Assembly: GCF_004912275.1 (NCBI RefSeq)
Contig: NZ_STGY01000025.1
Coordinates: 62,001-126,000 of the forward strand
Direction of reading: 5' to 3'
Length of the DNA: 64,000 nt
Origin: Glycomyces buryatensis
Lineage (GTDB): Bacteria; Actinomycetota; Actinomycetes; Mycobacteriales; Micromonosporaceae
Shown here: piece after piece, positions 1 through 64,000 of the stretch
Layout: every line of letters begins with the position of its first letter
Numbering within the stretch: the first letter of the stretch is position 1
Notes under the pieces: model-generated
Database searches by the model: none
The model's input: the letters and a program-made list of their open reading frames with translations, nothing else
Told to the model about the DNA's origin: nothing
Position numbers and translations under genes: made by a program

Positions 1-854
1 CGCACCAGCGCCGCCGCCCCCGACACGATCGCCGACGCGAACGACGTTCCCGTCACCTGCTTGTGCCCGCCCCCGGCCGCCGGAACCGCCAGGTCCGCGC
101 CCGGCGCCGCCAGATCCGTCTCCGAACCCGTCACCGCCGTCGGCCAGCGCTCACCGGTGCGGTCCGAACCAGTCACCGCCAGCACATTGTCGATGCGCGC
201 GGGGAACCAGACCGGCTCCTCCGCCCCGTCCCGGCGCTGATTGCCCGTGCACGCCACCACCAGCACGTCATGCCGGGCCGCATAGTCGATCGCGTCGGCG
301 AACGCCCGCGAGTCGTAATGGCCGCCCAACGACAGATTGATGACGTCGGCGCCGTTGTCCACCGCCCACTCCACGGCTTGACCGACCATCGCTGAATCGT
401 GGTAGCGGTTCTCGTCGTCCAGCACCCGCACCGGCAGGATCTTCGCACCCGGCGCGACCCCCGGATGCCCCGACGACGCCCGCCCCGCGATGAGCCCGGC
501 CACCGCCGTGCCGTGGCCGACCGGGTCGGCCTGAGCGAACGCCCGCTCATAGGCGGGACTCGGATCCGAGCCCAGGGCCAGCAGGCGCGGTTCCTCCCCG
601 GCGTCGGTGTCGACGTAGCTGCGGCCCGGCAGGACCGCCCCGTCCAAGTCGGGGTGACCGGCGTCCACACCGGAGTCGATCACAGCGACCGTCACCCCCG
701 AACCGGTCGACGTCCGCCACGCCTCCTGCGCGCCGATCGCGGCCAAATGCCACGCCGGCGGGGCAGCCGCCAGCGCCGCGGGCGCGTTCAGCAAGAGCGC
801 CAACAGTGTCGAGCAAATCCACGCGATGATCCAGCGTGCGCAGCGGTCCCTCAT
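1..854 (-). CDS. mycP: Mycosin-like subtilisin protease of type VII secretion (3' end outside window)
   Basis: This is a secreted S8 serine protease; the C-terminal part lies beyond position 1. Translated from the ATG at 854 it starts with a basic N-terminus and a hydrophobic signal sequence ending near ALAA. The catalytic triad is visible in order: Asp in VAVIDSGVDAGHPDL (about residue 55), His in VGHGTAVAGLIAG (about residue 100) and Ser in GTSFASA (about residue 270, near the window edge). Spacing and the short N-terminus fit mycosins, the membrane-anchored proteases of ESX/type VII systems, whose C-terminal membrane anchor would lie in the missing part. The divergent neighbour at 1044 has SseB-like domains. 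No EsxA/EccC genes are in view, so the type VII assignment rests on the protease family. A generic subtilisin remains possible. Confidence 0.8.
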   Translation of the reverse strand, partial: MRDRCARWIIAWICSTLLALLLNAPAALAAAPPAWHLAAIGAQEAWRTSTGSGVTVAVIDSGVDAGHPDLDGAVLPGRSYVDTDAGEEPRLLALGSDPSPAYERAFAQADPVGHGTAVAGLIAGRASSGHPGVAPGAKILPVRVLDDENRYHDSAMVGQAVEWAVDNGADVINLSLGGHYDSRAFADAIDYAARHDVLVVACTGNQRRDGAEEPVWFPARIDNVLAVTGSDRTGERWPTAVTGSETDLAAPGADLAVPAAGGGHKQVTGTSFASAIVSGAAALV

Positions 855-1043
855 GAGAACGGGATCGTTACACAGCGCAGCCGCCCGGGCGGGTGAATGA
901 CACGCGCTCGTCTTTATGAATTCGTTATTTTCAGCCTACTGACGGAAACTTGACAATGCCCTCGCGTTACGGTGACGATCGCGAGGGAACGCCGCGTTCA
1001 CTCGACGCTGCCCCATCGCTGACCGGTAGGGGGGAAGGGCTGA

Positions 1044-3539
1044 ATGGAATCGATGTGGGAACCGAGTAACGAGATCGAGCACCGCCTGAGAGAGGCCCTG
1101 CGCGCCGACGACCAGGACGGGTACTTCCGAATACTCTCCCAGATCGAACTCGTGCTTCCACTGTCCTATGAGGATTCAGCGGGCCTGGGCGGCGCCGACA
1201 CGTGGGCCACCTGGACCACCGACGACCGGACGCACATCCTCGCCTTCACCTCCGAGAGCGCCCTCGGCCAGTGCCTTCGCGACAACGCCGGCGCCTCCCG
1301 CCGCGTCGGCTTCGCGACCCTCGCCGAATCCTGGCCCGACGAAGAGTGGTGGCTCGCGGTCAACCCCGGCCTCCCCATCGAGGGCTACCTCCCCGCCTGG
1401 TTCGTCTCCCAAGTCGCCCAAGGCATGACGACCGTCCCGGCCGAGCCCGAACCCGAGGCCGACCACTACGGCACCGACCAGACCTTCGCCACGCTGGCCC
1501 AGTCCGACCCGTTCGCGAACCCGATGGCACCCGCCGCTCCGGCCCGCGAGGGCAGCTTCATGCCCCCGGCCCCGCCGGTCCCCGAGGTCCCGCCCGCGCC
1601 GCGCCGCTCCAAGGACTTGAACAACACGACCGGCCAGCAGTCCACCATCGCCGGTACGACTTCGGCGGGACTGCCGCTGCGCCAGCCGCCGCAGGTCGAG
1701 AGCGAACTGGCCGCCGAGGCCGACGGCCTCGCGACGCCGCCCGTGTCCCCGCCCGCCGCGCCGCACGGCGACGGCTTCGCCCCGCAGTCCGCGCCGCAGG
1801 ACGGCTTCGCCGACCAGCGTTTCGCCTCGCCGCCGACCGGTGACCAGCGTTTCGCTTCGCCGCCGCCCGCCAACGGTTTCAGTGACCAGCGCTTCGCCTC
1901 GCCGCCGCCCAGCGATGGCTTCAGCGACCAGCGCTTCGCCTCACCGCCGCTCGAGAACCGTCCGCCCGAGCAGGGCTTCTCGGGCCAGAGCTTCGCCTCG
2001 CCGCCGCTGGAAGGCCGCCGGCCCGAGCCGGGCCACGGCGAGCAGCAATCGGCGTGGCCCGCCGAGCAGACCCAGTGGCCTGACGCCCCCGACTGGCTGC
2101 GCGACCAGCAGCCCGACGGCATGGGCGAACTGTCGCAGCGCGCTCCGGCCGCCACGGACCTTCCGTCCGATCCCCAACCCGACCAGAGCTCCACCTTCGG
2201 CGCACCGGCCGAGCCGGGGCTTGCGACGGGCGCCCCGTCGGCCGAGTCCTTCACGTCCATGTCCAGCGCTTTCGGGCGCCGCCCCGCCGAACCGGCCCCG
2301 GCCGAGGCTCCCGAGCCCGAACCGCAGCGGGCCGCGCAGCAGGTCGTCGAGCTCACCGGCGAGGACGCCGAGCGCGCGCTCGCCGCGGCCGCCACGTCGG
2401 GCGACACGGCGACGTTCCTGCAGACCCTGTTGTGCACCAGCGTGATCCTGCCGGTGGCCGACCCCGGCGCCATCGCCATCCGGGTCGGCGATCCCGCCTT
2501 CCGGTGGGCCTCCGACATTGTCGACGGCATCCACGGCATCACGATGTACACGACCATCGAGCGCATGGCCGACCGCGTCGGCCCCGACACGCCGCACACG
2601 ACCGTGCCGTTCGGCTGGCTGATCCAGCACTGGCCCGGCGTCGAGTACGCGCTGTACGTCAACCCCGGCACCGAGGTCGGCGCGAACATGTCCGGGCCGG
2701 AGATCGAGCCGCTGCTGAAGTGGGCCGAGTCCCAGGACCTGCTCGCGTTCGCCACGGAGATGGAACGACACCAGGCGGCCGCGGTCCGCGCCGCAGACCC
2801 GGCATCGGTGGTCGCTCCCATCCTGTGGCAGAAGACGATCCCGCACCAGCAGGTGCCGTTCTACCTCGAGCGCGGCTACGACCGGGTGGGCGGCTTCATC
2901 CACCCCGCCGAGGCCGTCGACCACCTGCGGACCCCCGCGCAGCTGTACCTGGCGCTGGGCCTCATCCGCACCTCCGAGGAATTCAGCCCCACGGACGATT
3001 CGGTGCACGTGCTGCGCTGGACCGGCTACCGCACCGACCTGTACCCGGCGGCGGTCGGCGGCAATGACGCGGCCGGTGCCGAGGCGCGCGGCGGCTGGGT
3101 GGTCGAGCCCGGGCCGTTCCGCGGCGACGGCTTCGCGCCGTCCGAATCGCCCGAGGACCGCATCCCCGAGCACAAGGTCGACTCCGTGCGACTGCCGCAG
3201 GGCGCGCAGATCCTGCGGATCGACTCGCGCGGCGAGGTCACCGAGCTCGCCGTCTACGACGCCGACACCCGCGAATGGGCCCCCGCCGACGGCGGCGGAC
3301 CGCGCGCGATCGAGGCCTCCTCCGTTCCCGCGCTCCCGGCCGGACCTTCGGCCGAGACGCCGCCGGCGGGCCCGATGGGCGAGGCGGCCCCCGGTTACGA
3401 CGAAGGCTACGAGGGTTCCGCGCTCGGCGAGGCCTTCGGCGGCGACGCGGGCGGGCACTACGACCTGGTGCGCCCCGCCCCGGAGGACCGGGCGGCGTCC
3501 GTTTTGGACCACCGGGACCGTGAATGGAAGGGGGCCTAG
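1044..3539 (+). CDS. Large SseB-domain protein with FASPP repeats
   Basis: An 831-residue cytosolic-looking protein without signal peptide or membrane segment. Residues about 10-115 form an SseB-like domain (WATW, a hydrophobic beta strand, then NPGLPIEGYLP). A second SseB-like domain spans about 445-560 (VPFGWLIQHWPG, YVNPGTEV). Between them is a Pro/Gln/Ala-rich low-complexity region in which QRFASPP or a close variant recurs five times (about residues 255-325). A third domain (about 590-760) contains HLRTP, a WTGYRTDLYP strand and LPQGAQILRIDSRGEV, and closely resembles part of the protein at 29812-30849. The ATG at 1044 follows a GGGGGGAAGGG ribosome-binding site. The stop at 3539 is 2 nt before the next gene, so the two are probably co-transcribed. 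A role around type VII secretion is inferred from the mycosin next door only. Confidence 0.75.
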   Translation: MESMWEPSNEIEHRLREALRADDQDGYFRILSQIELVLPLSYEDSAGLGGADTWATWTTDDRTHILAFTSESALGQCLRDNAGASRRVGFATLAESWPDEEWWLAVNPGLPIEGYLPAWFVSQVAQGMTTVPAEPEPEADHYGTDQTFATLAQSDPFANPMAPAAPAREGSFMPPAPPVPEVPPAPRRSKDLNNTTGQQSTIAGTTSAGLPLRQPPQVESELAAEADGLATPPVSPPAAPHGDGFAPQSAPQDGFADQRFASPPTGDQRFASPPPANGFSDQRFASPPPSDGFSDQRFASPPLENRPPEQGFSGQSFASPPLEGRRPEPGHGEQQSAWPAEQTQWPDAPDWLRDQQPDGMGELSQRAPAATDLPSDPQPDQSSTFGAPAEPGLATGAPSAESFTSMSSAFGRRPAEPAPAEAPEPEPQRAAQQVVELTGEDAERALAAAATSGDTATFLQTLLCTSVILPVADPGAIAIRVGDPAFRWASDIVDGIHGITMYTTIERMADRVGPDTPHTTVPFGWLIQHWPGVEYALYVNPGTEVGANMSGPEIEPLLKWAESQDLLAFATEMERHQAAAVRAADPASVVAPILWQKTIPHQQVPFYLERGYDRVGGFIHPAEAVDHLRTPAQLYLALGLIRTSEEFSPTDDSVHVLRWTGYRTDLYPAAVGGNDAAGAEARGGWVVEPGPFRGDGFAPSESPEDRIPEHKVDSVRLPQGAQILRIDSRGEVTELAVYDADTREWAPADGGGPRAIEASSVPALPAGPSAETPPAGPMGEAAPGYDEGYEGSALGEAFGGDAGGHYDLVRPAPEDRAASVLDHRDREWKGA
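1806..2010 (+). repeat. In-frame FASPP-coding repeat
   Basis: Within the 1044-3539 gene the DNA coding for (F/G)xxQRFASPP-type units recurs five times with period between about 30 and 55 bp; the phrase cagcgcttcgcctcgccgcc or a near copy marks each unit. The repeats stay in frame and encode a Pro/Ser/Phe-rich spacer between two SseB-like domains. Copy number is likely to vary between strains. Confidence 0.7.
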
Positions 3540-3541
3540 CC

Positions 3542-3904
3542 ATGCGGGACGGCTACATTGCGCGCTGGAACGGCGCCGAATACGACTCCAGCCCCGACGG
3601 CGCACACGTGCGCCTGTACTCGCCGACCGGCGGCGACGGCTTCGTCAAGGTCGCCGACGGACGATTCCGGCGCGGGGTGCCGATCGGCGAGCTCGAGGAC
3701 TTCTTCTACGTCCGCACCGTCTGCACCTGGAGGGGCGAGCCGTTCTTCGTGCTCGGCGACTCGGGGGACTGGATGCGGCTGGAATACCGGGGCGGCCGCA
3801 GCGACGTGGCGATGAGTCTGGGCCTGGAACCCTACGACACCGGCGTGTACCAGATCTGGGCGCCGGCCGGCGAGGTCAACGACACCGCAGAGGAATACTT
3901 CTAG
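3542..3904 (+). CDS. Small conserved protein paired with the SseB-domain gene
   Basis: A 120-residue soluble protein, rich in Trp, Tyr and Gly, with no signal peptide. It contains VPIGELEDFF, a TWRGEPFFVLGDSGDW strand pair and a closing GVYQIWAPAGEV motif. The same order of motifs (VEIG, VVWKG, DADEEW, GVYEKWVSRGEL) is found at the C-terminus of the 29812-30849 protein, so this is a real domain family. The ATG at 3542 is preferred over an in-frame start at 3524 because GGGGG lies 8 nt upstream. It follows the 1044 gene by 2 nt. No known function is recognised. Confidence 0.75.
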   Translation: MRDGYIARWNGAEYDSSPDGAHVRLYSPTGGDGFVKVADGRFRRGVPIGELEDFFYVRTVCTWRGEPFFVLGDSGDWMRLEYRGGRSDVAMSLGLEPYDTGVYQIWAPAGEVNDTAEEYF

Positions 3905-4033
3905 CCTCCGTCGCGAGCGATGCTTCTAGGGGCCTGTCCTGCGGATAGGTCCTTTCTTTCGGGTGTTCCCAGCGCGCCCTCATTCCATGAAATTCTGTCG
4001 AGAGACCGCTTTCCTGCGGGCTCGGTTTTGCTG

Positions 4034-4039
4034 TATGCT
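4034..4039 (+). promoter_or_regulatory. Candidate -10 element of the sugar operon
   Basis: TATGCT lies about 107 bp before the ATG at 4146 and 14 bp before a LacI-type operator, in a locally AT-richer stretch. No convincing -35 hexamer is seen 17 bp upstream (TTCCTG at best), so this is a weak call. Confidence 0.35.
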
Positions 4040-4052
4040 TCAGGAAACCTCA

Positions 4053-4066
4053 AGAAAGCGTTTGCC
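4053..4066 (+). promoter_or_regulatory. LacI/GalR-family operator
   Basis: AGAAAGCGTTTGCC matches all eight fixed positions of the LacI-family core GNAANCGNTTNC, with the usual central CG. It sits between the likely -10 and the first gene of a sugar-catabolism operon, as expected for repression by a LacI-family regulator. No regulator gene of this family is in the window. Confidence 0.5.
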
Positions 4067-4145
4067 TGTAGCTCGGTCGAGCCACTGAGCTCGGCGAACG
4101 CCTGCGGAACCGCACCTTGCTAGCTATTGACTGGAGCATTCCCCT

Positions 4146-5300
4146 ATGGCAGAACGAATCAACGTCGGCATCGCCCTCAACGGCGTGACCGGCCGCATGG
4201 GCTACCGGCAGCACCTGGTGCGGTCGCTGCTGGCCATCCGCGAGCAGGGCGGCGTCGAGCGCGCGGACGGATCGGTCATCTGGCCCGAGCTCACCCTGAT
4301 CGGCCGCAACGCCGACAAGCTCGCCGAGATCGCCGCCCGCCACGGCCTGGACCGCTACACCACCGACCTCGACGAGGCGCTGGCCGACGAGTCCATCAGC
4401 ATCTACTTCGACGCGCTCACCACCCAGCACCGCCTCAGCGCGGTCGGCGCGGCGATCAAGGCCGGCAAGCACGTCTACACCGAGAAGCCCATCGCGACCA
4501 ACCTGGACGATGCGCTCGGCCTGGCGCGGGCCGCCCGCGACGCCGGCGTCAAGAACGGCGCCGTCGCCGACAAGCTGTACCTGCCGGGTCTGCGAAAGCT
4601 CAAGCGCCTCATCGAGTCCGGCTTCTTCGGCCGGGTCCTGTCGGTGCGCGGCGAGTTCGGCTACTGGGTCTTCGAGGGCGACTGGCAGGGCGGCCAGCGT
4701 CCGTCGTGGAACTACCGCGCCGAGGACGGCGGCGGGATGGTGCTCGACATGTTCCCGCACTGGTCCTACCTGTTCGAAGGGACGATCGCGCCGATCAAAT
4801 CGGTGACGGCGCACGTGACCACGCACCTGCCCGAGCGCACCGACGAGGCCGGGAAGCCCTACGCGGCCACCGCCGACGATGCGGCCTACGCGATCTTCGA
4901 GCTCGCCGACGGCACCGTCGTCCAGATGAACTCCTCCTGGTGCACCCGCGTCGACCGCGAGGAACTGGTGGAGTTCCATGTGGACGGCACCGAGGGCAGC
5001 GCGATCGCGGGCCTTCGCAAGTGCCGCGCCCAGCACCGCGCCCACACCCCCAAGCCGGTGTGGAACCCCGACATCGACCAGCCGATCGACTTCCGGTCGC
5101 AGTGGTACCAGGTGCCCGACAACGACGAATTCGACAATGGTTTCAAGCTGCAGTGGGAGGAATTCCTGCTCCACGTGGTGGACGACGCGCCGTGGCACCA
5201 CGACTTCCTGGCCGCCGCCCGCGGCGTGCAGCTGGCCGAGGCCGGCTACCGCTCGGCGCGCGAGGGACGCCGCATCGAGATGGAGGACCTGGAGCTGTGA
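4146..5300 (+). CDS. Gfo/Idh/MocA-family NAD(P)-dependent oxidoreductase
   Basis: A 384-residue cytosolic dehydrogenase. The N-terminal Rossmann fold begins with VGIALNGVTGRMGYRQ, a divergent nucleotide-binding loop. The family motif GKHVYTEKP (about residue 112) carries the EKP lysine typical of sugar and inositol dehydrogenases, followed by the C-terminal alpha/beta domain with a DMFPHW segment. It is the first gene of a three-gene operon: its TGA overlaps the GTG of the next gene (GTGA). Substrate is unknown. The neighbours, an aldolase-like DUF993 protein and a TIM-barrel isomerase, point to stepwise catabolism of a sugar or sugar acid. Confidence 0.88.
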   Translation: MAERINVGIALNGVTGRMGYRQHLVRSLLAIREQGGVERADGSVIWPELTLIGRNADKLAEIAARHGLDRYTTDLDEALADESISIYFDALTTQHRLSAVGAAIKAGKHVYTEKPIATNLDDALGLARAARDAGVKNGAVADKLYLPGLRKLKRLIESGFFGRVLSVRGEFGYWVFEGDWQGGQRPSWNYRAEDGGGMVLDMFPHWSYLFEGTIAPIKSVTAHVTTHLPERTDEAGKPYAATADDAAYAIFELADGTVVQMNSSWCTRVDREELVEFHVDGTEGSAIAGLRKCRAQHRAHTPKPVWNPDIDQPIDFRSQWYQVPDNDEFDNGFKLQWEEFLLHVVDDAPWHHDFLAAARGVQLAEAGYRSAREGRRIEMEDLEL

Positions 5301-6388
5301 GCCGCCAGTTCGACTCCCGCGTCATCTACTCGGCGGCGCACGTCGTCGCCGACCCGCTGGCGGACAACGGCCCCGGACGCCCTGCCACTGTGGACTGGGA
5401 TGCCACCATCGCCTACCGGCGCCACCTGTGGGACCTGGGCCTGGGCGTGGCCGACGCGATGGACACCGCACAGCGGGGCATGGGCCTGGACTGGGCGGCC
5501 ACCAAGGAGCTCATTCGCCGTTCGGCCGAGGCCGCCGGAGCGGGTGACCTGCTCGCCTGCGGGGTGGGCACCGATCAGCTGGGCGCCACACAGACCACAA
5601 TGGATGAGATCAGGTCGACGTACCTCGACCAGCTTTCGGTCGTCGAAGACGCCGGGGCGGGCACGATCCTGATGTGTTCCAGGGCGATGGCGGCGAGCGC
5701 CAAGGGACCGGACGACTACCGGGAGCTGTACGCCGAACTGCTCGGCGAGGTCAGCGGCAAGGCGATCATGCACTGGCTCGGCCCGATGTTCGACCCGGCC
5801 CTGGAGGGCTACTGGGGCTCCAGCGACCTCGAAGAGGCCGCCGACGTCTTCGTGGACATCATCACCGAGAACGCCGCCAAGATCGACGGCATCAAGATGA
5901 GCCTGCTCGACGCCGACGCCGAGATCGCGCTGCGCCGCAGGCTCCCCGAGGGCGTCCGCTGCTACACCGGCGACGACTTCAACTACCCCGAGCTCATCGC
6001 CGGCGACGACCAAGGCCACTCGGACGCGCTGCTCGGCATCTTCGACCCCCTGGCCCCCCTGGCGGCCAAGGCGGCCAAGCGCCTGGACGAGAACGATGTC
6101 GAAGGGTTCCGCGCGATCCTGGACCCGACGGTCCCCCTGGCCCGCAAGGTCTTCGAGGTCCCCACCTTCAACTACAAGACCGGAGTGGTGTTCCTGGCCT
6201 GGCTCGGCGGCCACCAGGACCACTTCAAGATGGTCGGCGGCCTCGAATCCGCCCGCTCCATCGAGCACTTCGGACAGATCTACGACCTCGCGTTGGAGGT
6301 CGGCCTCTTCGCCGACCCGAACCTCGCCGAGGACCGCTTCAACGCCCTCCTCAAGGTCGCGGGCCAGAGCCCGAGGGGGAAGCGATGA
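5297..6388 (+). CDS. DUF993 family protein, DapA-like TIM barrel
   Basis: A 363-residue protein recognisable as DUF993, distant kin of dihydrodipicolinate synthase-type class I aldolases. DGIKMSLLD provides the candidate Schiff-base lysine, and YTGDDFNYPELI follows as in the family. The GTG at 5297 overlaps the upstream stop by 4 nt, and the gene ends in ATGA shared with the downstream start, so the three genes are translationally coupled. A retro-aldol step in the same sugar pathway is inferred from fold and context; the substrate is not known. Confidence 0.85.
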   Translation: MSRQFDSRVIYSAAHVVADPLADNGPGRPATVDWDATIAYRRHLWDLGLGVADAMDTAQRGMGLDWAATKELIRRSAEAAGAGDLLACGVGTDQLGATQTTMDEIRSTYLDQLSVVEDAGAGTILMCSRAMAASAKGPDDYRELYAELLGEVSGKAIMHWLGPMFDPALEGYWGSSDLEEAADVFVDIITENAAKIDGIKMSLLDADAEIALRRRLPEGVRCYTGDDFNYPELIAGDDQGHSDALLGIFDPLAPLAAKAAKRLDENDVEGFRAILDPTVPLARKVFEVPTFNYKTGVVFLAWLGGHQDHFKMVGGLESARSIEHFGQIYDLALEVGLFADPNLAEDRFNALLKVAGQSPRGKR

Positions 6389-7215
6389 CCGACATCCTCG
6401 AGCGTTTCTCCTTCAACCACGCCACGGCGAAGTTCTGGGACCAGCGAGAAGCCATCGACGCGTGCGCACGCACCGGCTCGGCGATCGGCCTGTGGCGCGA
6501 ACCAGTCGCAGAACAGGGCCTAGCCTCCACCGCCGAATACCTACAAGATGCCGGAGTACCGGTCACCAGCCTGTGCAGGGCCGGATTCTTCACCGACCCG
6601 ACCCCCGAGGCGATCGAGGACAATAAGCGGGCGATCGATGAAACGGCCGCCCTGGGCGCACCGACCCTCGTCCTGGTCTCGGGGCCGATCCCCGAGGCCG
6701 GCACGATCGACAGCGCCCGCGAAGGCGTCAAGGAGGCACTGAGCCTCCTGGCCCCCTACGCGATCGAACAAGGCGTGACCCTCGCGATCGAGCCCCTCCA
6801 CCCGATGTTCGCCTCGGACCGCTGCGTGGTGACCACCCTCGCCGAAGCCCTCGACCTGGCCGCCCCCTTCGCCCCCGAAGCGGTCGGCGTCGTGATCGAC
6901 ACCTACCACCTCTGGTGGGACCCCGAGGTCTGGAACGGCATCACCCGAGCCGGCGCCGAGGGCCGCATCGCGTCCTTCCAACTCGCCGACTGGATCACCC
7001 CCCTCCCAGCGGGCGTCCTCACCGGCCGCGGCCAACTCGGCGACGGATGCATCGACATGCGCCGCTACCTGGACGCGGTCGACGCCACCGGCTTCACCGG
7101 CAAGATCGAGGTCGAACTCTTCAACGACGCTCTCTGGGCCCGCCCGGGCCAAGAGGTCTTCGACGAAACCAGGGCCGCCTTCGAGGGCGTCCTCACCAAA
7201 GCAGCACGGGCCTGA
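6385..7215 (+). CDS. Sugar phosphate isomerase/epimerase-like TIM barrel
   Basis: A 276-residue AP-endonuclease-2-type TIM-barrel protein. The divalent-metal ligands of this superfamily can be traced: Glu in AIEPLHP, Asp/His in VIDTYHLWWDP, and a late Glu in KIEVELFN. These enzymes isomerise or epimerise keto-sugars or inositol derivatives. It is the third gene of the operon (ATGA overlap) and is followed 3 bp after its stop by a 17-bp-arm terminator hairpin. Confidence 0.85.
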   Translation: MTDILERFSFNHATAKFWDQREAIDACARTGSAIGLWREPVAEQGLASTAEYLQDAGVPVTSLCRAGFFTDPTPEAIEDNKRAIDETAALGAPTLVLVSGPIPEAGTIDSAREGVKEALSLLAPYAIEQGVTLAIEPLHPMFASDRCVVTTLAEALDLAAPFAPEAVGVVIDTYHLWWDPEVWNGITRAGAEGRIASFQLADWITPLPAGVLTGRGQLGDGCIDMRRYLDAVDATGFTGKIEVELFNDALWARPGQEVFDETRAAFEGVLTKAARA

Positions 7216-7218
7216 CCA

Positions 7219-7270
7219 CCGCGGACGCGGGGCCGTCACGGGGTCAAGACCTTCGGCCCCGCGTCCGCGG
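7219..7270 (+). terminator. Hairpin terminator of the sugar operon
   Basis: CCGCGGACGCGGGGCCG (7219-7235) is exactly complementary to CGGCCCCGCGTCCGCGG (7254-7270), with an 18-nt loop, immediately after the stop codon at 7215. A short ttct follows rather than a long U tract, as is usual in high-GC actinobacteria. Confidence 0.8.
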
Positions 7271-7362
7271 TTCTACTGGTGCCACATAGCTCCAGGAGGG
7301 CCCGCAGCTCATCCTCGGCCCGCTGGCGGTTCTTCTTCCCGGTCCATGCACTGGCCCTGTCG

Positions 7363-7614
7363 TGAGCGGGCCGCCGGATGCGGTCCACTCGCTGGTATGG
7401 CGCGGACGAGTCGCCGGATGCGACTCGCCCGCGCGTCGGTTGGGGCCGTGAACACTGTGGAGTTGTAGGGCGGGCGCACCGGCTGGTTGCCGGTGCGCCC
7501 GCGATTTTCCTCGCGAGTTGCCGGTGCAGGAGCCGCACGCGGAGGCCTCCGCGTGCGATCTTCGGGGGCGGCTCCCGGGATAACCCAATGTTCTTACCGC
7601 CGATCCTGCACTGG
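7363..7614 (+). ncRNA. Structured intergenic element, copy 1 (candidate RNA or DNA-hairpin element)
   Basis: A chain of hairpins. A: 7364-7390, imperfect, loop CGGAT. B: 7400-7434, 8 bp plus 6 bp, loop CGGAT. C: 7470-7482 with 7490-7502, 13 bp perfect. The linker gattttcctcgcgag follows (7503-7517). Then comes a closed domain: P1 7521-7528 with 7607-7614; P2 GGAGCC 7529-7534 with GGCTCC 7570-7575; P3 7535-7556, an 11-bp perfect palindrome. The segment 7564-7603 is nearly identical to 57300-57338 in copy 2, while P1, P3 and the hairpin before the linker differ in sequence but stay fully paired. No protein-coding frame explains this. Strand and whether it acts as RNA are unknown. Confidence 0.5.
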
Positions 7615-7709
7615 CCGACACCAACTCGACTAGCCGGAATTGGTGCCACTACTTCAAAAACACAATCACATCATGCGCACCAAGGACCCACCAAAACTAT
7701 TTTGCCGCC

Positions 7710-7718
7710 TGTGGATAA
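7710..7718 (-). promoter_or_regulatory. Perfect DnaA-box 9-mer
   Basis: TGTGGATAA is the reverse complement of the consensus DnaA box TTATCCACA. A degenerate copy, TGTGGATGG, follows at 7721-7729. Whether DnaA binds here is untested. Confidence 0.45.
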
Positions 7719-7788
7719 CCTGTGGATGGGTCAGAGCAAACGCAGCTCAGCGGCCAATTGGTCAGCGGATGCGGACCGCTTGGGGGCC

Positions 7789-7797
7789 TGTGGATAA
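7789..7797 (-). promoter_or_regulatory. Perfect DnaA-box 9-mer
   Basis: A second TGTGGATAA, starting exactly 79 bp after the first. The same spacing separates the two boxes at 57444 and 57523 behind copy 2 of the structured element. Confidence 0.45.
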
Positions 7798-7813
7798 CTC
7801 CTGGCATCGTCGG

Positions 7814-8158
7814 TCAGTGGCCTTGGGAAACACAGAACTCATTGCCGTCCGGGTCCGTCAAGACCGTCCACGTGAAGTCGACCCCGGGGATTTCGTGGTC
7901 GGCGACTCTGGTGGCCCCGGCTTCGATCAAGCGGGCGGTCTCGGCTCCGGCATCGGAGGCGGCCAGGTCGATATGGAGACGGCCGGGGGTGGTGTCCTCG
8001 ACGTATTGAAAGGAGATGCCAGTCAGCTCCTTGCAGCCGACCATGATGTATTCGCCGTAGTCGGCGGTGATCTCGCCGCCGAGAGCGGCCGCCCACCATT
8101 CGGCGAGCTCGCGGGGGCGCGTGGTGTTGACGGTGACGTTCGCGATTTGCAGTGTCAT
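7814..8158 (-). CDS. VOC/glyoxalase-family protein
   Basis: A 114-residue single-domain vicinal oxygen chelate protein: VTVNTTRPRELAEWWAAALG at the start, RLHIDLAAS in the middle and VLTDPDGNEFCVSQ at the end, the standard beta-alpha-beta-beta-beta layout. Such proteins act as small-molecule isomerases, dioxygenases or binding and resistance proteins; the substrate cannot be inferred. The ATG at 8158 is chosen over a GTG at 8176 because TAGGTT lies exactly 7 nt upstream, the leaderless promoter pattern seen repeatedly in this window. Confidence 0.8.
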   Translation of the reverse strand: MTLQIANVTVNTTRPRELAEWWAAALGGEITADYGEYIMVGCKELTGISFQYVEDTTPGRLHIDLAASDAGAETARLIEAGATRVADHEIPGVDFTWTVLTDPDGNEFCVSQGH

Positions 8159-8165
8159 GCCCGAC

Positions 8166-8171
8166 AACCTA
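8166..8171 (-). promoter_or_regulatory. -10 element (TAGGTT), leaderless start of VOC gene
   Basis: On the minus strand TAGGTT ends 7 nt before the ATG at 8158. This places transcription start at or next to the start codon. Confidence 0.45.
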
Positions 8172-8217
8172 ACCACTGCCTATGACACAAGGGCTTGATC
8201 GCGGCGGCCGTGGTCTC

Positions 8218-8377
8218 GTTCCCTCGGTTGTGCTTCAGCCACTCCGGCCGTTTCTCAGCAACTTCGGAAGTGCTTCAGTTCCTTCGACCGTGCCTCAGTC
8301 CCTTCGGCTGTACTTCAGTCCCTTCGGCTGTACTTCAGTTCCTTCGACCGTGCTTCAGTTCCTTAGGAAATGCTTCC
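8218..8377 (+). repeat. 20-bp tandem repeat, eight units
   Basis: Eight consecutive 20-bp units, of which gtcccttcggctgtacttca (8298-8317) is repeated exactly at 8318-8337; the others differ at 2-8 positions. The array fills the gap between two minus-strand genes, and its last units overlap the 3' end of the sortase gene, so the final residues and stop codon of the sortase come from repeat DNA. It has the look of a minisatellite. Confidence 0.85.
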
Positions 8378-9083
8378 GGCCGTGGAGGGGACGGTCCTCG
8401 TCCTCCGCAGTGGCGCCGCGGTGCCCCGTGTAAGTCGCGAAGACGACCAGGTTCTCGGTGTAGTCACCGATCTTCCGGTCGAAACGGCCGCCACAGGTGA
8501 TCAACCGCAGCCCGGGCTTGCGCTCGATCCCGAAGATCTCCTCGTAGGGCAGCTTGTCCTTCGGATATGACTCGCTGCCGGTCACCTCGTAGGTCACCAC
8601 GATCCCGTCCTCACGGGCCGCCTCGATCTCGTCGCCCTTCTCCAGGTCCCGAAGCGGGAAGAACACCGCCGGGCCCGACCAGTCCGAGTCCACGTGCCCG
8701 AACAGGACCGTCGGCCCGAACTCACCCGGGCTGGCCGCGCCCTCATACCAGCCGGCAAGGTGCGGCTGCGACAGCGGCGGCACCTCGAATCGTCCCTTGT
8801 ACCCCATTCCCAGGTCCGTCAGCGGCGCGTGGATGTCGACCGCGTCCACGTCGACCCGCGTCGGCACCGAGCGGTCCAGCCACTCCCCACCGGTGGGGTC
8901 GAACCCGACGAACGAGTCATCGCCCCAATGATGCTCCGGCCACGACGGCAGCCGGAACGACGGCACCGGCACCACCCCGCCGATCATCAGCCCCAGACCC
9001 CCGGCCAGCAGCAGTGACAGGAACAGCGTGAGCACCGGCCGGAGCGCTGGCTCCGGCCGGTGCACGGTCTGATCGTCGGTCAT
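8355..9083 (-). CDS. Class F-like sortase
   Basis: A 242-residue sortase. An N-terminal transmembrane anchor (about residues 17-40) is followed by the sortase beta barrel. The catalytic His is in VLFGHVDS (about residue 128), the Cys in LITCGGRFD (about residue 202), and the Arg candidate in GGRFD just after. The short form with a single N-terminal membrane segment and the LITCGG context fits the actinobacterial class E/F groups. The gene for a small secreted protein with a C-terminal sorting-like signal ends 3 bp upstream (9087-9569, same strand), so the pair looks like enzyme and dedicated substrate. Its 3' end runs into a 20-bp tandem repeat. Confidence 0.85.
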   Translation of the reverse strand: MTDDQTVHRPEPALRPVLTLFLSLLLAGGLGLMIGGVVPVPSFRLPSWPEHHWGDDSFVGFDPTGGEWLDRSVPTRVDVDAVDIHAPLTDLGMGYKGRFEVPPLSQPHLAGWYEGAASPGEFGPTVLFGHVDSDWSGPAVFFPLRDLEKGDEIEAAREDGIVVTYEVTGSESYPKDKLPYEEIFGIERKPGLRLITCGGRFDRKIGDYTENLVVFATYTGHRGATAEDEDRPLHGRKHFLRN

Positions 9084-9086
9084 CGG

Positions 9087-9569
9087 CTAGGCGGAGACCT
9101 TGCCGCGCCGTTTGAGGAGCCACAGCCCGATCACCGCCACGGCCACCACGGCCGCACCGGTCATCGCGATCGCCGAAGCCACGCCCTTAGAAGGACCAGT
9201 GGAGGCCATCGAGCCCGAGCCGGTCTGGGCACCCGACCCGTCGGTCACCGTCAAGGTCGCGTTCGCGGTCTGGTCGCCGCACTTCACCGCGACCGTGTAC
9301 GTGCCGACCTTCCAGTCCGCCGGGACCACGAAGGTGCCCTGCGCCTGGCTGTTGTTCGTCTGCATGCTCACGTTGGTGCCGGTGTTCTGCACGATCGCCG
9401 TCGCGGACTGCGAACAGCTCGCCGCGAGCACCGTGACGGTACTGCCGCTGGTCGCCGTGGACGGCGTCATCGTCACCGTGACTGCGGCGCCCGCCGGCTG
9501 CGCGGACGCGAGCACCAGCCCCGCGCCGAGCGTCAGGGCGACGGCGAATTGCTTGACGGCCTTGAACAT
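9087..9569 (-). CDS. Secreted Ig-like protein with C-terminal sorting signal
   Basis: A 160-residue protein with a signal peptide (basic start, hydrophobic core, AGA cleavage context near residue 28), a Thr/Ser/Val-rich beta-sandwich domain with two cysteines (CSQSAT and VKCGDQT), and a C-terminal tail of the sortase-substrate type: a short MASTG pentapeptide, a hydrophobic segment of about 20 residues, and a positively charged end (KRRGKVSA). MASTG resembles the LPXTG/LAXTG signals but departs at the first two positions. The downstream sortase gene makes covalent cell-wall attachment likely. The ATG follows a gggaggaagccc ribosome-binding site. Confidence 0.75.
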   Translation of the reverse strand: MFKAVKQFAVALTLGAGLVLASAQPAGAAVTVTMTPSTATSGSTVTVLAASCSQSATAIVQNTGTNVSMQTNNSQAQGTFVVPADWKVGTYTVAVKCGDQTANATLTVTDGSGAQTGSGSMASTGPSKGVASAIAMTGAAVVAVAVIGLWLLKRRGKVSA

Positions 9570-9740
9570 GGGCTTCCTCCCCGGTCGGACCCGGTCGCTC
9601 TCGGCGCTCGGCCGATTATTCGACCGGGCGCCTCCTGCCGATCACCGTAATGGCCGCTCTCGGCCCCGCACCGCAAATCGAGAAAATTTCAACGGGCTCG
9701 GCGGGTGGAGAACATCGATGTGATCTGCGACGATGAGGAC

Positions 9741-10208
9741 ATGAAGGTTCCCGGAAGCGGACTCCTCAGCGGTCTCGCCGCGACCGCGCGCACCGCCACG
9801 CGCCGGGCGGTCACCAGCCAGTACCCCGAATCCGAACCCGAACTGCCTGAGCGCACCCGGGGCGTGATCGCCCTGCTGGAGACGAATTGCACCTCCTGCA
9901 TGCTCTGCGCACGCGAATGCCCCGACTGGTGCATCTACATCGACTCGCACAAGGAGACCGTCGAGGTCGAGGGCGCCGCCCGGCCCCGCCAGGTCAATGT
10001 GCTCGACCGGTTCGACATCGACTTCTCTCTGTGCATGTACTGCGGCATCTGCGTCGACGTCTGCCCGTTCGACGCGCTGTTCTGGGCCCCCGACTTCGAC
10101 TACGCCGAGGGCGACATCCGCGACCTCCTCCACGGCAAGGAACACCTGGGGGAGTGGATGGAAGGCGTCCCGGCCGCGACCCTGCCCGAGACCGGCGACG
10201 ACGCATGA
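9741..10208 (+). CDS. nuoI: NuoI-like 2x[4Fe-4S] ferredoxin subunit of complex I
   Basis: A 155-residue protein with two [4Fe-4S] motifs, [12 protein letters not shown] (about residues 42-53) and [12 protein letters not shown] (about residues 92-103), in the NuoI arrangement; it would pass electrons toward quinone at the membrane arm. The start is uncertain: an in-frame GTG at 9705 adds 12 residues. Its stop overlaps the start of nuoJ (ATGA). No other nuo gene is present on either side, so this two-gene block is either a relocated part of a second complex I-like operon or part of a different ferredoxin-linked complex. Confidence 0.8.
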
Positions 10209-10726
10209 GCCTCACCGACGTCCTGGCCGCAGCCTTCGGGCTGCTCGCGCTCGGGGCCGGAATCGGTGTGGTCACCACCCGGCGGATCGTCCGGGCCGGA
10301 CTGTGGCTCGCCGTGTCCTTCGCCGGGATCGCCGGGGTCGCGCTGGTCCTCACCGCCGAATTCCTGGCGTGGGTGCTGGTGCTCGTCTACGTCGGCGCGA
10401 TCGTGGTGCTGCTGCTGTTCGCCACCATGCTCACCCGCGCCCCCACCGAGGCCTCCGATGAACTCGACCGTCGCCAACTCCCGGGCATCCTCATCGCCTC
10501 AGGCGTCGGACTCGGCCTCGCGGCGGTGCTGACCGGCGCGTTCGGGTGGACGAGGGTGAGTCTTGTCGGGCGGGAGAACGGCGACGCGGCCGCCATGGGA
10601 GAGGCGATCTTCTCCGAATGGGTGCTGCCCTTCGAGGTGCTGTCGCTGCTGCTGCTCGCCGCGCTCGTCGGCGCCATCGCCGTCTCCACGCGCGACCGCG
10701 CGCAACAGTCAGGTAACAGTGGCTGA
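10205..10726 (+). CDS. nuoJ: NuoJ-like membrane subunit
   Basis: A 173-residue membrane protein with about five hydrophobic segments. The segment [21 protein letters not shown] (about residues 58-78, split here only by description) carries the YVGAI-VLLLF signature of NuoJ/ND6. The usual C-terminal membrane helix [15 protein letters not shown] is also present. It is coupled to nuoI by a 4-nt overlap. It is a proton-channel subunit of NADH:quinone oxidoreductase in the known family; here nuoK and the antiporter-like subunits are missing locally. Confidence 0.8.
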
Positions 10727-10738
10727 CTAGCCGCGCGG

Positions 10739-10744
10739 TAAGCT
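10739..10744 (+). promoter_or_regulatory. -10 element (TAAGCT), leaderless start
   Basis: TAAGCT ends 7 nt before the ATG at 10752, and no ribosome-binding site is present. This is consistent with a leaderless mRNA for the DUF885 gene. Confidence 0.45.
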
Positions 10745-10751
10745 ACGGCGC

Positions 10752-12395
10752 ATGAGCTCACCGATCTTCGCACTGGCAGACGAGTACGTCACCTTGTTCG
10801 CACGGCTGCACCCCATGTACGCCGGGATGGCCGGCATCAAGGGCGACTTCGGCGTCGCCTCAGATCTCGGACCGGACGCGACCGGCGAGCGCGCCAAGCT
10901 GGGCCGAGACACCCTCGCCCGCCTGGGCTCCCTCGAGTCGACCGGCGCGGCAGATGACCTGGCCAGGCTCCACATGGCCGAGCGCCTGGAGTCCGAGGCC
11001 GCGCTCTTCGACGCGGGGGAGTGGCGCCGGGCGCTGCGCGTCCCGTACGGGCTCATCCAGAGCCTGTGCTCCTATGTCGACTTGGCGCCGCGCGGCAATG
11101 AGGGCCAGTGGCGCACCACGATCTCGCGTATCCGGGCCATCCCCGAGATGCTGGCGACCTGGCGTCAGACCATGAACGCCGGGATCGCCGCCGGTGAGAC
11201 CGTCGCCATCCGGCAGGTCGTCGAGGGCGCCCGGCAGGCGCGGCGCAATGCCGAGTCTCGCGTGTTCGACAAGCACGTCAAGGCCTACGGTTCCGGCTCG
11301 CAGGCCGGCGACCTGGCCGCCGCGGCCGATGCCGCCTACGCCGCGTTCATCTGGGTCGCCGAATATCTCGAGACCCAGTACGCGCCGCATGCCGTCGCCC
11401 GTGACGGTGTCGGCGAGGAGCGCTACCTGCTGGCGGCCCGCAATACGCTCGGCGCGACGCTGGACGCGCGCGACGCCTACGAGTGGGGCTGGGAGGAGCT
11501 GCACCGCCTCGAGGACGAGATGTCCGCGGAGGCCGCCAAGATCGTGCCCGGTGCGACGCTCGACGAGGTCATCGCGCACCTCGACTCCACGGATCTGCTC
11601 ACCGACCACGAGGCCTACCTCGACTGGCTCAGCGAGAAGCACCACGGTGCGTTGGAGGCCCTCAACGGCGTCCACTTCGACATCGATCCGAGGCTGATGA
11701 ACCTCGACGTCGAGCTCGTCCACGGCTCCTCGGCCGGCTCGGCCTACTACTCCGGCCCGAGCGAGGACCTGTCCCGTCCGGGCCGCACCTGGTGGCCCGT
11801 CGCGGCGCGCGAGAAGTTCGCCGTGTGGGGCGAGCTGACCACCGTGTTCCACGAGGGCGTGCCCGGCCACCACCTCCAGATCGGGCAGACGAAGATCGTC
11901 GGGGACGGCCTCTCGCGTTTCGCGAAGTCGGCCGGGTCGATCTCGGGCCACGCCGAGGGCTGGGCGCTGTACGCCGAGCGGCTCGCCGACGAGCTCGGCT
12001 GGCATTCGGACCCGGCGACGCGGCTGGGGATGCTCAAGGGCTCGGCGCTGCGCGCGGCGCGCGTGGTCATCGACATCGGCTGGCACCTGGACCTGCCGCT
12101 GCCGCCGGCCGAGGCGAAGCGCCACGGCGAGAAGTGGAACTTCGATGTGGCGCTTGAGGTCCTGACCCAGCGCGGACGCATCGCCTCCCACCGGGCGCAC
12201 CCGGAGATCGTCCGCTACGCGGGCTGGCCGGGACAGGCGATCTGCTACAAGCTCGGCGAACGGGCTTGGATCGCGGCCCGCGACGAGGCCAAGGCCGCCG
12301 CCGGCGCCGACTTCGACCTGAAGGCCTGGCACACCCGGGCCCTCAACCTCGGCCCGATCGGCTTGGACAACCTCGCGGGAGTCCTTCGCGGTTAG
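10752..12395 (+). CDS. DUF885 family zinc-peptidase-like protein
   Basis: A 547-residue cytosolic protein of the DUF885 family. The family's metal-binding signature is seen as HEGVPGHHLQ (about residue 370), followed about 30 residues later by GHAEGWALYAERLADELG with the third ligand Glu. This is the gluzincin-like arrangement. No signal peptide is present. Function in actinobacteria is unproven; related proteins are carboxypeptidase-like. It appears to be transcribed alone from a leaderless promoter. Confidence 0.85.
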   Translation: MSSPIFALADEYVTLFARLHPMYAGMAGIKGDFGVASDLGPDATGERAKLGRDTLARLGSLESTGAADDLARLHMAERLESEAALFDAGEWRRALRVPYGLIQSLCSYVDLAPRGNEGQWRTTISRIRAIPEMLATWRQTMNAGIAAGETVAIRQVVEGARQARRNAESRVFDKHVKAYGSGSQAGDLAAAADAAYAAFIWVAEYLETQYAPHAVARDGVGEERYLLAARNTLGATLDARDAYEWGWEELHRLEDEMSAEAAKIVPGATLDEVIAHLDSTDLLTDHEAYLDWLSEKHHGALEALNGVHFDIDPRLMNLDVELVHGSSAGSAYYSGPSEDLSRPGRTWWPVAAREKFAVWGELTTVFHEGVPGHHLQIGQTKIVGDGLSRFAKSAGSISGHAEGWALYAERLADELGWHSDPATRLGMLKGSALRAARVVIDIGWHLDLPLPPAEAKRHGEKWNFDVALEVLTQRGRIASHRAHPEIVRYAGWPGQAICYKLGERAWIAARDEAKAAAGADFDLKAWHTRALNLGPIGLDNLAGVLRG

Positions 12396-12512
12396 CGAAC
12401 AAAGTCCCGGGGGCGCGCCGGAGCCCGGTCGCGTGCCCGGGAATTGTCCTACCCCCGAAGTAAACTTTCGCCTAGGGGCCCCCTTGGAACACCCCCTTCG
12501 GCGTGCCCGCAA

Positions 12513-12629
12513 TCCAGCGGTCACTTGTCCAGCGCCCGCTCAATTCGGCAACCTCGAGTCCAGCGGCCGCACGATTCGGCGCCTACTAATCCAGCGCCCA
12601 CTCATTTCGGCGCCCGCTCTTCGAGCGCC
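12513..12629 (+). repeat. 31-bp tandem repeat, about 3.7 units
   Basis: Three full 31-bp units (12528-12558, 12559-12589, 12590-12620) share tccagcgsccrcwcrwttcggc. A partial unit precedes them (12513-12527) and another follows (from 12621). The array lies between the convergent ends of the DUF885 and CHAD genes. Units have diverged 20-30 percent, so the array is not a recent expansion. Confidence 0.7.
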
Positions 12630-12667
12630 ACCGACATCCGGGCCCACAACCTCACAGGGCAATACAT

Positions 12668-13558
12668 CTAGCGCCAGAGGTCGATCATTCCCGACGTGAC
12701 CTGGTCGATCTCCTCGCCCAACTGCCGCAGGTGCTCCCGCTCCAGGTCCGCCAGCGCCGCCGTGGTCCGGTCCGCCCGGTCGGCTCCGGGCAGGCGCAGC
12801 AGCCAGTTGCGGGCGATGACCGCCTGCCGGTACTGGGCCAGCAGATGCTCCAGATTGGATACCGGAATGATGACGTCCTCGGCCGGTTTCCCCAGCGCTG
12901 CATATGCGGCCTCGGCGAGGTAGTGCGTGTCCCGCGCCGCCTGCCTGGCCTCGTCGCGCGCGGCGACCAGGTCCGTGGCGTGGCTGAGCTTCGCGTAGGT
13001 GTCCAGCAGATGCGTCTTCGCCTGCGAGAGCACTCCCATGAGCGAGGACGCCGGCTTGTCGCCGTCCCGGCTGAAATGGGCGTGCTCGGCGAAGATCCGC
13101 ACCTGCCCCATCAGCGCCGCCACCCAGGCCTGGGTGCTGGTCCGCTCGATCTCCCGGTAGGAGGCGCGCATCTCCTTCTCCAGCGCGTCGTACCACCTCG
13201 GATACTCGGCGACGGTCAGGTCGAGCTGGTCGAACCGGTCGGCGAAGTGGACTCGGAGCGATTCCAGGTCCTCGGTGTGCTTGAGCGCCGCGAGCAGCTG
13301 GTCGAGCTGCTCGCCGCCGTAGGGGACCTCGGTGAACAGGTGCCGGTAGCCGCGGATCGCGGTGCGGATGCGGTGGATGGACGCGCGCACCGATCCGGCC
13401 GAGCCGGGTGCGTAGCGCTGGGTGGCCGCGATCGCCTCATTGAGGGCGTCGACTTGATCAGAGATGTAGTTGCGGACGACGACACCGGACCGTGTGGATG
13501 CCGTCATCGCCTCGGCCCGGGCCGCTTGTTTGGCGGACGCTGTGGCTGCTGCTGACAT
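12668..13558 (-). CDS. CHAD domain protein
   Basis: A 296-residue, Arg/Asp/Glu-rich all-helical protein. The N-terminal half has the CHAD signature SIHRIRTAIRGYRHLF, with the regularly spaced His and Arg residues that bind polyphosphate in characterised family members. CHAD proteins are linked to polyphosphate granules, and no CYTH domain is fused here. The start at 13558 is preferred to 13591 because of the ribosome-binding site ggggggaggag just before it. The function is a family-based inference. Confidence 0.8.
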   Translation of the reverse strand: MSAAATASAKQAARAEAMTASTRSGVVVRNYISDQVDALNEAIAATQRYAPGSAGSVRASIHRIRTAIRGYRHLFTEVPYGGEQLDQLLAALKHTEDLESLRVHFADRFDQLDLTVAEYPRWYDALEKEMRASYREIERTSTQAWVAALMGQVRIFAEHAHFSRDGDKPASSLMGVLSQAKTHLLDTYAKLSHATDLVAARDEARQAARDTHYLAEAAYAALGKPAEDVIIPVSNLEHLLAQYRQAVIARNWLLRLPGADRADRTTAALADLEREHLRQLGEEIDQVTSGMIDLWR

Positions 13559-13648
13559 GGCTCCTCCCCCCAGCAAGACCTGCTGCGACAAGTATCGCAG
13601 CGGGCCCGCGGGGGGAGGAGCGGAAGTGACGATTTTTCAGTTGCCCGA

Positions 13649-14815
13649 TCAGGTCGGGATGCACTCCAGGGCCGGCATCTGCGACAGGTCCCCGGTCACG
13701 TTGAAGCCGAATGAGGCCGTGCCATTCGTTGGCACGCTTCGGTTCCAGCTGACCGGCGAGGCCATCTCCATATCGCCCATGGAGCTGATCTCGGCGTTCC
13801 AGTAATCCCTGATCTCTATGTTGGAGCCGGGCTCCCACAGCCAGTGGATCATCCAGTCGCTCAACTGCTTCGTCCCGGTGTTGGTGACCGTCATATTGAC
13901 CGACGCACCGCCCGAATAGGGGTACAGGTTCGCTTCGACGTCGCAGGAGGCGTCGGGGTCCTCCGTCGGCATGTCGGTCGGGTCGTCAGTCGGGTCATCG
14001 GTCGGGTCGGTGGAGGGATCGGTCGGCTCGTCGGTCGGCGAGGTCACGCCGCCGTCGTTGCCCGGCAGCTCGGCGTCCGGGTTGATGCCGGTGATCTCGC
14101 CGTTGCCGCCGTCGAACTCCACGTCGGAGCAGGCGTAGAAGTTCTCGTTCGAGTCCGAGCGGACCCAGTGCGTGTAGACGATGTGGTAACCGTCGCGCTC
14201 GGGCAGGGTCAGGTCGGCGTAGTAGTAGTTCGCCTCGTTGCCCGATCCGCCGGTCTGGGGCGGGTCCTGGATGGTCTCGAACAGTTCCAGGTCGTCCCAG
14301 CCGATCGGCTCGTCCGGGTTCCATCCCTCCTTGGTGATGTACAGGTCGAACTTGCCGGGGTGGTGCGCCCAGTTGTTGTAGCGCCATTCGACGGTGGCAC
14401 CGGCTGTCACGTGGGTGCGCGGCCAGGCGCCCGGGTCGTTGAACGGCTCGAAGTCATACGGGCCGTTGCCTCCGCCGTCGCACAGGCGCCCGTCGGGGAT
14501 GTACCCGACGGTCTGGCCCGCGCCGTTGGAGTCGAGGTTGCCGAACCAGTTGTAGAACGGGGTCGCTCCGACCTCGTCGAAGGCGGCCTGGCAGGCCTCG
14601 TTGTACGGGTCGAGTGAGCCGTTCTGCGTAAGGGCGTCGAAGTAGCAGAAGTATTGGCGGGAACCGGGGAAGACCGTCGCGCCGTGCGCCTCCGACTTCG
14701 ACTGCGTGAACAGCGTCGAGATCCCCAGGGCCGCTACGACCGCGAGGACTAGCGCCATTACGGCGGCGAGGCGGCGGCGTCTGCTCTGCAGCCCCAAGAC
14801 TGCGGTGGTGGACAT
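13649..14815 (-). CDS. AA10 lytic polysaccharide monooxygenase with CBM2
   Basis: A 388-residue secreted copper enzyme. After an Arg-rich N-terminus and hydrophobic signal sequence, cleavage at SEA/H would expose His44 (HGATVFPGSRQ) as the N-terminal copper ligand of the histidine brace. The second ligand is in NWAHHPGKF. The AA10 domain ends near residue 245, followed by a Pro/Thr/Asp linker (TDEPTDPSTDPTDDPTDD) and a CBM2 carbohydrate-binding module to the C-terminus. Such enzymes oxidatively cleave crystalline cellulose or chitin; the CBM2 and the CebR-like box upstream favour cellulose. It lies near no cellulase gene, although a CBM2 mannanase occurs at 50871. Confidence 0.88.
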   Translation of the reverse strand: MSTTAVLGLQSRRRRLAAVMALVLAVVAALGISTLFTQSKSEAHGATVFPGSRQYFCYFDALTQNGSLDPYNEACQAAFDEVGATPFYNWFGNLDSNGAGQTVGYIPDGRLCDGGGNGPYDFEPFNDPGAWPRTHVTAGATVEWRYNNWAHHPGKFDLYITKEGWNPDEPIGWDDLELFETIQDPPQTGGSGNEANYYYADLTLPERDGYHIVYTHWVRSDSNENFYACSDVEFDGGNGEITGINPDAELPGNDGGVTSPTDEPTDPSTDPTDDPTDDPTDMPTEDPDASCDVEANLYPYSGGASVNMTVTNTGTKQLSDWMIHWLWEPGSNIEIRDYWNAEISSMGDMEMASPVSWNRSVPTNGTASFGFNVTGDLSQMPALECIPT

Positions 14816-14836
14816 CGAGGTACTCCTCTGTAGTAC

Positions 14837-14850
14837 ATGGAGCGCTCCCA
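14837..14850 (-). promoter_or_regulatory. CebR/CelR-type operator upstream of LPMO
   Basis: On the minus strand TGGGAGCGCTCCAT matches 12 of 14 positions of the CebR/CelR operator TGGGAGCGCTCCCA known from Streptomyces and Thermobifida cellulase genes. It sits 22 bp upstream of the LPMO start codon, as expected for cellobiose-relieved repression. Confidence 0.7.
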
Positions 14851-15120
14851 ACCTGACTCCCGAGAGTCAGCACGTTCTTATGGACGGATGAGGTGAGGGT
14901 CAGCGGCAGTGCCGGGCAGTGCCACCGTGATTATGATATTTGAGTGTATCTATATATGGTGATTCGCGCAATGGGGGTCCTTCCAGCACCGCAAGGGGGC
15001 TGGGCGGCTCTGGTGACCCTTCCGTTGCGGGGAACGCGGGCTCGGAGCGTCGCTTCGGCGACCGGGCCGGTGGGCTGCGGCGGCCTCGTTCGCGGACGAG
15101 CCGGTCGAGGGCGGCGTGGA

Positions 15121-15126
15121 TAGACT
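15121..15126 (+). promoter_or_regulatory. -10 element (TAGACT), leaderless start
   Basis: TAGACT ends 7 nt before the ATG at 15134, the same geometry as at 10739 and 37035. Confidence 0.45.
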
Positions 15127-15133
15127 GGGATCC

Positions 15134-15592
15134 ATGGACATCGGAGACATCGCCCCGGACTTCACCCTCGCCGACGAGACCGGCGAGCGGCGCAGCCTCA
15201 CCGGTCTGCTCGAATCGGGACCGGTGGTGCTGTTCTTCTATCCCCTGGCCATGTCGGCCGGGTGCACCGTGGAGGCCTGCCACTTCCGCGACGTGGCGGC
15301 CGAGTTCGCCGCCCTGGGCGCGACGCCGGTCGGGATCTCGCACGATGAGGTCGAGCGCCAGGCGGAGTTCGCCGCGAAGCACTCGCTCGGGTACCCCCTG
15401 CTGTCCGATCCGGACGGCGAGGTCTCGGCGGCCTTCGACGTGAAGCGCAAGATCAGCGTGCTCCAGACCAAGCGCAAGACCTTCGTGATCGACACCGACC
15501 GCAAGGTCATCGGCGCGGTGAAGAGCGAGGTCAAGATGAACGCCCACGCCGACAAGGCCCTGGAAATCCTCCGCGATCGCGCCGCCGCTTAA
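15134..15592 (+). CDS. bcp: Peroxiredoxin, BCP/PrxQ type
   Basis: A 152-residue thiol peroxidase. APDFTLADETG starts the thioredoxin fold. The peroxidatic Cys is in SAGCTVEACHFRD (about residue 44) with the second Cys five residues later, the PrxQ arrangement. It reduces hydroperoxides with thioredoxin. The PLAMSAGC context replaces the usual P-x-x-x-T-x-x-C Thr with Ser. The start at 15134 is supported by the leaderless -10. A second bcp-like gene is at 22736. Confidence 0.88.
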   Translation: MDIGDIAPDFTLADETGERRSLTGLLESGPVVLFFYPLAMSAGCTVEACHFRDVAAEFAALGATPVGISHDEVERQAEFAAKHSLGYPLLSDPDGEVSAAFDVKRKISVLQTKRKTFVIDTDRKVIGAVKSEVKMNAHADKALEILRDRAAA

Positions 15593-15615
15593 CCTCCGGC
15601 CCTCACGGCGGCCGC

Positions 15616-16470
15616 CTAGGCCAGCGCGCCTCGGATCAGGTCGTGCAGCGACATCGTCGGCCGGTGCAGCAGATCGACCAGGTCCGTCGCGTTCGAGTCG
15701 AGGTCGCCGCGCGCGATGCCCTCGTCCACGTCGGTGAGCATCGCCGCCATCGGCAACGGCAGGCCCGCCTGCGTCAGGGCTTCGGAGTAAGCGTCGGGGT
15801 CCATGTTCTGGTAGACCACGTCGGTCCCGGCGACCTTACCGATCTGGGCCGCCAACTCGTCGTAGGTGAACGGCTCGTCCCCGCACAACTCGAAGACCTT
15901 GTCCACGCCGTGGTCCTCGGTCAGCAGCACCGCCGCCGCCTCGGCGTAGTCATTGCGCGCCGCCGCCGCGACCCGCCCCTTGCCCGCGGCGCCGTAGATC
16001 GTGCCGGACTCCACCACCTGGTTCAGGTTCCCGGTGTAGTTCTCCATATACCAGCCGTTGCGCATGATGAGGTGCGGAAGGCCCGATTCTACGATGTACC
16101 GCTCGGTTGCGATGTGCTCCTCGGCCGAAGCCATCATCGAGGTGTCCGCGTGCAGGATGCTGGTGTAGACCAGCAGCCCGACGTCGGCGTACTTGGCGGC
16201 GTCAATGACATTGCGGTGCTGGGGCAGGCGCCGGCCGACCTCCGAGCCCGAGATGAGCAGCAGCTTCTCGACGTCGCGCAGCGCGGGCTGAAGCGTATTG
16301 GGCTGGGCGTAGTCGGCGTGGCGGACGTCGATGCCGCGGTCGGCGAGATCGTGTGCCTGGTTCGGATCCCTGACCAGCGCGCTGATCTGCTCGGCTGGGA
16401 CCCCTCGTTCCAGCAGGTGTTCGATGACGAGACGGCCCATATTGCCCGTCGCCCCGGTTACAGCGATCAT
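15616..16470 (-). CDS. NmrA/QorB-like NAD(P)H:quinone oxidoreductase
   Basis: A 284-residue atypical short-chain dehydrogenase with the glycine-rich loop VTGATGNMGRLV at the very N-terminus, a VYTSILHAD strand, and MRNGWYMENY, motifs typical of the QOR2/NmrA-like group that reduces quinones or senses NADPH. The start at 16470 is chosen over one at 16500 because agggggag precedes it. It is a single gene convergent with bcp. Confidence 0.8.
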   Translation of the reverse strand: MIAVTGATGNMGRLVIEHLLERGVPAEQISALVRDPNQAHDLADRGIDVRHADYAQPNTLQPALRDVEKLLLISGSEVGRRLPQHRNVIDAAKYADVGLLVYTSILHADTSMMASAEEHIATERYIVESGLPHLIMRNGWYMENYTGNLNQVVESGTIYGAAGKGRVAAAARNDYAEAAAVLLTEDHGVDKVFELCGDEPFTYDELAAQIGKVAGTDVVYQNMDPDAYSEALTQAGLPLPMAAMLTDVDEGIARGDLDSNATDLVDLLHRPTMSLHDLIRGALA

Positions 16471-16628
16471 GTTGCACTCCCCCTCGCAATTCGTGCCCAC
16501 CGGTCATCGAAACACAGCTAAAGGGGCTTGTCAGGGCATGGCGGAAGTCGGGTGCGGAGCTGGCTGGGAGGAGATGAACCTGGACTCACGGCCGACCGTC
16601 GAGGTCGGCCGCGAGCCCCGGTCGTACG

Positions 16629-16685
16629 TCAGATTCGGGTCGCCAGCTCCCTGCTGCGCCTCAGATTCGGGTCGCAAGCTCCCTG
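16629..16685 (+). repeat. 25-bp direct repeat covering the rdgB stop codon
   Basis: tcagattcgggtcgccagct plus ccctg (16629-16653) recurs at 16661-16685 with one mismatch, offset by 32 bp. The second copy contains the stop codon and last codons of rdgB, so the first copy is a duplicated fragment of the gene's 3' end. Confidence 0.75.
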
Positions 16686-17245
16686 AATGCCTTCCCGCGG
16701 TGGGAGATCGCGTTCTTCTCCTGCGCGGTCAGTTCGGCGCTGGTGACGTCGCGACCCTCGGGGAGGAACAGCGGGTCGTAGCCGAAGCCGTTCTCGCCGC
16801 GCTCCTCGCGGCCGATGCGGCCGGGCATCTCGCCGTGGACGACCAGTTCGCGGCCGTCGGGCCACACGATGGCGGCGGCGCACACGAACTTGGCGCCGCG
16901 CCGCTCGTCGGCCAGATCGCTGAGCTGGTCGAGCAGCAGGGCGTTATTGGCCGCGTCATCCTTCTTGGAGCCGGCCCAGCGGGCCGAGAGCACCCCGGGC
17001 ATGCCGTTCAGCGCGTCGACGGCGAGACCGGAGTCGTCGGCAATGGTCGCCAACCCCGAATGGCGGACCCCGTCGCGGGCCTTCAACAGGGCATTGCCCG
17101 CGAAGGTCAGTTCCGTCTCGGGGGTCTCCGGAAACTCATCGACGGCGTCGAGCCCGACGAGTTCGACGCCCGGCGCGGCCTCGGCGAGGATCTGCCGCAG
17201 TTCGTCGATCTTGCCCGCATTGCGGGTGGCCAGCAGGATCTTCAT
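16661..17245 (-). CDS. rdgB: RdgB/HAM1 non-canonical purine NTP pyrophosphatase
   Basis: A 194-residue house-cleaning nucleotidase that hydrolyses dITP/XTP to monophosphates. The N-terminal LLATRNAGKIDEL, central ADDSGLAVDAL and C-terminal SHRGKAF are the expected substrate and metal-binding motifs, and the length is normal for the family. It is 20 bp downstream of rph, the common rph-rdgB pairing, probably one transcript. Confidence 0.92.
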   Translation of the reverse strand: MKILLATRNAGKIDELRQILAEAAPGVELVGLDAVDEFPETPETELTFAGNALLKARDGVRHSGLATIADDSGLAVDALNGMPGVLSARWAGSKKDDAANNALLLDQLSDLADERRGAKFVCAAAIVWPDGRELVVHGEMPGRIGREERGENGFGYDPLFLPEGRDVTSAELTAQEKNAISHRGKAFRELATRI

Positions 17246-17265
17246 GTGCGCTTCCCGGCCTCCGG

Positions 17266-17991
17266 CTATTCGAGCAGGGTGCGGGCCTGGAGCCCGGCGA
17301 GTTCCTTGCAGCCCTTGACGGCGAGGTCGAGGAGGGCGTCGAGCTCGGCGCGGTTGTAGACCGCTTCCTCGCCGGTGCCCTGGATTTCCACGAAGTCGCC
17401 CTCGCCGGTGCAGACGACGTTCATGTCGACCGCGGCGGCCACGTCCTCCTCATAGGGGAGGTCCAGGACCGGCTGGCCGTTCACGATGCCGACGCTGATC
17501 GCGGCGACGGAGGTGGTGAGGACCTTCTCCGGCTTGCGGGCCAGCTTCTTGTCGCGCAGCCAGTCGACGGCGTCGTGCAGGGCGACGTACGCACCGGTGA
17601 TCGCGGCGGTACGGGTGCCGCCGTCGGCCTGGAGGACATCGCAGTCGAGCGTGATCGTGTTCTCGCCGAGCGCCTTGAAGTCCACGCAGGCACGCAGGGA
17701 GCGGCCGATGAGGCGAGAGATCTCGTGGGTGCGTCCGCCGATCTTGCCGCGGATGGATTCGCGGTCGGACCGGGAGTGGGTCGAGCGGGGGAGCATCGCG
17801 TACTCGGCGGTGACCCAGCCTTCGCCGGTGCCGCGCCGCCAGCGCGGGACTCCGGGGTTGACCGAGGCGGTGCAGAGCACGCGGGTGCGGCCGAACTCGA
17901 CGAGGACGCTGCCCTCGGGGTGGTCGGTCCAGGAGCGGGTGAACTTCACGGGGCGCAGCTCATCGGCGGCGCGCTTGTCGGGTCGAGTCAT
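17266..17991 (-). CDS. rph: Ribonuclease PH
   Basis: A 241-residue phosphorolytic 3'-5' exoribonuclease that trims tRNA 3' ends. It carries the VLCTASV strand near residue 35, the characteristic [19 protein letters not shown] segment, the RLIGRSLRA helix and an [13 protein letters not shown] active-site region. The ATG at 17991 is preferred to upstream starts because TACGCT ends 7 nt before it. It is followed by rdgB. Confidence 0.93.
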
Positions 17992-17998
17992 CTCCACC

Positions 17999-18004
17999 AG
18001 CGTA
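17999..18004 (-). promoter_or_regulatory. -10 element (TACGCT), leaderless start of rph
   Basis: On the minus strand TACGCT ends 7 nt before the rph ATG at 17991. Confidence 0.4.
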
Positions 18005-18054
18005 CGGGAACGCACACGAGTATGACACACTGGTTGCTGCTCAATGGCGCTCTC

Positions 18055-18136
18055 GCACGAGTGGCGGAACTGGCAGACGCGCAGGATTTAGGTTCCTGTG
18101 CCCTAGGGCGTGGGGGTTCGAGTCCCCCCTCGTGCA
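18055..18136 (+). tRNA. tRNA-Leu (UAG)
   Basis: The acceptor stem GCACGAG pairs with CTCGTGC (18129-18135) with discriminator A at 18136. The anticodon arm CAGGA-TTTAGGT-TCCTG gives anticodon UAG. A long variable arm typical of class II tRNAs and the T arm GGGGGTTCGAGTCCCCC follow. CCA is not encoded. Confidence 0.95.
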
Positions 18137-18142
18137 CAGAGG

Positions 18143-18167
18143 AAAGGCCCTGATGACAGGGTCTTTT
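18143..18167 (+). terminator. Rho-independent terminator of tRNA-Leu
   Basis: CCCTG-atga-CAGGG with flanking AAAG/CTTT pairing, ending in tctttt, lies 6 bp after the tRNA. It is one of the few terminators here with a real T run. Confidence 0.7.
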
Positions 18168-18333
18168 CATGTATCTCCCTTTAGTCGGAAAACCCCCATG
18201 GTGACGACTGCGCTGAGGGTCGCGTGGAGCCAGCAGGGGAGTTGATCGAGGGTCGACTTGGTCCATGCGGAGGAAGCCCTTGCCGACTGAGGCGGTCGTG
18301 GACTGAGTGAACGGCTAGAAGTGCGCATCTGGG

Positions 18334-19167
18334 CTAGTCGGGTTCAACGAAGTACCTCGCGCTGGTCTCCCAGTAGTCTTCGACGGATATTACTGCCGCA
18401 TCGACTCCGTCGCTTGGCACCTCGACGCAGGCGTTCCCAGATGCCGTCCCGCCTTCATACACCTCGGGAGTTTCGAAGAGATCATTGGGAATGACCCCGC
18501 ACTCATCCGTGTACAGGGTGTTGTTGAAGTATATTCCGAGTTCAATGTCGTCCCAGGCGAACCCGGAGTCAGATCCTTCATAGATGGCGTCGACCTGAAA
18601 CATGAAGAATTGGTGCCCGTCATCTGGGGGCTCGTTGAACTCGTTTTCGGCGAGGATCGTGTCAGTACTGTCAGGAACGACGTTGCTGAAGGAGACGTTC
18701 CAGTCGCCGATGTCGACCGCTGAACCAGATGGCAGGGGCGAGTTTGGATCGGTGCCGTCCGCACTGTCCGAACCCTCATCGTCGTCGGCGTCGTCGCGAC
18801 CATCCGCGCCTTCGTCGGTCAGGTCCTCTACGTCCGTCGGCCAGTCCTCGACCACGTCTTCGACGGCCCGCCCGACTGCGAGGCTGATGACGGTCGCGAT
18901 GATCAGGCCGATGACCGCCAGCGCGATGCCGATAATCGCCATCAGCCTGTGGGACTTGAAGATGCCTATGATCCCGAGCGTGATCGCGGCCAATCCGAAC
19001 ATTCCTCCAAGGAAGATTCCGGCGACTGGAATGAGCCCGAACAGCAGTGCGGCCGCGCCGAAGACCACGGCGAGGATCGAGATCGTATTGCTGGGCTGCG
19101 CTTGGCCTTGAGCCTGCGGCGGGTAGGGCGGTTGCACTGGTGGCGGTGAAGCGGGCGTCTGGGTCAT
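18334..19167 (-). CDS. Membrane protein with DUF4190-like helices and an extracytoplasmic domain
   Basis: A 277-residue protein. A Pro/Gln-rich cytosolic N-terminus (PPPVQPPYPPQ) is followed by two or three hydrophobic segments (about residues 30-100) resembling the DUF4190 unit, an acidic Asp/Glu-rich linker (about 105-150) and a C-terminal domain resembling DUF4352-type beta sandwiches with two cysteines (DECG and NACVE). It is probably a surface-exposed membrane protein of unknown function. GC content and codon bias are lower than in the neighbours, suggesting later acquisition. The start at 19167 (MTQTP) is preferred to 19182. Confidence 0.7.
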   Translation of the reverse strand: MTQTPASPPPVQPPYPPQAQGQAQPSNTISILAVVFGAAALLFGLIPVAGIFLGGMFGLAAITLGIIGIFKSHRLMAIIGIALAVIGLIIATVISLAVGRAVEDVVEDWPTDVEDLTDEGADGRDDADDDEGSDSADGTDPNSPLPSGSAVDIGDWNVSFSNVVPDSTDTILAENEFNEPPDDGHQFFMFQVDAIYEGSDSGFAWDDIELGIYFNNTLYTDECGVIPNDLFETPEVYEGGTASGNACVEVPSDGVDAAVISVEDYWETSARYFVEPD

Positions 19168-19319
19168 GATGCCACCAACCAATTCTGGTTATGTGTTGGG
19201 CGTCACTTTCAGGACAGCATGAAAATCCGAGGGTGTCTTATGTTTGGCTGGATGCGAACCACTGCGAACTTGGCGAACGGTGCGCCAGGCGTCCGATGTC
19301 CTTCGGTGATCGGTTCGAA

Positions 19320-19337
19320 TTTATCAGAAGTGATAAT
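19320..19337 (+). promoter_or_regulatory. Palindromic operator of the nucleotidyltransferase/HTH pair
   Basis: TTATCA-gaag-TGATAA (19321-19336) is a perfect inverted repeat, extended by one more pair, in an AT-rich patch that also supplies a -10 (GATAAT or TAATTT). It ends 9 bp before the ATG at 19346. The HTH protein of the operon is the obvious candidate to bind it. Confidence 0.65.
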
Positions 19338-19345
19338 TTTGAGTC

Positions 19346-20047
19346 ATGGAATATACCGGGCATGCTTACGATGAGGCGAGTGGAGACCTGCGAGCGGTAC
19401 TGGAGTCGGCCGCGAAGCTGCAGGAGTTGGTTCCGGACGCGGTCCTGGCGGGCGATTCCGCCGCGGCGCTCTATGCCGGGCACAGGGATTCGTACGACCA
19501 TGATCATGCGGTCGCCGACCTCCGCGACCGATTTGATGTGGTGCTCGAGGCACTCGAGTCCGAAGGCGAGTGGGTAACGAACCGGGTGCGGCCGGGCAAG
19601 ATCATTCTCGGTCGTCTCGGCGACATCGAGACCGGCGTGCGGCAACTGATTCGCAGGCGACCGCTGGAGACTGCCGAAATCGAGCTGGGAAGTGGGTGGC
19701 TCCTTCGGGTCCCCACGCCTGCCGAGACCCTGCGGGTGAAGGCCTTTCTGATTGTGCGGCGCAACCAGACTCGCGACTATCTCGACGTGGCGGCATTGAG
19801 CTCTTGCTACGGCATCGAGCGCGCGGCAGTGGTCCTCAGCGGCATCGACGAGTACTACGCCGATCAGCGCAGTGAGGAGGACGGGGTCCGTTCGCAGCTG
19901 ATCCGGCAGCTCAGTGAGCCTTGTCCGGCGGACTTCGCTGTCACTGCGGAGCTGGGTGCCTATCGCAACCTCAGTGAGCAGTGGACCGACTGGTCCAAGG
20001 TGGTCGCCGTCTGCGGGTCCCTCGCTGAGCAGATCGCGAGAGAATGA
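19346..20047 (+). CDS. AbiEii-like nucleotidyltransferase (candidate toxin)
   Basis: A 233-residue protein with the minimal nucleotidyltransferase signature of the AbiEii/DUF1814 group: LAGDSAAALYAGHRDSYDHD (G-S then RxSxDxD) near residues 33-52, and the later KAFLIVRRNQTRDYLDVAAL block (about residues 132-151) with conserved Lys and RDYxD. Known members nucleotidylate tRNA or other targets as toxins in abortive infection or toxin-antitoxin systems. The second acidic residue of the metal pair is retained (DHD). A small HTH protein follows after 4 bp. Toxicity is inferred from the family, not shown. Confidence 0.7.
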   Translation: MEYTGHAYDEASGDLRAVLESAAKLQELVPDAVLAGDSAAALYAGHRDSYDHDHAVADLRDRFDVVLEALESEGEWVTNRVRPGKIILGRLGDIETGVRQLIRRRPLETAEIELGSGWLLRVPTPAETLRVKAFLIVRRNQTRDYLDVAALSSCYGIERAAVVLSGIDEYYADQRSEEDGVRSQLIRQLSEPCPADFAVTAELGAYRNLSEQWTDWSKVVAVCGSLAEQIARE

Positions 20048-20051
20048 CCGC

Positions 20052-20504
20052 ATGGCACTTCGGTTCCGGAATTTGAACATCTCACCGGACGATCCGGTGG
20101 AGCGCTGGCCGGTCGAGGCGGTCCAGACCGCGCTCGAGCGCGGCTCGGTGCGGGACTGGCGGCGGCTGATCGACGCGATCGATCGCGACCCCTGGGGAAA
20201 GACCTCCCGTCAGGTCGAGCACGTACTGAGCTACAGCCGCCCTTACGGCGTCGCAAACCTGATGGAACGAGTGGTGCGGAGCGCCAGAACCGCCGCCGAA
20301 CGCGTCGAACGCGAGGCCGTAGCGGGCAGGATCAGGCAGGCCATTGCCGATTCGGGACTGGCACGCTCCGAATTCGCATCGCGCATCGGGACCTCGGTCT
20401 CGCGTCTGTCGACATATACCACCGGCAAGGTGGTGCCCTCTGCCGCGCTCATGGTGCGCATCGACAGAGTCGCCGAAGAGGCGAGGCGGCGGACAGAGAC
20501 CTGA
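20052..20504 (+). CDS. HTH (XRE-like) partner of the nucleotidyltransferase
   Basis: A 150-residue protein. The N-terminal half is rich in Arg and Trp with no recognised domain. Residues about 95-145 form an XRE-type helix-turn-helix (RIRQAIADSGLARSEFASRI, then SVSRLSTYTTGKVVPSAALM). It starts 4 bp after the preceding stop. As the likely antitoxin/repressor it would bind the palindrome at 19320-19337. In classical AbiE systems the antitoxin gene comes first; here it is second. Confidence 0.7.
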   Translation: MALRFRNLNISPDDPVERWPVEAVQTALERGSVRDWRRLIDAIDRDPWGKTSRQVEHVLSYSRPYGVANLMERVVRSARTAAERVEREAVAGRIRQAIADSGLARSEFASRIGTSVSRLSTYTTGKVVPSAALMVRIDRVAEEARRRTET

Positions 20505-20635
20505 GGCCGCACTCCGCGAGAGCGGCGGATCATTGCGGCCGAGTTCACCGACGCGGCCGCGAGTTGCGAGATCAGGACCGCGATCTGGGGCGGTGGGTTC
20601 AGATAGGCCGACGCCAGGTACAGATTCTTCTTCCC

Positions 20636-20666
20636 CGAACCCGGCAGGTTGATCCTGCCGGGTTCG
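20636..20666 (+). terminator. Hairpin terminator
   Basis: CGAACCCGGCAGG-ttgat-CCTGCCGGGTTCG, a perfect 13-bp stem, lies 132 bp after the HTH gene and 22 bp before the 3' end of the convergent dehydrogenase, so it can serve both directions. Confidence 0.7.
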
Positions 20667-20688
20667 TTGGTTTCCCCGGGCCGACGCG

Positions 20689-21795
20689 TCAGGTCGCCCG
20701 GGCGGGGCTGTGCCAGGTCGCGCGGGGGGTGAGCGGGACCAGGGCCGGGCGGTCGACGGTGGTGGTGATGTCGAGTCGCCGGCCGGTGGTCGCGGATCGG
20801 ATGAGGGCGGTCATGACCTCGAGGGCGTGGAGGGCGAGGTCGCCGCCCGCCCGTGCCGGTCGGTCGTGGTCGGCCAGGGCCATGTCGATGAGGCCGATGC
20901 CCCGTCCGGCGTCGGCGTAGCCGGCGCTCGGCGTCAGGATGTCTTCGCTGGTTCCGTCGTGGAGGGTGACATCGCCGCCGAAGGTGTTGGGGTCGGGGAC
21001 CGAGATGGAGCCCGCGGTGCCGTGGACTTCGATCGGCGGTGCGCTGGTGGCGCTGCCGTCGAAACTCATGACGAGGGTGCTCAGGGCGCCGCCGGCGTGT
21101 TCGAGGATGCCGGTGACGTGGGTGTCGATGCTGACCGGGACCGGTTCCCCTGCACGGGGTCCGGAGCCGATGATCCGGCTGTCGCGGGAGCGGCTGGAGG
21201 CGCCGGTGACGGCGCTGACCGGGCCGAGCAGGTGTACGAGGGAGCTGACGTAGTAGGGCCCCATGTCGAGCAGGGGTCCGCCGCCTTCGGTGTAGTAGAA
21301 GTCGGGGTTGGGGTGCCAGCGTTCGTGGCCGGGGGTGATCATCGTGGCGGTCGCGAAGGTGGGCGAGCCGATGTCGCCGCGGTCGATGGCGGCCCTGGCG
21401 GTCTGGGTTCCGGTGCCCAGCACGGTGTCGGGCGCGCAGCCGATCGGGACGCCGGCCGCGGCCCCGGCCTCCGCGACGCGCCGGGCGTCGTCGAAGGTCG
21501 CCGCGAGGGGCTTCTCGCCGTAGACGCCCTTCCCGGCCGCGATCGCTCGCAGCGCGATGTCGGCGTGCGCGGCGGGGATCGTCAGATTCAGGACGGTGTC
21601 CACTTTGGGGTCCGCGACGAGGGCGTCGACGTCGAGCGCCGCCGCTCCGTGCTCGGCGGCGACCTCGGCGGCGCGCGCCTGGTTCAGGTCGGCGACGGCG
21701 GTGACCCGGAGGTGCGGGTGGTCCGTGAGCGTGGCGAGGTATTGGGCCGAGATGGCCCCGAGTCCGACTATGCCGATGCCGTGCGGGTCGCCCAC
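20689..21795 (-). CDS. Gfo/Idh/MocA-family oxidoreductase
   Basis: A 368-residue NAD(P)-dependent dehydrogenase: the Rossmann loop GIVGLGAISAQYL at the N-terminus, GKGVYGEKPLAAT (EKP lysine) near residue 95, and GGGPLLDMGPYY in the C-terminal domain. The GTG at 21795 lies inside the end of the preceding ThuA gene (28-nt overlap), indicating coupled translation. ThuA plus a MocA-family enzyme is a recurring sugar-utilisation pair. It is unrelated in sequence detail to the first such enzyme at 4146. Confidence 0.85.
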   Translation of the reverse strand: MGDPHGIGIVGLGAISAQYLATLTDHPHLRVTAVADLNQARAAEVAAEHGAAALDVDALVADPKVDTVLNLTIPAAHADIALRAIAAGKGVYGEKPLAATFDDARRVAEAGAAAGVPIGCAPDTVLGTGTQTARAAIDRGDIGSPTFATATMITPGHERWHPNPDFYYTEGGGPLLDMGPYYVSSLVHLLGPVSAVTGASSRSRDSRIIGSGPRAGEPVPVSIDTHVTGILEHAGGALSTLVMSFDGSATSAPPIEVHGTAGSISVPDPNTFGGDVTLHDGTSEDILTPSAGYADAGRGIGLIDMALADHDRPARAGGDLALHALEVMTALIRSATTGRRLDITTTVDRPALVPLTPRATWHSPARAT

Positions 21796-22475
21796 AGGAT
21801 GCCCCTTTCGATGATGGTGCGAACGCTGTTGTGCTGCAGGATGTCGACGCTGTGCCCGGGGGTGGCGACGAGAATGCGTCCCGCCCCCCACTGGCGGGTC
21901 CACACCGCGGGCGAGGTGATCGGCCGGTGCCACGGGTGCCACGGCCGCACGGGGTGGGTGGTGGTGGCGAGGATGTCGATGAGGTCGTCGTGGAGCACCC
22001 AGTACTGCTCGGTGTCGAGTTCGAAGTCGGCGATGCCGCCGGTGACGGGGTGTTCGCGGCCGAGGTCGGTGATCTCGATGGTGTGGCGCAGGTAGTTGTC
22101 CTCCTGGCCGCCGACGCGAAGCTCCGGCTCCTTCGCGGGATGCGTGGCGAACTGGCCGCCGATGAGCTGGAGGTAGTCGGAGGAGGCGCGGTACGAGTCG
22201 GCGATGCCGCCGTGCCAGCCGACCAGGCCCGTGCCCGCCACGACCGCGTTCCGCAGGCCCTCGACCTGCGGCCCTTCGATCTGGGCCATCGTCACGCTCT
22301 GGACGACCAGGTCGGTGCGGGCCATGGCCTCCGCGTCGGCGTACACCTCGGGGGATTCCTCGACCCGGACGCTGTAGCCATTGTCCTTCAGGAAGGGCAG
22401 GAACAGTTCGGTCGCCTCGACCGGCGCGTGCCCTTCCCATCCGCCCCTGACGATCAGCGCTGTTCGCTCGCTCAT
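21768..22475 (-). CDS. ThuA-like domain protein
   Basis: A 235-residue protein of the ThuA (trehalose utilisation) family with a class I glutamine-amidotransferase-like fold: LIVRGGWEGHAPVEA at the start, GTGLVGWHGGIADSYR in the centre and WTRQWGAGRILVATPGHS near the end. ThuA proteins act with MocA-type dehydrogenases in disaccharide or keto-sugar metabolism. The ATG follows cgaaggagccgc. It is the first gene of a two-gene operon. Confidence 0.85.
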   Translation of the reverse strand: MSERTALIVRGGWEGHAPVEATELFLPFLKDNGYSVRVEESPEVYADAEAMARTDLVVQSVTMAQIEGPQVEGLRNAVVAGTGLVGWHGGIADSYRASSDYLQLIGGQFATHPAKEPELRVGGQEDNYLRHTIEITDLGREHPVTGGIADFELDTEQYWVLHDDLIDILATTTHPVRPWHPWHRPITSPAVWTRQWGAGRILVATPGHSVDILQHNSVRTIIERGILWATRTASA

Positions 22476-22735
22476 GCGGCTCCTTCGTCGATGCAGGCCA
22501 GTTCGCGGTCGCCGGCTTGAGCGCCGCGGACGATCGTCCGATCGGCCACGTCGCCACTCCTCGCTCCCGCACTGGATTTACCGATACAAAGCTAGAAGTT
22601 CGCCGACGGCCTGTCAATCCCGTTGTCCCACGATCCCGAATGCGCCATACCCGAACGCGGACGAACCCGCACAGGCTCTGCATCGAGGCGGAATTCGTTG
22701 CCCGCGGAGGTTCCGCCCCGTGACGGCACCCGTCG

Positions 22736-23206
22736 CTAGTCGAGTTCGAGTTGCTTGCGCAGCCTCGCCACGTGCCCCGTGGCCTTGACGTTGTATTGCG
22801 CCAGCGAGACATTGCCCTCGTCGTCGATGACGAACGTGGATCGGATGACGCCCGTAATCGTCCGCCCGTAGTTCTTCTTCTCGCCCCACGCCCCGTAGGA
22901 CTCGAGCACCTTGTGCTCGGGGTCGGAAAGCAGCGGGAAGGTCAGGCCGTCGCGCTCGACGAATTTGGCCAGCGCCTCCGGTTCATCGGGGCTGATCCCG
23001 AGCACCGCGTAACCGGCCGCCTGCAGACCTGCGAGGCTGTCGCGGAAGTCGCAGGCCTCCTTGGTGCAGCCGGGGGTCATCGCCCGCGGATAGGCGTACA
23101 GGATGACCTTGCGGCCCTGGAGGCTCGACAAGGTCACCGTGTCACCGGTGTCGGTCGTCAGCGTGAAGTCGGGTGCCGCGTCGCCAGGCTGAAGTCGTAC
23201 GTTCAC
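22736..23206 (-). CDS. bcp: Peroxiredoxin, BCP/PrxQ type (second copy)
   Basis: A 156-residue peroxiredoxin with the full PrxQ motif YPRAMTPGCTKEACDFRD: peroxidatic Cys near residue 46 with Thr three residues before it, and resolving Cys five residues later. It closes with STFVIDDEGNV. The GTG at 23206 is the best start since upstream codons are not family-like. It is more canonical than the 15134 protein (TPGC against SAGC), so the two are paralogues rather than recent duplicates. Confidence 0.88.
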   Translation of the reverse strand: MNVRLQPGDAAPDFTLTTDTGDTVTLSSLQGRKVILYAYPRAMTPGCTKEACDFRDSLAGLQAAGYAVLGISPDEPEALAKFVERDGLTFPLLSDPEHKVLESYGAWGEKKNYGRTITGVIRSTFVIDDEGNVSLAQYNVKATGHVARLRKQLELD

Positions 23207-23332
23207 AGGTTGCAACCCTACCGGCAGACCCTGACAATCCCCTGGGAGTCGGCTTGACAATGGCTGGCCGGACGCCGCGGCCAGCACGGTGCTGGACACC
23301 GCGGCGGGCCCGCCTTGACGAGCGCCGCGTCA

Positions 23333-23355
23333 CTATTGCAAAATTATTGCAATAG
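23333..23355 (+). promoter_or_regulatory. Nur-type (nickel) operator before ECF transporter
   Basis: CTATTGCAA-aatta-TTGCAATAG, a perfect 9-bp inverted repeat with a 5-bp spacer, matches the Streptomyces Nur box TTGCAA-N5-TTGCAA. It lies 93 bp upstream of the first transporter gene. The identical 9-bp arms occur before the superoxide dismutase gene (48593-48615). Confidence 0.8.
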
Positions 23356-23447
23356 CCCAACGGTGGGCTGTAGATTCCGCAGTCGGCGTCCGGCGATCCA
23401 GCCCGGCGTCGGCGCCCTCTCCCCCTGTCGAAAGGCGGCCCGGCCCC

Positions 23448-24146
23448 ATGACGGACCTTGCGCTGCACATCCCCACCGGCGTCATCGACATACCCACGTC
23501 CCTGGTGTTCGCCGCGATCGCCGCGCTCGCGGTCGGCGCCTGCGTCATCGCCGCCCGGCGCGGCCTGGACGAACGCCTCGTGCCCCTGGCGGGCCTGGCG
23601 ACCGCGTTCATCTTCGCCGCCCAGATGCTCAACTTCCCGGTCGCCGCCGGCGTCTCGGGCCACCTCCTCGGCGGCGCCCTGGCCGCCGCGCTCCTGGGCC
23701 CGTGGGTCGGGGCGCTGTGCGTCACCGTCGTCATCGTGATCCAGGCGCTCCTCCTAGCCGACGGCGCCGTCACCGCGATCGGACTGAACGTCCTCAATAT
23801 GGCCGTCGTCTCCACCTTCGTCGCCTACGCGGTGATCACGCTGGCGCTCAAGGCCTTCGGACGCAACCGCCGCGGCCTCATCGCGGCCGTCTTCGTCGCC
23901 TCGATCTTCTCGGTCGTCGCCGCCTCCGCCGCCTTCATGGTCGAGTTCGCGATCGGCGGCGAGAGCGTCCAGAGCTTCGGGGCCATGCTCACCGCGATCC
24001 TCGGCACCCACGTCCTCATCGGCATCGGCGAGGGTGTCATCACCGCCGCCGCGGTCACCGCCGTCGCCCTCGCCCGACCCGACCTCGTCCACGCCCTCAA
24101 GGGCGCGCGCCTCGACGCGCCCGCACCGCAGCAGGAGACCGCCTGA
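23448..24146 (+). CDS. cbiM: CbiM/NikM-type ECF transporter S component
   Basis: A 232-residue membrane protein with six or seven hydrophobic segments. The N-terminal LHIPTGVIDIP is a variant of the MHIPDG metal-binding start of CbiM/NikM, with a short extension before the His. The inner segments (VSGHLLGGALAAALLGPW, GTHVLIGIGEG) carry conserved His residues of the family. It imports Ni2+ or Co2+; the Nur box upstream favours nickel. It is followed by CbiN-, CbiQ- and CbiO-like genes in order. Confidence 0.88.
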   Translation: MTDLALHIPTGVIDIPTSLVFAAIAALAVGACVIAARRGLDERLVPLAGLATAFIFAAQMLNFPVAAGVSGHLLGGALAAALLGPWVGALCVTVVIVIQALLLADGAVTAIGLNVLNMAVVSTFVAYAVITLALKAFGRNRRGLIAAVFVASIFSVVAASAAFMVEFAIGGESVQSFGAMLTAILGTHVLIGIGEGVITAAAVTAVALARPDLVHALKGARLDAPAPQQETA

Positions 24147-24148
24147 CC

Positions 24149-24499
24149 ATGAAGACCTCCCGATTCATCCTCGGCGGCATCGTCGTCGCGGTCCTCCTCG
24201 CCGGCGGACTGTCCCTGTTCGCCTCTTCCTCGCCCGACGGCCTCGAATCGGTCATGCTGACCGGCTGCGTGACCGACGCCGAGAATGAGATCACCGGCGG
24301 CCGCTGCGTCGCCGAAGCCTCCGGCGACCACGAGATCGGCGGCCCGCTCGCCGATTACAACGTCTCCTTCATCGACAACGAGATGCTCGGCGGCTCGCTC
24401 TCGGGGATCATCGGTGTCCTGATCGCCCTCGGCGTCGGCACCGGCCTGTTCTGGCTGCTCGCCCGCGGCAAGCGTGCCCGGTCTGACGAGGGCGCGTGA
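24149..24499 (+). CDS. cbiN: CbiN/PDGLE-domain auxiliary membrane subunit
   Basis: A 116-residue protein with two membrane segments (about 7-27 and 83-105). Right after the first helix it has SSSPDGLESV, the PDGLE motif that gives this group its name, and a long extracytoplasmic loop with two cysteines. It assists metal capture by CbiM/NikM. It starts 2 bp after the cbiM stop, and its end overlaps cbiQ (GTGA). Confidence 0.85.
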   Translation: MKTSRFILGGIVVAVLLAGGLSLFASSSPDGLESVMLTGCVTDAENEITGGRCVAEASGDHEIGGPLADYNVSFIDNEMLGGSLSGIIGVLIALGVGTGLFWLLARGKRARSDEGA

Positions 24500-25257
24500 A
24501 CGGCGCCGAAGGACTCTTCCGACCGGGCGATTCGCCGCTGCACCGGCTCGCCCCGCAGACCAAGGTGGTCGCCCTGGTCGTCTTCTCCTTCGCCGTCGCC
24601 GCGACCGACCGCGAGGCCGTGTGGGCCTTCGGCGCCTACGCGGCGATCCTGGTCGCACTGTTCTGGCTCGCCCGCATCCCGGCCGGTTGGATTATGGTGC
24701 GCAGCCTCGTCGAGACGCCGTTCCTGCTGCTGGCGCTGGCATTTCCGTTCCTCGTCGGTGGTGCGACCGTCGAGGCCGGTCCCCTGGATCTTTCAATCGA
24801 CGGACTGTGGGCCGGCTGGAACCTGTTCGCCAAGGCCACCCTCGGCGTGTGGGCGGCGCTGCTGCTCGCCGCGACCACCCCGGTCGCCGCGCTCCTGGCC
24901 GGCCTCGCCCGGCTGCGCTGCCCCGACATCCTCCTCCAGATCACCGCGTTCGCGGTCCGCTACGCCCACTTGACGATCGCAGAGGTCACCCAGATGCGCC
25001 TGGCCCGCCTCGCCCGCTGCGACGACCCCCGGTTCCTGTGGCAGGCCGGAGCGCTCGCCCGCAGCCTCGGCACCGTCTTCATCCGCTCCTTCGAACGCGG
25101 CGAACGCATCTGGCAGGCCATGGCCGCACGCGGCTACACCGGGCGCCTGCCGCTCGACGTCGGCCCCGCCGCCGCCAGCGCACGCCAGTGGACGGCCGCG
25201 ATGGGCGCCCCGGCGCTCGCGGCGGGCATAGCGATGTGGACGGCGGTGGCAATGTGA
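24496..25257 (+). CDS. cbiQ: CbiQ-type ECF T component
   Basis: A 253-residue membrane protein, start GTG at 24496 overlapping the upstream stop. HRLAPQTKVVALVVF at the N-terminus and FERGERIWQAMAARGY near the C-terminus are the CbiQ signatures; the latter contains the coupling helix that contacts the ATPase. It links substrate binder CbiM to CbiO. Confidence 0.9.
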   Translation: MNGAEGLFRPGDSPLHRLAPQTKVVALVVFSFAVAATDREAVWAFGAYAAILVALFWLARIPAGWIMVRSLVETPFLLLALAFPFLVGGATVEAGPLDLSIDGLWAGWNLFAKATLGVWAALLLAATTPVAALLAGLARLRCPDILLQITAFAVRYAHLTIAEVTQMRLARLARCDDPRFLWQAGALARSLGTVFIRSFERGERIWQAMAARGYTGRLPLDVGPAAASARQWTAAMGAPALAAGIAMWTAVAM

Positions 25258-25313
25258 GTGCGTTTACGCTGGACGGCCGCAATGCGAGCGCGAGCGAAAC
25301 GCCGGGAGGTCCC

Positions 25314-26066
<753 letters not shown>

Positions 26067-26086
26067 GCGGCCCTTCAGCGGCCGTC

Positions 26087-26106
26087 AGGGGTTCGTAAAC
26101 ACCCCT
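26087..26106 (+). terminator. Small hairpin at the convergent operon ends
   Basis: AGGGGT-ttcgtaaac-ACCCCT is a short 6-bp stem between the cbiO stop and the stop of the opposing gene. Its low stability makes this a tentative call. Confidence 0.3.
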
Positions 26107-26834
26107 TAGGACGCTTCGGCGATCGCGGCGTTCACGGCGTCGGCGAACGTGGCGGCGTCCACGACCTCGCCGTTCAGCTTCGCCGTCGGCGTCCCCTCGA
26201 TGCCCTGGTTCGCCGTGGCGTCCTCGGTGCCCTCCTGGACCCAGCCCTTGTAGGTCTCGTCGTTCACCAGCTGCTCCCAGTCGGATCCGAGCCCGACCTC
26301 GTTGGTGCCGATCGCGATCAGCTCCTCATCGGTCAGCCCGTCGGTGTTCTCCGCGGGCTGGTTCTCGTACAGGGCGAGGGTGTAGTCGAGGAACTCCTGC
26401 TCGCCGGTGTCGGCCGCCGCCACGGCCGCGGCCGCCGACCGCGTCGAGAACTCGGTGCCGTTGGAGAGCCGGTCGAGGAAGTTCAGCGGGTGGTAGTTCA
26501 CCGTGACCGTGCCGGCGTCGAGCCAGCCCTGGATGTCCTCGGCGTAGGTCGACTCGAACTGGTTGCACGCCGGGCACATGTAGTCGATGTACAGGTCGAC
26601 CTCGGTCGGGCCCGTCCCGAGTGTCACCCCGTAGTCCTCGGTGGTGGTCGCGGCCGGCTCGGAGACCTCGTACTCGGTCGGCCGGTTCATCCAGATGCCG
26701 AGCCCGATCAGCCCTCCGATGAGGACGACGGCCGCGCCGATCGCCACTCCGAACAAGGTCTTGCGGCGTCTGGCCTCGGCGGCCTGCGCCCTGCGCATTG
26801 CTTCAGCGGCCTGCTTGCGCTCCGACTTTCCCAT
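26106..26834 (-). CDS. DsbA-like membrane-anchored thiol-disulfide oxidoreductase
   Basis: A 242-residue protein. It has a Lys/Arg/Ala-rich cytosolic N-terminus, one membrane anchor (about residues 29-48), then an extracytoplasmic thioredoxin-fold domain with active site YMCPACNQF (CPAC) near residue 90 and the cis-Pro loop IEGTPTAKL near the end. This is the DsbA/BdbD type common in actinobacteria, oxidising or isomerising disulfides in exported proteins. It is divergent from the CopC-CopD gene (64-bp gap), and the two may share regulation. Confidence 0.85.
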   Translation of the reverse strand: MGKSERKQAAEAMRRAQAAEARRRKTLFGVAIGAAVVLIGGLIGLGIWMNRPTEYEVSEPAATTTEDYGVTLGTGPTEVDLYIDYMCPACNQFESTYAEDIQGWLDAGTVTVNYHPLNFLDRLSNGTEFSTRSAAAAVAAADTGEQEFLDYTLALYENQPAENTDGLTDEELIAIGTNEVGLGSDWEQLVNDETYKGWVQEGTEDATANQGIEGTPTAKLNGEVVDAATFADAVNAAIAEAS

Positions 26835-26898
26835 GCCCTGGATTCGCCTCTTTCGCCATGGTCGATTCGCGAGGTGGTTTCGAGTAGTGTCAGCGGCG

Positions 26899-28524
26899 AT
26901 GTCACGCCGAATTCCCATCCGCCTCGTCCTGTTGTCATTGGCCGCGGTCCTGGTAGGAGCGCTGTGGGCCGCACCGGCCCAGGCGCATGCGCTCGCCACA
27001 GGGACGCAGCCCGCCTCCGGTGAGGTCCTGGACGCACCGCCGGACGACGTCGTTGTCGAATTCAACGAGCCAGTCGACCCTGTAGACGCGGCCACCGGCG
27101 TGGTGGCTCCCGATGGTGACCGAGCAGACACCGGGATCGCCGAAACCGACGACGCCGCGACGCTGGTCATCGAGGTCGACGCCGACCAGGAGGGCACCTA
27201 CCTCGTCGCCTACCGGGTGGTCTCCGACGACGGACACCCCGTCTCGGGCACCTTCACGTTCTCCGTCGGGACCGAGACCGAGCCGCCCAGCGCCGACGCG
27301 CTCGCGGGAGGGACCGACGGCCTCGTTCAGGCACTGCTCTATGCCGACCGCTGGGCCGGCTACGCGGGACTGGCGCTCGCGCTCGGCGCGGGCGTCCTGC
27401 TCGCCACCGGCGCCCGCCCGCGCGCCTTCTGCGCCCGGCTCGTCGCCGGGGGCCTGTCGGCCGTCGCGATCACCGCCGTGCTCGGGATTGTCCTCCAGGC
27501 CGCCTACGAGTCCGGCGTGTCCCTCTCCGAACTCGATGCGACCGCGCTGCAAGCGGTCATGGAGTCCAGCTTCGGCCTGGCCGCGCTGCTGCGCCTGCTG
27601 ATCGTGCTGCTGGCGATGCCGCTGCTGCGGGTAGTAGTCACCGCCGCCGGGCCGCCCGGCCGGGCGGTGACCGCGGGCCTCGCGGGGATCGGGCTGGCGA
27701 TGGCCGCGACGTGGCCGCTGGCCGGGCACGCCATGACCGCCGTGCCCCTCGTCGTCGCCTACGTCGCCGACTGGGTCCATGTTGCCGCCGCCCTCACCTG
27801 GGCCGGCGGGGTCGCGGTGTTGTTGATCCTGGCGTTCCACACGGGCGGTGAGATCCCCAAGTCGACCGCGGACTTCTGGATCGCTCTGGTGCCGTGGCTC
27901 ATGGCGAACCTTGTCGTCGCCGGGCTCGCCTCGGCGCTGCTGCACATCCACTCGCTCGAGGCGCTCACCGACACCGAGTACGGGCGCCTGGTCATGATCA
28001 AGGCCGCCGTCCTGATCGTCGTCGTCGTGGTCGGCCTGTTCACCCGCAAGGCGGTGGTGCGCGGGAGGGAGGGCCGTAAGCTCCTGCGGCGCCTGGCCGG
28101 GGCCGAGGTCGGCCTGGTCGCCTTGATACTCGGTGCGGTGGTGGTGCTGGTGCAGGCCGTCCCCGCCGACACCGCCCTGACCGAGAACCAGGCGCAGCAG
28201 GTCGAGTCGACCGAGCAGTCGGCCATCTTCACCTCCGACGCCTTCGCCGGCCAGCTCGTGCTGGAACCGGGCCGGCCCGGCCCGAACGGGGTGCGGCTGC
28301 TCGTCGACGACCTCGGCGGCGCCGCGTTCGAGGCCGTCGAATGGGAGGCCACCTACGGACTCGAAGGCGCCGAACCGGAGACGTTGCGGCTCATCGAGTT
28401 GCGCACCGGCATCCTCGGCGGCGAGGTCAGCCTCTCCGAGGCCGGACGGTGGGTCTTCACCTTCACGCTCACGGACGCCGCAGGGAACTCCGCGACCGCC
28501 GAGGCGGCCATCGACATCTCCTAG
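26899..28524 (+). CDS. CopC-CopD fusion copper-uptake/resistance membrane protein
   Basis: A 541-residue protein. A signal sequence ends near AQA, so the mature protein starts with His (HALATGTQPASG), the N-terminal copper ligand of CopC domains. The CopC beta sandwich covers about residues 30-130 (VSDDGHPVSGTFTFSV). CopD-type membrane helices follow (about 150-425) with candidate ligands in GHAMTAV and WVHVAAALTWAGG. A C-terminal extracytoplasmic beta domain of about 115 residues completes it. The leaderless-like TAGTGT lies 8 nt before the start. Confidence 0.85.
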   Translation: MSRRIPIRLVLLSLAAVLVGALWAAPAQAHALATGTQPASGEVLDAPPDDVVVEFNEPVDPVDAATGVVAPDGDRADTGIAETDDAATLVIEVDADQEGTYLVAYRVVSDDGHPVSGTFTFSVGTETEPPSADALAGGTDGLVQALLYADRWAGYAGLALALGAGVLLATGARPRAFCARLVAGGLSAVAITAVLGIVLQAAYESGVSLSELDATALQAVMESSFGLAALLRLLIVLLAMPLLRVVVTAAGPPGRAVTAGLAGIGLAMAATWPLAGHAMTAVPLVVAYVADWVHVAAALTWAGGVAVLLILAFHTGGEIPKSTADFWIALVPWLMANLVVAGLASALLHIHSLEALTDTEYGRLVMIKAAVLIVVVVVGLFTRKAVVRGREGRKLLRRLAGAEVGLVALILGAVVVLVQAVPADTALTENQAQQVESTEQSAIFTSDAFAGQLVLEPGRPGPNGVRLLVDDLGGAAFEAVEWEATYGLEGAEPETLRLIELRTGILGGEVSLSEAGRWVFTFTLTDAAGNSATAEAAIDIS

Positions 28525-28571
28525 GGCGACTTGTAACGCCGTGTCTGAATAGGACCTATGGCGGCGGTGTC

Positions 28572-29444
28572 TCACCAGTCGCCGAAGGCCCGCCGGGAGT
28601 TCTCGGCCAGCTGCGCGCACCATTTTTCCAGGTCCCGGCCGAGGTGGTCGGCGAGGAATCGGGCGGTGTAGGCGCACAGTGCGGCGTGGTTGCGGTGCCC
28701 GCGCACCGGGATCGGCGCCATGAACGGCGCGTCGGTCTCGACCAGGACCAGCTCGGCGGGGGCCACGCTGACCGCGTCGCGGAGCATCCCGGCGTTCTTG
28801 AACGTCACGTTCCCGGCGAAGCTCATGAAGTAGCCGCGCCGCGCGCACTCGGTCGCGAACGCGAAGTCGCCGGAGAAGCAGTGCATGACCACCCGCTCGG
28901 GCGCGCCCTCTTCATCCAGGATGGACATGACGTCGTCGTGCGCGTCCCGGTCGTGGATGACCAGGGTCTTGCCGCGGCGCTTCGCAATCTCGATGTGGGC
29001 GCGGAAGGACCGCTGCTGCGCGGCCCGGCCGCTCTCGTCGGTGCGGAAGTAGTCCAGGCCCGTCTCGCCCAGCGCCGCGACGCGGGGCAGCGCGGCGAGT
29101 TCATCGATGACCGCCAGCGCGGCGTCCAGGTCCCCCAGGCGCGGCGCCTCGTTCGGGTGCAGGGCGGCGGCCGCCAGGACCCGGTCGTCGTGGGCGGCCA
29201 GGGCGGCGGCCCAGCGCGAGGAGTCCACATCGACGCCGACCTGGACGACGCCGCCGACGCCGACCGAGGCGGCCGCGTCCAGCAGTGCGGCAACGTTGGG
29301 GCTCGACGGTTCGGGAACGGTCTCGTCGGCATTGCCTTCGGCGTCGGTATTCCCATAGGATTCGACGAGGTCGAAGTGGGTGTGCGAGTCCACGATCGGG
29401 ACGGGAAGCGGTGCGGGCAGGGCCGCGGGTTCGGGTCGGTACAC
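28572..29444 (-). CDS. tatD: TatD-family metal-dependent deoxyribonuclease
   Basis: A 290-residue TIM-barrel hydrolase: DSHTHFDL (metal His pair) near residue 18, GETGLDYFR (Glu) near 117, LVIHDRDAHDD (His), MHCFSGD (His) and ETDAPFMAP (Asp) near the C-terminus, the complete TatD metal site. It starts at GTG 29444. In many actinobacteria tatD is next to metG. Here metG is 2.6 kb away, with a homologue of the first operon, a gene remnant and a toxin-antitoxin pair inserted between. Confidence 0.92.
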   Translation of the reverse strand: MYRPEPAALPAPLPVPIVDSHTHFDLVESYGNTDAEGNADETVPEPSSPNVAALLDAAASVGVGGVVQVGVDVDSSRWAAALAAHDDRVLAAAALHPNEAPRLGDLDAALAVIDELAALPRVAALGETGLDYFRTDESGRAAQQRSFRAHIEIAKRRGKTLVIHDRDAHDDVMSILDEEGAPERVVMHCFSGDFAFATECARRGYFMSFAGNVTFKNAGMLRDAVSVAPAELVLVETDAPFMAPIPVRGHRNHAALCAYTARFLADHLGRDLEKWCAQLAENSRRAFGDW

Positions 29445-29811
29445 GCCCTCAAGCGTGCCACGGATGCTCGTGGCGGGAAGATGGGAGCGGTCTTGCCGCA
29501 GCTCGGCGACGGTAATGCTGCCGACGTAACATAACCTTCACTTTCTGGACATGTGCGGCTGACAGCCCGGGCCTACGTTGACGGCAGCGGTGTATACCGG
29601 CCGCGGATACATCCACCTACTGCGCTCACAGCGTTCGGCGACAACGCTGTCGCATCGCGCGAAACCGACGAGGCAGCGGCCCCCACGGCTTCTCGCCCCA
29701 CCAAGCACCCCGCGTCGAATCGAGCCGACCATGACACGTGACCTCGCGTCCCGTCGTAACCGGGCCGCGGCCTTGCAGCCGCGCCGCCCGGCAGTTCCGA
29801 ACGAAGCACCC
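29445..29811. other. 367-bp upstream region
   Basis: Divergent upstream region of tatD and the 29812 gene. In-frame codons extend back to 29578, but that stretch lacks family similarity and a ribosome-binding site. An AT-rich patch with gtaacataaccttcacttt (about 29525-29544) could hold the tatD promoter. No other feature is seen. Confidence 0.5.
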
Positions 29812-30849
29812 ATGCCGCAACTCGTCACCGTGGAGTGGCGCGGGGAGAAATATCCCGGCGTCCCGATCGCCGGAGGCACCGCCTGGGAGCTGTTCTCGGC
29901 CCTCCCGCGCCCCGACTTCCTGTCGAATCCGCGCGCCGGGACCGAGTACCCGCACCGCGGTTTCGCGCACGCCAACGAGGTGCTGCGCGACGGCGTCCCG
30001 GTCAGCGTCGACGACGACCGGTCCATGATGGTGCCGCTCGCTCCCGGCCTGGACCTGGAGTATGTGCGGCGCCTGACCCAGACGCCGCATCTGGACCCGG
30101 CCGCGCGGGTCCTGCTCGATCGGGTGCGCGCCTCCTCGCCGCTGGTGGTCGGCGAGCTCATGGAGCGGCCCCTGACGTCGGCCCAGGTGGCGCGGCTGAC
30201 CGAGACCGCCGCCGTACCGGGCGGCTTCTGCTACCGCCGCCGCGACGTCGCGCACCTGCGCACGCCCACCACTCGCAGCATCCTCGGCGGCGAGACCGAA
30301 CCGAACGAGCCGTGGGTGTTCGCGCTCCAGTGGCGGGTCGCCGACCCGGCCGACTACCACGCGCCGATCGCCCCCGAATACGAAGGACTGTCGTCCATGC
30401 CGTCCTCGGACCGGCGCGGCATGCCCGTTCTGGGCACCGGTTTCGCGATCTCGAACGGCCACCTGCTGCCCGAGTACGTCACCGCAGACCTGGTGGATCT
30501 GCCGCTGCCCGACGCGGCGAAGATCGTGGCCTACACGCCGAACGGGACCGAGAGCGAGCTGTTCGCCTACGCCGACAAGCAGTGGTCGCCGCTGACGCTG
30601 GAGCGGCGCGTCGACATTCCCGGCGTGGAGATCGGCCGTGCCGCGCCGGTGCGGCGCATCCTGCGCGAGGCGACCCGCGTGGTGTGGAAGGGCGTCTCTG
30701 GGTCCCTTGTGGACGCCGATGAGGAGTGGGGCCGCTTCCGGCTCTCCCGGCCGGGCCCGGACGCCTTGTCTCGCACGGGAGCCGAGCCGGTGCGCCGCGG
30801 CGTCTACGAGAAGTGGGTCTCGCGCGGAGAACTGGTCCCGGCGGGATAG
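29812..30849 (+). CDS. Homologue of the 1044/3542 proteins, fused in one chain
   Basis: A 345-residue soluble protein of unknown function. The middle (about residues 140-265: VPGGFCYRRRD, HLRTP, VFALQWRVADPADYHAP, LPDAAKIVAYTPNG) matches the third domain of the 1044 protein (VGGFIHPAEAVDHLRTP, HVLRWTGYRTDLYPA, LPQGAQILRIDSRG). The C-terminus (VEIG, RVVWKG, DADEEW, GVYEKWVSRGEL) matches the 120-residue protein at 3542. No signal peptide. The start is uncertain; an ATG at 29731 is an alternative, and 29812 is preferred since similarity begins soon after. Confidence 0.7.
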   Translation: MPQLVTVEWRGEKYPGVPIAGGTAWELFSALPRPDFLSNPRAGTEYPHRGFAHANEVLRDGVPVSVDDDRSMMVPLAPGLDLEYVRRLTQTPHLDPAARVLLDRVRASSPLVVGELMERPLTSAQVARLTETAAVPGGFCYRRRDVAHLRTPTTRSILGGETEPNEPWVFALQWRVADPADYHAPIAPEYEGLSSMPSSDRRGMPVLGTGFAISNGHLLPEYVTADLVDLPLPDAAKIVAYTPNGTESELFAYADKQWSPLTLERRVDIPGVEIGRAAPVRRILREATRVVWKGVSGSLVDADEEWGRFRLSRPGPDALSRTGAEPVRRGVYEKWVSRGELVPAG

Positions 30850-30959
30850 CCCCGTCCGCTTGACCCTGAATCGTGCAGGATATATCCTATAGGATTTACG
30901 GAGTCGGGCCCAGTGATGCCGGGGCCCGATCGCTTGCACTCCTGCGGTTTTCGGCCGCT

Positions 30960-31247
30960 CTAGTCGATGGTCAGGACGATCTTGCCGGTGACGTGGCCGT
31001 CCTCCATCGCGCGGTGCGCGGCGGCGGCCTCCTCCAGCGGGAACGTCTGGGACACATGGACGTTCAGCTGACCGGCCGCGACCAGGCTCGACAGTTCCCG
31101 CATGCCGTAGACCTCTTCGCCCACCTCGAACCGGGATACCCCGGTGCCGACCTGCTCCACCAGGTCCGACACGTCCCAGCCGAGCGTGAACGGCGGTTGT
31201 CCGATGTAGAGCCAGCGTTCGCGCGCGGCGGGGTCGACCGGGTTCAC
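30960..31247 (-). pseudogene. Remnant of a zinc-type quinone oxidoreductase/alcohol dehydrogenase
   Basis: A 95-codon frame that joins an N-terminal piece (NPVDPAARE, then PFTLGWDVSDLVEQVGTGV and FEVGEEVYGM) directly to the very C-terminus of the same family (LSSLVAAGQLNVHV, AAAAHRAMEDGHVTGKIVL). About 200 residues containing the NADPH-binding Rossmann fold are missing, so it cannot be a working enzyme. The frame remains open across the join, indicating a clean internal deletion. Its 5' end touches the PIN-toxin gene, and it may be transcribed with it. Confidence 0.8.
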
Positions 31248-31663
31248 ACTTCGCGGATGTCCAGCATCGACCGCAGCGGTTCGAAGTCCTTCGCGTTGCG
31301 CGTGTAGAGCGGCAGTTGATTGGCGATCGCCACGGAGGCGATCAGGAGGTCTGCGAAGAACTTGCGAGGCTTGCGGCCGGCGCTCAGATAGAGCAGATGG
31401 GCGGATCCGTACGTGGCCGCGGCCTGGCGGTCGAAAGGCAGCGGATCAGGGAAGGACACCTGGGCCCATTGCAGGCGTTGGCGACGGCGCACTTCCTCGG
31501 CCGTGTCGTCCCGTGCCGCATGCGGACCGGCTTCCAACTCGGCCATGGTGATGGTGCATACCGCGCTGATCTTCGGCAGGTGTGCGCGGTCGATCTCTGA
31601 GAAGTCGATGACGGTGCAGGTGTCCAGCAGCCCGAGCGCCGACAGTTCAAGGCCGTCAGTCAT
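31244..31663 (-). CDS. vapC: PIN-domain toxin (VapC-like)
   Basis: A 139-residue PIN-domain ribonuclease: GLLDTCTVIDF with the first Asp, TITMAELEAG with the Glu, FFADLLIASVAIANQLPLYT with the Asp, and NAKDFEPL with the last Asp. It overlaps the 3' end of the antitoxin gene by 8 nt, typical of coupled toxin-antitoxin pairs. It would cleave RNA, often tRNA, when free of antitoxin. Confidence 0.88.
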   Translation of the reverse strand: MTDGLELSALGLLDTCTVIDFSEIDRAHLPKISAVCTITMAELEAGPHAARDDTAEEVRRRQRLQWAQVSFPDPLPFDRQAAATYGSAHLLYLSAGRKPRKFFADLLIASVAIANQLPLYTRNAKDFEPLRSMLDIREV

Positions 31664-31931
31664 TGCGCCGCTCGTAGGGGTCGCGCGGCTCGTAGTCGAG
31701 GGCGTCCTGGAGATCGGCTCTGAAACGTCGGTGGTCGACGCGCGGCAGGCCTGCCGCGCTCTTCAGCAGCTCCTCCGTGGAGACGAACCGGCGGTCGGGT
31801 TCGGCGAGCGGGACGATCCGGGCGACTGGCGTGCCGTTCCGGGTCACCGTGAAATCCTCGCCGCCCTCGGCGGCGCGGAGGATGGCACCGCTGTCGTTGC
31901 GCATTTCGCGCTGCGTGATGGTCTTGCTCAT
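31656..31931 (-). CDS. Phd/YefM-family antitoxin
   Basis: A 91-residue protein with TQREMRNDSGAILRAAEGGE and FTVTRNGTPVARIVPL, the Phd/YefM DNA-binding fold, followed by an Arg/Asp-rich tail that would wrap the toxin. It is expected to neutralise the PIN toxin and repress the operon. TATAAT lies 6 nt before its ATG (leaderless), overlapping repeated AGCTAC/GTAGC half-sites. Confidence 0.88.
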   Translation of the reverse strand: MSKTITQREMRNDSGAILRAAEGGEDFTVTRNGTPVARIVPLAEPDRRFVSTEELLKSAAGLPRVDHRRFRADLQDALDYEPRDPYERRND

Positions 31932-31937
31932 GCGACC

Positions 31938-31975
31938 ATTATAGCAAAGAAGCTACGAATGGCTACACTCGAAGT
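31938..31975 (-). promoter_or_regulatory. Promoter/operator of the Phd-PIN operon
   Basis: On the minus strand TATAAT (31943-31938) ends 6 nt before the antitoxin start. Around it, TAGC-aaagaa-GCTA and a directly repeated gctac (spaced 5 bp) offer operator half-sites. Autoregulation is inferred from the family. Confidence 0.45.
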
Positions 31976-32032
31976 AACCTTGCAAAAGCTACCGGCCCGG
32001 CGCTTGAGCGCAGGGCCGGTTCGCAGTCTCGA

Positions 32033-33823
32033 TCAGGAGTTCAGCCGCTCGATCTCCTCTTCAACGATCGACGGTTCGAGCTTGGTGAAGATCGGCGTCG
32101 GCTTCTCCAGCGGCGTTCCCGCCGTCACCGGCACCGACTCCCACTTCGGGACGTTCGAGTAGTCGCCGGTGAGGATCGGGTAGACCCCGTCGGTCGCGCC
32201 GCCGTCGTCCAGGTCCTCTACCTCTTCGATGCGCGGCATCGGCGCGAAGACGCCCTCGCCGCCGAGCAGCTCGTACACCTGCTGCGACGAGTGCGGCAGG
32301 AACGGGCTCATGATCGTCTTCAGGTCGCTGACGGCCTGGAGGACCGTGTGCAGGACGGTCGCCTGCCGCTTCGGGTCCTCCTTCATCTTCCACGGCGCGG
32401 TGTCGGCCAGGTACTTGTTGGCGGCCGCGACGGTCTTCATGGTCTCGCCGATCGCGGCGCGGACCTTGTTGGAGCCGATGAGGTCCCCGACGGTGTCGAA
32501 CGCGGCCCTCGTCGTCTCCAGCAGCTCGGCGTCGACCGGCTCCAGCTCCCCGGCCTCGGGGATTCCCCCGAAGTTCTTGGCGGCCATGGCCACCGACCGG
32601 TTCACCAGGTTGCCCCAGCCCGCCACCAGCTCGTCATTGTTGCGGCGCAGGAACTCCGCCCACGTGAAGTCCGAGTCCTGGTTCTCCGGGCCGGCCGCGC
32701 AAATGTAGTAGCGCAGCGCGTCGGCCGAGTACCGCTCCAGGAAGTCGCGCACGTAGATGACCACCCGACGCGAGGACGAGAACTGCTTGCCCTCCATCGT
32801 CAGGAACTCACTGGAGACGACCTCGGTCGGCAGCTCCAGCTTGCCGAGCGAGCCCGGCTCGCCGCCCTTCGAGCCTTCGCCGTTGTTGCCCAAGAGCATC
32901 GCCGGCCAGATCTCGGAGTGGAAGACGATATTGTCCTTGCCCATGAAGTAGTACGAGACCGCCTCGGGGTCGGCCCACCACTGCTTCCAGGCCTCGGCGT
33001 CGCCGGAGCGGCGGGCCCATTCGATGGACGCCGACAGGTAGCCGATGACCGCGTCGAACCACACGTACAGGCGCTTGTCGGGACGGTCGACCCAGCCCGG
33101 CAGCGGAATCGGCACGCCCCAGTCCAGGTCGCGCGAGATCGGCCGCGGCTGCAGGTCGTCGAGGAGGTTCTTGGTGAAGCGCACGACATTGGTGCGCCAG
33201 CCCGTCCGGGTGTCCAGCCACGAGTGCAGCGCGTCGGCGAACGCCGGCAGGTCCAGGAAGAAGTGGTCCTCCTCCACGAACTTCGGGGTCTCGCCGTTGA
33301 TGCGCGACTTCGGGTCGATCAGGTCGGTCGGGTCGAGCTGGCGGCCGCAGTTGTCGCACTGGTCGCCGCGCGCCGAGCCGAACCCGCAGTGCGGGCACGT
33401 GCCCTCGATGTAGCGGTCGGGCAGCGTCCGTCCCGTCGACGGGCTGATCGCGCCCATCGTCTTCTTCTGCAGGATGTAGCCGTTGTCGTAGAGCGTCGTG
33501 AACAGCTCTTGGACGGTCTTGTAGTGGTTCCCGGTCGTGGTGCGCGTGAACAGGTCGTACGACAGTCCGAGCGCGTCCAGGTCCTCGACGATGATCCGGT
33601 TGTACTTCGCGGCCGCCTCCACGGCCGTCAGCCCCTCGGCGTCGGCCTGCACCAGGATCGGCGTCCCGTGCTCGTCGGTGCCGGAGACCATCAGCACGTC
33701 GTGACCGCGCATGCGCATGTAGCGGGCGAAGACGTCGGCGGGAACACCGAACCCGGCTACATGTCCGATGTGGCGGGGGCCATTGGCATAAGGCCAGGCC
33801 AGCGCGGTCAATACGTGAGTCAT
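32033..33823 (-). CDS. metG: Methionyl-tRNA synthetase
   Basis: A 596-residue class I aminoacyl-tRNA synthetase. The HIGH motif appears as [12 protein letters not shown] (about residue 15). The zinc knuckle [18 protein letters not shown] spans about 143-160. The KMSKS loop reads GKQFSSSR, the FSxSR variant known in this MetRS branch. The anticodon-binding helical domain closes the chain, without an EMAP-type C-terminal domain. The ATG at 33823 is preferred over 33832 because TACCAT ends 7 nt before it and overlaps the other start. Confidence 0.95.
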
Positions 33824-33830
33824 GCGCCCC

Positions 33831-33836
33831 ATGGTA
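33831..33836 (-). promoter_or_regulatory. -10 element (TACCAT), leaderless start of metG
   Basis: On the minus strand TACCAT ends 7 nt before the ATG at 33823. The hexamer contains part of the alternative ATG at 33832, which argues for the shorter protein. Confidence 0.4.
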
Positions 33837-33944
33837 TCCGTCCATCATCCGAGACTTCCAAGGTCGGGGCCACGGGCGTCCACCGACACGGCGAGTGTGC
33901 GCCGATTGCACGCGGCGTCGCCGTATCGGTGGTGCAATACCGGT

Positions 33945-34646
33945 ATGTCCAGAACGCACCGCGCCGCCGAGCCCCACGGCGATATCGCGCCCCGCCGCCC
34001 CGCCGACGAGGGCGCCCCGCCGCAGGCGGCCGGGCCGCCGCCACCGGAGCCGCAGTGGAGCCCGATCGGTTCGCAGACCGAGGGGCTGGCGGCGATCCGG
34101 GCGGTGTGGGAGCGGGCGGGGGAGACCGAGCGGCGTATCAGGCCGGGGCGGCCGGTGCAGCGCAAGGGCCCCAAACCGTTCGCTCCGGCGCTGGCCGGGG
34201 TGCTGATCTGCGCGTGCGTGCTCATGTTCCTGGCTTGGGTGTCGGCGCCGGCGCTGTGGATGTCGCTGGGCCATTCCGAGACGGGGACGGTCACCGTGAC
34301 CTCCTGCCGGGAGGGCTTCGCACCCTCGTGCGACGGCCTCTTCGAGGCGGCCTCGGCCGGGTGGACGAAGGAACTGCGGCTGACCGGTTCGGTCACCGCC
34401 ACCGATGTCGGGGACGTGCTGATCGCCGAGACGACCGGCCCGGACGCCTCCAGTGCCTACGTCGGCGGCCTCGGCGGACTCATCTGGCGCTGGGCCCCCG
34501 GCCTGGTCCTGTTCATGGTCTTCGGATTCGTCCTGGTGGCCGCCTCGGGCGCGAACCGGCTGTTCGACGGGCGCGGCCAGGCGATCGGCCTGTGCTGGGC
34601 CGCGACCGGCGCGGTGCTGGTCTGCGCATTGGCGTTCGCCTGGTAA
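33945..34646 (+). CDS. Three-helix membrane protein of unknown function
   Basis: A 233-residue protein: a Pro-rich cytosolic N-terminus (about 1-75), a membrane helix (about 83-105), an extracytoplasmic loop with CREGFAPSC (two Cys) and a Thr-rich strand, then two C-terminal membrane helices (about 170-192 and 208-232). No family is recognised with certainty. The ATG at 33945 lacks a ribosome-binding site and may be leaderless. It is divergent from metG. Confidence 0.6.
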   Translation: MSRTHRAAEPHGDIAPRRPADEGAPPQAAGPPPPEPQWSPIGSQTEGLAAIRAVWERAGETERRIRPGRPVQRKGPKPFAPALAGVLICACVLMFLAWVSAPALWMSLGHSETGTVTVTSCREGFAPSCDGLFEAASAGWTKELRLTGSVTATDVGDVLIAETTGPDASSAYVGGLGGLIWRWAPGLVLFMVFGFVLVAASGANRLFDGRGQAIGLCWAATGAVLVCALAFAW

Positions 34647-34835
34647 CGCGATCCGTCCACATTCACTCCCACCCGACCCTGTAACCGCCCCCACCCGCGT
34701 CCGGACTGCCCCGAAAGTCCCCGGCGGCACCGTCGTAGAGTGAAGGCGCCCCCGAATCTCCGCCCGAGCGGCGGCACCGCGCCCAATTGCATTTGACCGT
34801 ACTTCCCCGTACAGCGGGGCTCCTCGGGAGACAGC

Positions 34836-36983
34836 GTGAGAGCACCTTCGAAACCGGTGGCGCAGAGCTGGTTCGGACCCATCACCGCCGTGCAGCGGCG
34901 CGCCATGTTCGCGCTCGTGCCGGTGGCCGTGGCGTTCGGTCTGGTGGTCGGGCTCGCGTTCCTGCCGCTGACGAGCGCGTTCGGCGGCCTCGCCAAGACC
35001 GGGTCGGAAAGCGTCCTCGAACTGCCCGAAGAACTCGTGCTGCCCCCGGCGCCGGAGTCGTCCACCCTCTACGCCTCCGACGGGAAGACGGCGATCGCCA
35101 CGTTCGGCGACCAGTACCGCGTCCAGCTCGAATACGACCAGATCCCCGACTCGGTGAAGAACGCCCTGGTCGCGACCGAGGACTCGAACTTCTACGACCA
35201 CAACGGGGTCGACCCCGAAGGCGTCATGCGCGCCCTGGTCACCAACATCTCCAACGGCGGCGCCTCCGAGGGCGCCTCGACGATCACCATGCAGTACGTG
35301 CGGCAGGTCCTCTCCTACACCGCCACCACCCCCGACGAGGTCGCCGCGGCCAGCGAGGTCACCATCGACCGCAAGGTCAAGGAGATGGGCTACGCGCTGG
35401 CGCTCGAGGAGGAGATGTCGAAGGCCGACATCATCACCAACTACCTCAACACCGTCTACTTCGGCAATGGCGCGTACGGAATCGGCGCGGCCGCCCAGGT
35501 CTACTACGGCAAGCTCCCCGCCGAGCTGACCGACGCCGAGTCGGCGATGCTCGTGGGCCTGGTCCAGTCGCCGTCGAACTACGACCCGATCAACGGCTCC
35601 TCCGAGGCCGCTTTGGCCCGCCGCGACCACGTCATCGACCGCATGATCACCACCGGATACCTGTCCCGCGCCGAGGGGGAGACGGCCCGCGCCGAGGAGT
35701 TGAACCTCAACCCGCAGGAGGCCAACAACACCGCCGGCGGCGCGATCGACTCCAAGTACGGCTTCTTCGTCGACTACTTCGAGCAGTGGTGGGAGCAGCA
35801 GGCCGACTTCGGCGACTCGGACGACGAGCGCAAAGCCCGCCTCTACCGGGGCGGCTACGAGATCGTCTCCAGTCTCGACAAAGACCTGCAGAAAGAGGCG
35901 CAGGACGCGATCGAGTCGGAGAAGGAGACCGGCTCGGAGTACGCGCTCGGGTCAGTCGTCGTGGAAGCCGGGACCGGCTCGGTCCAGGTCATGGCGGTCA
36001 ACCGCGAGTACTCCAACGACATCTCCGACAACGGCGAGAACACCGCTGGGTCCGAGTACGGCAAGGGCACGTATCCGAACACGACGAACCCGCTGCTGAC
36101 GGGCAACTCGGCCGTGCCCGGCTACCAGGCCGGGTCCTCGTTCAAGATGTTCACCATGATCGCGGCCCTCGAAGCGGGCATGCCGCTGGACACCACCATC
36201 TACTCGCCCTACCAGTACACGTCGAAGTACGTGACCGGCGCGGGCGAGGCCTCGTGCGGGAACTACTGGTGCCCGCGCAACGCCTCCAAGTCCGAGGTCG
36301 GCAACTACAACATGTGGACCGGCTTCGGCGAATCGGTGAACACCTACTTCGTGCAGCTGGTCGAGCGGGTCGGCGCGGACAAGGCGATCGAGGTCGCCGA
36401 GCGCCTCGGGCTCGAATTCCACAACTCGACCGACCTGGGCTACACCTCCGGGGACGCGGCGAAGAACTTCGGCCAGTTCACCCTCGGCGTCACCCAGAAC
36501 ACTCCTATGGAGATGGCCGCGGCCTACGCGACCCTCCCGGCCGACGGCATGTACTGCGAGCCGATCCCCGCGACGTCGGCGACCACCGCCGGCGGCGAGC
36601 GGATCGGGTTCCAATCCGAGTGCGAGCAGGTGATCGACGTCGAGGTGGCCCGCGCCGCCGTCGACGCGGCCCGCTGCCCCACCGGGTACGGCGCCGCGAC
36701 CGGCAACTGCACCTGGGGCACCGCCGAGCAGGTCGGCGAAGAGGTCAAGGGCCCGGTCGCCGGGAAGACCGGCACCACCGACTCCAACTCCACCAACTGG
36801 TTCATCGGGTTCACGCCGAACGCCGCGGCAGCCGCGTTCATCGCCGACCCCGACAGCCCCCAGCACTACGTCGGCAAGGGCAACCTCGGCAAACCCGCCG
36901 ACGCCGTCGCCGAGATCCTCGCCGCCCAATGGGAGAGCAACGGCGAGGGCGACTTCACGCCGCCGACTGATCTGGTGAGCTAG
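34836..36983 (+). CDS. Class A penicillin-binding protein (glycosyltransferase plus transpeptidase)
   Basis: A 715-residue bifunctional cell-wall synthase. One N-terminal membrane anchor (about 24-46) precedes the GT51 domain with ATEDSNFYDHNGVD (catalytic Glu), GASTITMQYVRQ and the helix with NYLNTVYFGNGAYG. The transpeptidase domain has SxxK as GSSFKMF (about residue 430), SxN as ESVNTYF (about 500) and KTGTTDSN (about 648). It polymerises and cross-links peptidoglycan. The GTG start follows cgggag. A PonA/PBP1-type enzyme; no PASTA domain is present. Confidence 0.93.
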   Translation: MRAPSKPVAQSWFGPITAVQRRAMFALVPVAVAFGLVVGLAFLPLTSAFGGLAKTGSESVLELPEELVLPPAPESSTLYASDGKTAIATFGDQYRVQLEYDQIPDSVKNALVATEDSNFYDHNGVDPEGVMRALVTNISNGGASEGASTITMQYVRQVLSYTATTPDEVAAASEVTIDRKVKEMGYALALEEEMSKADIITNYLNTVYFGNGAYGIGAAAQVYYGKLPAELTDAESAMLVGLVQSPSNYDPINGSSEAALARRDHVIDRMITTGYLSRAEGETARAEELNLNPQEANNTAGGAIDSKYGFFVDYFEQWWEQQADFGDSDDERKARLYRGGYEIVSSLDKDLQKEAQDAIESEKETGSEYALGSVVVEAGTGSVQVMAVNREYSNDISDNGENTAGSEYGKGTYPNTTNPLLTGNSAVPGYQAGSSFKMFTMIAALEAGMPLDTTIYSPYQYTSKYVTGAGEASCGNYWCPRNASKSEVGNYNMWTGFGESVNTYFVQLVERVGADKAIEVAERLGLEFHNSTDLGYTSGDAAKNFGQFTLGVTQNTPMEMAAAYATLPADGMYCEPIPATSATTAGGERIGFQSECEQVIDVEVARAAVDAARCPTGYGAATGNCTWGTAEQVGEEVKGPVAGKTGTTDSNSTNWFIGFTPNAAAAAFIADPDSPQHYVGKGNLGKPADAVAEILAAQWESNGEGDFTPPTDLVS

Positions 36984-37034
36984 CTGGGTGGTCGCCCAGC
37001 GGATCCGCCGGACCCATCGGCGGCGCCATTACCC

Positions 37035-37040
37035 TAGACT
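37035..37040 (+). promoter_or_regulatory. -10 element (TAGACT), leaderless start of pmt
   Basis: TAGACT ends 7 nt before the GTG at 37048. This supports that GTG over an upstream in-frame ATG at 36988. Confidence 0.45.
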
Positions 37041-37047
37041 CACCCCG

Positions 37048-38598
37048 GTGAGCGCCACCGCAGTCCGGCCACAAGAGCCTCCCGCCGCCTGGCGGCCGAC
37101 CCCGCCCCCCGGGCCCCGGCCCGGCGTGCGGGCCCGGCTGACCGACCGCACCCCCACCGACGGCCGCCGCGCCCTGCTCGTGACCGTGGGGATCACCGCG
37201 ATCGCCGCCGTGCTGCGGCTGATCGGCCTCGCCCACCCCAAAGGGCTGATCTTCGACGAGGTCTACTACGCCCAGGACGCCCACTCGATGCTCAACCACG
37301 GTGTCGAATGGGACCCCGGCGACGACGGCTCCGCGTTCGTCGCCCACCCCCCGTTCGGCAAGTGGCTCATCTCGACCGGCGAGACCCTCCTCGGCTATGA
37401 CGAGGTCGGCTGGCGCATCGCCGCCGCCGTCGCCGGGATCATCGGCGTCGCGATCCTCATCCGGCTCGTGCGCCGCCTCACCGGCTCGAGCCTGCTGGGC
37501 GGCACCGCCGGGCTCCTGCTCGCCGTCGAGGGCAGCCACCTGGTGCTCTCGCGCACCTCGCTGCTCGACATCTTCCTGGCCACGCTGATACTCGCCGCCA
37601 TGTACTGCCTCGTCCGCGACCGGACCTGGCGGTGCACGCGCTGGCTGCGGGCGATCGAGGACGGGCTCGACCCGGTCCGCGAGCGGCCGTTCATCGGCAT
37701 TCCGTGGTGGCGGATCGCGTGCGGGGTGTTGCTCGGACTCTCCATGTCCACCAAGTGGAGTGCGGTGTGGTACATCATCGTGTGCATCGTGCTGTTCATC
37801 GTCTGGAACCGGCGGCTGCGCATCGACGTCGGCGCCCGCAAGCCCGTGCGCGACACCGTCATCTACGAGTTCGGGCAGAACCTGTGGTTCGGCCTGCTCG
37901 CGATCGGCACCTACCTGGCGACGTGGATCGGCTGGTTCGCCAACGACACCGGCTCCTACCGGCACTGGCTGACCGAACAGGGCCGCTCCGAGCCCCCGGT
38001 GTTCGGCGCCCTGGTCAACTGGTGGGAGTACCACATGGCGGTCCTGGATTTCCACGCCGGCCTGTCCTCGACGCACTCCTACCAGTCCACGCCGATGGAG
38101 TGGCTGTTCAATATCCGCCCGGTGGTCTTCTTCTGGAGCTCCGACGTCGCCTGCGGAACCGACGACTGCGCCGCCGAGGTCCTGCTGCTGGGCACCCCGC
38201 TGCTGTGGTGGACGTTCGTCCCCGCCACCCTCGCCCTGCTCGCCTGGGCGCTCTACAAGCGCGACTGGCGGGCCTGGTTCGCCTTGGGCGGCATCGGTGC
38301 CGGCATCCTTCCGTGGTTCGCCTACCCCGACCGGACGATGTTCTTCTTCTACACCGCCCCGGCCGTCCCGTTCTTCATCATCGCGGTCACCTGGTGCCTG
38401 GGAATGATCATCGGCATCCACCCGGTACGCGGCACCTTGACCGGCTCCCCGGAGCGACGCCTCACCGGTGCGCTCATCGCCGGCGCCTTCATCGCCGTCG
38501 TCGTGCTGTGCTTCGCCTACTTCTGGCCCATCTACACCGGCGAGGCACTGACCAGGACCGATTGGCACGCCCGGATGTGGCTCAAATCCTGGATCTGA
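37048..38598 (+). CDS. pmt: Dolichyl-phosphate-mannose--protein mannosyltransferase (Pmt)
   Basis: A 516-residue multi-pass GT39/PMT enzyme with about eleven hydrophobic segments. The first extracytoplasmic loop carries the catalytic FDEVYYAQDA acidic motif (Asp-Glu). HPPFGKWLI follows as in actinobacterial Pmt proteins, and later loops keep STHSYQSTPMEW. It transfers mannose from polyprenyl phosphate mannose to exported proteins. The start at 37048 is supported by the leaderless -10. The rsmI gene often next to pmt is absent here; a PBP gene lies upstream instead. Confidence 0.92.
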   Translation: MSATAVRPQEPPAAWRPTPPPGPRPGVRARLTDRTPTDGRRALLVTVGITAIAAVLRLIGLAHPKGLIFDEVYYAQDAHSMLNHGVEWDPGDDGSAFVAHPPFGKWLISTGETLLGYDEVGWRIAAAVAGIIGVAILIRLVRRLTGSSLLGGTAGLLLAVEGSHLVLSRTSLLDIFLATLILAAMYCLVRDRTWRCTRWLRAIEDGLDPVRERPFIGIPWWRIACGVLLGLSMSTKWSAVWYIIVCIVLFIVWNRRLRIDVGARKPVRDTVIYEFGQNLWFGLLAIGTYLATWIGWFANDTGSYRHWLTEQGRSEPPVFGALVNWWEYHMAVLDFHAGLSSTHSYQSTPMEWLFNIRPVVFFWSSDVACGTDDCAAEVLLLGTPLLWWTFVPATLALLAWALYKRDWRAWFALGGIGAGILPWFAYPDRTMFFFYTAPAVPFFIIAVTWCLGMIIGIHPVRGTLTGSPERRLTGALIAGAFIAVVVLCFAYFWPIYTGEALTRTDWHARMWLKSWI

Positions 38599-38667
38599 CC
38601 CCGAGACGGGGGCCACACGGCACGCCCCGAGCCCACTTCCACCCCTGTGCTAAAGTTGTCGGCGCTC

Positions 38668-38740
38668 GGGGCTTTGGCGCAGTTGGTAGCGCGTTTCGTT
38701 CGCAATGAAAAGGTCAGGGGTTCGAATCCCCTAAGCTCCA
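38668..38740 (+). tRNA. tRNA-Ala (CGC)
   Basis: The acceptor GGGGCTT pairs with AAGCTCC (one G-U) with discriminator A at 38740. The D arm GGCGCAGTTGGTAGCGC, the anticodon arm TTTCG-TTCGCAA-TGAAA (anticodon CGC) and the T arm AGGGGTTCGAATCCCCT are all intact. CCA is not encoded. Confidence 0.95.
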
Positions 38741-38758
38741 CATCTATGAACAGGCAAA

Positions 38759-38789
38759 ACAGGCCACAAGGGTTTCCCTTGTGGCCTGT
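38759..38789 (+). terminator. Hairpin terminator of tRNA-Ala
   Basis: ACAGGCCACAAGGG-ttt-CCCTTGTGGCCTGT, a perfect 14-bp stem with a 3-nt loop, lies 18 bp after the tRNA. Confidence 0.75.
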
Positions 38790-38849
38790 CTGCTACTCAA
38801 TCTGCTACCGACCGATCGGTGTATCCGCAGGTCAGGCCCCGAATTCTTG

Positions 38850-39335
38850 CTATAACCCGGTGTGGTCCGGGTCCGCCCTCTTGTAGTCGACGCTCTTGCC
38901 GGCGGGGCAGAACCCGTAGGTCCGTCGGGCGTCGGCCGGGACCCATCCGCTGGTGCGGTTCCAGTTCTCACCGGAGCAGCTCCAGACGACCCTGAACCGC
39001 CAGTAGCCACCTCCGAGATCGTCGTCGCACTTCGCCCAGGCGTGGCGAATCAGGGTGCCCCCTTCATTGGTCGAACCGGTCCCGCTCGAGCAGGTCAGGG
39101 CCTGAATGCTGATGTCGTCCGCGGGCGTGGCCGGGTCGGCGGAGGCGGATCCTGCGATACCGAGTCCGGTGATGGTGAAGAGGAAGCCTTGCCACCGAAT
39201 GGCCGAACATGTGAGCCGTCGAGGCAGGCCGCCGACCAGTCGATCTTCCCGAGCGATGGGATTCGCGGATCCGTCAAGGCGGTGATGGCCTTGCGCCGCT
39301 ACGCTGTTGCACCTGGATCTTAAGCTCACGAGCAT
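38850..39335 (-). CDS. Small secreted cysteine-containing protein
   Basis: A 161-codon frame. Its N-terminal 35 residues look non-family. A hydrophobic segment GFLFTITGLGIAGSASA reads as a signal peptide with cleavage near SASA/DPA. The mature part (about 95 residues) has four cysteines (LTCSS, AKCDDD, WSCSG, GFCPAG) and many Trp and Gly. No known family is recognised. The only possible starts (ATG 39335, GTG 39329) sit on top of the divergent start of the DUF4132 gene, so the 5' end may be truncated and replaced. Confidence 0.5.
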   Translation of the reverse strand: MLVSLRSRCNSVAAQGHHRLDGSANPIAREDRLVGGLPRRLTCSAIRWQGFLFTITGLGIAGSASADPATPADDISIQALTCSSGTGSTNEGGTLIRHAWAKCDDDLGGGYWRFRVVWSCSGENWNRTSGWVPADARRTYGFCPAGKSVDYKRADPDHTGL

Positions 39336-42300
39336 GAACGACGAGCGAGCCTTCGAACTGCCGGATGAGGACCATCTGGAGCTTCGTCCGGAATTGTTGC
39401 GGCATAATCAGATCGCGCTACTGGATGGCGCGATCCCCCGCAGGGGCCGGCGATCGACGGGGCCGTACGTGCCCCTGGGGAACCTGACCGAGCATTGGAA
39501 GGAGGTCGGGGTCCGCCGCCGCATGTCCCATCTGCGTCACGCCGTCGAGTCGCCGCAGAGCGATCCCGTGGTGGCCTCGGCGCTTCAGTCCTACCTGCGC
39601 GGTGAGCCCGACCCCCTCGGGGCGGCGGCGGCCTTCCAAGTCGTCTCCCGAGCCGGAACACCGCTCTGGGCGATCGATTACCTCCAGTTCGACGCCTGGC
39701 TCGGTGAGCATGGAGCGGAGTTCGCGGTCGCCGCGACCGCGGAGCTGCTGGCGGTCCACGCCGTGGGATCCCAATCCGGGCAGCCTGCCGGCCGCTACTC
39801 CAGCGAGATGTTCGCGGTCGAGTTCGTGCCACCCAACCCCCGGGGAGCCTACTGGGTGAGCAGGGGAGTCGAAGCGCATCGCGTCCGCGAACTGCTCGCC
39901 GCGCTGCCCGAAACCGAGTACCGGCGCTTCCGCGACGTGTTCGAGGACCGGGGAGGCAACGTCCGGCAGCGACTGCTCCGGGCCTTCTGCATGCCGACCG
40001 AGCAGGACTGGGTCGAGGAGTCGTGCGCCGAGTGGGGCGCGTCCGGCGAGGAGAGCTGGATCCACCAGGAGATGCTCATCGCCAGCGTCGCCTCGGCCGA
40101 GCAGCTCGCCACCGCCGGGATCACCACGCTCGACGAGTGGGGTCGGAGCTTCCGGACCGTTCAGGCGCTACTGGACAGCGTCGGCGTCGGCGGCGTGCCG
40201 ATCCTGACCGAGACGATCCTCAACGGCGAGGGCAAGCGCAATAAGGACTACCTCTGCGAGGTCCTGGCGCAACTGCCCAGCGATGAGGCGATGGCGTTCC
40301 TGCTGGATCACGTCGTCGAACAGGGCACGTGGCAACTCCTGCGCGAAGCCGCCGAGCGCTTCCCGCAGCGGACGCTGCGGGCGATCGCGCGACTCGCGGA
40401 TGCCGCGGATCCGGGGCAGCGGGCGCGGTTCTCCTCCCTGGTCACCGCGATCCCGCTGGTCGGCGAGGCCGCCTACGCCGTGGCCGAGCCCGGCGTTCGC
40501 GAGACCATCGACCGGCTCTTGAACCTGGACGGAGTGCCGTCCGTGGCCGAGGAGGTCCCCGAATTCCTCGCTAGTCCGCCATGGAAGCAGAAGCGCCCCA
40601 AACGGAAACGCGCGGTGGTCGAGTTGACGCCGATCGGCGGGACCAGCCTGCGTTGGGCCGAGGGCGAGCGCGAGCTGTGGGCCGAGGGCGGCAAGGCCAT
40701 CGTGGAGGCGCAGGTGAGCCTCGCCGAAGGCGGACTCGACGCTGTCCCGGAAGTGCTGGCGGCGCTGGCGAAGCAGCCGCGCGAACATCGCGCGCTACCG
40801 CCGATCGGCGGTAGTGAGGCCGCCCGTCTCGTCGCCGACTGGCTGGTACGCCTGCGCTCGACCCGCGCGAGCGTCCTCACCTGGATGAACCGGCACGGCC
40901 TTGACGCCATCGCCTGGCTGGTGCCCGACGCCGTCGGCAAGGCGGGCAAGCAGAAGCAGGCCGCCGAGGCCGCGTTGCGGTTCCTCGCGGGCCGCCACGG
41001 CGTGGACGCGGTCCTGGCCTCCGCTGCCGACTATGAGGACGAAGCGGTCGCTGCGGTCAAGACGATCCTCGACGCCGACCCGCTGGACCCGGGCACCCGC
41101 AAGCCGAAGGCCCCGGACTGGGCCGGGCAGGTGCGCGAAGTGCCGGTGTTGCTACGGGGCCGTGAGGCGCGCCTGCCGTGCGAGGCGGTCGAGCACTTGG
41201 TGGCGGCGATGTCCCTGGACTCGATATCGATTCCCTATGCGGGCCTTGACGAGGTGAAGCGGCATTGCGACGCGGCGAGTCTGCGCGCGTTCTCCTGGGC
41301 GGTCTTCGAGGCCTGGACGGTGGACGGGGCGCCTCCGAAGGACGTGTGGGCGTTCACGCAGCTCGCCCGCTTCGCCGACGTCGAGACGGTCGAACGCCTC
41401 GAGGCGCAGATCCGGCGCTGGCCCGGTGAGGGGCTGACGAAGCGGGCTGTGAACGGCCTGGAGGTGCTGGGCGCAATCGAGTCGGAGGAGTCGCTGAAGG
41501 CCGTCTACGACATGCAGCGGAGCGGCAAGTCCAAGCCGCTCAAGCAGGCCGCGGAGGACCAGGTGGAACTGATCGCGGCCGGGATGGGCCTGGATGCGGA
41601 GGAGCTGGCCGACCGCTTGGTGCCGGACTTCGAACTGGGGGAGGACGCGACCCTCAGGCTCGACTACGGGAATCGCCGATTCAAGGTCGGATTCGACGAG
41701 CAGTTGCGGCCCTTCGTGATCGACGAGAAGGACAAGATCCGAAAGAGTCTGCCGAAGCCGGGACCGGGGGACGACCTCGAGGCCGCAGGGGAGGCCAAGC
41801 AGAAATTCGAGCGGCTGAAGAAGGGCTTGAAGTCGGTCGGCACGGAGCAGACCAAGCGCCTGGAATTCGCAATGGTGGAGGGTCGGACCTGGTCGAAGGG
41901 GGAGTTCCAGCGTCTGCTGGTCGACCACGCCCTGATGTGGCACTTGGCGAAGCGCCTGGTCTGGCAAGCGAACTCGGAAACCGGGACGGTGACGTTCCGG
42001 CTGGCCGAGGACCGCACGGTCACCGACGCCGAAGAGAACGAGAGAGATCTGCCCGAGGACGCGCGGATCAGGATCGCGCATCCTCTGCTGATGGGCGGTG
42101 AGGTGGAGACCTGGGCTGAGATCCTGGCGGACTACGAAGTGCTGCAACCGTTCGAGCAACTTGGGCGCCAGGTCAAGGCCCCGACCGAGGCGGAATCGAA
42201 GGCCGGAAAGCTGACGAGGTTCGCGGGTACGAAATCCAATACGGGAGCCCTGTACGGCCTGTCGAAGAAAGACTGGCTGCCGATGCGTGAGCCGTCCAGC

Positions 42301-42504
42301 GGCTGGACTTCGGGTCTGAAGCGGCGGTTGCGAGGCGGGGGAGCGGTCGAAGTCGACATAGAGCCGGGCTTCGGCGGCGGCTACTACTTCGAAGCCGAAG
42401 AGGTCCAGACGATCAAGGAAGTTCGCTTCCCGGCCGGTCAGGTCGAGGCGGTGACGATCTCGGAGATCATCGGAACCCTGGCGAGGGCGACGAGGACCGA
42501 ATAG
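39334..42504 (+). CDS. DUF4132 domain protein (MolR-related)
   Basis: A 1056-residue soluble protein made mostly of helical repeats, ending in the DUF4132 domain: KFERLKKGLKSVGTEQTKRL, then LLVDHALMWHLAKRLVWQ (about 860-880), LPEDARIRIAHPL, and a C-terminal GGGYYFEAEEV with FGG-type glycines. This family includes E. coli MolR/YehI. The N-terminal WGR domain often found with it is not seen here. Function is not established. A solitary gene with no clear ribosome-binding site; its start overlaps the divergent 39335 start. Confidence 0.82.
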   Translation: MNDERAFELPDEDHLELRPELLRHNQIALLDGAIPRRGRRSTGPYVPLGNLTEHWKEVGVRRRMSHLRHAVESPQSDPVVASALQSYLRGEPDPLGAAAAFQVVSRAGTPLWAIDYLQFDAWLGEHGAEFAVAATAELLAVHAVGSQSGQPAGRYSSEMFAVEFVPPNPRGAYWVSRGVEAHRVRELLAALPETEYRRFRDVFEDRGGNVRQRLLRAFCMPTEQDWVEESCAEWGASGEESWIHQEMLIASVASAEQLATAGITTLDEWGRSFRTVQALLDSVGVGGVPILTETILNGEGKRNKDYLCEVLAQLPSDEAMAFLLDHVVEQGTWQLLREAAERFPQRTLRAIARLADAADPGQRARFSSLVTAIPLVGEAAYAVAEPGVRETIDRLLNLDGVPSVAEEVPEFLASPPWKQKRPKRKRAVVELTPIGGTSLRWAEGERELWAEGGKAIVEAQVSLAEGGLDAVPEVLAALAKQPREHRALPPIGGSEAARLVADWLVRLRSTRASVLTWMNRHGLDAIAWLVPDAVGKAGKQKQAAEAALRFLAGRHGVDAVLASAADYEDEAVAAVKTILDADPLDPGTRKPKAPDWAGQVREVPVLLRGREARLPCEAVEHLVAAMSLDSISIPYAGLDEVKRHCDAASLRAFSWAVFEAWTVDGAPPKDVWAFTQLARFADVETVERLEAQIRRWPGEGLTKRAVNGLEVLGAIESEESLKAVYDMQRSGKSKPLKQAAEDQVELIAAGMGLDAEELADRLVPDFELGEDATLRLDYGNRRFKVGFDEQLRPFVIDEKDKIRKSLPKPGPGDDLEAAGEAKQKFERLKKGLKSVGTEQTKRLEFAMVEGRTWSKGEFQRLLVDHALMWHLAKRLVWQANSETGTVTFRLAEDRTVTDAEENERDLPEDARIRIAHPLLMGGEVETWAEILADYEVLQPFEQLGRQVKAPTEAESKAGKLTRFAGTKSNTGALYGLSKKDWLPMREPSSGWTSGLKRRLRGGGAVEVDIEPGFGGGYYFEAEEVQTIKEVRFPAGQVEAVTISEIIGTLARATRTE

Positions 42505-42576
42505 GACGATCGGCCGTGGCCCTCGTCAGCGAGGTAGCGGGCGGCGTGGAAGCCGTTCTCGGGCGTCCTTGTCGCG

Positions 42577-43176
42577 TCAGGCGAACCCTTCGACATCGCA
42601 TACCTTCCACTCGCCGTCTTCCTCGACGACGGTCAGGATCGTGATGATGTCGCCGGGCCTCGACTCCTTCTCCCAGATGTAGTCGTAGGTCGGCTCCTGG
42701 TCGAGCAGGAATATCGCCACCTCGGTGTCGCCGTTGTACTCGCGCGAGGTCACGAAGATGTTCGAGACGGTGTAGTCGTCGTCCCTCGCCTCGTGTGCTT
42801 CGGCGTCCTGCAGGTCCGCGGTGACGACAGATGACGGGTTCGCGCACGTGCGGGGTTCGAGCGCGTCGAGGTCGTCATTGATTCGCGCTTCGAACCAGAG
42901 CGTCGCCGCACCTTCTCGGCTGTCCAGATCGACTTCTTCCGTGGTCGAGTATTCCAGCGCCGGTCCTGGTTCGTCGCTTCCCGACTCCGCCGGGTCGGCG
43001 GCCAGCGGTTCGGGAGCGGGCTCGGCCAATTCGCCGGGGAGCACCGTGATGCCGAGGAACCCCATGGCGCCGAGGATCGCCAAGACGCTGATGGTGACCA
43101 CGAGCATTGCGGCCTGGTCCCAGGTCATTCGCCGGGACCGGGCGGGCTGACGGGTGGGACTGGGGCGATCGGTCAT
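42577..43176 (-). CDS. Single-pass membrane protein with extracytoplasmic NTF2-like domain
   Basis: A 199-residue protein: an Arg-rich cytosolic N-terminus, one membrane helix (about residues 22-44), a Pro/Glu/Ala linker (about 50-85), then a domain of about 110 residues with a helix-rich start (GAATLWFEARINDDLDAL), two cysteines (RTCANPS and VCDVEG) and beta strands ending in VEEDGEWKVCDV. The pattern resembles Rv0361-type or SnoaL/NTF2-like actinobacterial membrane proteins. Function unknown. It stands alone, convergent with the DUF4132 gene. Confidence 0.65.
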   Translation of the reverse strand: MTDRPSPTRQPARSRRMTWDQAAMLVVTISVLAILGAMGFLGITVLPGELAEPAPEPLAADPAESGSDEPGPALEYSTTEEVDLDSREGAATLWFEARINDDLDALEPRTCANPSSVVTADLQDAEAHEARDDDYTVSNIFVTSREYNGDTEVAIFLLDQEPTYDYIWEKESRPGDIITILTVVEEDGEWKVCDVEGFA

Positions 43177-43597
43177 GCGGTTTCGGCCTTCTTCGTTCCG
43201 GACGTTGACGGGTGGACCGAGGACGCGGTGCCGCCGCACGGCGTCATGAGGGCACGCATGGCACCGAATCCCCTTCGGTGGTTGGAAACCTTCCGTTCAG
43301 GGCGAGGTTATGACACCCGATCCTTCTTCAAATATTGTCCATTAAGCACTTCCACTACCGCTGGAACCGCCATCGCGACTGGTCACGGACGGTATGCGGC
43401 CGCATTGTCGCCGATAGCCTCGCGTGAGAGGCGGCCGCCGAGCCGCCGGTATCCCGCCGGTGCCCTGCCGCCCGATCCGGCCGATCTGACCACGACTCGC
43501 CCGGCCGCGTGGTCGGTCGGGGCTTCGACGTGAGCCGTGATCTGGATTACCAGGGGTCGGCTTGCCGTCTTGCTTTCATGTCGGTCAAAATAAACGT
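43177..43597. other. 421-bp intergenic region
   Basis: Divergent promoter region between the membrane protein and arsR. An AT-rich stretch (ttcaaatattgtccattaag, about 43327-43347) and gtcaaaataaacgt just before arsR could be promoter or ArsR-binding DNA. No palindrome strong enough to call and no coding sequence were found. Confidence 0.5.
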
Positions 43598-43969
43598 ATG
43601 TCGAAGCAACCTGGTCGCGAGCCGATCGCGCTGACCCTGGCGGACTGCCGCACCCCGCTGATCAAAGAGCCCTTGAACGCCGATCAGGCCGAGCGGCTCG
43701 CCCCGTCGTTCAAGGCCCTCGGCGACCCGATCCGGCTGCGCCTGCTCTCCCTCATCGCGTCCCACGCGGGCGGGGAGGCGTGCGTCTGCGACCTGACCGA
43801 AGGATTCGACGTGTCCGCGCCGACGATCTCCCACCACCTCAAGGTGCTCAAGGAGATCGGCCTGGTCACCTCCGAGCGCCGCGGCACCTGGGTCTACTAC
43901 CGCGCCGCGCCCGCCGCGCTCGACCTGCTCTCCACGGTCCTGTCGGTCCCGCAGGAGGCCGGCGTATGA
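43598..43969 (+). CDS. arsR: ArsR-family arsenic-responsive repressor
   Basis: A 123-residue winged-helix repressor. FKALGDPIRLRLLSLI opens the DNA-binding domain. EACVCDLTEGF carries the CxC pair of the As(III)-binding site at the start of the recognition region, and SAPTISHHLKVLKEIGLV is the recognition helix. It would leave the promoter on binding arsenite or antimonite. First gene of arsR-acr3-arsC; its end overlaps acr3 (ATGA). Confidence 0.93.
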   Translation: MSKQPGREPIALTLADCRTPLIKEPLNADQAERLAPSFKALGDPIRLRLLSLIASHAGGEACVCDLTEGFDVSAPTISHHLKVLKEIGLVTSERRGTWVYYRAAPAALDLLSTVLSVPQEAGV

Positions 43970-45048
43970 CCGCCACCGCCACGGCCGCCCCGACCGCGAT
44001 GGGCGGCAGGCTCTCCACCCTCGACAAGTACCTGCCGGTGTGGATCGGCGCCGCGATGGTCGCCGGCATCGCGCTCGGCCAGTGGGTGCCCGGAGTCGGC
44101 AAGGTGCTCAACGCGGTCCAGATCGGCGGGATCAGCCTGCCGATCGCGGCGGGCCTGCTGCTTATGATGTACCCGGTCCTGGCGAAGGTCCGCTACGACA
44201 AGCTCGACTCGGTCACCGCGGACAAGCGGCTACTGGTCTCCTCGATCGTCCTCAACTGGCTCATCGGCCCGGCGCTGATGTTCGCCCTCGCCTGGATCTT
44301 CCTGCCCGATCTCCCCGCGTTCCGGACCGGACTCATCATCGTCGGCCTGGCCCGCTGCATCGCGATGGTCATCATCTGGAACGACCTCGCCTGCGGCGAC
44401 CGGGAAGCGGCCGCGGTCCTCGTCGCGTTGAACTCGGTCTTCCAGGTGATCGCCTTCGGCGCGCTCGGCTGGCTCTACCTCGACGCGCTCCCCAGGTGGC
44501 TCGGCCTGGACTCGACCGGCCTGGAAGTCTCCGGTTGGGAGATCGCGCTCAATGTCGCCGTGTTCCTCGGCGTGCCGCTCGCCGCGGGCTACCTGACCCG
44601 CCGCGTCGGCGAGCGCCGCAAGGGCAGGGACTGGTACGAGTCGAAGTTCCTCCCGAAGATCGGCCCGTTCGCGCTCTACGGACTGCTGTTCACCATCGTG
44701 GTCCTCTTCGCCCTGCAAGGCGAGGCGATCCTCGGTCAGCCGATGGACGTCGTCCGGATCGCGATCCCACTGCTCGCCTACTTCGCGATCATGTGGGCCG
44801 GCTCCTTCGCCTTCGGCAAGGCCGTGGGATTGAACTACGAACGCACCACCACGCTCGCGTTCACCGCCGCGGGCAATAACTTCGAACTGGCCATCGCCGT
44901 CGCGATCGCGACCTTCGGGGCGGCCTCGGGCCAGGCCCTCGCGGGCGTGGTCGGCCCGCTCATCGAGGTCCCGGTCCTGGTGGGCCTGGTCTACGTGAGC
45001 CTGTGGGCCCGCCGCCTCTTCCGCACTCCCGCAGCCAAAGTCGCCTGA
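43966..45048 (+). CDS. acr3: ACR3-type arsenite efflux transporter
   Basis: A 360-residue membrane protein with ten hydrophobic segments. The fourth region contains GLARCIAMVIIWNDLA, whose Cys is the conserved As(III) residue of ACR3. Further signatures are MMYPVLAKVRYDKL and FTAAGNNFELAIAVAI. It extrudes arsenite with the proton gradient. It is coupled to arsR by a 4-nt overlap. Confidence 0.95.
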   Translation: MTATATAAPTAMGGRLSTLDKYLPVWIGAAMVAGIALGQWVPGVGKVLNAVQIGGISLPIAAGLLLMMYPVLAKVRYDKLDSVTADKRLLVSSIVLNWLIGPALMFALAWIFLPDLPAFRTGLIIVGLARCIAMVIIWNDLACGDREAAAVLVALNSVFQVIAFGALGWLYLDALPRWLGLDSTGLEVSGWEIALNVAVFLGVPLAAGYLTRRVGERRKGRDWYESKFLPKIGPFALYGLLFTIVVLFALQGEAILGQPMDVVRIAIPLLAYFAIMWAGSFAFGKAVGLNYERTTTLAFTAAGNNFELAIAVAIATFGAASGQALAGVVGPLIEVPVLVGLVYVSLWARRLFRTPAAKVA

Positions 45049-45104
45049 TCATGTCCACCGACCACCGTCCAGAGCAAAGGCCCTACTCACAAAGGAAGCC
45101 CACC

Positions 45105-45524
45105 ATGTCCGAGAAGCCGTCCGTCCTCTTCGTCTGCGTCCACAATGCCGGACGCTCGCAGATGGCCGCCGGGTGGCTGGCCCACCTCGCCGCCGGCCGC
45201 GTCGAGGTCCGTTCCGCCGGGTCCGCCCCGGCCGACCAGGTGAACCCGGCCGCGGTCGAGGCGATGAGGGAGGTCGGGATCGACATCTCGGCCGAATCGC
45301 CGAAGATCCTGACCTACGACGCGGTCGAGGCCTCCGACGTGTGCATCACCATGGGCTGCGGCGACGCCTGCCCCGTCTTCCCCGGGAAGCGCTACCTGGA
45401 CTGGAAGCTCGACGACCCCGCCGGGCAGGGCGTCGAGGCCGTCCGCCCCATCCGCGACGAGATCAAGACCCGCATCGAGGGACTGATCGCCGAACTCTTC
45501 CCCGAAGACGACGGAAAGGCCTGA
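45105..45524 (+). CDS. arsC: Arsenate reductase, LMW-phosphatase type
   Basis: A 139-residue protein with the P-loop VCVHNAGRSQMA (active-site Cys at about residue 11), typical of low-molecular-weight-phosphatase-like ArsC. GCGDACPVFPGKRYLDWKLDDP carries the second Cys pair and catalytic Asp. It reduces As(V) to As(III), which Acr3 exports. The ATG at 45105 follows aaaggaag; an in-frame ATG at 45051 would add 18 unrelated residues. Confidence 0.93.
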   Translation: MSEKPSVLFVCVHNAGRSQMAAGWLAHLAAGRVEVRSAGSAPADQVNPAAVEAMREVGIDISAESPKILTYDAVEASDVCITMGCGDACPVFPGKRYLDWKLDDPAGQGVEAVRPIRDEIKTRIEGLIAELFPEDDGKA

Positions 45525-45669
45525 GCAGCGAGAACCTCGGTGACCGCGATCGGCTCGTCAAGCGGCTCAACCCGGCTTGAGGATCGGGCCTTCCGGGCGT
45601 TCGTTATGTGGGCGGTGAACTCTTCCGTGGCGTCATTGTTAGACGGCACACCACCAGACACGATGAGCG

Positions 45670-45700
45670 CCGATACTCTCCGGTTGCACAGTAGTATCGG
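45670..45700 (+). promoter_or_regulatory. Inverted repeat upstream of SulP gene
   Basis: CCGATACT (45670-45677) and AGTATCGG (45693-45700) form an exact 8-bp inverted repeat around 15 bp, 69 bp before the SulP start. It could be an operator (the convergent MerR regulator is a candidate binder) or a chance hairpin. Confidence 0.35.
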
Positions 45701-45769
45701 TGAGGTCTTCCGGCACCGTCCCAACGCCGTCTCGGTGCGCCCTCGCCCGCTTACCGTGAACGGTGTTGC

Positions 45770-47266
45770 ATGCCTCTTGCCGCCCAGCTGCGCTCTGCGC
45801 GCGGCCGATTCGTCCTGCCCAGGCCGCTCGTGCCCTTCCTGCGAATTGAATTGCTCGCCGGTCTGCTGGTCGCCCTCGCGCTGATCCCCGAGGCGATCGC
45901 GTTCTCGATCATCGCGGGCGTCGATCCGCGCGTCGGACTGTTCGCGTCGTTCGTCATGGCCTGCTCGATCGCCTTCCTCGGCGGACGCCCGGCCATGATC
46001 TCGGCCGCGACCGGCGCGATGGCCCTGGTCGTCGCCCCGCTGGTCGCCTCGCACGGTGTCGGGTACTTGATCGCGGCCACCGTCCTCGCGGGCCTGATCC
46101 AGGTCGTCCTGGCGTTCACCGGCGTCGCCAAGCTGATGCGGTTCATTCCCCGCAGCGTCCTCACCGGGTTCATCAACGCGCTCGCGATCCTGATCTTCAT
46201 GGCGCAGATTCCGCACTTCTGGGGCGCGAACTGGATGGTGTGGGCCCTGATCGGCTCCGGACTCGCCGTCATCTGGGGCCTGCCCCTGGTCTTCAAGGCC
46301 GTCCCCTCGCCGCTGGTCGCCATCGTCGGCCTCACCGTGGTGACGGTGGCCTTCGGGATCGCGGTGCCGAACGTCGGCGACATGGGCGAACTGCCTTCGG
46401 GCCTGCCGTTCCTCGCCCTGCCGGACGTCCCGTTCAACCTGGACACGCTCTCCGTCATCGCGCCGTACGCCCTGGGGCTCGCGGCGGTCGGCCTGCTCGA
46501 GTCGCTCATGACCGCCAAGGTCGTCGACGACGCCACCGACACCCGCTCCAATAAGACCCGCGAGGCCGCCGGCCAGGGCATCGGCAATGTGCTGGTCGGG
46601 TTCTTCGGCGGCATGGCCGGATGCGCGATGATCGGCCAGACCATGATCAACGTCAAGGCCGGGGCGCGTTCGCGCCTCTCGACCTTCTCGGCCGGGATCT
46701 TCCTGCTGATCCTCATCGTCGTCCTCGGCGGCGTGGTCGCGCAGATCCCCATGGCCGCGCTGGTCGCGGTCATGATCTTCGTGTCCGCGGTGACCTTCGA
46801 CTGGCACTCCATCCGACCCAAGACCCTGAAGAAGATGCCGGTCTCCGAGACCATCGTCATGGTCGTCACCGTCGCGGCGACCGTCGCGACCCACAACCTC
46901 GCCATCGGCGTCGGTGCGGGTGTCATCGTCGCGATGGTCGCCTTCGCCCGCAAGGTCGCGCACGTCGTGGAGGTCACCAGCGTCACCGACCCCGACGGCT
47001 CGACCGAGGTCTACGCCGTCACCGGCCAGTTGTTCTTCGCCTCCAGCAATGACCTCGTGCATTTCTTCGACTACGACGGCGACCCCGACAAGATCGTCAT
47101 CGACCTGTCCGACGCCCACGTGTGGGACGCCTCCACCGTCTCCGCGCTGGATGCGATCGAGGAGAAGTACGCCGCCCGAGGCAAGACCGTCGAGTTCGTC
47201 GGCCTCAACCGGCCCAGCGCCGAACTGCACGGGGAGCTCTCGGGGAACCTCACCTCGGCGCACTGA
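45770..47266 (+). CDS. SulP-family anion permease with STAS domain
   Basis: A 498-residue transporter of the SLC26/SulP family with about eleven to twelve hydrophobic segments. LVALALIPEAIAFSIIAGVDPRVGL marks the first core helices (quoted here only as family region, about residues 33-57), and GMAGCAMIGQTMINVKAGARSRLS the helix 10 region. A C-terminal STAS domain spans about residues 400-498 (VIDLSDAHVWDASTVSALD). Family substrates are sulfate, bicarbonate and other anions; specificity is unclear. It follows the ars operon but seems separately transcribed. Confidence 0.88.
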   Translation: MPLAAQLRSARGRFVLPRPLVPFLRIELLAGLLVALALIPEAIAFSIIAGVDPRVGLFASFVMACSIAFLGGRPAMISAATGAMALVVAPLVASHGVGYLIAATVLAGLIQVVLAFTGVAKLMRFIPRSVLTGFINALAILIFMAQIPHFWGANWMVWALIGSGLAVIWGLPLVFKAVPSPLVAIVGLTVVTVAFGIAVPNVGDMGELPSGLPFLALPDVPFNLDTLSVIAPYALGLAAVGLLESLMTAKVVDDATDTRSNKTREAAGQGIGNVLVGFFGGMAGCAMIGQTMINVKAGARSRLSTFSAGIFLLILIVVLGGVVAQIPMAALVAVMIFVSAVTFDWHSIRPKTLKKMPVSETIVMVVTVAATVATHNLAIGVGAGVIVAMVAFARKVAHVVEVTSVTDPDGSTEVYAVTGQLFFASSNDLVHFFDYDGDPDKIVIDLSDAHVWDASTVSALDAIEEKYAARGKTVEFVGLNRPSAELHGELSGNLTSAH

Positions 47267-47306
47267 GGGGCCGAAGGCGCGGACGGAGCGACCGCACCGG
47301 GTCCGG

Positions 47307-47735
47307 TCAGGACTTGGGTGCGGTGTCCTCGCCGGCGGGTTCGAGCGCGGTGATCCGGTCGGCCACGTCGGCGGCGAACTCCTCGGCGCCGACCAGCTGC
47401 TCCCGCATCAGCGCGCAGCGGGCGCGGGCGATCGCATGGAACGCGGCCAGGGATGAACGCAGCACGGCGGCCTCGTCGGGACCGACGTCATCGGCGCCTG
47501 CGCGGTCGAGGGCGGCGAGCAGGTCCCGGATCTGGTCGAGCGAGAGATCGAGGGGCTTGAGCTTGCGGATCAGCCACAGGCGGCGCACATCGGCCTCGGT
47601 GTAGAGCCGGAACCGGCCCTGGCTGCGCTCGGAGGGCACGACCAGGCCGACCTCCTCGTAGTAGCGAATCGTCCGCAGACTCAAAGACGTCCGCTCGGCC
47701 ACCTCGCCGATCTGCATGTACTCGTCGCCGTCCAT
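47307..47735 (-). CDS. MerR-family transcriptional regulator
   Basis: A 142-residue regulator. The N-terminal MerR winged helix begins MQIGEVAERTSLSLRTIRYYEE and continues GRFRLYTEADVRRL. A coiled-coil dimerisation helix and a short C-terminal effector region with two cysteines far apart follow; no metal-binding loop is obvious. Convergent with the SulP gene. The ATG at 47735 follows ggggtggga. Confidence 0.88.
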   Translation of the reverse strand: MDGDEYMQIGEVAERTSLSLRTIRYYEEVGLVVPSERSQGRFRLYTEADVRRLWLIRKLKPLDLSLDQIRDLLAALDRAGADDVGPDEAAVLRSSLAAFHAIARARCALMREQLVGAEEFAADVADRITALEPAGEDTAPKS

Positions 47736-47934
47736 TCCCACCCCGCCCTCTGCGTCCTGGACTGCCACCCTACCGGCCGGTTTTCGTCGGCGCGGATGAG
47801 CGCGGGCGCAGGCGACGGGCCCGACCGCGCGTGCATCGCGCGGCCGGGCCCTGTGGAATCACCCCACCCGAAGGCTGAGGCTCATGGGAGGCGATCGGCG
47901 TCTCCCACGTCTGCGTCGACGCGTGGCGCGTCGG

Positions 47935-48537
47935 TCATGCCGCCTTGGCCGCCTCGTATCGGGCGGCGACGTCCTGCCAGTTGACGACCTCCCACATCGC
48001 CTTCACGAAGTCGGGGCGGACGTTCTTGTATTGGAGGTAGTACGCGTGCTCCCAGGCGTCGAAGGCGAGCAGCGGCACCGAGGACTGGGCGACGTTCCCG
48101 TGGTGGTCGTAGACCTGCTCCACGATGAGGCGCCCCGACGTCGGTTCGTAGGAGAGGACGCCCCAGCCCGAACCCTGGACGAGGGTGGTCGCGGCAGAGA
48201 GCTGCCCGTGGAAGCCCTCGAAGGAGCCGAAGTACTCGTTGATCGCGTCGGCCAGGTCGCCCTCGGGCCGGTCGCCGCCGTCCGGGCTCATGTTCTCCCA
48301 GTAGAGGGAGTGGAGAACGTGGCCGGAGACATTGAACGCGAGGGTCTTCTCCAGGCCTACGATCCCGCCGAAGTCGCCCTTGTCGCGCGCCTCCGCGATC
48401 CGCTCCAGGGTGTCGTTGGCGCCCTTGACATACGCGGCGTGGTGCTTGTCGTGGTGCAGTTCGAGGATATGGCCGTTGATGTGCGGCTCCAGCGAGCCGT
48501 AATCGTAGGGCAGGTCCGGGAGCGTGTAGACGGTCAT
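47935..48537 (-). CDS. sod: Superoxide dismutase, Fe/Mn type
   Basis: A 200-residue Fe/Mn [20 protein letters not shown] at the start, first metal ligand in [12 protein letters not shown], second in [13 protein letters not shown], and the last two in [16 protein letters not shown]. The sequence is close to the Streptomyces SodF type. It disproportionates superoxide in the cytosol. A Nur-type palindrome lies 56 bp upstream of the ATG, so it is probably repressed when nickel is plentiful and a nickel SOD can take over. Confidence 0.94.
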
Positions 48538-48592
48538 CGTGGGCGGTCCCCCTTGGTGGTGCGGCGGTGCAGTGCTTATTGCCAGAAGCTTA

Positions 48593-48615
48593 CTATTGCA
48601 AGTGTCTTGCAATAG
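48593..48615 (-). promoter_or_regulatory. Nur-type (nickel) operator before sod
   Basis: CTATTGCAA-gtgtc-TTGCAATAG has 9-bp arms identical to those at 23333-23355 and the same 5-bp spacing. It matches the Nur box TTGCAA-N5-TTGCAA described upstream of Streptomyces sodF and nickel-uptake genes. Confidence 0.82.
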
Positions 48616-48647
48616 AAGGACCCAGGGGTTCGCGTTTCGCTCATGAA

Positions 48648-48662
48648 TACCCCTATAGGGTA
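48648..48662 (+). promoter_or_regulatory. CsoR-like copper operator
   Basis: TACCC-ctata-GGGTA is a perfect palindrome of the GC-rich, TA-flanked type bound by copper-sensing CsoR repressors. It lies 90 bp before a His-rich protein gene and a multicopper oxidase. The assignment rests on motif likeness plus context. Confidence 0.5.
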
Positions 48663-48751
48663 CGATCATGCGGTGTGACGGCGAGTCGCCGTGGCCAATG
48701 TCGTTGAGCGAGTACCGAAGTGCTCGTCCCGCCCGCGGATTGGAGGACGCC

Positions 48752-49201
48752 GTGCTTCGCATGCTGCTGCGCCTCGCCTCCGTTGCCGTACTGGCGGTGG
48801 GCATCATCGCGATGCACGCGTTCGGGCATCCGGGCGGGCACGGCGAGGGGCACGGGCATATTGCGGCCGTGATCGCGGTGGAGGGGCCCGACGTTTCCGG
48901 GCCCGCGACGGCGCACGGCGCCGGGCATTCGGCGATGGGGGCGCACGCGATGCCCGTCGAACCGGTCGACGTCGATCCGGAACCGGTGCCGCTCATGTCG
49001 TTTTTGAGCGTCATGGTCTGCGGGGCGATCCTGGTCGGGCTCTCACTGAAGTTCCTGCGCGCCTTCTGGTCACGCCTGCCGGCGTTCGTGTTGCGGCCCG
49101 TCCCGGCGGCCCCCGCGAATCCTCGGCGGTGGGCGCTCCCTCCACCTGAACTGCCGCCGACCGGCCTGCGTCTCAATCGGATCGCGGTGCTGCGGATTTA
49201 G
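48752..49201 (+). CDS. His-rich DUF6153-like membrane protein
   Basis: A 149-residue protein with an N-terminal membrane helix (about 8-28), a His-rich extracytoplasmic loop ([12 protein letters not shown], then [11 protein letters not shown]) suited to copper binding, a second helix (about 84-105) and a Pro/Arg-rich C-terminal tail. The pattern fits DUF6153 proteins, often found with copper-handling genes. The GTG at 48752 is chosen for its GGAGG at 6 nt; an ATG at 48761 is the alternative. It precedes the multicopper oxidase by 69 bp. Confidence 0.72.
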
Positions 49202-49270
49202 ATTCGGCCCCCGCCAGGGGATAAGCCGCCGAATCCATTCGCAAACCGTGAACCGAAAGGTCCTTTCATC

Positions 49271-50785
49271 ATGCGTGCTCTGACACGTCGCTCCGTGCTG
49301 CGCTCCGGCGCCGTCGCGATCCCCTTCGCCGCCCTCGCGGCCTGCTCCGAAGACCAGGAGCCGAAACCGTCCTTCGTCGGCCCCGACTCCGAGCGGGTCG
49401 CCGCCGCCGAGGCCGCCCGCAATCCCGGTGCCGTCCGGGAAATCACGCTCAATGCCGTTGCCGCCGAGGTCGATCTCGGCGGGTTGATCGTCCCCACCTG
49501 GACCTACGGCGGCACCGTTCCCGGTGCTCCGATCCGCGTCGCCAAGGGCGAGCAGATCAAGGCGACCCTCGTCAACGACCTGCCCGCGGCCACCACCGTC
49601 CACTGGCACGGCCTCCAGCTGCGCTGCGACGCCGACGGGGTCCCCGACCTCACCCAGGCGCCGGTCGAGCCCGGCGAGACCTACACCTACCGGTTCACCG
49701 CCGCCGATTCCGGGACCCACTGGTTCCACCCGCACATGGGCACCCAGCTCGACCGGGGCCTGTACGCGCCGCTCATCGTGGAGGACCCGGACGAGGCCGC
49801 CGAGTGGGACCTGGAGTGGACGGTGGTGCTCGACGACTGGATGGACGGCGTCACCGGTACGCCCGACGACGTGCTCGCCGCGCTCGCCGCCGGGATGGAC
49901 ATGGAAGGCGAGGGATCCCAAGGCGGGCACGACGGCCACGGTCAGGCGCCGACCGCCGACGACTTCCTGCTCCACGGCGCCGAATCCGAGCTCCTCGGTC
50001 CGGACGCGGGCGACGTCAGGTATCCGCACCACCTGGTCAACGGCCGCATCGCGGACGACCCGGAGGTGTTCGAGGCCGAACCCGGCGCGAGGGTGCGGCT
50101 GCGGATCATCAACGCCGGAGCCGATACCGCCTACCGCGTCGCCCTGTCGGGGCATAAGTTCACCGTCACCCACACCGACGGGTTCGCGTGCGAGCAGGCC
50201 GAGGCCGACGCGATCCTCATCGGCATGGGCGAGCGCTACGACGCGATCGTGACGCTCCAAGACGGCGCCTTCGCGCTCGTGGCCGAGGCCGAGGGCAAGC
50301 AGGCCCGCGGCCGGGCGCTGGTGCGCACCGGTTCGGGCGAGGCCCCGGCGGCCGACTTCGCCCCCGCCGAACTCACCGGGCACGTGCTCTCCTACGCAGA
50401 GATCGTCCCGGCCGAGACGACCGCTTTGGAAGCGCGGGAACCGGACCGGGTGATCGACCTGGAACTGACCGGCGGGATGGCGGCGTTCGACTGGGCCATC
50501 AACGGCCGACCGCACGACCTCGGCAATCCCTATCCGATCGAGGAGGGCGAGCGGGTCCGGCTGCGGTTCGTCAACGGCGACGAGATGTGGCACCCGATGC
50601 ACCTGCACGGGCACTCCTTCGCGCTCGCCGAGACCGGGCTGCGCAAGGACACCGCGATCGTGCTGCCCGGCGAGACCGTCGAGGTCGACTTCGACGCGGT
50701 CAACCCCGGCACGTGGATGCTCCACTGCCACAACCTCTACCACGGGGAAGTCGGCATGATGGCCGCCATCGGCTACCTGGATTAG
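49271..50785 (+). CDS. Multicopper oxidase, lipoprotein with Tat-like signal
   Basis: A 504-residue laccase-like enzyme. The N-terminus has RRSVLRSGAVA (Tat-like twin Arg) and a lipobox LAAC, so it is probably exported folded and lipid-anchored. Four copper-binding blocks are complete: HWHG, HWFHPH, HPMHLHGH and HCHNLYHGEVGMM (type 1 Cys, His and Met). A His/Gly/Asp loop near residue 220 (GGHDGHG) may deliver copper. Likely role: oxidising Cu(I) to Cu(II) in copper tolerance, given the His-rich neighbour and the CsoR-like box. Confidence 0.92.
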   Translation: MRALTRRSVLRSGAVAIPFAALAACSEDQEPKPSFVGPDSERVAAAEAARNPGAVREITLNAVAAEVDLGGLIVPTWTYGGTVPGAPIRVAKGEQIKATLVNDLPAATTVHWHGLQLRCDADGVPDLTQAPVEPGETYTYRFTAADSGTHWFHPHMGTQLDRGLYAPLIVEDPDEAAEWDLEWTVVLDDWMDGVTGTPDDVLAALAAGMDMEGEGSQGGHDGHGQAPTADDFLLHGAESELLGPDAGDVRYPHHLVNGRIADDPEVFEAEPGARVRLRIINAGADTAYRVALSGHKFTVTHTDGFACEQAEADAILIGMGERYDAIVTLQDGAFALVAEAEGKQARGRALVRTGSGEAPAADFAPAELTGHVLSYAEIVPAETTALEAREPDRVIDLELTGGMAAFDWAINGRPHDLGNPYPIEEGERVRLRFVNGDEMWHPMHLHGHSFALAETGLRKDTAIVLPGETVEVDFDAVNPGTWMLHCHNLYHGEVGMMAAIGYLD

Positions 50786-50870
50786 AGGACCGAACGACAG
50801 TGTCCGGCCCCATTGGCGGGGCCGGACACCTACTGCATGTTCTCAGTTGCGGAACTTGCGCTGCCGCTGC

Positions 50871-52241
50871 TTACGCGGCCGAGCAGGTCACCCCCGGCGT
50901 CGCGGTCGCGGAGGTCGCGATGAAGCCGAAGACCTGGCGGGTCTCACCCGAGGAGACCTTGGCGTTCCAGCCGACGCTGGTGGCGGTCACGGTGCTGCCC
51001 GATTGGGTCAGTTCCGTGTTCCAGGACGAGCTGACGGTCTGGCTTCCCGGCCAGGTCCACTGGAGCGTCCAGTCGTCGATGGCGTCGGAGTCGGCGGTGA
51101 CGCTGACATTGCCCTGCCAGCCCGAACCCCATGAGTTGGACACCGTGATCTCGGCCGAGCAGTCGCCCTCGGGCGGCGTGGTCGGGTCGTCCGGCGAGGT
51201 GGGATCGTCGGGGCTGGTCGGGTCGGTGCCGTCATCGAAGATGCTGGCGCGTTCGGCGGTGGCGCCGATGCCATAGGGGCCGTTGAACACCCGCTCGCCC
51301 CAGGGCGTCAGCTGGTTCGGGTCGAAATTGAGGGTCTGGTCGTGGGTTTGGCCGTTATTGCCCGACCAGGACCAGGAGATCCAGCCGATCCCGCGGGCCT
51401 CGGCCTCGGACTCGATCGTGGTGGTCGTGTCCTCGCCGAACTCGCCGATGATGAGCGGCAGGCCCTTGGCCTCGAACGCGTCGAAGTAGTCGATGACGGC
51501 CTGCGGCTGGGCGTAGACGCTGTACATGTGGACCGAGAGCAGGGTGTTGGCCTGCGGGTCCGCGTCGAAGATGTTCTGCGCGGCGGCGCCGTCGCGCATG
51601 GTGTTGGTCCAGTCCTGGCCCCAGTTCGGCGCGTCGATGACCAGCGTGTGCTCGAAGCCGAGGCTCCGCATCCGCTGCACGGCCGCCGTCGCCGCCGGCT
51701 CCCAGCCGGAGACATTGTCGTTGCCCCAGGCCTCGTTGCCGATATTGATGAGGACGTACGCCTCTTCGCCCTCGAGGACGTCCTGGATGCTCGCCCAGTA
51801 GTCCACCGCCTGGTCGAGCGAGGCCGCGTTCGGCGCGTACTGGTCGCCGTACCCGGTGGTGTCGTGCACTTCGAGGACGCACACGACCTGGTTGGCCTTG
51901 CACTCGTCGATGAGCGCGGCGACGCTCGACGCCGGAGTCGGGCCCCACTGCTGGCCCGAGCCGAGGACGACGCGGATGGTGTTGGCGCCCTTCGCGCTCA
52001 TGTCGCTGATCGATTCGTTCTGGCCCTGGTACCACTCGTACGGGTGGGTGGAGCCGCGCATGATGAATACGTTGCCGTTGGCGTCGACCAGGTCGTTGCC
52101 GACGATGTGGAAGCCGTTCGCCTGTGCCTGTGCCGGTGTGAGGTACAGGAATCCGGCTACGGCGAGTGCGGCCGCTGTGAGTGCGGCCAGTAGAAGTCTT
52201 CGCACTGAACGGCGCGAGCGTATGCGGGCTGGCGTTGTCAT
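50871..52241 (-). CDS. Secreted GH5 (mannanase-type) glycoside hydrolase with CBM2
   Basis: A 456-residue exported enzyme. After the signal peptide (cut near AQA), the GH5 domain starts GFHIVGNDLVDANGNVFIMR, the opening typical of subfamily 8 beta-mannanases. The acid/base Glu is in NIGNEAWGN and the nucleophile Glu in LIIGEFGED. A Thr/Asp/Pro linker (DPTSPDDPTSPDDPTTPP) leads to a CBM2 (about 355-456) that binds cellulose or mannan. Substrate mannan is likely but cellulose is not excluded. No CebR box is seen upstream, unlike the LPMO at 13649. Confidence 0.87.
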   Translation of the reverse strand: MTTPARIRSRRSVRRLLLAALTAAALAVAGFLYLTPAQAQANGFHIVGNDLVDANGNVFIMRGSTHPYEWYQGQNESISDMSAKGANTIRVVLGSGQQWGPTPASSVAALIDECKANQVVCVLEVHDTTGYGDQYAPNAASLDQAVDYWASIQDVLEGEEAYVLINIGNEAWGNDNVSGWEPAATAAVQRMRSLGFEHTLVIDAPNWGQDWTNTMRDGAAAQNIFDADPQANTLLSVHMYSVYAQPQAVIDYFDAFEAKGLPLIIGEFGEDTTTTIESEAEARGIGWISWSWSGNNGQTHDQTLNFDPNQLTPWGERVFNGPYGIGATAERASIFDDGTDPTSPDDPTSPDDPTTPPEGDCSAEITVSNSWGSGWQGNVSVTADSDAIDDWTLQWTWPGSQTVSSSWNTELTQSGSTVTATSVGWNAKVSSGETRQVFGFIATSATATPGVTCSAA

Positions 52242-52466
52242 AACGCTGCCTTTCACAAGAGGGGAGGCCCGACTCAAGACGCCGCAGAGCGCCTGGGGAC
52301 GGACCTGCAAACGATTGTTCTACCCAACCACATATAGGTAAGCATCGATTTTTTGTTTTGGCAATCACCAGGAGCAACTTAACTTGTCAAGTGTCCGAAA
52401 AGGGATGATCAAGCTCGATTACCTTGGGGCAGAACAAGGCGGTCAAAGCAAGGGTGACGGACCGAC

Positions 52467-52513
52467 GAACCCGGAAGGCCGGTTCCCGTTGGGAGAACCG
52501 GCCTTCCGGGTTC
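52467..52513 (-). terminator. Hairpin terminator of the hydrolase/exporter operon
   Basis: GAACCCGGAAGGCCGGTTC (52467-52485) pairs perfectly with GAACCGGCCTTCCGGGTTC (52495-52513) around a 9-nt loop. It lies 17 bp after the 3' end of the hydrolase gene on the minus strand. Confidence 0.8.
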
Positions 52514-52530
52514 TGGACGCGGCGGCCGGT

Positions 52531-53478
52531 TCAGGTCAGGGCCGGGACGCGGCTCTGGTTCAGGTACTCGACGGCGCCGTCATAGGGGCCGTCGTAGGGC
52601 CCGTCATTGAGGCCGTCGCGGTGCAGGCCCGCGAGCGGCTCGGTGGCGAAGAAGCGGGTCATGAGGTCGACCAGTTCGCGGGGGCGTTCGAGGTGCAGCA
52701 GGTGGTCGGCGCGGGGCATGACGGTGAACCAGCTGTCGCGGCACGTCAGCGCGAGCTCGCGGCACAGCTCCGGCGGCGTCAGCGTGTCGTGGGCGCCGAC
52801 GGCGAACAGGGCCGGGACGACCGGGGAGAGCGAGGTGTCGATGAGGTCGCGTTCGAGCAGGCGGCGGGTGTTGGCGACGAACTTGGCGAGCTCGTCCTCG
52901 CTGACGCCTTCGAAGCGGCGGGACAGGATGCGCCGCACCACGGCAGCCGAGGCGATGTCGATGCCGGGATCGGCGCACATGAGCATCTCGACGGCGGCCG
53001 GACCGAACCGCTCCCGGACGCCCGAGAGCGCCAGGTCGATCGCGCCCTGCATGCCCGGCCGGGCCTCGTCGGGGATGGTGCTCATCGTCCCGGCCAGGAC
53101 CATCCGGGCGATCCGGTCGGGCGCGGTCTGCGCCAGCCGGTAGGCGATCGCGGTGCCGTACGAGCCGGCGAAGACATTGGCGCGCCGCACCCCCAGGTCG
53201 TCGAGCAGGTGCCGCAGCGCATCGGCCAGCAGGTCGGGGCCGTGTTCGGCCGCCAGCAGGTCGGCCTCGCCCCAGCCGGGCAGGTCGGGGCAGATGACGT
53301 CGGCGGCCTCCAGCATCCCCTGCTCCAGCCGGCCCCAGTCCTCCTTGCGCTGCATGGCCCCGCCGATGAGCACCACCGGGTCGAGCCGTGCTGCCGGCGA
53401 GCGGGTCAGCCGCGAGTAATAGCGGAAGCCTTTCCAGTGGTGCGCATGGACAGTGGACTGGAGGCGCGTGCTTGCCAT
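52531..53478 (-). CDS. Alpha/beta hydrolase
   Basis: A 315-residue alpha/beta-hydrolase-fold protein. The oxyanion strand VVLIGGAMQRKEDW is followed by the nucleophile elbow FAGSYGTAIA, where the position after Gly-Ser is Tyr. The Asp/His end of the triad is in AVGAHDTLTP and MPRADHLLHLERP. The C-terminus carries DGPYDGPYDGA, a short repeat. It may act on esters or small secondary metabolites. The ATG at 53478 follows ggggag. The ABC exporter genes lie upstream on the same strand, 143 bp away. Confidence 0.85.
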   Translation of the reverse strand: MASTRLQSTVHAHHWKGFRYYSRLTRSPAARLDPVVLIGGAMQRKEDWGRLEQGMLEAADVICPDLPGWGEADLLAAEHGPDLLADALRHLLDDLGVRRANVFAGSYGTAIAYRLAQTAPDRIARMVLAGTMSTIPDEARPGMQGAIDLALSGVRERFGPAAVEMLMCADPGIDIASAAVVRRILSRRFEGVSEDELAKFVANTRRLLERDLIDTSLSPVVPALFAVGAHDTLTPPELCRELALTCRDSWFTVMPRADHLLHLERPRELVDLMTRFFATEPLAGLHRDGLNDGPYDGPYDGAVEYLNQSRVPALT

Positions 53479-53621
53479 CGAGGGCTCCCCGTTCGAGCTT
53501 TCAACCATTGGTACGGGGAGCCACTTTAATGCCGAAAACGCGAATTTCTGGTATTTTGTAGCGCGGCTGTTGATATGTCCGTCTTTCGGGTTGGGTTGCG
53601 CGTCCGAAGCTCGAACGACGC

Positions 53622-55376
53622 TCAGGCGGCGACGCCCTTCCACACGCTCCACAGGCTCGCGTACACCCCTTCGGCCGCAAGCAGTTCGTGGTGCGTGCCC
53701 GCCTCGGCGATGCGGCCCTCGCGGACCACCGCGATCCGGTCGGCCGCCTCCGCCGCTTGAAGCTGGTGCGCGATCGCGATGACGGTGCGCCCGCCCAGAG
53801 CGGCGGCCAGCGACGCCTCCACGTTCCCCGCGCTGCCGGGATCGATCCCGGCCGTGGCCTCGTCCAGGATGACCACGTCCGGGTCGGCCAGGATGACGCG
53901 CGCCAGCGCCAACTGCTGCGCCTCGGCGATCGTGACCTCGCGGTATTCGTCCCCAAGCGCGGTGTCGAGCCCGTCGGGCAGGTCGCACGCCCAGCGCGCG
54001 TCGACCTGGTCCAGCGCGTTCAGCAGCTGCTCGTCGCCCGCCTCCGGCGCGGCCAGGTTCAGGTTCTCGCGCAGCGTCGCCGTGAACACGTAATGCTCCT
54101 GGGTCACCAGGACCACCTTGCGGCGCAGCACTTCCAGCGGGATATCGGCGACCGGGACCCCGCCGAGCATCACCGAACCGGTGCGGGGCCGGTCGATCCC
54201 CGCGATGAGCCGCGCGATCGTCGACTTGCCCGCCCCCGACGGGCCCACGACCACCAGCCGCTCGCCCGGCCGCGGGTGCAGGCTCAGGCCGTGCAGGACA
54301 TCCGGGCCGTCGCCGTAGCCGAAGGTGACGTCGTCCAGGCGCACCTCGGCGCCCGAAGGAGCCGCCTCGCGCACCTCGTCGGGCATCAGGTGGACGCCCT
54401 CGACGCGGGCCAGCGCCGCCCCGCCCATCTGGAACTCGCTGAGCGACATCATGGACCGGAACACCGGACCGTCCAGGCGCAGCGTCAGCATCGCGACGGC
54501 CACGACCTCGCCGATCGTGACCCACCCTTCCAGGTACCAGAGCCCGCCCACGATCGTCACGACCACCGTCGGGATCAGGAACGTCAGGTCCGTGGCAGGG
54601 AAGAACCAGGTCTGCAGGCGGATGATGCCCTTGAGGCGGTCCAGGTGCGTCGCGGCCCGCCCGTGGCCGGCGCCCCGGCGCTCGTCCTGCATCCGGTAGG
54701 CCGCGATGGTCTGCGCCCCGGCGGCCGAGGCCGTCAGCGTCTCGGCGATCTCGCTCATCGCCGCCCGCTCGGAGATGAACACCGGACTGGCCAGGCGCGC
54801 GTAGCGGCGAGCGGCGAACACCAGGGCCGGCACGCCGACCAGGAACAGCAGGCCCAGCAGCGGGCTGACCACGAACGCGGCCACCGTGATCACGATGAGC
54901 TCGATGAGGGAGACCGCCACCTCCGGGCCGGTCTTGCGCAGTAGCTCGGCCACGGCCCCGACGTCACCGGAGGTCCGCGTAGCCAGGTCGCCGGTCCCGG
55001 CCCGCTCCACCGTGCCCAGCGGCAGCCGCATGACGCGCTCGACGAACGACTCGCGCAGCCGCGCCGCCGCCCGCTCGCCCAGCCGGTAGCCGAAGAGACG
55101 ACCGGTGCGCATCAGGACCAGCTGCGCCACCACGCAACCGAAGATCGCTCCGCACACCAGGTCGACGCGCGAGGCCGTCCAACCGGTCCCGATGCCGTCG
55201 ATGACCGCGCCGAGCATGACCGGCAGGGCCGCACCCGCCCCGGCCGCCGCCACATACAGGGCGAGGACCGCGCAGAACGCGGCCTTGTCGTCGAGCACGA
55301 GCCGGCCGATCGCCCGCAGCATGGCGGAGCGGTCGGCGATCGGCAGCCGGTGACCGGACTGGCTTTGAGCGGTCAT
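53622..55376 (-). CDS. ABC exporter half-transporter (second subunit)
   Basis: A 584-residue fused permease-ATPase. Six membrane segments occupy about residues 30-320. The ATPase has Walker A VGPSGAGKST, Q-loop VTQEHYVF, Walker B VVILDEATAGIDP and H-loop IAHQL. The signature region reads VTIAEAQQLALAR, a degenerate LSGGQ, common in one subunit of heterodimeric exporters of this group. Its start overlaps the stop of the preceding exporter gene (ATGA). The partner is frameshifted, so a functional heterodimer is doubtful unless that is an artefact. Confidence 0.88.
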   Translation of the reverse strand: MTAQSQSGHRLPIADRSAMLRAIGRLVLDDKAAFCAVLALYVAAAGAGAALPVMLGAVIDGIGTGWTASRVDLVCGAIFGCVVAQLVLMRTGRLFGYRLGERAAARLRESFVERVMRLPLGTVERAGTGDLATRTSGDVGAVAELLRKTGPEVAVSLIELIVITVAAFVVSPLLGLLFLVGVPALVFAARRYARLASPVFISERAAMSEIAETLTASAAGAQTIAAYRMQDERRGAGHGRAATHLDRLKGIIRLQTWFFPATDLTFLIPTVVVTIVGGLWYLEGWVTIGEVVAVAMLTLRLDGPVFRSMMSLSEFQMGGAALARVEGVHLMPDEVREAAPSGAEVRLDDVTFGYGDGPDVLHGLSLHPRPGERLVVVGPSGAGKSTIARLIAGIDRPRTGSVMLGGVPVADIPLEVLRRKVVLVTQEHYVFTATLRENLNLAAPEAGDEQLLNALDQVDARWACDLPDGLDTALGDEYREVTIAEAQQLALARVILADPDVVILDEATAGIDPGSAGNVEASLAAALGGRTVIAIAHQLQAAEAADRIAVVREGRIAEAGTHHELLAAEGVYASLWSVWKGVAA

Positions 55377-57095
55377 CAGGACTCCTGTCGGGAGGTGAGG
55401 GCGCGGTACTCGCGGTCGAGCGAGAGCTCGGCGTGCGTTCCGGCGGCACGGACCTTGCCTTCCCACATCCATACGACGCGGTCGGCGCGGGCCAACCACA
55501 GCGGCGAGGCGGTGACGACGGCGGTGGCGCGACCCGCCCGGGCGGCCGCGACCCGCTCGGCGATGAGGGACTCGGTGTGGGCGTCGACGGCGGAGGTCGG
55601 CTCGACCGCCAGCAGCGCCTCGGACTCGGCGGCGAGCGCGCGGGCCAGGCGCAGCCGCTGGCGCTGGCCGCCGGAGAGGTTGCGGCCGCCGTTGGTGATC
55701 TCGGCGTCGAGGTCGGAGCCGAGACTGGAGTAGACGTCGGCGGCGCAGGCGGTCTCGATGGCGGCGAGGGCGGCCTCGGGGTCGCCCCGGAGGGTCTCGC
55801 CGAGGGTCTGGGCGAAGAGGTAGTCCTCGCCCAGCAGCAGGACGCGCTCGCGGATCTCGGTGAGGGCGATCTCGCCGAGGGGCTCGGAACCCCAGGTGGC
55901 CTGGGAGTCCTTGTATCGGGCGAGGCGTTCGAGGGCGTCGGCCGCCGGCCTGCCCTCGGCGCTGACGACGACGGTGAGGCGGCCCGGTTCGATTTGCAGC
56001 CCGGTCTCGGCGTCGGCGAGGGCGCCCGAGGCGCCGGTGGCGTCGCCGGTCTCGTCGATGTCGGTGCGGGTGGCGAAGAACGCGGTGAGGCGGCGGGCGG
56101 AGACGCGGGCGGCGATGACGGCCTGCGCCATGCCGATCATGGCGCCGGCGTGGGCGCCCAGAAGCGTGGTCATACCGAAGGCGGCCGAGAGTTCCCCGAC
56201 GGAGATGGTGCCGGTCAGCGCGAGTCGGGCGCCGACCCAGGTGATCGCGGCGATGAGTGCGAGCGGCAGGGCGTTGCGCAGGCCCTGGACCCAGGAGTCG
56301 GCGGTGGCGACGGCGTAGCCGGCCTGGCGCAGGTCGGTCGAGGAGTCGCGGTAGCGCGAGGCGAACTGGGCCTCGCGCTACCGCGACTCCTCGACCGACC
56401 TCGCCGCCGATGCCGCGCAGGACCCGCAGGCCGCCGACGACGTCGGCGGCCTGGCTGGTGAGGGTGGCGACCGAGGATCGGTAGCGGATCTGGTGGCCCT
56501 GGAGGCGCCCGAGCGAGGGTCCCACGAGGAAGCCGATGACGATGACGCCGATGGCGGCGGTGAGTCCGAGCGCCGGTTCGGTGTTCCACAGGATGCCGCC
56601 GCCGACGCCGAGCATGACCACGCCCATCCACCCGAACCCGAGCTGGAAGATGAACGAACCGGTCTTGTGGGCGTCCTCGGTCGACAGGTTGACCATCTCG
56701 CCGGGCGAGATGGCGCCGCGCACGCCGGTGCCGGCCCGGTTGAGGTGGTCGGTGAGGTGCTCGACGGTGCTGACGCGGGCATGGGACTCGGCCATGAACA
56801 GAGCCCGGTATCCGATCACGAACACCCATGAGCTGGAGAAGGCGATGATGCCCAGCGCGATCGACCAGGGGAGCAGCAGGCTGGTGTCGCGCGCGAGGAG
56901 GACTTCGTCGACGATCTTGGAGATCGCCCACGGCAGGAGGACCCAGGCGGTGCCGGCGAGGCTCAGAAAGATGAACCCGAGCGCGACCCGGCCGGTCTGC
57001 GCCTTCGCCACCTGGAGCAGGTAGCGGAGTGGGGCGGTGGGGATATCGGGCGGCGACAGGGGTTGGGGGCGGGGCGGTTTCGGGTTCACAACCAT
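55376..57095 (-). pseudogene. ABC exporter half-transporter (first subunit), frameshifted by an inverted duplication
   Basis: From the ATG at 57095 the frame encodes a permease domain up to about 56405. A 28-nt insertion near 56374-56401 then shifts the frame, and the rest (end of permease and ATPase with NLSGGQRQRLRLARALA and EALLAVEPTSAVDA) continues in another frame to 55376. Removing 28 nt restores one 563-codon frame. The nucleotide-binding domain lacks a clear Walker A lysine, so it would be the degenerate half of the pair, and the Walker B segment reads LLAVEPTS instead of LLLDEPTS. Either a fresh mutation or a sequencing/assembly hairpin artefact. Confidence 0.82.
56331..56401. repeat. 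Perfect 31-bp inverted repeat inside the exporter gene
   Basis: The arm 56331-56361 is exactly complementary to 56371-56401, with a 9-nt loop (cgaactggg). The right arm contains a 28-nt segment copied in reverse complement from the left and bordered by a repeated cctcg, as expected from template switching. Confidence 0.9.
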
Positions 57096-57201
57096 CAAAC
57101 GTAAGTGCCGCCTCCGACAGCGGCAATCGCATTTCCCCGGAACGCCCGTGTGATGATCGACCCAAAATCTAGCCGCGCGGCTAGGAGTTTCAGAGTTTGG
57201 T

Positions 57202-57348
57202 GCGAGTGGACCGCTGGATGCGGTCCACTCGCGTATTCCTCGCGAGGTGTGGCTGTAGGAGCCGGGCGCGGGTGCACCCGCGCCCGGACTTTCCTCTACG
57301 GGGGCGGCTCCCGGGATACCCAATGTCTTACCGCCGGTCCTACAGCCA
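57202..57348 (+). ncRNA. Structured intergenic element, copy 2 (candidate RNA or DNA-hairpin element)
   Basis: Hairpin A': 57202-57214 with 57220-57232, 13 bp perfect, loop TGGAT (compare CGGAT in copy 1). Linker gtattcctcgcgag (57233-57246). P1': TGGCTGTA 57250-57257 with TACAGCCA 57341-57348. P2': GGAGCC 57258-57263 with GGCTCC 57306-57311. P3': 57262-57287, a 26-nt perfect palindrome. The 3' block 57300-57338 differs from copy 1 only by two 1-nt gaps and one A/G change, whereas P1', P3' and A' have different bases from copy 1 yet are fully paired. Confidence 0.5.
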
Positions 57349-57443
57349 ACGTCTCCTCGCTCTCCTCCGACCTCCGGCGAAGAGACGTTTTTGCTATCTA
57401 CCATCACAGGCCCGGCCAACATTTCCAACAAAAACTTTCCCCC

Positions 57444-57452
57444 TGTGGATAA
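57444..57452 (-). promoter_or_regulatory. Perfect DnaA-box 9-mer
   Basis: TGTGGATAA, reverse complement of TTATCCACA, about 96 bp after copy 2 of the structured element; the matching box after copy 1 is likewise 96 bp away. Confidence 0.45.
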
Positions 57453-57522
57453 CTCCCACCCGCAAATGGTCCTACCCCAGGTAACGCAGCATTCGGCGTG
57501 AAGATGCGACCTATTTCTCGCC

Positions 57523-57531
57523 TGTGGATAA
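57523..57531 (-). promoter_or_regulatory. Perfect DnaA-box 9-mer
   Basis: A second TGTGGATAA, starting exactly 79 bp after the one at 57444, repeating the spacing seen at 7710 and 7789. It lies just beyond the 3' end of the YyaL-like gene. Confidence 0.45.
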
Positions 57532-57542
57532 CTTCCGGACGG

Positions 57543-59315
<1,773 letters not shown>

Positions 59316-59491
59316 GCCTCCAGCGTGTCACATCGCGGGCAGGCGGGAGCGCGGTCCGCGGGCTGGGGAAACGGCGGGTACCGACACCGGGATGGTAGGG
59401 CTGGCTGTACCTAGGGGTGGGGGCCTGCAAGGGGGTGGATTCGGGCGCCCGCGTCACTGCGCTCGCGAGCGTTTCCGACGAGTCTTTAGTC

Positions 59492-60466
59492 ATGAGTTCA
59501 CCAGCGCCCCTTGGCACTCCCGACAAGCTCCTGAATCGACTGACCGTCGCGGGCTTCGCCGCACTCGGCGTGGGTCTGGTCGCGATGGTCGTGCTCCACG
59601 CGACCTCCGGGCTCAACCCGCTGACGGCCGTGATCAGCCTGCATCTGTACACGCCGCTGGGTTGGCTGCTGCCGACCTCGTTGGGGCTGTTCGCCTCCGG
59701 CGCGTGCCTGTTCGCCTTCGCCTCGCGGCGCACGGCCGCACCGCGCTGGATCATGCCGGCGCTGCTGACGTGGGCGGGCTTCCTGACCCTGGTGGCGGTC
59801 TTTCCGACCGACCCTCCCGGACTTCCCGAGGTCTCGCTGATCTCGGCCATCCACCGCTACGCGGCGTTCTGCGCTTTCGTCACGCTCGCGGCGACGGGCT
59901 TGTGCTTCGACCGCTGGGCGAAGCGCAGCGAGGTGCCGGTCGCGGCGAATGCCCGCCGCACCGTGGTGGTGTGCAGCTGGATCGCGGTGAGCGCCTTGGT
60001 GATCTGCTCGGCGCCGTACGTGGCCGAGTGGTTCGGGGTACCGCGAGAGCCCGGCGCTTTCGCGGCCGGGCTCACTCAGCGGTTGACGGTCGGGTCCGAG
60101 GTCGTGACCTTGGCCGTCGTCGGTTTCTGGCTGCGGTCAGTACCAGCCCTGTTCCTCGGAAGCCGCCCAAGCACTGCACGGCTCTCCGTAGCGGCCTTCG
60201 ATGTAGCCCAGGCCCCAGTTGATCTGGGTGACCGGGTTCGTCTCCCAGTCGTCGCCTTCGGTCGCCATCTTGGAGCCGGGGAGCGCCTGGGGAATGCCGT
60301 AGGCGCCGATGCCGTTGGCGGCCTTCTCGTTCCAGCCGGATTCGCGGTCCCACAGCAGCTCGAGGCAGGCGAACTGCTCGAGGTCGAAGCCGTGGTCGAG
60401 GGTGAGCGCGCAGCCGGTGGCCTTGTTCCCCGAGAACTCGTCGCAGCTGGACGGAATGTCAACTGA
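59492..60466 (+). CDS. DUF998 membrane protein with an antisense C-terminal extension
   Basis: A 324-codon frame. Residues 1 to about 215 form a DUF998-like membrane protein with six or so hydrophobic segments (VLHATSGLNPLTAVISLHLY, ALLTWAGFLTLVAVFPTDPP, LISAIHRYAAFCAFVTLAA). After VVGFWLRSVPAL the frame continues about 110 residues through DNA that is the coding region of the opposing 60137-60829 gene, with no hydrophobic or family features. The normal stop seems lost, giving a 330-nt convergent overlap. The true functional end is probably near 60150. Confidence 0.75.
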   Translation: MSSPAPLGTPDKLLNRLTVAGFAALGVGLVAMVVLHATSGLNPLTAVISLHLYTPLGWLLPTSLGLFASGACLFAFASRRTAAPRWIMPALLTWAGFLTLVAVFPTDPPGLPEVSLISAIHRYAAFCAFVTLAATGLCFDRWAKRSEVPVAANARRTVVVCSWIAVSALVICSAPYVAEWFGVPREPGAFAAGLTQRLTVGSEVVTLAVVGFWLRSVPALFLGSRPSTARLSVAAFDVAQAPVDLGDRVRLPVVAFGRHLGAGERLGNAVGADAVGGLLVPAGFAVPQQLEAGELLEVEAVVEGERAAGGLVPRELVAAGRNVN

Positions 60467-60829
60467 CGTGGGGTTGGAGTTGGCCGCCGCTTCTTCTTCG
60501 GCGGCCTCTTCGGCTTCCTTGGCCTCTTCGGCCGCCTGCTCGGCGTCGTTGAGGCCTTGGGCCTTGTCCACCGCGTAGTCGGCGACGGCGTCGGCCTTGG
60601 TCGTGACGTCGGCACCCGCGGTCTCGCGGATGTAGTTGACGTGCTGGAAGCGGACCTCTTCGTACATGGCCTCGGCCTCGGCCTGCTGCTCTGCGGCGGC
60701 CTGGCTGGGGTGGTTGGCGTCTTCTTCCGCGGGGGTGTCGTTGATGGCGTAGACGGCGATGACCGCCCCCAACGCGAGGACGAGTACGGCAGCGAGTCTG
60801 GAGCCGTACCGGGTCAGCAGTGGGATCAT
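60137..60829 (-). CDS. Secreted lysozyme-fold (lytic transglycosylase-like) protein
   Basis: A 230-residue exported protein. The N-terminal membrane segment or signal (about 10-30) is followed by a long Glu/Ala-rich coiled coil (about 35-115), then a C-terminal lysozyme-like domain: CLELLWDRESGWNEKAAN with the catalytic Glu, GAYGIPQALPGSKMA and INWGLGYIEGRYG. This is the pattern of actinobacterial transglycosylase-like secreted proteins. It would cut peptidoglycan. Start ATG with ggagt 7 nt upstream. It follows phoH on the same strand after a hairpin. Confidence 0.85.
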   Translation of the reverse strand: MIPLLTRYGSRLAAVLVLALGAVIAVYAINDTPAEEDANHPSQAAAEQQAEAEAMYEEVRFQHVNYIRETAGADVTTKADAVADYAVDKAQGLNDAEQAAEEAKEAEEAAEEEAAANSNPTSVDIPSSCDEFSGNKATGCALTLDHGFDLEQFACLELLWDRESGWNEKAANGIGAYGIPQALPGSKMATEGDDWETNPVTQINWGLGYIEGRYGEPCSAWAASEEQGWY

Positions 60830-60839
60830 CTCTCAACTC

Positions 60840-60877
60840 CTGTGTCGCGGGTGCTTATGGACACACCCGCGACACAG
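60840..60877 (-). terminator. Hairpin between phoH and the lysozyme-fold gene
   Basis: CTGTGTCGCGGGTG (60840-60853) and CACCCGCGACACAG (60864-60877) form a perfect 14-bp stem with a 10-nt loop, 18 bp after the phoH stop and ending right at the ribosome-binding site of the next gene. It may terminate phoH transcription or act as leader structure for the next gene. Confidence 0.6.
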
Positions 60878-60895
60878 AATGCCAGAGTCTCTTCC

Positions 60896-62206
60896 TCAGC
60901 CTTCGAGCAGGTTGGTCACCATCTCCGCGATCTCCGAACGCTCACTGCGCGTAAGGGTCACATGCGCGAAGAGTGGGTGGCCCTTGAGCACGTCGATGAC
61001 GGAGGCGACCCCGTCGTGGCGGCCGACCCGCAGGTTGTCGCGTTGCGCGACATCGTGGGTGAGCACCACTTTGGATCCCTGTCCGATTCGGGACAGCACC
61101 GTCAGCAGCACTCCGCGTTCGAGTGACTGCGCTTCATCGACGATGACGAACGCGTCGTGGAGGCTGCGCCCCCGGATGTGCGTCAGCGGCAGGACCTCGA
61201 GCATGCCGCGCTCGAGGATCTCGGAGACGACGACCTCGGTGGTGACCGCGCCGAGCGTGTCGAACACGGCCTGGCCCCACGGGCTCATCTTCTCGCCCTC
61301 GGTGCCGGGCAGGTAGCCCAGCTGCTGCCCGCCGACGGCGTACAGGGGCCGGAACACGATGACCTTCTTGTGGGTCTCGCGCTCCAGGACCTGTTCGAGT
61401 CCCGCGCACAGCGCCAGCGCCGACTTGCCGGTGCCGGCCTTGCCGCCCAGGGAGACGATGCCGATCTCGGGGTCGAGCAGCAGGTCGAGCGCGACCCGCT
61501 GTTCGGCCGAGCGCCCGTGGATGCCGAAGGCCTCCCGGCTGCGGATGAGCCGGACCTGTTTGTCGGCGGTGACGCGGGCGAGCGCCGAGCCGTTGTTGCC
61601 GCCCAGGACGAGCCCGGTGTGGCAGGGCAGGTCGGATTCGGGCGGCAGGTCGACGTCGTGGCCGTCATGGAGCGACTGCATGTCCTCATCGGACACGAAC
61701 AGTTCGCTCATGCCCGACCAGGTGGGGTCGACGGCCTGGCCGTGGCGGTACTCCTCGGTGGAGATGCCGACGGCGGCGGCCTTGACGCGGAGCGGCACGT
61801 CCTTGGTGATGAGCACGGCTTTCGAGCCGTGTCCCTTGCCCGGCTTGGCTTCGGCCTCCTTGCCGAGGTTGTGGGCGACGGCGAGGATGCGGGAGTCGTT
61901 GGAGTCGACGGCGAACCCGGCGGGGAGCCGGGAGGTGTCGACGTGGTTGAGCTCTACGCGGAAGGTGCCCCCGGCGTCGCCGATCTCGATCGGCTGGTCC
62001 AGGCGTCCGTGCTTGATCCGAAGTTCATCGAGGCGCCTGAGGCATTCGCGGGCGAACCAGCCGAGTTCCGGGTGGTGCCGCTTGGCCTCGAGTTCGCTGA
62101 TGACGACGAGGGGGATGACCACATGATGTTCGTCGAACCGTGAGAACGCTCCAGGATCCGATAGGAGAACCGAGGTATCGAGGACGTAGGTGCGCTGTGT
62201 TAGCAC
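60896..62206 (-). CDS. phoH: PIN-PhoH family ATPase/ribonuclease
   Basis: A 436-residue two-domain protein. The N-terminal PIN domain (about 1-135) shows [30 protein letters not shown] and ITKDVPLR. The C-terminal PhoH ATPase has Walker [16 protein letters not shown] (about residue 255) and Walker [12 protein letters not shown] (about 355). Homologues couple RNA unwinding to RNA cleavage. The GTG at 62206 follows cgggagg. A long imperfect palindrome lies 35 bp upstream. Confidence 0.92.
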
Positions 62207-62240
62207 GGTCGCCTCCCGGGTGTCGATGTGTGGGGGACTT

Positions 62241-62301
62241 AGATGAGCGGTCGTCAATTGGGAAGGACCTGCGGACCTCCCCAATTGACGACCCCTCATC
62301 T
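62241..62301 (-). promoter_or_regulatory. Long imperfect inverted repeat upstream of phoH
   Basis: The arms 62241-62266 and 62276-62301 pair at 24 of 26 positions, including GGTCGTCAATTGGG against CCCAATTGACGACC, around a 9-nt loop. It sits in the divergent promoter region between phoH and the coiled-coil operon. A cis-regulatory hairpin, an operator or a bidirectional terminator are all possible. Confidence 0.6.
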
Positions 62302-62462
62302 GGCCCCGTTGGTACTCACACTGTAGTTGGGAGGTGTGTCACTTCGCCACCGTTAAATGCATTGAAACCATGACTCCAGGTCACGGGCATGTCGGGAATC
62401 CGACAAAGCAGACACGCTGTGCGATCGGTCAATCACGGAAAGTCGACGGGATTTCGGTGAGA

Positions 62463-62738
62463 ATGAGAATCGTGTCAACCGTGAGCGTCGCCGAACTCAA
62501 GTCGGCCATCGCCGCCGCGCTCCAGCAGGTCCGCGACGGCCAGTCCGCCATCACCACTGCCAGCCAGAACATCGAAGCCGCCCAGGGAAGCCTCACCGCC
62601 GTCACCGCCGGGTCGGGCCACGACGCCGTCGCCACCGCCCAGGCCGCGCTCGCCCAGGCCGCCACCGAGCTCGAGCAGTCCCTCGCCGCCACCTTCGCCG
62701 CCGCCGAGCAGGCCGAAGCCTACGCCGCCACCCTCTAG
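62463..62738 (+). CDS. Small coiled-coil protein (DUF6244-like)
   Basis: A 91-residue Ala/Gln/Ser-rich, all-helical protein with heptad-like spacing (VAELKSAIAAALQQVRDG, then AAQAALAQAATELEQSL), of WXG100-like size but without a WxG motif. It resembles DUF6244 proteins of actinobacteria from memory, which I cannot verify. The start is ambiguous between ATG 62463 and GTG 62472 or 62481. It ends 14 bp before the next gene and opens an operon of three coiled-coil-bearing proteins. Confidence 0.65.
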   Translation: MRIVSTVSVAELKSAIAAALQQVRDGQSAITTASQNIEAAQGSLTAVTAGSGHDAVATAQAALAQAATELEQSLAATFAAAEQAEAYAATL

Positions 62739-62752
62739 AACGGAGACCCCTC

Positions 62753-63538
62753 TTGGACGTCGCCGCCCTCGCCGGCCACCTTCGCACCCTCGCCGCCGAC
62801 TTCCCCTCGCCCGGGCTCGCCGCCGCCGACGCGCACCTGGAGGCCGCCCAGGCCGAGCTCAAAGATGCCGCCCGCGAATCGAACGCCGAGGTCGGCCTCC
62901 ACCGGCTCGGCACCGCCCGCGAGAAACTCGCCGACGCGCGGAAGCGACTGGCCGACGCCGCCGGAGCCGTGGACGACTACCTCGACTCGATCGGCGCCGG
63001 AGCCGCCGCCTCGAGCTCCAGGGCGGCCCCGACCGGAACGGCACCGGCCGCACCCGCCCCGGTCGACCCGAAGCGCTGGTGGACCGACCAGATCAACGAA
63101 CTGTGCGACCGCTCCGGCGACGCCGACCCCCAGAACGTCCCGCCCACCCGACTGTTCAACGACCTGCTGCGCTGCGCCGCCGACGGCAACGCCGACGGTT
63201 ATCACAAGCGCCTGCGCGACGCCGGTCCCGGCGCCGGGGTGAAACTGCCCGGCCTGGCCTGGCCACTGGTGCGCACCCTTGCCGCCGAGCACCTGGGCCG
63301 CACTCCGGGCGGCGGCGACGTGGGCACCCTGCGCGACCGGTGCTCCGCGAAGGTCCGCTCCCTCGTGCCCCGCGCCGAACCCGACCACATCGCGGCCGCG
63401 CTGGCCTCCGCGTGCACCCTCGGCCCGCCGCCGCCCCAAGACGGCGAGGACCACGCCGCCGCGGCCCGCACCGCCGCGATCGGCCCGGCCCTGGTCGCCG
63501 CGCTCCACCGACTGGGTAAGACCGACCGGAAGGCCTGA
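62753..63538 (+). CDS. Two-part helical protein of unknown function
   Basis: A 261-residue protein starting with TTG (GGAG 7 nt upstream). The N-terminal third is a coiled coil rich in Ala, Glu, Asp and Arg (LEAAQAELKDAA, LGTAREKLADARKRLADA). An Ala/Pro/Thr linker (about 85-105) leads to a helical C-terminal domain beginning KRWWTDQINELC, with several cysteines and histidines (LRCAAD, LRDRCSAKV, ASACTLG). No family is recognised. It is 3 bp from the next gene, so the operon is tightly packed. Confidence 0.65.
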   Translation: MDVAALAGHLRTLAADFPSPGLAAADAHLEAAQAELKDAARESNAEVGLHRLGTAREKLADARKRLADAAGAVDDYLDSIGAGAAASSSRAAPTGTAPAAPAPVDPKRWWTDQINELCDRSGDADPQNVPPTRLFNDLLRCAADGNADGYHKRLRDAGPGAGVKLPGLAWPLVRTLAAEHLGRTPGGGDVGTLRDRCSAKVRSLVPRAEPDHIAAALASACTLGPPPPQDGEDHAAAARTAAIGPALVAALHRLGKTDRKA

Positions 63539-63541
63539 ACC

Positions 63542-64000
63542 ATGAGCAGCTGGCGCCGACGACTGGTGGTCGCGATGGGCGACGAGCTCGGGAGGGCCCG
63601 GGCCGAGGCCCGCGCCCTCGCCGAGCACACCGCCGCCGCATCCGAGGCCGTGCGCGCCGAAGCGGACGCGCTCATCACCGGCTCCACCCGCAAGCAGGCC
63701 AAGCTCGGCGCCATCCACCGCCGCATGATCGAAACCCTGGAGGCCCGCCGGGAGAACGCCGTCGCCGCCAGTGTCCAAGCCGTTCGCGACGCCGCCGCCG
63801 CATGCGCCCCGGCCGCCGCCGGAACCGACTGGGCCAGTTGGGAACCCGCCTCCGGTCTCGGCCGCGGCGCCGCACCGCTGCTGCGGATCGGCCGCCTGGC
63901 AGGCGACGCCGACCTGCCCGCGCTCGTGCCGCTGCTCGACCGCGCCCACCTGTGCGTCGACGCGGGCGCCGCCGCCGCGCTCCCCGGACTCCTCCTGCGC
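63542..64000 (+). CDS. Probable FtsK/SpoIIIE-like ATPase, N-terminal part only
   Basis: The 153 codons present begin with an Arg-rich start and a helical coiled coil (AEARALAEHTAAASEAVRAEA) to about residue 90, then a strand pair LLRIGRLAGDADLPALVPLL and HLCVDAGAAAALPGLLLR. The latter resembles the segment just before the nucleotide-binding core of actinobacterial FtsK/SpoIIIE-domain proteins. Walker motifs would lie beyond 64000, so the ATPase call is an inference. Confidence 0.5.
   Translation, partial: MSSWRRRLVVAMGDELGRARAEARALAEHTAAASEAVRAEADALITGSTRKQAKLGAIHRRMIETLEARRENAVAASVQAVRDAAAACAPAAAGTDWASWEPASGLGRGAAPLLRIGRLAGDADLPALVPLLDRAHLCVDAGAAAALPGLLLR

Follow-up and report, generated by a model that had tools for sequence, protein, structure and literature searches.

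Two structured elements in the window

The window analysed here is a 64,000-nucleotide stretch of Glycomyces buryatensis DNA, positions 62001-126000 of contig C7 in the source genome (G000, 5.82 Mb in 87 contigs; other G and L numbers denote genomes of the genus and fetched loci). It contains two copies of a structured element, whose parts are listed in Table 1. The first is faced by the end of a convergent TIM-barrel gene and the second lies upstream of a co-directional ABC transporter gene, the arrangement that a cis-acting riboswitch or attenuator would be expected to show in most copies; the neighbours of other copies were inspected by eye. When folded as minus-strand RNA, copy 1 gave z = -4.65 and copy 2 gave z = -7.48, and none of 200 dinucleotide shuffles folded as well.

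A preliminary description of this DNA had outlined both loci, and the paired P1 and P3 stems and the 13-bp hairpins were all found again when coordinates were rechecked. The limits of the element have had to be redrawn. The conserved unit continues to ~7720 in copy 1 and ~57454 in copy 2, taking in a 5′ hairpin and a promoter that had been left unmarked, and the stretch 7363-7440, originally included, falls outside it. Left of copy 1, the stretch 7374-7435 contains another hairpin with almost perfect pairing, along with a segment that matches the 3′ half of the copy 2 H0 hairpin exactly (GGATGCGGTCCACTCGC); this is perhaps what remains of an earlier copy.

Table 1 Features of the two elements, in window coordinates.
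Feature	Position	Strand	Basis or remark
Predicted RNA gene, copy 1	7470-7658	-	predicted 5′ end ~7658, placed by box spacing; 3′ end at H0 hairpin; R1 match C7:69516-69654 minus
TTATCCACAG box, copy 1	7709-7718	-	sequence
Second TTATCCACAG box, copy 1	7788-7797	-	sequence
-35-like TTGGTG (7689-7694) and -10-like TGTGAT (7665-7670), copy 1	7665-7694	-	18-bp spacer; putative, from array conserved in other copies
5′ hairpin P5, copy 1	7617-7647	-	fold
P1 5′ strand, copy 1	7604-7614	-	alignment and covariation
P4 hairpin (GGCGG/CCGCC), copy 1	7567-7601	-	alignment and covariation
P3 hairpin, perfect palindrome, copy 1	7534-7557	-	alignment and covariation
P1 3′ strand, copy 1	7521-7531	-	alignment and covariation
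Short palindrome CTCGCGAG, copy 1	7510-7517	.	sequence
H0 hairpin (13 bp), terminator-like 3′ end, copy 1	7470-7502	-	fold
Predicted RNA gene, copy 2	57202-57393	-	predicted 5′ end ~57393; R1 match C7:119245-119396 minus
TTATCCACAG box, copy 2	57443-57452	-	sequence
Second TTATCCACAG box, copy 2	57522-57531	-	sequence
-35-like TTGGAA (57423-57428) and -10-like GATGGT (57400-57405), copy 2	57400-57428	-	17-bp spacer; putative assignment
5′ hairpin P5, copy 2	57348-57389	-	fold
P1 5′ strand, copy 2	57338-57348	-	alignment and covariation
P4 hairpin, copy 2	57303-57335	-	alignment and covariation
P3 hairpin, perfect palindrome, copy 2	57262-57287	-	alignment and covariation
P1 3′ strand, copy 2	57250-57260	-	alignment and covariation
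Short palindrome CCTCGCGAGG, copy 2	57238-57247	.	sequence
H0 hairpin (13 bp), terminator-like 3′ end, copy 2	57202-57232	-	fold

A covarying three-way junction

A structure-blind alignment (A1) was made of 38 minus-strand copies, with rows L088, L026, L022 and L042 left out beforehand. RNAalifold predicted from it a three-way junction of 30 base pairs, 14 of which show two-sided changes. Among the 36 distinct rows, 97.5% of 1076 cells are paired. Two-sided changes occupy 106 cells, compared to 29.8 after shuffling, and the covariation score is 0.312, while shuffling gave 0.131 and sliding no more than 0.083; neither observed value was reached in 500 shuffles, although relatedness of the sequences inflates such counts. 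The occurrence of further pair types is less striking, as 25 of 500 shuffles reached the observed value. The earlier proposal of a selected structure with true compensatory change is therefore upheld.

The helix inside P1 had been assigned as a P2 of GGAGCC/GGCTCC, but across the genus it is instead GGCGG/CCGCC, here named P4. The P2 assignment was dropped together with the idea that GGCGG/CCGCC forms a pseudoknot, as a plain P4 helix fits and a junction of this type also forms when seven divergent copies are folded. Two further ideas were discarded: a bistable 5′ strand, which is confined to one subfamily and absent from the others, and an integron attC-like or Y-RNA-like reading.

The covarying pairs also carry information on the strand. 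Read as minus strand, the RNAalifold table has 39 G.U and 14 A.C cells, numbers that swap on the plus strand. A second count, over 97 unique rows of an alignment fitted to the RNA model, gave 117 G.U and 65 A.C, with 32 of the 65 A.C cells in one pair that is unformed in many divergent copies. Most likely, then, it is the minus strand that carries the RNA, and the hairpin that had been described as preceding the closed domain is its terminator-like 3′ end. The lack of a clear U-tract after H0 on the minus strand counts against this orientation. In addition, most copies outside the source genome have, in the plus orientation, a T-tract after the P5 hairpin that can be read as a terminator. A plus-strand RNA ending at this T-tract, as first drawn, would make use of that feature, but the G.U/A.C counts favour the minus strand and conservation extends past the T-tract as an oppositely oriented promoter, making this reading extremely improbable. 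At the H0 hairpin of L022, L030, L042 and others (G014, G016), N runs and implausible poly-G/poly-C tracts were observed; this hairpin seems to spoil short-read assembly.

Distribution of the family

The core motif occurs exactly at five places in the source genome, and exact scans of genome and viral contig collections, together with blastn against phages and plasmids, gave no match. It was present in only one of 41 relatives, which reflects low sensitivity, since blastn with copy 1 then found 15 of the 22 genus genomes. With the covariance model R1 (E ≤ 0.01), 19 of these 22 match, with 3-20 matches each among the matches listed, part of which are short antisense hits on the P3 palindrome (model positions 108-133); the other three (G001, G003 and G020) have no match among those listed. 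The family is thus larger than the two copies first reported, as the source genome alone has the five exact-core copies, seven R1 matches and five related promoter ends cut at contig ends. In 200 sampled genomes of the order, searched with stricter filters, five matched, all of this genus, and 195 did not, at least 20 of these being from other genera of the family. The covariance model and the aligned copies together show that homologues with covarying stems exist in related genomes.

The view that no known RNA family is present also held on comparison with Rfam 15. In the window only two tRNAs were matched (tRNA genes lie at 18055-18136 and 38668-38740), and in 12 loci searched at E values up to 0.5 there were four matches, all below the gathering threshold. 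A symR match in the 3′ hairpin region of L163 (1062-1111, minus) scored 31.5 against a threshold of 61. Among the hits listed by searches of the accessible literature, none dealt with an RNA family or box of this kind.

Promoter and box of the predicted RNA genes

Each unit is a cassette of ~230-270 bp comprising a TTATCCACAG box, -35/-10-like elements, the three-way-junction RNA and the terminator-like hairpin. TTATCCACAG is the DnaA-box sequence, and many RNA loci carry two or three. Upstream on the minus strand the order is TTATCCACAG, an A-rich stretch, CTTGGCA or similar, ~17 bp, and TGTGANNGT. Box and TGTGA are separated by the same distance in 28 of 41 rows; as rows were selected partly on TGTGA, the conservation of this motif itself is biased.

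As the promoter region is not part of R1, 60 additional R1 matches outside the model alignment were fetched, being part of those listed; one is strong (E 2.7e-33) and the others range from E 5.6e-18 to 1.5e-3. In 59 of these we see TTATCCACA, TTGTCCACA or TTATCGACA no more than 130 nt upstream or within the first 20 nt, and the remaining copy has TTATCCATA instead. Of 40 strong rows, 35 have the A-tract of the RNA 59-62 bp from the box, and 53 of the 60 others have it at 60-62 bp. The five strong rows that lack the A-tract all belong to the source genome, being four near-identical copies and L069; the -35 of copy 1 is poor. In G015, another repeat (L088, L081, L084 and L087) carries the same box with a TTGACC-N17-CAGGCT promoter, and is possibly a further RNA subfamily that R1 matches poorly.

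Across the source genome there are 43 TTATCCACAG sequences, compared to two for the reversed control. Twenty-one were assigned to 12 RNA loci (seven with RNA bodies and five with only related promoter ends at contig ends), eight to five competence-type genes, seven to dnaA/dnaN (oriC) and dnaB, and five lie inside ORFs. Two further boxes, at C21:54271 and C24:11782, fit neither RNA, competence nor replication genes. In the window, TGTGGATAAC occurs four times, each time as a box of one of the two RNA loci; 100 shuffles gave none. Clusters of TTATCCACAG were observed in L253 (contig C84 of the source genome), L095 (G010) and L086 (G015), and the L095 protein has weak TcpF/VirB4-like ATPase similarity. 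The C84/L095 repeats were considered as a regulon gene and removed, as in the source genome they lie inside a 1046-aa ORF and are read as YPQ repeats.

Because boxes also occur at oriC and dnaB, a gene cannot be classed with competence by its box alone. Their presence at dnaA/dnaN and dnaB, the DnaA-box sequence itself and the two or three boxes at many loci are all consistent with the loci being DNA sites that titrate or load DnaA, with structural hairpins and incidental RNA. This account leaves unexplained the fixed -35/-10 array, the fit to protein-gene start codons and the covarying RNA helices with their one-strand G.U preference, and we consider it improbable.

The box is shared with competence-type genes

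The same box is found upstream of comEA, an M23 peptidase gene, a DUF4192 gene, a nuclease-like gene and the tad-pilus gene ssd. Identification of comEA is based on TIGR00426, above cut-off; TIGR01259 gave 101.8 and 108.4 bits and so stayed short of its cut-off (152.35). Ssd/CpaE is matched by TIGR03815 at 238 and 223.7 bits (cut-off 154.45), and in the source genome T2SSE and T2SSF genes follow ssd, as in tad operons. The similarity of the nuclease-like gene to MTES_1575 nucleases is sub-threshold.

The 10 comEA, M23, DUF4192 and nuclease-like genes measured in three genomes all have their ATG 59-61 bp from the box. In three ssd genes, where a leader intervenes, the distance is 95-96 bp. A search for named comEA loci returned 11, of which 10 are from Glycomyces and one from an uncultured Clostridium. 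All 10 Glycomyces loci have at least one TT[AG]TCCACA upstream, and in eight the box lies 59-60 bp from the ATG, while the other two misfit the start pattern; one of the named loci, L212, appears to be a contig already counted. The predicted 5′ end of the RNA is at the same distance from the box as the start codons of the comEA-type genes. A single start site ~60 bp from the box, together with leaderless mRNAs, would explain the spacing of both. This shared box at a shared distance, and its presence at ssd, places the RNAs with these genes in one predicted regulon of natural competence.

Genes resembling comEA occur in 59 of 61 genomes of the order. Among loci from other genera (29 of the 58 non-own loci, L287-L315), 12 have a total of 14 TT[AG]TCCACA boxes upstream, all in gene orientation and none reversed, with one hit for the reversed-pattern control; the other 17 have no such box upstream, and downstream of the 29 there are none on either strand. 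Of the 12 loci with boxes, eight have candidate starts 59-64 bp from a box and four at ~80 bp, a spacing that is suggestive only, since there are several candidate starts per gene and some boxes lie inside the open frame. The DnaA-type box at comEA may, judging by these sequences, be an old feature of the order.

Copying of the box-to-terminator cassette

In 17 of 21 near-identical paralogue pairs, identity begins 0-8 bp before the box. Most pairs end at or somewhat beyond the H0 hairpin, while pairs within the source genome end earlier or differ in H0. These boundaries show that the box-to-terminator unit is copied as one cassette. At the copy 2 locus, which lies between the DUF255 gene and the ABC transporter gene, 11 genomes have the RNA, eight lack it and three were unscorable. 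The RNAs at this site fall into three subfamilies (recognised by eye, as are the subfamily names A-D); in G015 a contig end is close by and 0.5 kb separates the RNA from the gene. In L266, L273 and L261 (G018, G016 and G009) the 3′ end of the DUF255 gene seems to run into the box (CAGCGCACGGAGTTATCCACAG), and its original stop region may thus have been exchanged for the cassette. Five contigs of the source genome (C2, C9, C62, C71 and C86; L066-L068, L070 and L071) break just inside related RNA promoters, the missing bodies probably being identical repeats unplaced by the assembler.

MITE- and REP-like dispersed repeats are short, intergenic, multi-copy and rich in inverted repeats, and the Glycomyces elements are alike in this, but they have their own promoter, a terminator-like hairpin, a covarying junction and one end at a regulatory box. 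The elements could be selfish MITE-like cassettes that spread within or between genomes with a captured competence-type promoter, the RNA serving the cassette and not the host. The boundaries of the paralogue pairs, the presence and absence of the RNA at the copy 2 locus and the contigs that end inside related copies would all fit. However, no mobility-protein ORF was seen beside the copies looked at, and inspection by eye of the edges viewed revealed neither terminal inverted repeats nor a target duplication. Four copies in the source genome agree from box to P1 and diverge in H0, a pattern resembling gene conversion, and compensatory change in all helices and the fixed promoter argue for a working RNA. 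We therefore consider selfish spread unlikely, though less so than DnaA titration.

Interpretation and comparison with known systems

The covarying structure, the family size, the position of the box and the shared spacing are computational observations. We think it probable that each element is a minus-strand small non-coding RNA gene, belonging to a sibling family found here only in Glycomyces and to a predicted natural-competence regulon. Of the preliminary interpretation, the structure, its novelty with respect to Rfam and the homologues have stood, the strand, extent and copy number have been revised, and the DnaA-type box and promoter, the competence link and the box-to-terminator cassette had been missed.

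In the favoured reading of a competence-linked RNA gene, TTATCCACAG ~60 bp before the predicted start, the A-rich stretch and the sigma-70-like -35/-10 would drive an RNA of ~190-210 nt, whose parts would be a 5′ hairpin, a three-way junction with P4 and P3 closed by P1, and, at the 3′ end, a strong hairpin. The sibling RNAs would be co-expressed with the competence genes, perhaps under DnaA as the putative regulator, and might jointly tune the extent or the timing of DNA uptake, acting in trans either through base pairing or by sequestering a protein. A crude pairing test with five regulon mRNAs gave no convincing mRNA target: one of ten comparisons fell below 0.05 (DUF4192 with copy 2, 0.02), at most modestly above chance.

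The nearest working analogue is the pneumococcal csRNA set, described as five sibling sRNAs of the CiaR regulon that act additively (PMC4507080). Both systems have several similar RNA genes per genome, one promoter motif and a tie to competence. The Glycomyces RNA differs in being larger and junction-forming, in having a DnaA-type box and not a CiaR site, and in belonging to another phylum, and its predicted regulon includes the uptake genes themselves. E. coli promoters of the DnaA regulon, as studied by DnaA ChIP-seq (PMC11317965), similarly have a DnaA-box sequence upstream, with boxes often paired. There, paired boxes are 2-3 bp apart, whereas the repeat distance in Glycomyces is ~21 or 45 bp, and the putative DnaA site of Glycomyces is fixed in position relative to the promoter. 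Natural transformation in Micrococcus luteus likewise involves tad and comEA-comEC genes in an actinobacterium (PMC8467076). The main text of that paper has no occurrence of 'DnaA' or 'sRNA', and the shared box and the RNAs are, relative to that main text, features of Glycomyces.

More tentatively, the DnaA-type box ~60 bp before the start may be an old switch of competence genes in the order, on which Glycomyces built dispersing promoter-RNA-terminator cassettes. A replication-linked signal would then make the RNA copies together with the uptake machine, and the cassettes might themselves spread by the transformation that goes along with them. We regard this scenario as possible, with a likelihood well below that of the competence-linked RNA gene itself.

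These data add a further RNA family, strongly structured, so far unlisted and with many paralogues per genome. They also give a concrete predicted regulon, in which one box and promoter layout serves comEA, the tad operon, the peptidase, DUF4192 and the RNA set. How competence is controlled in Actinobacteria is, according to the M. luteus paper (PMC8467076), little known. If DnaA binds the box, replication state and DNA uptake would be coupled. The RNA set points to an RNA layer in the control of DNA uptake in Glycomyces.
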